Positions 1 to 10,672 of a stretch of DNA of 10,672 bases are shown piece by piece. The notes under the pieces are model-generated. The model did not search any database. It saw only the letters and a list, made by a program, of their open reading frames with translations, and was not told the DNA's origin. Numbering within the stretch: the stretch's first letter is position 1; each line of letters begins with the position of its first letter. The position numbers and the translations under genes are program-made. The DNA comes from Propionibacteriaceae bacterium (GTDB lineage: Bacteria > Actinomycetota > Actinomycetes > Propionibacteriales > Propionibacteriaceae): positions 1 through 10,672 of the forward strand of contig JAGQUI010000057.1 in the NCBI GenBank assembly GCA_020438595.1. The letters are read 5' to 3'.

Positions 1-277
1 TGCGCTCCACGTCGACCGCGAGGGCCTTCAGCGGCGAGATGTACAGCACGCGGCAGCGTTTCGCCTTCTCCGGGGGCGGCTCGGTGGCCAGCCGGTCGAG
101 CGCCCACAGGAAGGCCGACAGGGTCTTGCCGGACCCGGTCGGTGCCACCACCAGCGTGTGCCGTCCGGACGAGATCGACTCCCACGCCCCGGCCTGCGCG
201 GCCGTCGGCGCGGCGAAGTTGCTCCGGAACCACTCCCTGGTGGCCTCGGAGAACCGGTCCAGCACGCCCTCCGCCAT
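1..277 (-). CDS. lhr: Lhr-family ATP-dependent helicase, N-terminal fragment
   Basis: The 92 visible residues open with MAEGVLDRFSEATREWF, then the Q-motif-like region APTAAQAGAWESI, the Walker A motif APTGSGKT at about residues 41-48 and the motif Ia region VLYISPLKALAVDVER at about 77-92. This order and wording match the start of actinobacterial Lhr (large helicase-related), an SF2 3'-5' DNA/RNA helicase linked to DNA repair. Full-length Lhr is about 1,500 residues, so the gene is cut by the window edge and is not shown to be broken. The ATG at 277 was chosen because family N-termini begin just before the DRFS-type motif; no good Shine-Dalgarno is visible before it. The upstream neighbour on the same strand is the RND pump gene, 176 bp away with a palindrome between, so a shared transcript is doubtful. 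Identification is firm; the rest of the protein cannot be judged. Confidence 0.93.
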   Translation of the reverse strand, partial: MAEGVLDRFSEATREWFRSNFAAPTAAQAGAWESISSGRHTLVVAPTGSGKTLSAFLWALDRLATEPPPEKAKRCRVLYISPLKALAVDVER

Positions 278-319
278 GGTGCGACACACTCTGCCACGCT
301 CCGCCGACACCTCCGTCGG

Positions 320-373
320 TGCGCAAGGTGGCCAGTATTGGCCGACATCGGCCGATACTGGCCACTTTGCGTG
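320..373. repeat. Palindromic intergenic repeat, copy 1, with 10-bp-phased GGCC array
   Basis: Two 22-base arms (323-344 and 349-370) are inverted repeats matching at 20 of 22 positions around a 4-base centre. Inside it GGCC occurs at 330, 340, 350 and 360, exactly every 10 bp. A related element lies at 10490-10536 in the same orientation. It fills the 278-453 gap between the end of the RND pump gene and the start of lhr; I see no other feature in that gap. There is no U tract, so it is not a classical intrinsic terminator, though the stem could still stop or protect a transcript. It may be a REP-like dispersed repeat or a protein-binding array. Confidence 0.75.
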
Positions 374-453
374 GGTGCGGAGGTCGCGGCTTGGGTACTC
401 CGGCCCGCCAGTCGAAGCCGCGGTGCGGGGGCTTCGCTACGGCACCTCCGCGC

Positions 454-3400
454 TCATGCGCTCTCGTTGGCGCCCGCGGCCGCAGCCTCGGCGGCAGCGC
501 GCCGCTCGGCCTTCTTCCGGGCCCGGTTCTCGCGCCAGGTCTCCAGCAGGTCGTACAGCACCGGCACCAGCACCAGCGTGAGCAGGGTCGAGGAGACCAG
601 GCCGCCGATCACCACGATCGCCAGCGGCTTCGACACGAACACCCCGCCGCCGGTCAGGCCGAGGCTCATCGGGATCAGCGCGAACACCGTGGCCAGCGCC
701 GTCATGATGATCGGACGCACGCGCAGCCGCGCGCCCGCCTGGATGGACGCGTCCACCCCGAGCCCGGCCTTGCGCTTCTGGTTGATCAGGTCGATCAGCA
801 CGATCGCGTTCGTCACCACGATGCCGATCAGCATCAGCAGGCCGATCATGCTCGGCACACCGAGCGCGGTGTCGGTGAGCAGCGACAGGCCCAGCGCGCC
901 CGTCGCCGCGAACGGGATCGACACCAGCAGGATCAGCGGCTGCAGCAGCGAGCCGAACGTCGCCACCATGATCAGGTAGACGATGAAGATCGCGATCAGC
1001 ATCGCCAGCCCCAGCTGCTGGAACGACTCGGTCTGCTGCTGGGAGACGCCGCCGATCCGGGTGGAGACGCCGTCGGGCAGGTCGAGCGCGGCCAGGCCCA
1101 CCTGGATCTGCGTGGTGGTGGCGCCGAGGTCGGACGACTCCGAGTTCGCCGTGAGGGTCGCCGCCCGGACGCCGTCCACGCGGGTGATCATCGCGGGCGC
1201 CTCGACGATGTTCACGTCGGCGACGACGCTGAGCGGGATCGCGTCCGCGGTCGCCTCGCCGGCGTCCTTGCCCGCCTGGGTGAGCTCCTCCTGGGTGGCC
1301 TGGGCCTCCAGCGTCTTCGTCCGCGACTCGGCGAGACCGTCCAGTTGCTTGTCGATCGCGGTGATCCCGGCCTTCGACGAGGCGATCGCGCTGCTCAGCT
1401 GGGCCACCTGCATCGCGGTGGCCGAGATCTGCTGGCTGAGCACGAAGATGCCGGACGCCACCGGCAGGCAGTCCGGATCGGTCGGGGTCGTCTGGCACTT
1501 CGCCGGGATGGCGGCGAGCTGCTTCTGCAGGGACGCCAGCTTCTTCTTCGACTTCTGCACCTGCGCGGTGAGGGAGCGCACCGCCTTCTGCGCGGACGCC
1601 TTGTTCTTCTTCAGCGTGCTGACCTGCGAGTTGTAGGCGTCCGTGGCGGCCCGCTTGGAGTCGGCCTGCACCCGGTCCGCACGCTTCTGCACCTTGTCGG
1701 CGGCCTTCGTCTTGGCCTGCCCGTTCATCAGCTGGGTGACCGGCAGCGTGATGTCGCGCAGCTCGTCGATGTTCTGCACCGGCTGCTGCGAGCGCAGGTA
1801 CACGTTCAGGGTGGTGTCGCCCTGTGCGAGGGTGCCGATCAGCTGGCCGCGCACCGCCCGCGCCACCGCCTGGCCGATGGACGCCTGGGTCATGCCCCGC
1901 TTGGCGGCCTTCTGCTCCTTCACGTCCACCGCGAGCATCTCCCTGGCGTCGCCCAGATCGCTCTCGACGTTGGTCAGGTCGGGCACGTCTTTCAGCATCG
2001 CCAGCACCTGGTCGTTGGCGGACGCGAGTGCTTCGGGGTCGGAGCTCTCCACGTACACGACCACGCCGGTGGCGCTGCTGCCGCTGCTGCCGATCGACAC
2101 CTCGATGTCGCCGGCCCCGGGGCCGAGGTCGGCGATCTTCGTGCGCAGCCGGTCGGCGACCTCGGTGGCGTCCGACCCGGCCTTGAGCGGAACCGTGAAG
2201 GTCGCCTGGTTGGTGTCGGCCTGCGCGCCGAGGAACGTCCCGGAGTAGCCGCCGATGCTGGTGGAGTACGCCTGCACGGCCGGTTCGGCGGCGAGGAGGG
2301 TCTCCATCCGCCTCGCCTCCGCGTCGGTCTCGGTCAGAGAAGTGCCCGAGGGCAGGGTCTGGGTGATGGTGAGGCTCTCGTCGCCCATGTTGCCGATGAA
2401 GTCGGTCTTCAACTGCGGGGCCAGCGCCAGGGTGCCGATGAAGATCGCCAGGGCGATCGCGAGCGTGATCCAGCGGCGGTGCAGGGCCCAGTCAAGGACG
2501 GGCAGGTAGGCCTTCTGCAGCCAGTTGTCCTTCTCCTCGGACTCGCCGCGGGCCGCGATCGCCGCCGCCTGCTTCGCGGTCGGCCGCATGAACCAGGACG
2601 CGAGCACCGGCACCACCGTCATCGCGACGAACAGCGAGGCGAGCAGCGCGACCGTGACGGCCACGGCGAACGGACGGAAGATCTCGCCCGCCTGCCCGCC
2701 GACCAGTCCGATCGGCGCGAACACGGCCACGGTGGTGAGGGTGGAGCTGGTCACGGCGCCCGCGACCTCGCGGACGGCGTTGGTGACCGACTCGCGGCCG
2801 AACTCGCCATAGCTCTGGTGGCGTTTGATGTTCTCGATCACCACGATCGAGTCGTCGACGACGCGTCCGATGGCGACGGTGAGCGCGGCCAGGGTGAGGA
2901 TGTTCAGGGTGTAGCCGCCGACCCACAGCGCGACCAGGGCGATCAGCAGCGACAGCGGGATCGAGATGGCCGTGATCAGGGTGGGCCGGATCGAGCCGAG
3001 GAAGACCATGATCACCAGCACCGCCATCGCCAGCCCGATGCCGCCCTCGACACTGAGGTCGCGCACCGAGTCCTCGATGTAGGGGGCCTGGTCGAAGACG
3101 GTCGTGAACTCCGCGCCGTTGCCCAGCTGGCGGGCCAGGTCGTCGGTCTCCGCGGCCACCGCGTGGGCCACGGTGACGGTGTTGGCGGAGGGGTCCTTGG
3201 TGAGCAGCATGGTGAGCGCCGGCTTCCCGTTCACCCGGGAGACGTTCGTGGTCTCGACGGGCAGTTCCTTGACCGTGGCGACGTCGCCGAGCCGCACCGG
3301 GCCGTCGGCTGTCGGTATCCGGAGGTTCGCGATGTCGTCTGTGGAGGCGAAGGTGGAGCCGGTCTGCACGTCGAGGTTGGCGGTGTCGGTGCGCATGGTG

Positions 3401-4047
3401 CCCGACGGGATGGCCATCCCGTTCGCGGCGAAGTACTGGCCGATCAGGCTCGGGTCGATGCTGTTCTTCTCGAGCTTGCGGGCGTTGTAGGTGATGATGA
3501 TCTCGCGCTGCTCCTGGCCGCCGACGGAGACGTCGCGGACGCCGGGGACGGCGCGCAGGGCGGGCGCGACCACGTCGTCGACCTTCGCGGAGAGCGTGGT
3601 GAGGTCGTCGTTGGAGGAGAGCGCGAGCACGACCAGGGGGATGTCGTCGGTGCCGCCGGTGATCACGTCCGGGTCGACGGTGCTGGGCAGCGTCGCGGAG
3701 ATGGAGTCGATGGCACTGCGTAGCTTGGTGGCCATGTCGTCCGCGCTGAGGCCGTAGTCCCACTGCACATTCACCTGCGAGACGCCGCTGGAGCTCTTGG
3801 AGGTGACAGACGTGACGCCGTCCACGGACTTCACGGCGGTCTCGACCGGCTTCGACACCTGCGCCTCGACCACGTCCGGGGCGGCGCCGGGGTACACACT
3901 GATCACGGTGCCGCGCGGCACATCGATGGAGGGGATCAGCTCCTGCTTGAGCGCGCCGGCGGCGTACACCCCCAACCCGATGGTGAGCAGGCTGAGCAGC
4001 AGGATCACCGTGCGGTGAGCGAGGCTGAGCTTGGTCAGACGAACCAC
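454..4047 (-). CDS. RND efflux transporter (HAE1/AcrB-like) with coiled-coil insert
   Basis: A 1,197-residue inner-membrane exporter of the RND superfamily, expected to run on proton motive force. TM1 is at about residues 12-31, TM2-6 at about 335-487, TM7 at 526-546 and TM8-12 at about 1012-1170, with two large extracytoplasmic loops between. The TM4 proton-relay pair is present as D398-D399 in GRVVDDSIVVIEN. The position matching the TM10 lysine of AcrB (K940) is T1079 in GIVVTNAIVLID. The protein is about 150 residues longer than AcrB. The excess is a Lys/Gln/Ala-rich coiled-coil hairpin at about 778-925, with C851 and C860 near its turn. The C-terminus is Arg/Ala-rich and cytosolic. GTG 4047 is chosen because AAAGGGA lies 6 bases upstream and the protein then starts MVRLTKLSLAHR; the longer ATG form from 4107 lacks support. 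No adaptor or outer-membrane partner is nearby. It is divergent from a MarR regulator. Substrate unknown. Confidence 0.93.
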   Translation of the reverse strand: MVRLTKLSLAHRTVILLLSLLTIGLGVYAAGALKQELIPSIDVPRGTVISVYPGAAPDVVEAQVSKPVETAVKSVDGVTSVTSKSSSGVSQVNVQWDYGLSADDMATKLRSAIDSISATLPSTVDPDVITGGTDDIPLVVLALSSNDDLTTLSAKVDDVVAPALRAVPGVRDVSVGGQEQREIIITYNARKLEKNSIDPSLIGQYFAANGMAIPSGTMRTDTANLDVQTGSTFASTDDIANLRIPTADGPVRLGDVATVKELPVETTNVSRVNGKPALTMLLTKDPSANTVTVAHAVAAETDDLARQLGNGAEFTTVFDQAPYIEDSVRDLSVEGGIGLAMAVLVIMVFLGSIRPTLITAISIPLSLLIALVALWVGGYTLNILTLAALTVAIGRVVDDSIVVIENIKRHQSYGEFGRESVTNAVREVAGAVTSSTLTTVAVFAPIGLVGGQAGEIFRPFAVAVTVALLASLFVAMTVVPVLASWFMRPTAKQAAAIAARGESEEKDNWLQKAYLPVLDWALHRRWITLAIALAIFIGTLALAPQLKTDFIGNMGDESLTITQTLPSGTSLTETDAEARRMETLLAAEPAVQAYSTSIGGYSGTFLGAQADTNQATFTVPLKAGSDATEVADRLRTKIADLGPGAGDIEVSIGSSGSSATGVVVYVESSDPEALASANDQVLAMLKDVPDLTNVESDLGDAREMLAVDVKEQKAAKRGMTQASIGQAVARAVRGQLIGTLAQGDTTLNVYLRSQQPVQNIDELRDITLPVTQLMNGQAKTKAADKVQKRADRVQADSKRAATDAYNSQVSTLKKNKASAQKAVRSLTAQVQKSKKKLASLQKQLAAIPAKCQTTPTDPDCLPVASGIFVLSQQISATAMQVAQLSSAIASSKAGITAIDKQLDGLAESRTKTLEAQATQEELTQAGKDAGEATADAIPLSVVADVNIVEAPAMITRVDGVRAATLTANSESSDLGATTTQIQVGLAALDLPDGVSTRIGGVSQQQTESFQQLGLAMLIAIFIVYLIMVATFGSLLQPLILLVSIPFAATGALGLSLLTDTALGVPSMIGLLMLIGIVVTNAIVLIDLINQKRKAGLGVDASIQAGARLRVRPIIMTALATVFALIPMSLGLTGGGVFVSKPLAIVVIGGLVSSTLLTLVLVPVLYDLLETWRENRARKKAERRAAAEAAAAGANESA

Positions 4048-4108
4048 GGAATGTCCCTTTCTGTGCGCCGGGTGGCGTGGCGCTCTGTGGCCCCTGTGGG
4101 GGCACATC

Positions 4109-4127
4109 AGTTAGCATAGCTCTAACT
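4109..4127. promoter_or_regulatory. Putative MarR operator
   Basis: AGTTAG (4109-4114) and CTAACT (4122-4127) form a perfect 6-bp inverted repeat separated by 7 bases. It lies in the 106-bp gap between the divergent pump and marR genes. MarR dimers commonly bind AT-rich palindromes of this size next to their own gene. The position over the pump -10 box and upstream of marR suggests it represses both genes until a ligand is bound. The binding protein is inferred from adjacency. Confidence 0.6.
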
Positions 4128-4139
4128 ATTTCTGGTCAA
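4113..4139 (-). promoter_or_regulatory. Candidate promoter of the RND pump gene
   Basis: On the minus strand TTGACC (4139-4134) matches the -35 consensus at 5 of 6 bases, and TATGCT (4118-4113) matches the -10 at 4 of 6. The spacer is 15 bp, shorter than ideal. Transcription would start near 4106 and leave a leader of about 60 bases. The -10 is covered by the inverted repeat at 4109-4127, which suits repression. Confidence 0.45.
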
Positions 4140-4153
4140 GAAAGCGGTACGGA

Positions 4154-4636
4154 GTGAAGGGCCTCCCCGACCTCGGGCTCGATGACGAGCGCGCGGCACT
4201 GGCGAACGAGCTGTTCGCGCTGAACCTCAAGGTGCACGACCGGGCCATGGGGCTGGTCGGCCCGATGCCCACCCCGCCCGACCTGACCATGCAGCAGGTG
4301 CGGGTGCTCGGTCACGTCGCCGCGCAGCCCGGCATCACCGGCCACGAACTGGGCAGCCTGCTCGGGGTGAGCGCGCCGACCGCGAGCGGGCTGGTCGAGC
4401 GGCTGGTGGAGAAGGGGCTGGTCTCTCGGATGGACGACGCGGACGACCGGCGCGTCCGGCGGCTGCACCCGACCGAGGCCGGTCTGGACGTGATGCGCGA
4501 CATGGACTCGATGTTCGGCCGCGCCCTGGGCGTGGTGCTGCACAGGCTCACCGCCGACGACCTCGACCTGCTCTGCCGGAGCGCCCGCGCCATGCTGGCC
4601 GCCCTCGAGCGCGCGGAGGACCAGGCCCCGGCCTGA
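4154..4636 (+). CDS. MarR-family transcriptional regulator
   Basis: A 160-residue protein with the MarR fold: an N-terminal dimerisation helix (about 10-33), a winged helix-turn-helix at about 44-105 (LTMQQVRVLGHVAAQPGITG, then the recognition helix around SAPTASGLVERLVEKG), the wing with DDRRVRRLHPTEAG at about 97-110, and C-terminal dimerisation helices to residue 155. The length is typical for the family. GTG 4154 is the only start that keeps the first helix complete; its Shine-Dalgarno is weak. It is divergent from the RND pump with a palindrome between them, the usual arrangement of a local, ligand-relieved repressor controlling an exporter and itself. The inducer cannot be read from the sequence. 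A repeat unit carrying a small-RNA candidate begins 95 bp downstream on the same strand. Confidence 0.92.
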   Translation: MKGLPDLGLDDERAALANELFALNLKVHDRAMGLVGPMPTPPDLTMQQVRVLGHVAAQPGITGHELGSLLGVSAPTASGLVERLVEKGLVSRMDDADDRRVRRLHPTEAGLDVMRDMDSMFGRALGVVLHRLTADDLDLLCRSARAMLAALERAEDQAPA

Positions 4637-4644
4637 GCTCACCA

Positions 4645-4730
4645 CCGGTTGGTCGAGCCGCGCTCCGCGCATGCTGCCGTCGTCGCGGGGGACGCTGTAC
4701 CCGAGGCTGTTCGAGCTTGTCGAGACCCCG
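4645..4730. repeat. TCGAG-rich intergenic stretch, possibly a degenerate dispersed repeat
   Basis: The gap after marR holds GGTTGGTCGAGC at 4648-4659 and TTCGAGCTTGTCGAGACC near 4710-4727. Words of this type recall short intergenic repeats found in many actinobacterial genomes, but that is recollection and only one degenerate instance is present here. No coding potential is convincing in 4637-4731. Confidence 0.25.
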
Positions 4731-4855
4731 TGGGTGGACCGAGTGGGGAACCGTCCCCGACTCGGGCCGTTCGTCCGTCTGGTCACGGTTGTCACACGAC
4801 ACGCCGACGACACGCCGAGGGGCCATGAATTCCTTCAGGAATTTCCGCGAACCAC

Positions 4856-4884
4856 TTGCGGACTGCATTCCCAGGTACTAGAAA
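4856..4884 (+). promoter_or_regulatory. Promoter of the left small-RNA candidate
   Basis: TTGCGG (4856-4861) and TAGAAA (4879-4884) stand 17 bp apart. Both boxes and their flanks (GAACCACTTGCG and ACTAGAAATA) are conserved in the right copy, while the 16 bases between the conserved blocks match at only about 6 positions. Fixed boxes with a free spacer of constant length are what a sigma-70-type promoter shows. The expected start is near 4891. Confidence 0.65.
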
Positions 4885-4890
4885 TATCCA

Positions 4891-5074
4891 TACCAAATCA
4901 CTTCGGTGGTGCGGTGATCGGAAGCAGGAAGTCAGCTTTCCGGTGGGCTTGTCCCGCTGGGGCCCCGGTGATGCGTGGGTGTGGGTTGGCTGGTGGTTTC
5001 CGGTGTGACGAGGCCATCACGCCGAGTCTCCAGAGGGCCCCGGTGACTCATACTCCCCGGGGCCCTCGCCTTTC
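4891..5074 (+). ncRNA. Candidate structured small RNA, left copy
   Basis: The predicted transcript is about 184 bases, from the conserved promoter to the terminator. Readable elements are: a small hairpin CAC-TTCG-GTG (4899-4908); a long-range stem joining CGGAAGC (4919-4925) with GTTTCCG (about 4996-5002); an internal stem GTCAG with CTGGT; a hairpin GTGGG-CTTGT-CCCGC (about 4943-4957); a hairpin GGTGTGA/TCACGCC (5002-5023); and the terminator. In the right copy the same stems form with changed bases. No ORF of interest lies in it. The nearest downstream gene, osmC, faces it, so it is not a leader of a coding gene on this strand. I do not recognise the family. The start is inferred. Confidence 0.6.
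5033..5074 (+). terminator. Intrinsic terminator of the left small-RNA candidate
   Basis: GAGGGCCCCGG (5033-5043) pairs perfectly with CCGGGGCCCTC (5057-5067) around a 13-base loop, followed by GCCTTTC. The stem is strong but the U tract is short, as is common in high-GC actinobacteria. The loop is identical in the right copy. Confidence 0.7.
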
Positions 5075-5075
5075 T

Positions 5076-5114
5076 CAACCGGGGGGTTGCACGGCCGGGG
5101 CGAGTGATCTCGCC
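5076..5114 (-). terminator. Hairpins downstream of osmC
   Basis: Two short perfect hairpins follow the osmC stop codon on the minus strand: one with arms 5099-5104 and 5109-5114 (GGCGAG/CTCGCC, loop TGAT), and CAACC-GGGG-GGTTG at 5076-5089. They sit between convergent osmC and the left repeat unit and could end osmC transcripts. No U tract is present. Confidence 0.35.
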
Positions 5115-5155
5115 GCCCGCTCCGGCCCACCGGGCGGAGGCGCTCCGGACGCGGC

Positions 5156-5602
5156 TCAGGCGCTGCGCGAAGGCACCTCGGCCCCGTCGATCCGATAGCT
5201 CACCGGTGCGGACAGCTGCACCGTCCGCGACACCGTGCACAGTCGGTCCCTCGACTGGCTCACCGCCCGCTCCAGGATCGCGCGCGCCCGGTCGCCGGCC
5301 GGCCCCTCGGGGAACGAGACGTGGAAGTCCACGGCCACCTCGCCAAGGTGATGCCCCTTGTCATCGTCCAGTTTCGGCGCCTCGGCGGTGACCTCGAACC
5401 GGGTCGGCTCGGCTCGCCTGGTGGTGATCCAGTCGACGTCGATCGCGCTGCAGCCGGCCATCGCGACCAGGAGCAGCTCCACCGGGGTGAAGTCGGTGTT
5501 CTGGCCCTCACCGAAGCGGATCCGGCCGCCACGGGCGTTGGTGGCCTCGTAGGTCCGGGGGCCGGTGCGGACGGTACGGACGTTGCGCAGGTTCTCGTTC
5601 AC
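5156..5602 (-). CDS. OsmC-family protein
   Basis: A 148-residue protein of the OsmC/Ohr superfamily, usually cytosolic thiol peroxidases acting on organic hydroperoxides. Visible features are the N-terminal beta region, the helix TPVELLLVAMAGCSAIDV with the first cysteine at C51, and the second at C122 in DRLCTVSRTV. These match the two redox cysteines of the family. The length is typical. Start GTG 5602 has no convincing Shine-Dalgarno. GATACT (5615-5610) lies 7 bases before it, so a leaderless transcript is possible; read-through from the repeat unit upstream is the alternative. The gene is the only ORF between two inverted copies of a repeat unit: the right copy ends 24 bp before its start and the left copy faces its 3' end. 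Whether it is Ohr, OsmC or a YhfA-like subtype cannot be settled here. Confidence 0.9.
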   Translation of the reverse strand: MNENLRNVRTVRTGPRTYEATNARGGRIRFGEGQNTDFTPVELLLVAMAGCSAIDVDWITTRRAEPTRFEVTAEAPKLDDDKGHHLGEVAVDFHVSFPEGPAGDRARAILERAVSQSRDRLCTVSRTVQLSAPVSYRIDGAEVPSRSA

Positions 5603-5626
5603 GCCGTCCAGTATCGCTGCGCCCGG

Positions 5627-5668
5627 GAAAGGCGAGGACCCCGGGGAGTATGAGTCACCGGGGCCCTC
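5627..5668 (-). terminator. Intrinsic terminator of the right small-RNA candidate
   Basis: On the minus strand GAGGGCCCCGG (5668-5658) pairs with CCGGGGTCCTC (5644-5634). The single difference from the left copy changes a G-C pair to G-U, so the stem is kept. GCCTTTC follows. It ends 24 bp before the osmC start codon, so osmC would need read-through or its own promoter. Confidence 0.7.
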
Positions 5669-5811
5669 TGGAGACTCGGCGTGATGGCCTCGTCACACCG
5701 GAAGCCACCAGCCAGCCCGACCCCTCATCACCGAGGCCCCGGCCGGGGCGAACCCCGCCGACGAACTGACTTCCTGCTTCCGATCACCGGTCCACCGAGG
5801 TGTTCCGGCAA
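5627..5811 (-). ncRNA. Candidate structured small RNA, right copy
   Basis: The predicted transcript is about 185 bases on the minus strand, the counterpart of the left small-RNA candidate. The long-range stem is CGGAAGC with GCTTCCG, fully Watson-Crick here and with one G-U in the left copy. The GC-rich hairpin is GGGG-TTCG-CCCC where the left copy has GTGGG-CTTGT-CCCGC. The early hairpin loop is CTCG instead of TTCG. The 3' 65 bases before the last terminator arm are identical to the left copy. Because osmC follows on the same strand, this copy could also act as an attenuating leader. Start inferred, family unknown. Confidence 0.6.
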
Positions 5812-5817
5812 GACGTA

Positions 5818-5846
5818 TTTCTAGTCCTCCGCAAACAACTGCGCAA
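5818..5846 (-). promoter_or_regulatory. Promoter of the right small-RNA candidate
   Basis: On the minus strand TTGCGC (5846-5841) and TAGAAA (5823-5818) stand 17 bp apart, the same spacing as in the left copy, inside the same conserved flanks. The spacer sequence differs. Expected start near 5811. Confidence 0.65.
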
Positions 5847-6048
5847 GTGGTTCTCGAGAATTCCATCGAGGTATTTCGGGGCTCCCGGCGTGTCGTCGGC
5901 GTGTCGTGTGACAACCGTGGCCAGACGGGCTGGTCTGGCCCGGCGTGCTGGCGTGCTTCGCGGGCCACCTGAGGCCCCCGGACCGAGTTGGGGACGGTTC
6001 CTCACTCGGTCCACCCCCGGGGCGCCCCGGCCCTGGATCGCGCGCGGG

Positions 6049-7029
6049 TCAGCCGACCAGCCAGCGGGTGGTGGCGACGTACTCCTCCCCGGGACGCAAC
6101 ACGGTGCTCGGGAACTCCGGGTGGTTCGGGGAGTCCGGGTAGTGCTGGGTCTCCAGGGCGATCCCGGGACGGCGCACGTACGGCCGTCCGGAGGTGCCGA
6201 TCTGGGTGCCGTCGATGGTGAAGTGCTCCCCGCCGTAGACCTGCAGGGCGGGCTGGTCACTCTCGATCGCCAGGCTCAGGCCCGAGGTGCCGGTGAGCCG
6301 GCAGTGCTCGCGCATGCCCTCGCCGTCCACGACGAAGCTGTGGTCGAAGCCCTCCCTGCGGGTGATGCCCTCGGCGTCCGCGGCGATCCGGGCCTCACCG
6401 AAGCCGCGTCCGGAGCGGAAGTCGGCCGCCGAGCCGGTGACGTCGCGCACCTCGCCGGTGGGGATGCCGTCGGCCCGGTTGGGCGTGTAGGCGGACGCGT
6501 GCACCGTGAGCACGTGCGCGTCGGTGTTGCCCGACGACTCCCCGTCCAGGTTGAAGTACGGGTGGGTGGTCAGGTTCACCACGGTCGGGGCGTCCGTGGT
6601 GGCCCGGTAGGTCACCTGTGCCCCGCCGGGGACCAGCTCGTAGCGGGCGGAGACGGACAGCTCGCCCGGGTAGCCCTGGTCGCCGTCCGGACTGGTCAGG
6701 GCGAACTCCACCCAGTCGGGTCCCTGGCCGGCGATCGTCCAGGTACGGGCGTGGAACCCGTCCGTCCCGCCGTGCAGCTGGTTGGCGCCCTCGTTCGCGT
6801 CGAGCACGTACTCGACGCCGTCGAGGGTGAACCGGGCCCCGTCGATCCGGTTCGCGAACCGGCCCACGGTCATGCCCAGGTAGCGGCAGGTGGTCAGGTA
6901 GTCGGCCGGGTCCGCGGCACCCAGCACGATGTTGCGCCAGCTGCCGTCGGCGAGCCGGACCTCGAAGCGGCGAACGGTGGCCCCCAGGGGCATCAGCTCG
7001 AGCCGGACGGAGTCTCCGGCGAGCATCAC
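6049..7029 (-). CDS. galM: Aldose 1-epimerase (mutarotase)
   Basis: Interconverts alpha and beta anomers of hexoses such as glucose and galactose in the cytosol. In the numbering of the longest form (from GTG 7050, 333 residues) the motifs are GRFANRI (63-69), NQLHGG (90-95) with H93, THPYFNL (162-168) with the catalytic acid H163, DHSFVV (236-241), and GIALETQHYPDSPN (296-309) with the catalytic base E300. All are as expected for the GalM superfamily, and the length is normal. I prefer GTG 7029 because AGGA (7040-7037) lies 7 bases before it. GTG 7050 has no Shine-Dalgarno and overlaps a palindromic operator; ATG 7026 is a third option. The gene follows an MFS exporter on the same strand by 36-57 bp, probably as an operon, with an operator-like palindrome between the two. 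Confidence 0.92.
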   Translation of the reverse strand: MMLAGDSVRLELMPLGATVRRFEVRLADGSWRNIVLGAADPADYLTTCRYLGMTVGRFANRIDGARFTLDGVEYVLDANEGANQLHGGTDGFHARTWTIAGQGPDWVEFALTSPDGDQGYPGELSVSARYELVPGGAQVTYRATTDAPTVVNLTTHPYFNLDGESSGNTDAHVLTVHASAYTPNRADGIPTGEVRDVTGSAADFRSGRGFGEARIAADAEGITRREGFDHSFVVDGEGMREHCRLTGTSGLSLAIESDQPALQVYGGEHFTIDGTQIGTSGRPYVRRPGIALETQHYPDSPNHPEFPSTVLRPGEEYVATTRWLVG

Positions 7030-7048
7030 GAAGGTGTCCTCGTCGATC

Positions 7049-7070
7049 ACGGTGATAACGCTATCACCGT
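7049..7070. promoter_or_regulatory. Putative LacI-type operator upstream of galM
   Basis: Nine-base arms ACGGTGATA (7049-7057) and TATCACCGT (7062-7070) flank a 4-base centre with CG in the middle; 20 of 22 positions are symmetric. CG-centred palindromes of this size are typical LacI-family operators. It overlaps the upstream candidate start codon of galM and a possible -10 (TATCAC, 7057-7052), so it could control galM separately from the MFS gene. No LacI gene is in the window. Confidence 0.65.
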
Positions 7071-7086
7071 CCCCTCCCCCGAGTTG

Positions 7087-8376
7087 TCAGAGTTCGTCGG
7101 TGGGCTCGTAGGCGGCGGCGTCGGCGGACGTCGGTGGCTCGGCGTGGGTGACGGCGAGGTGGCGGCGCCAGAGCAGCCAGGCCACCGCGGTCAGCGACAC
7201 GGACGTGATCGCCAGGCTGGGCAGGGAGAACGCGACCAGCGGGGCGAGGACGCCGGCGATCGCCGCGTTGGCCAGCAGCGCCACGAACGACTGCACCGAG
7301 GACGCGGCCCCGCGGGCGTGCGGGAAGAGGTCGAGCATGGCCAGGGTCAGGATCGGGAACGCCAGCGCGATGCCGAACGAGTAGAACGGCAGCACCAGCA
7401 CCGACCACGGCAGCCGCGCCGTCGCCGGCAGCAGTGTCAGCCCCACGTTCACGGCACCCGCAACCAGGCTGATCACGTAGCCGAGGCTGGCCAGCCGGCG
7501 TCCGCTCATCCGCCCGGCGAGCCGCCCGCTCACCCAGGAGCCGAGCACCAGGCCCGAGATCAGCGGCACGAACAGGATCCAGAAGTCCTGCTCGCCCATG
7601 CCGAGCAGGCCGACCACGAAGAGCTGCGCGGAGGAGATGTAGAGGAACATGCCGGCGAAGTTGAACATGCCGGCGAACGCGAGCCGCCGGCCGTCCGGGT
7701 TGCGCCAGACGCCGAGCAGCCCGCTCGCGATCGTGCGGCCGTCGAAACGGGTGCGTTGCTCGGTCGGGTGGGTCTCCGGCATCGCGAGCACCACCAGCAC
7801 CAGCAGCGCGGCACCGAACACCACCAGGAACCAGAAGATGCCGCGCCAGCTGCCGACGCCGAGCAGCAGTCCGCCCACGATCGGGGCCAGGGCCGGGGCC
7901 AGCCCGAAGATCATCGCGATGTGGCTCATCGTGCGCTGGGCCTGCGCGTCGGAGAACACGTCCCGCACCATCGCCCGGCTGATGATCTGGCCGGCGCCCG
8001 CGCTGAGCCCCTGCACGGCCCGGAAGAACAGCAGGACGCCGAGGCTGGGCGCGACCGCGCAGCCCACGGATGCCGCCACGTAGAGCACAGTGCCGCCGAT
8101 GATCACCGGCTTGCGGCCCAGCGCGTCCGAGAGCGGGCCGTGCAGCAGGCTCATCACGGCGAAGGCGAGGAGGTAGACGCTGACCACCTGCTGCAGCGCG
8201 AGTTCCGAGACGCCCCACTCGGCCCCCATCTGGCTGAACGCGGGGAACATCGTGTCGATCGAGAAGGGTCCGACCATGCCGAGTGAGGCCAGGATCACGA
8301 GGAACAGCCACCGCGGCCCGATGTCGACGGACGCGCGATCCGGCGACCCGGCGGTGGAGTCGGCAGCGGTCACCAC
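7087..8376 (-). CDS. MFS transporter, DHA1 family (Bcr/CflA-like)
   Basis: A 429-residue inner-membrane protein with 12 predicted membrane segments. Motif A is GPLSDALGRKP at 80-90, the motif B region is RAVQGLSAGAGQIISRAM around 119-136, and motif C-like GLAPALAPIVGG is at 158-169, the signature of drug/proton antiporters. The phrase MVRDVFSDAQAQRTMSHI resembles the Bcr/CflA subgroup. Starts GTG 8376 and GTG 8373 are adjacent; ACAGGA (8386-8381) is 4 and 7 bases away respectively, so 8373 may be the real one. It runs into galM with a short gap. A drug exporter is the default reading. The mutarotase partner and LacI-type sites leave room for a sugar or glycoside exporter; the substrate is open. 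Confidence 0.9.
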   Translation of the reverse strand: MVTAADSTAGSPDRASVDIGPRWLFLVILASLGMVGPFSIDTMFPAFSQMGAEWGVSELALQQVVSVYLLAFAVMSLLHGPLSDALGRKPVIIGGTVLYVAASVGCAVAPSLGVLLFFRAVQGLSAGAGQIISRAMVRDVFSDAQAQRTMSHIAMIFGLAPALAPIVGGLLLGVGSWRGIFWFLVVFGAALLVLVVLAMPETHPTEQRTRFDGRTIASGLLGVWRNPDGRRLAFAGMFNFAGMFLYISSAQLFVVGLLGMGEQDFWILFVPLISGLVLGSWVSGRLAGRMSGRRLASLGYVISLVAGAVNVGLTLLPATARLPWSVLVLPFYSFGIALAFPILTLAMLDLFPHARGAASSVQSFVALLANAAIAGVLAPLVAFSLPSLAITSVSLTAVAWLLWRRHLAVTHAEPPTSADAAAYEPTDEL

Positions 8377-8393
8377 AGCATCCTGTCACGAAA

Positions 8394-8405
8394 GAGAGCG
8401 CTCTC
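8394..8405. promoter_or_regulatory. Perfect 12-bp palindrome between the divergent MFS and mshA-like genes
   Basis: GAGAGCGCTCTC is a perfect palindrome with the AGCGCT core seen in many LacI-family operators. It lies 18 bp before the MFS start and about 43 bp upstream of the predicted mshA-like transcription start. It could repress the MFS-galM unit, affect both directions, or be chance; a 12-bp palindrome alone is modest evidence. Confidence 0.5.
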
Positions 8406-8435
8406 GGGGCAGCGACCACCGTGGGTGGCTGCGGC

Positions 8436-8441
8436 TATGCT
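8436..8441 (+). promoter_or_regulatory. -10 box for a leaderless mshA-like transcript
   Basis: TATGCT is followed by exactly six bases and then the GTG start codon at 8448, which would place the transcription start on the first base of the start codon. No Shine-Dalgarno is present before the GTG. The -35 region (around 8412-8418, GCGACCA) is weak. Leaderless genes with this geometry are common in actinobacteria. Confidence 0.55.
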
Positions 8442-8447
8442 CCGTCC

Positions 8448-9716
8448 GTGCCTGCCTCCTGGAACCCCGATCCGCGCTCGGGAATCGACGATTTCGACCG
8501 GCGATCGGGGCTCAGCATCTGCTTCGTGTCGATGCACACCTCGCCCGCCGCGCTGCCGGGGACCGGCGACGCGGGCGGCATGAACGTCGTCGAGAGGTGC
8601 CAGGCCGAGGCCCTGGCCCGGCTGGGCCACCGGGTGGAACTGGTCACGCGCCGCTCGCACCCCGACGACCCGGACGAGGTCGAGCTGATGCCCGGCGTCC
8701 GCCTGCACCACGTGGACGCCGGCCCGCAGGCCCCGCTCGCGAAGAGCGAGATCGACGACCACATCGAGGAGTTCGCGGTCGGCCTGGCCCGCTGTGGCCC
8801 GGTCGACGTCATCCACTCCCACCACTGGATGTCCGGGGTGGCGGCGCTGCCGGTGGCCCGCGAGTGGGGCGTCCCCCACGTGCAGAGCTTCCACTCGGTG
8901 GCCGCGCTGCCCGGTTCGCCGCTGTCGGCGGGCGAGCCGCCGGAGTCGCCGCGGCGGGTGCCGGGCGAGGCGCTCGTGGCGAAGGAGTCGCAGGCCGTGG
9001 TCGCCATCTCGGCCGCCGAGGCCCAGACCGTGATCGACCGCTGCGGGGCGGACGCCGACCGGGTCCAGATCGTGGCTCCCGGCGTCGACCGGGAGCTCTT
9101 CCACCCGCTCGCGGCGGGTGAGCCGCGTTGGGCCTCTCCGGAGGGGCCCGTCAGCTGGCCCCTGGGCTACGTGCTGGTGGCGGCGCGGCTGGAACCGTTG
9201 AAGGGCCCCGACCTGGCCATCCAGGCGCTGGCGAACCTCGACCCCGAGATCCGTCCGCACCTCGTGGTGGCCGGCGACGCGTCCGCGGCCTTCGCGTCCT
9301 ACGAACGCGAACTGCACGCGATGGTGGCCGAGTTCGGGCTCACCGAACAGGTCACGTTCCTGGGCGCGCAGCCGCGTCCGGAACTGGCCCGGCTGCTGCG
9401 CGGCGCGCGCGTGGTGCTGGTGCCGTCGCACTCGGAGACGTTCGGGCTGATCGCGCTCGAGGCCGCGGCCAGCGGCACGCCGGTGATCGCGGCGTCCGCC
9501 GGCGGCCTGCGCGAGTCGGTCGCGCACGGTGTCACCGGGCAGCTGATGGACTCCCGCCGCGGCGAGGACTGGGCGCTCGCGCTGACCCGGCTGCTGATGG
9601 TGCCCGGCCTGCTGGAGCGGATGAGCAAGGTGTCCCGGGTGCACGCCCGCCGGTTCGACTGGGGCTGGACGGCGCAGCGCCTGGTCTCGGTGTACCGGGG
9701 CCTGCTCGATGCCTGA
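8448..9716 (+). CDS. MshA-like GT4 glycosyltransferase
   Basis: A 422-residue cytosolic retaining glycosyltransferase. MshA transfers GlcNAc from UDP-GlcNAc to 1-L-inositol-1-phosphate, the first step of mycothiol synthesis. Motifs are HTSPAALPGTGDAGGMNV (30-47), HSHHWMSG (123-130), the nucleotide-phosphate site AARLEPLKGPD (245-255, R247 and K252) and the EX7E motif SETFGLIALE (E330, E338). By my recollection of the Corynebacterium MshA structure, its inositol-phosphate contacts K78, T134 and R154 correspond to K99, S150 and R169 here, but Y110 is replaced by H126. GTG 8448 is chosen because it fits the leaderless promoter and removes a low-complexity tail present in longer forms. The next gene overlaps it by 8 bp and encodes a matching deacetylase. 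True MshA or a paralogue acting on a different acceptor are both possible. Confidence 0.85.
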   Translation: MPASWNPDPRSGIDDFDRRSGLSICFVSMHTSPAALPGTGDAGGMNVVERCQAEALARLGHRVELVTRRSHPDDPDEVELMPGVRLHHVDAGPQAPLAKSEIDDHIEEFAVGLARCGPVDVIHSHHWMSGVAALPVAREWGVPHVQSFHSVAALPGSPLSAGEPPESPRRVPGEALVAKESQAVVAISAAEAQTVIDRCGADADRVQIVAPGVDRELFHPLAAGEPRWASPEGPVSWPLGYVLVAARLEPLKGPDLAIQALANLDPEIRPHLVVAGDASAAFASYERELHAMVAEFGLTEQVTFLGAQPRPELARLLRGARVVLVPSHSETFGLIALEAAASGTPVIAASAGGLRESVAHGVTGQLMDSRRGEDWALALTRLLMVPGLLERMSKVSRVHARRFDWGWTAQRLVSVYRGLLDA

Positions 9717-10455
9717 GCTGCTCCCGGGCGGACGCCTGGTCTTCCTGCACGCCCACCCCGACGACGAAACCCTGGCCACCGGTGCGCTGCTGGCATGGCT
9801 GGTCGAGCAGGGGAGCAGCGTCGCGGTGGTCACGGCCACGCGCGGGGAGCAGGGCGAGGTCGTCCCGGGCCCGCTGTCGGCGCTGGCGGGGACGCCGGCA
9901 CTGGTCGCGCACCGCGAGGGGGAGCTGGCCGGCGCACTGGGCGTCCTCGGGGTCGCCGAGCATGCCCTTCTCGGCGCCCCGCCGGCCCGGGCGGCCGGAC
10001 GCGCGCCGCGCCGCTACACCGATTCGGGGATGCGCTGGCTGGACGACGCCGAGACCGTGGCCGGCCCGGCGGAGAGCGCGGGACCGGACAGCCTGACCGT
10101 CGCACCCGTCGAGGAGGCGGCGGCCGACCTGGCCGCGTACCTGTCGAGCTTCGGTGCGGACGCGGTGGCGAGCTACGACGTCCACGGTGGCTACGGCCAT
10201 CCCGACCACGTCGCCTGCCACCACATCGCGGTCGCCGCCGCCCGGCTCGCCGGCGTGCCAATGCTCGAGGTGGTCTCCGCGCCGCTGCTCCCCGCGTCCG
10301 ACGCCTGCGAGTACACGCTGCCGCAGTACCTGCCACAGGTCCGCGCGGCGTTGTGCCACTACGCGAGCCAGCTCACCGTCGACGGCGACGAGGTCGTCCA
10401 CGTCGGCGGCCAGCGCCAGCCGATCCTGACGACCGTCTGGCTCCGCAGGCCGTAG
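9709..10455 (+). CDS. PIG-L family zinc deacetylase (MshB-like)
   Basis: A 248-residue PIG-L/LmbE-fold hydrolase. The first metal motif is HAHPDDE (14-20), with H16 and D19 as zinc ligands and D18 as general base. The second is GGYGHPDH (160-167), with H167 as the third ligand and H164 next to the active site. In MshB the equivalent set is H13, D15, D16, H144 and H147. MshB removes the acetyl group from GlcNAc-inositol, the step after MshA and its phosphatase. This protein is some 50 residues shorter than mycobacterial MshB. The segment RAAGRAPRRYTDSGMRWLDD resembles the MshB region carrying the DSGM motif. ATG 9709 overlaps the stop codon of the glycosyltransferase gene by 8 bp, implying translational coupling. 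A mycothiol conjugate amidase (Mca-like) or other PIG-L amidase role is less likely given the partner gene. Confidence 0.85.
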   Translation: MPELLPGGRLVFLHAHPDDETLATGALLAWLVEQGSSVAVVTATRGEQGEVVPGPLSALAGTPALVAHREGELAGALGVLGVAEHALLGAPPARAAGRAPRRYTDSGMRWLDDAETVAGPAESAGPDSLTVAPVEEAAADLAAYLSSFGADAVASYDVHGGYGHPDHVACHHIAVAAARLAGVPMLEVVSAPLLPASDACEYTLPQYLPQVRAALCHYASQLTVDGDEVVHVGGQRQPILTTVWLRRP

Positions 10456-10489
10456 GGGGCTTGGCTGCCCGCGCCGACTCCGCGGTCTC

Positions 10490-10536
10490 GCAAGGCGGCC
10501 AGTGTTGGCCGTAGTCGGCCGATGCGGGCCACCGTG
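10490..10536. repeat. Palindromic intergenic repeat, copy 2, with 10-bp-phased GGCC array
   Basis: Related to the element at 320-373 and in the same orientation. Arms 10491-10511 and 10516-10536 pair imperfectly around a 4-base loop. GGCC occurs at 10497, 10507, 10517 and 10527, again every 10 bp. It begins about 35 bp after the deacetylase stop codon and may serve as its transcript end, but has no U tract. Confidence 0.7.
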
Positions 10537-10608
10537 ACGTCTGCCGGTCGTGCCGATCGGGGCAACCTGGGGCACTGATCCAGGAACCGGCTGGCCACGG
10601 AGCCCCCC

Positions 10609-10658
10609 GACTTGCCAGAGTTAGGAGTCGCCATGGCGACGGGAGAGTCTGGCGACTC
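10609..10658. repeat. Imperfect palindrome centred on a perfect 14-bp core
   Basis: GTCGCCATGGCGAC (10627-10640) is a perfect palindrome. Symmetric outer arms include GCCAGA (10614-10619) with TCTGGC (10648-10653) and GA (10609-10610) with TC (10657-10658). It may be a regulator site over the gene start proposed at 10633, or a repeat unrelated to coding. Nothing else is evident in 10537-10608. Confidence 0.4.
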
Positions 10659-10672
10659 GGGAGGGGCGGGAC
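10633..10672 (+). CDS. Possible start of a gene running off the window
   Basis: ATG 10633 follows AGGAG (10623-10627) at 5 bases and opens MATGESGDSGGAG before the sequence ends. Thirteen codons are too few to name a product. Third positions are less GC-rich than in neighbouring genes, and the start lies at the centre of a palindrome whose other strand reads a similar peptide, so this could be non-coding repeat sequence. Confidence 0.3.
   Translation, partial: MATGESGDSGGAG

What the first reader, a model, noticed from the sequence alone, without database searches (positions are those of the whole stretch)
4732..6016. Two inverted copies of an unrecognised small-RNA cassette bracketing osmC
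Units of 343 and 390 bp on opposite strands share an ordered set of conserved blocks (hairpin, tandem 11-mer, promoter boxes, structured core, terminator) separated by diverged sequence. Each starts just after a same-strand gene (marR on the left, galM on the right), carries its own promoter and terminator, and points at osmC. Block-wise conservation in an old duplication suggests selection on an RNA product. I match it to no RNA family I know.
Basis: partly seen in the sequence, partly recalled or inferred. Interest (0 to 1): 0.9.

Follow-up and report, generated by a model that had tools for sequence, protein, structure and literature searches.

The report
New actinobacterial small RNA, inverted pair
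Two facing copies of a folded RNA gene flank a bacterial gene; the same RNA family occurs in many actinobacteria, matches no family in the RNA library searched, and ends in one seven-letter loop, identical in nearly all copies found, whose partner is unknown.

Summary
Window 4775-5073(+) and 5628-5928(-) are two convergent copies of one element: tandem 11-mer, promoter-like boxes, ~185-nt RNA, 3' hairpin. The outer hairpin is a separate dispersed repeat. In same-genus relatives (Propionicimonas by record titles) the pair is convergent in 14 of 14 pairs on one contig, window included, with marR outside in 14 and galM in 11; enclosed genes vary (osmC 11, a LuxR-type gene 8), so osmC looks like cargo. 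Two genomes have one copy and no cargo at this site, probably the older state. The 97%-identical 3' block fits gene conversion. On a model-fitted alignment all 44 pairs show double compensatory changes, and a loop-loop (kissing) helix covaries. No Rfam 15 family matches. The 3' hairpin has a near-invariant heptaloop CUCAUAC; in a class sample such hairpins occur in 23 of 148 genomes, two permuted loops in 0 of 148. Best reading: a trans-acting structured RNA with its own promoter, the heptaloop being the contact site. Transcript, partner and targets are untested; an RNA-polymerase-binding role (like Ms1, CoRP) is the main rival.

The parts
4775..5073 (+). Left (marR-side) copy: operator region, promoter-like boxes and RNA
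   Evidence: nhmmer match to the iterated element profile, E 1e-80; alignment with relatives
5628..5928 (-). Right (galM-side) copy: operator region, promoter-like boxes and RNA
   Evidence: nhmmer E 2e-76
4797..4817 (+). Tandem 11-mer CGACACGCCGA/CGACACGCCG, likely regulator site
   Evidence: exact in 29 of 32 aligned copies; the other three have one change (two copies) or lack the upstream part (one); GACACGCC 0.58 vs 0.021 per 200 nt upstream of 120 CTCATAC hairpins vs random
5886..5906 (-). Tandem 11-mer of right copy
4855..4885 (+). Promoter-like pair: CTTGCG (4855-4860), 18 nt, TAGAAAT (4879-4885)
   Evidence: TAGAAAT exact in 27 of 32 copies, CTTGC in 29 of 32; not found by the sigma-70 consensus scan
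5817..5847 (-). Promoter-like pair of right copy: CTTGCG (5842-5847), TAGAAAT (5817-5823)
4888..5073 (+). RNA, about 185 nt; start inferred from the -10-like box
   Evidence: 190.7 bits to model R1, which was built with this copy; covariation
5628..5814 (-). RNA, about 187 nt, right copy
   Evidence: 176.4 bits to R1, built with this copy
4968..4973 (+). Hairpin loop GUGAUG, 5' half of the kissing helix
   Evidence: complementary to 5015-5020; helix 94.9% paired in 76 RNAs, 21 double-change cells vs 4.7 shuffled
5015..5020 (+). Hairpin loop CAUCAC, 3' half of the kissing helix
5726..5731 (-). GUGAUG loop of right copy
5681..5686 (-). CAUCAC loop of right copy
5033..5067 (+). 3' hairpin (probable terminator) with heptaloop CUCAUAC at 5047-5053
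   Evidence: loop in 76 of 76 rows of A8; stem helices 99.0 and 99.3% paired with double changes
5634..5668 (-). 3' hairpin with heptaloop CUCAUAC at 5648-5654
5156..5602 (-). osmC (PF02566), enclosed gene
   Evidence: Pfam E 3.9e-11; present in 11 of 14 pairs
4154..4636 (+). marR-family regulator, outer neighbour
   Evidence: PF12802 E 8e-16
6049..7050 (-). galM-like aldose 1-epimerase gene, outer neighbour
   Evidence: PF01263 E 5.4e-71; found outside in 11 of 14 pairs
4736..4768 (.). Dispersed palindromic repeat, not part of the RNA cassette
5980..6012 (.). Second copy of the dispersed palindromic repeat

Best explanation
Each copy is an independent gene for a structured, probably trans-acting noncoding RNA of about 185 nt. 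Shown here: a conserved promoter-like pair, a conserved upstream tandem site, a multi-hairpin fold with compensatory changes, a kissing helix between two hairpin loops, and a 3' hairpin with a near-invariant CUCAUAC heptaloop. Inferred: a regulator binding the tandem GACACGCC site controls transcription, the RNA ends at the 3' hairpin, and it works away from its locus, with the heptaloop as the contact for one shared partner (an RNA-binding protein, or a complementary RNA such as GUAUGAG around AUG starts). Inferred from the comparison of genomes: one copy between convergent marR and galM was duplicated in inverted orientation around inserted genes; the two copies then either diverged as paralogues or were homogenised by gene conversion, and recombination between them can flip the enclosed genes.
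For: RNA structure: RNAalifold on a MAFFT alignment of 31 copies, 44 pairs, 27 with double changes; 76-RNA alignment 90.3% paired, 858 double-change cells vs 281 shuffled; kissing helix 94.9% paired, 21 vs 4.7, with variants GGTGACG/CGTCACC, GGTGAAGG/CCTTCACC, GGTGACA/TGTCACC, GGTGGCG/CGCCACC. RNAalifold on unfitted alignments of two subfamilies puts both motifs in hairpin loops. Spread: 75 of 245 genomes of the order, 12 of 37 genera; 58 of 147 of the family. Heptaloop: 76 of 76, 71 of 71, 50 of 52; GGCCCN6CTCATACN6GGGCC gave 30 matches in 23 of 148 genomes, permuted loops 0 of 148 twice; 27 of the 30 have all six inner pairs. Promoter-like pair upstream of 120 of 163 distinct CTCATAC hairpins held, against 136 of 3000 random positions. 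Trans rather than cis: neighbours differ between groups.
Against: No transcript was seen; no expression data were available. The consensus scan finds no sigma-70 promoter and no U-rich terminator. A8 is fitted to the model structure, so its counts lean towards it; related sequences inflate shuffle tests; the number of pairs with double changes (4) was reached by 32 of 500 shuffles and a slide of -3 still pairs 81%. Single-sequence folds are only moderately below shuffles (z -2.2, -1.8). No target or protein partner was identified. The 163 hairpins come mostly from loci chosen for this family, so 120 of 163 is not an unbiased share; 43 have no promoter-like pair, and two (L234, L237) appear by eye to follow a coding gene directly, so the heptaloop is not exclusive to this RNA. 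The seed pattern and R1 contain the loop, so its invariance is partly a search effect. 10 of 30 same-genus genomes had no match to the element (several are incomplete).
Confidence: 0.6

Rival explanations
1. An abundant RNA-polymerase-binding decoy RNA, functionally like 6S, Ms1 or CoRP but of its own family.
For: Similar length; conserved promoter-like boxes; up to four matches per genome in some relatives; PMC11077062 (passages read) reports the separate CoRP RNA in Corynebacterium and expects unknown types where neither 6S nor Ms1 was found. A short-chain dehydrogenase gene lies next to the RNA in L051 and L066, and 'oxidoreductase' is one of the Ms1 synteny phrases.
Against: 5' and 3' ends do not pair into a closing stem with a central bulge; no HAD hydrolase among 18 neighbour proteins scanned in other genera or four in the window; Aeromicrobium, Nocardioides and several Intrasporangiaceae genera already have a predicted Ms1 in PMC9130861 (section 22 read).
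Confidence: 0.2
2. The CUCAUAC hairpin is an anticodon-loop mimic (CAU) that acts on ribosomes or AUG start codons.
For: Seven-nucleotide loop with six of seven letters equal to the initiator-type loop CUCAUAA (recalled), which was found as GGGCTCATAACCC in four of four same-genus genomes and lies in a tRNA-Met in L238; loop near-invariant.
Against: Noticed after the fact; closing pairs (A-T in 115 of 163) lack the three G-C pairs of initiator tRNA (recalled feature); no ribosome data.
Confidence: 0.1
3. A cis-acting leader or attenuator of the next gene (osmC in the window).
For: As called, osmC starts 25 nt after the right copy on the same strand; some other copies have a close co-directional gene.
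Against: The left copy faces osmC; osmC was not found in 3 of 14 pairs and is flipped in one; downstream genes differ between groups. Gene calls in the loci are my own rough ones.
Confidence: 0.05
4. An inverted-repeat mobile element or DNA-level recombination site without an RNA product.
For: Inverted pair, enclosed genes that vary, one inversion, signs of gene conversion.
Against: Compensatory changes in the helices including a kissing helix; copies at differing loci in other genera; no match in the one viral pattern scan and the one plasmid search made.
Confidence: 0.03

Closest known systems
Ms1 RNA (PMC9130861; abstract, sections 7 and 22 and passages read)
   Same: Structured RNA of actinobacteria, a few hundred nucleotides, predicted in several of the same genera
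   Different: Ms1 is tied to an HAD-IB hydrolase neighbour and is 6S-like; this RNA was found at other loci, without an end-closing stem, with kissing loops and the CUCAUAC hairpin
CoRP RNA of Corynebacterium (PMC11077062, abstract start and passages read)
   Same: Actinobacterial structured RNA missed by structure and synteny searches; near tRNA genes, as some Aeromicrobium copies are near tRNA-Leu
6S RNA (RF00013, number recalled)
   Same: Length near 185 nt, multi-copy in some bacteria (recalled)
   Different: No Rfam match; no single long rod with central bubble
Sibling sRNAs of other bacteria (Qrr, CsrB/C, RsmX/Y/Z; recalled)
   Same: Several related copies per genome, likely under a dedicated regulator, repeated use of one exposed loop
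   Different: No sequence or structural relation tested

Membership tests
Any Rfam 15 family | Match at the curated gathering score | tested here: not met
   No match on the RNA in the window and the loci given (one search found four tRNAs elsewhere in the loci); no match at E<=0.01 in 20 further loci; best in the window region sodF_sRNA, 21 bits vs 46 needed, opposite strand
Ms1 | Neighbouring HAD-IB hydrolase gene (with oxidoreductase-type partner) | tested here: not met
   No HAD domain in marR, osmC, galM, RND of the window or in 18 neighbour proteins of other genera; not every neighbour was scanned. A short-chain dehydrogenase (oxidoreductase-type) is adjacent in L051 and L066
Ms1 / 6S | 5' and 3' ends paired, long rod with central bulge | tested here: not met
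   Consensus folds show separate hairpins and a 3' terminal hairpin
Ms1 / 6S / CoRP | Binding to RNA polymerase | not testable with these tools
   needs immunoprecipitation
CoRP | Sequence homology to the Corynebacterium RNA | not tested
Intrinsic terminator | G+C-rich hairpin followed by a U-rich tract | tested here: inconclusive
   Hairpin present and conserved; tail TCGCCTTT fails the strict scan
cis-regulatory leader | Same downstream gene family on the same strand | tested here: not met
Structured noncoding RNA (generic) | Compensatory base-pair changes | tested here: met
Published candidate lists outside Rfam (e.g. NAR 2017 gkx699) | Same motif already described | not tested
   paper not held

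The most novel reading that the evidence does not exclude
The CUCAUAC hairpin is a class-wide 3' handle of actinobacteria: one still unknown protein (or the ribosome, through anticodon-loop mimicry) recognises this loop on a diverse set of RNAs, playing the part that Hfq or ProQ play elsewhere (their absence from actinobacteria is recalled, not tested), and the window's inverted pair encodes two members of an RNA family that carries it.
Probability: 0.3. Interest if true: 0.92.

Novelty: new variant of a known kind. Interest (0 to 1): 0.78.

Why it matters
A structured RNA shared by many genera of actinobacteria that is absent from Rfam 15 would be a sizeable gap in RNA annotation. Its 3' loop gives a ready bait for finding a partner in a phylum where, to my knowledge (recalled), no general small-RNA chaperone is known. 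The inverted pair also shows gene conversion and turnover of enclosed genes around an RNA gene in one genus.

Tried and rejected
Rejected: osmC-specific function (enclosed genes vary); mobile element (no match in one viral and one plasmid search); small protein (indels among copies are not in threes; judged by eye, no coding test was run); Ms1 by synteny. R1 class matches of roughly 25-32 bits in large genomes (Streptomyces- or Micromonospora-like by size only, a guess) cover 98-143 nt and were not used as evidence. Hymenobacter L076 (11.9 bits) is taken as chance. Literature: in the listings of eight searches I saw no paper that describes this RNA; the library lacks most subscription papers. 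I recall, without certainty, a motif name containing AACTCA from published lists; it could not be checked. TGTGGA sites (DnaA-box-like by recall) are enriched upstream of the hairpins (1.14 vs 0.059 per 200 nt), but rows mix near relatives and no regulator was identified.

Rows dropped or parts given: copies cut at contig ends (L044-L047) before the alignment; L048 (run of N) from A2; the copy at L043 8973 from the tree; one search examined 33 of the 51 loci (18 same-genus ones left out) plus L021 and L022; A8 drew on 63 chosen loci at E<=1e-7. One search listed 71 RNAs and prints only the longest exact complement; in a number of them (for example L042 4402, L049, L050, L164, L066, L083, L096, L171, L176) that is not the kissing pair, because another match is longer or the pair holds a G-U or a mismatch; one search counts 23 of 453 cells unpaired. 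By eye the diverged third copies L198 and L213 show no clear kissing pair.

Full report
What is there. The window holds two convergent copies of one element, 4775-5073(+) and 5628-5928(-), on either side of osmC. In order, each copy has a GTCAC-containing stretch, a tandem CGACACGCCGA/CGACACGCCG, a CTTGCG box, a TAGAAAT box 18 nt further on, a structured region, and a G+C-rich hairpin. The window's own genome is not held.

Relatives in the genus. A DNA search of 60 relatives found matches in 22 of 60 genomes, some only to the dispersed outer repeat; 10 of the 30 same-genus genomes had none. Twenty stretches from 17 genomes were taken. With tblastn, all 14 pairs on one contig (window and L031-L043) are convergent, with marR on one outer side in 14 of 14 and galM on the other in 11 of 14 (not found in L037, L039, L042). 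OsmC lies between the copies in 11 of 14, a large LuxR-type regulator (GerE domain) in 8 of 14, and two families without Pfam match in four and two of 14. L043 has two galM-side copies, one of them without the upstream part. OsmC and marR are on opposite strands in 10 of 11 and on the same strand in L033, as recombination between inverted copies would produce. G010 (L164) and G011 (L050) have a single RNA between marR and galM and no enclosed gene found. G006 has two copies on contigs where none of the eight test genes was found.

Gene conversion. In a tree of 31 copies, eight genomes keep marR-side and galM-side copies as separate groups (support 96/98 and 89/88), so the duplication seems older than their split. 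In the other pairs the copies resemble each other within the genome in part or whole. In the window, identity is 73% upstream, 75% in the 5' half and 94% in the 3' half; in G001 68, 75 and 98%. Over the last 91 nt the window's two copies differ at 3 sites and G001's at 1, while same-side comparisons between the two genomes differ at 2 and 4. This is a small sample, but it fits homogenisation of the 3' part. So the most striking block of the finding is not by itself proof of selection.

The RNA. On a MAFFT alignment of 31 copies RNAalifold predicts 44 pairs, 27 with changes on both sides. A covariance model (R1) gives matches that span the model at E<=1e-7 in 30 of 35 loci scanned; one of these (L053) is same-genus and two (L054, L099) are short forms of 104 and 81 nt. 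Named hosts from the pattern scan include Aeromicrobium, Phycicoccus, Humibacillus, Tetrasphaera, Nostocoides and Ornithinibacter with long forms, and Nocardioides and Flexivirga with short forms. In genome samples R1 matched 75 of 245 genomes of the order and 44 of 345 of the class (the samples overlap, and some matches are the 3' hairpin only); R2 matched 58 of 147 of the family and 5 of 396 of a phylum sample, G001 among them. In one search each of the 19 same-genus genomes with a match carries a diverged copy of about 200-219 nt elsewhere, also where the pair was not found (G002, G012, G013, G020, G021); two further same-genus genomes listed (G014, G017) had no match.

Structure test. On 76 RNAs (A8, fitted to the model, so leaning towards it) 90.3% of cells pair, all 44 pairs have double changes, 858 double-change cells against 281 in shuffles, and slid versions fall to 39-54% paired. 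A helix outside the model, GUGAUG with CAUCAC some 45 nt downstream, pairs in 94.9% of cells with 21 double-change cells against 4.7 (0 of 500 shuffles). Its number of pairs with double changes, 4, was reached by 32 of 500 shuffles, and a slide of -3 still pairs 81%, probably because the motif is nearly three-periodic. Variants such as GGTGACG/CGTCACC and GGTGAAGG/CCTTCACC keep the pairing. RNAalifold on unfitted alignments from Intrasporangiaceae-type loci (A5) and Aeromicrobium (A6) places both partners in hairpin loops. Single-sequence folding was only moderately below shuffles (z -2.2 and -1.8).

The 3' loop. CUCAUAC is present in 76 of 76 rows of A8, 71 of 71 of the wide set and 50 of 52 of A7. 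The seed pattern and R1 favour it, so a separate test was made: GGCCCN6CTCATACN6GGGCC gave 30 matches in 23 of 148 class genomes, against 0 of 148 for CATACTC and 0 of 148 for CTACATC, and 0 for the pattern read backwards. Of the 30, 27 have all six inner pairs (G-U allowed) and three have one mismatch. Of 163 distinct CTCATAC hairpins in fetched loci, 120 have a promoter-like pair within 420 nt upstream, against 136 of 3000 random positions; most of these loci were fetched because of the family. Many of the class hits have such a pair and then longer, different sequences before the hairpin, and two appear to follow a coding gene directly. The closing pair varies: A-T 115, G-C 23, T-A 10, C-G 7, other 8.

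What it most likely does. The loci differ between groups: marR-galM here, thrS with HIT, acetyltransferase, PPK2 or short-chain dehydrogenase genes in Intrasporangiaceae-type loci, DUF445 and tRNA-Leu in Aeromicrobium. That argues for a trans-acting RNA. The conserved upstream site argues for regulated transcription. The exposed loop is the best candidate for partner contact. The partner, the targets and the transcript itself remain unshown.

Known or new. No Rfam 15 family matches the RNA in six searches. No HAD hydrolase, the Ms1 marker neighbour, was seen among the neighbours scanned, though a short-chain dehydrogenase (an oxidoreductase, also an Ms1 phrase) is adjacent in two loci; the 6S/Ms1 end-closing stem is missing. 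CoRP RNA of Corynebacterium could not be compared. The listings of eight literature searches showed no description, but the library is partial and one obvious paper is not held. I therefore rate it a new variant of a known kind, a new RNA family, with unknown mechanism.

Noticed in passing
window 4736-4768 and 5980-6012: A 33-bp palindromic repeat flanks both RNA copies on the outside; similar units are scattered in several relatives, in one (G013) tandem at 34-bp spacing.
   Followed up: partly
L034, L036, L037, L039-L043: A large LuxR-type regulator gene (GerE domain) lies between the RNA copies in 8 of 14 pairs and could be the factor that binds the tandem 11-mer.
   Followed up: no
L220-L232, L111, L112, L130: TGTGGAC-like sites, resembling DnaA boxes (recalled consensus), lie upstream of the promoter-like pair in many unnamed actinobacterial loci.
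   Followed up: partly
L176, L198, L199, L212, L213: A third, diverged single copy of the RNA elsewhere in same-genus genomes, also where the pair was not found.
   Followed up: partly
L136, L141, L144: Small-genome actinobacteria (about 2 Mb) carry a relative of the RNA of roughly 260-270 nt.
   Followed up: no
L054, L059, L099, L214: Short forms with promoter-like pair, one or two hairpins and the CUCAUAC hairpin only.
   Followed up: no
L234, L237: A CUCAUAC hairpin that appears to follow a coding gene's stop codon directly, as an mRNA terminator would.
   Followed up: no
L055, L071, L079: The GACACGCC half-sites look arranged as an inverted repeat instead of a direct repeat.
   Followed up: no
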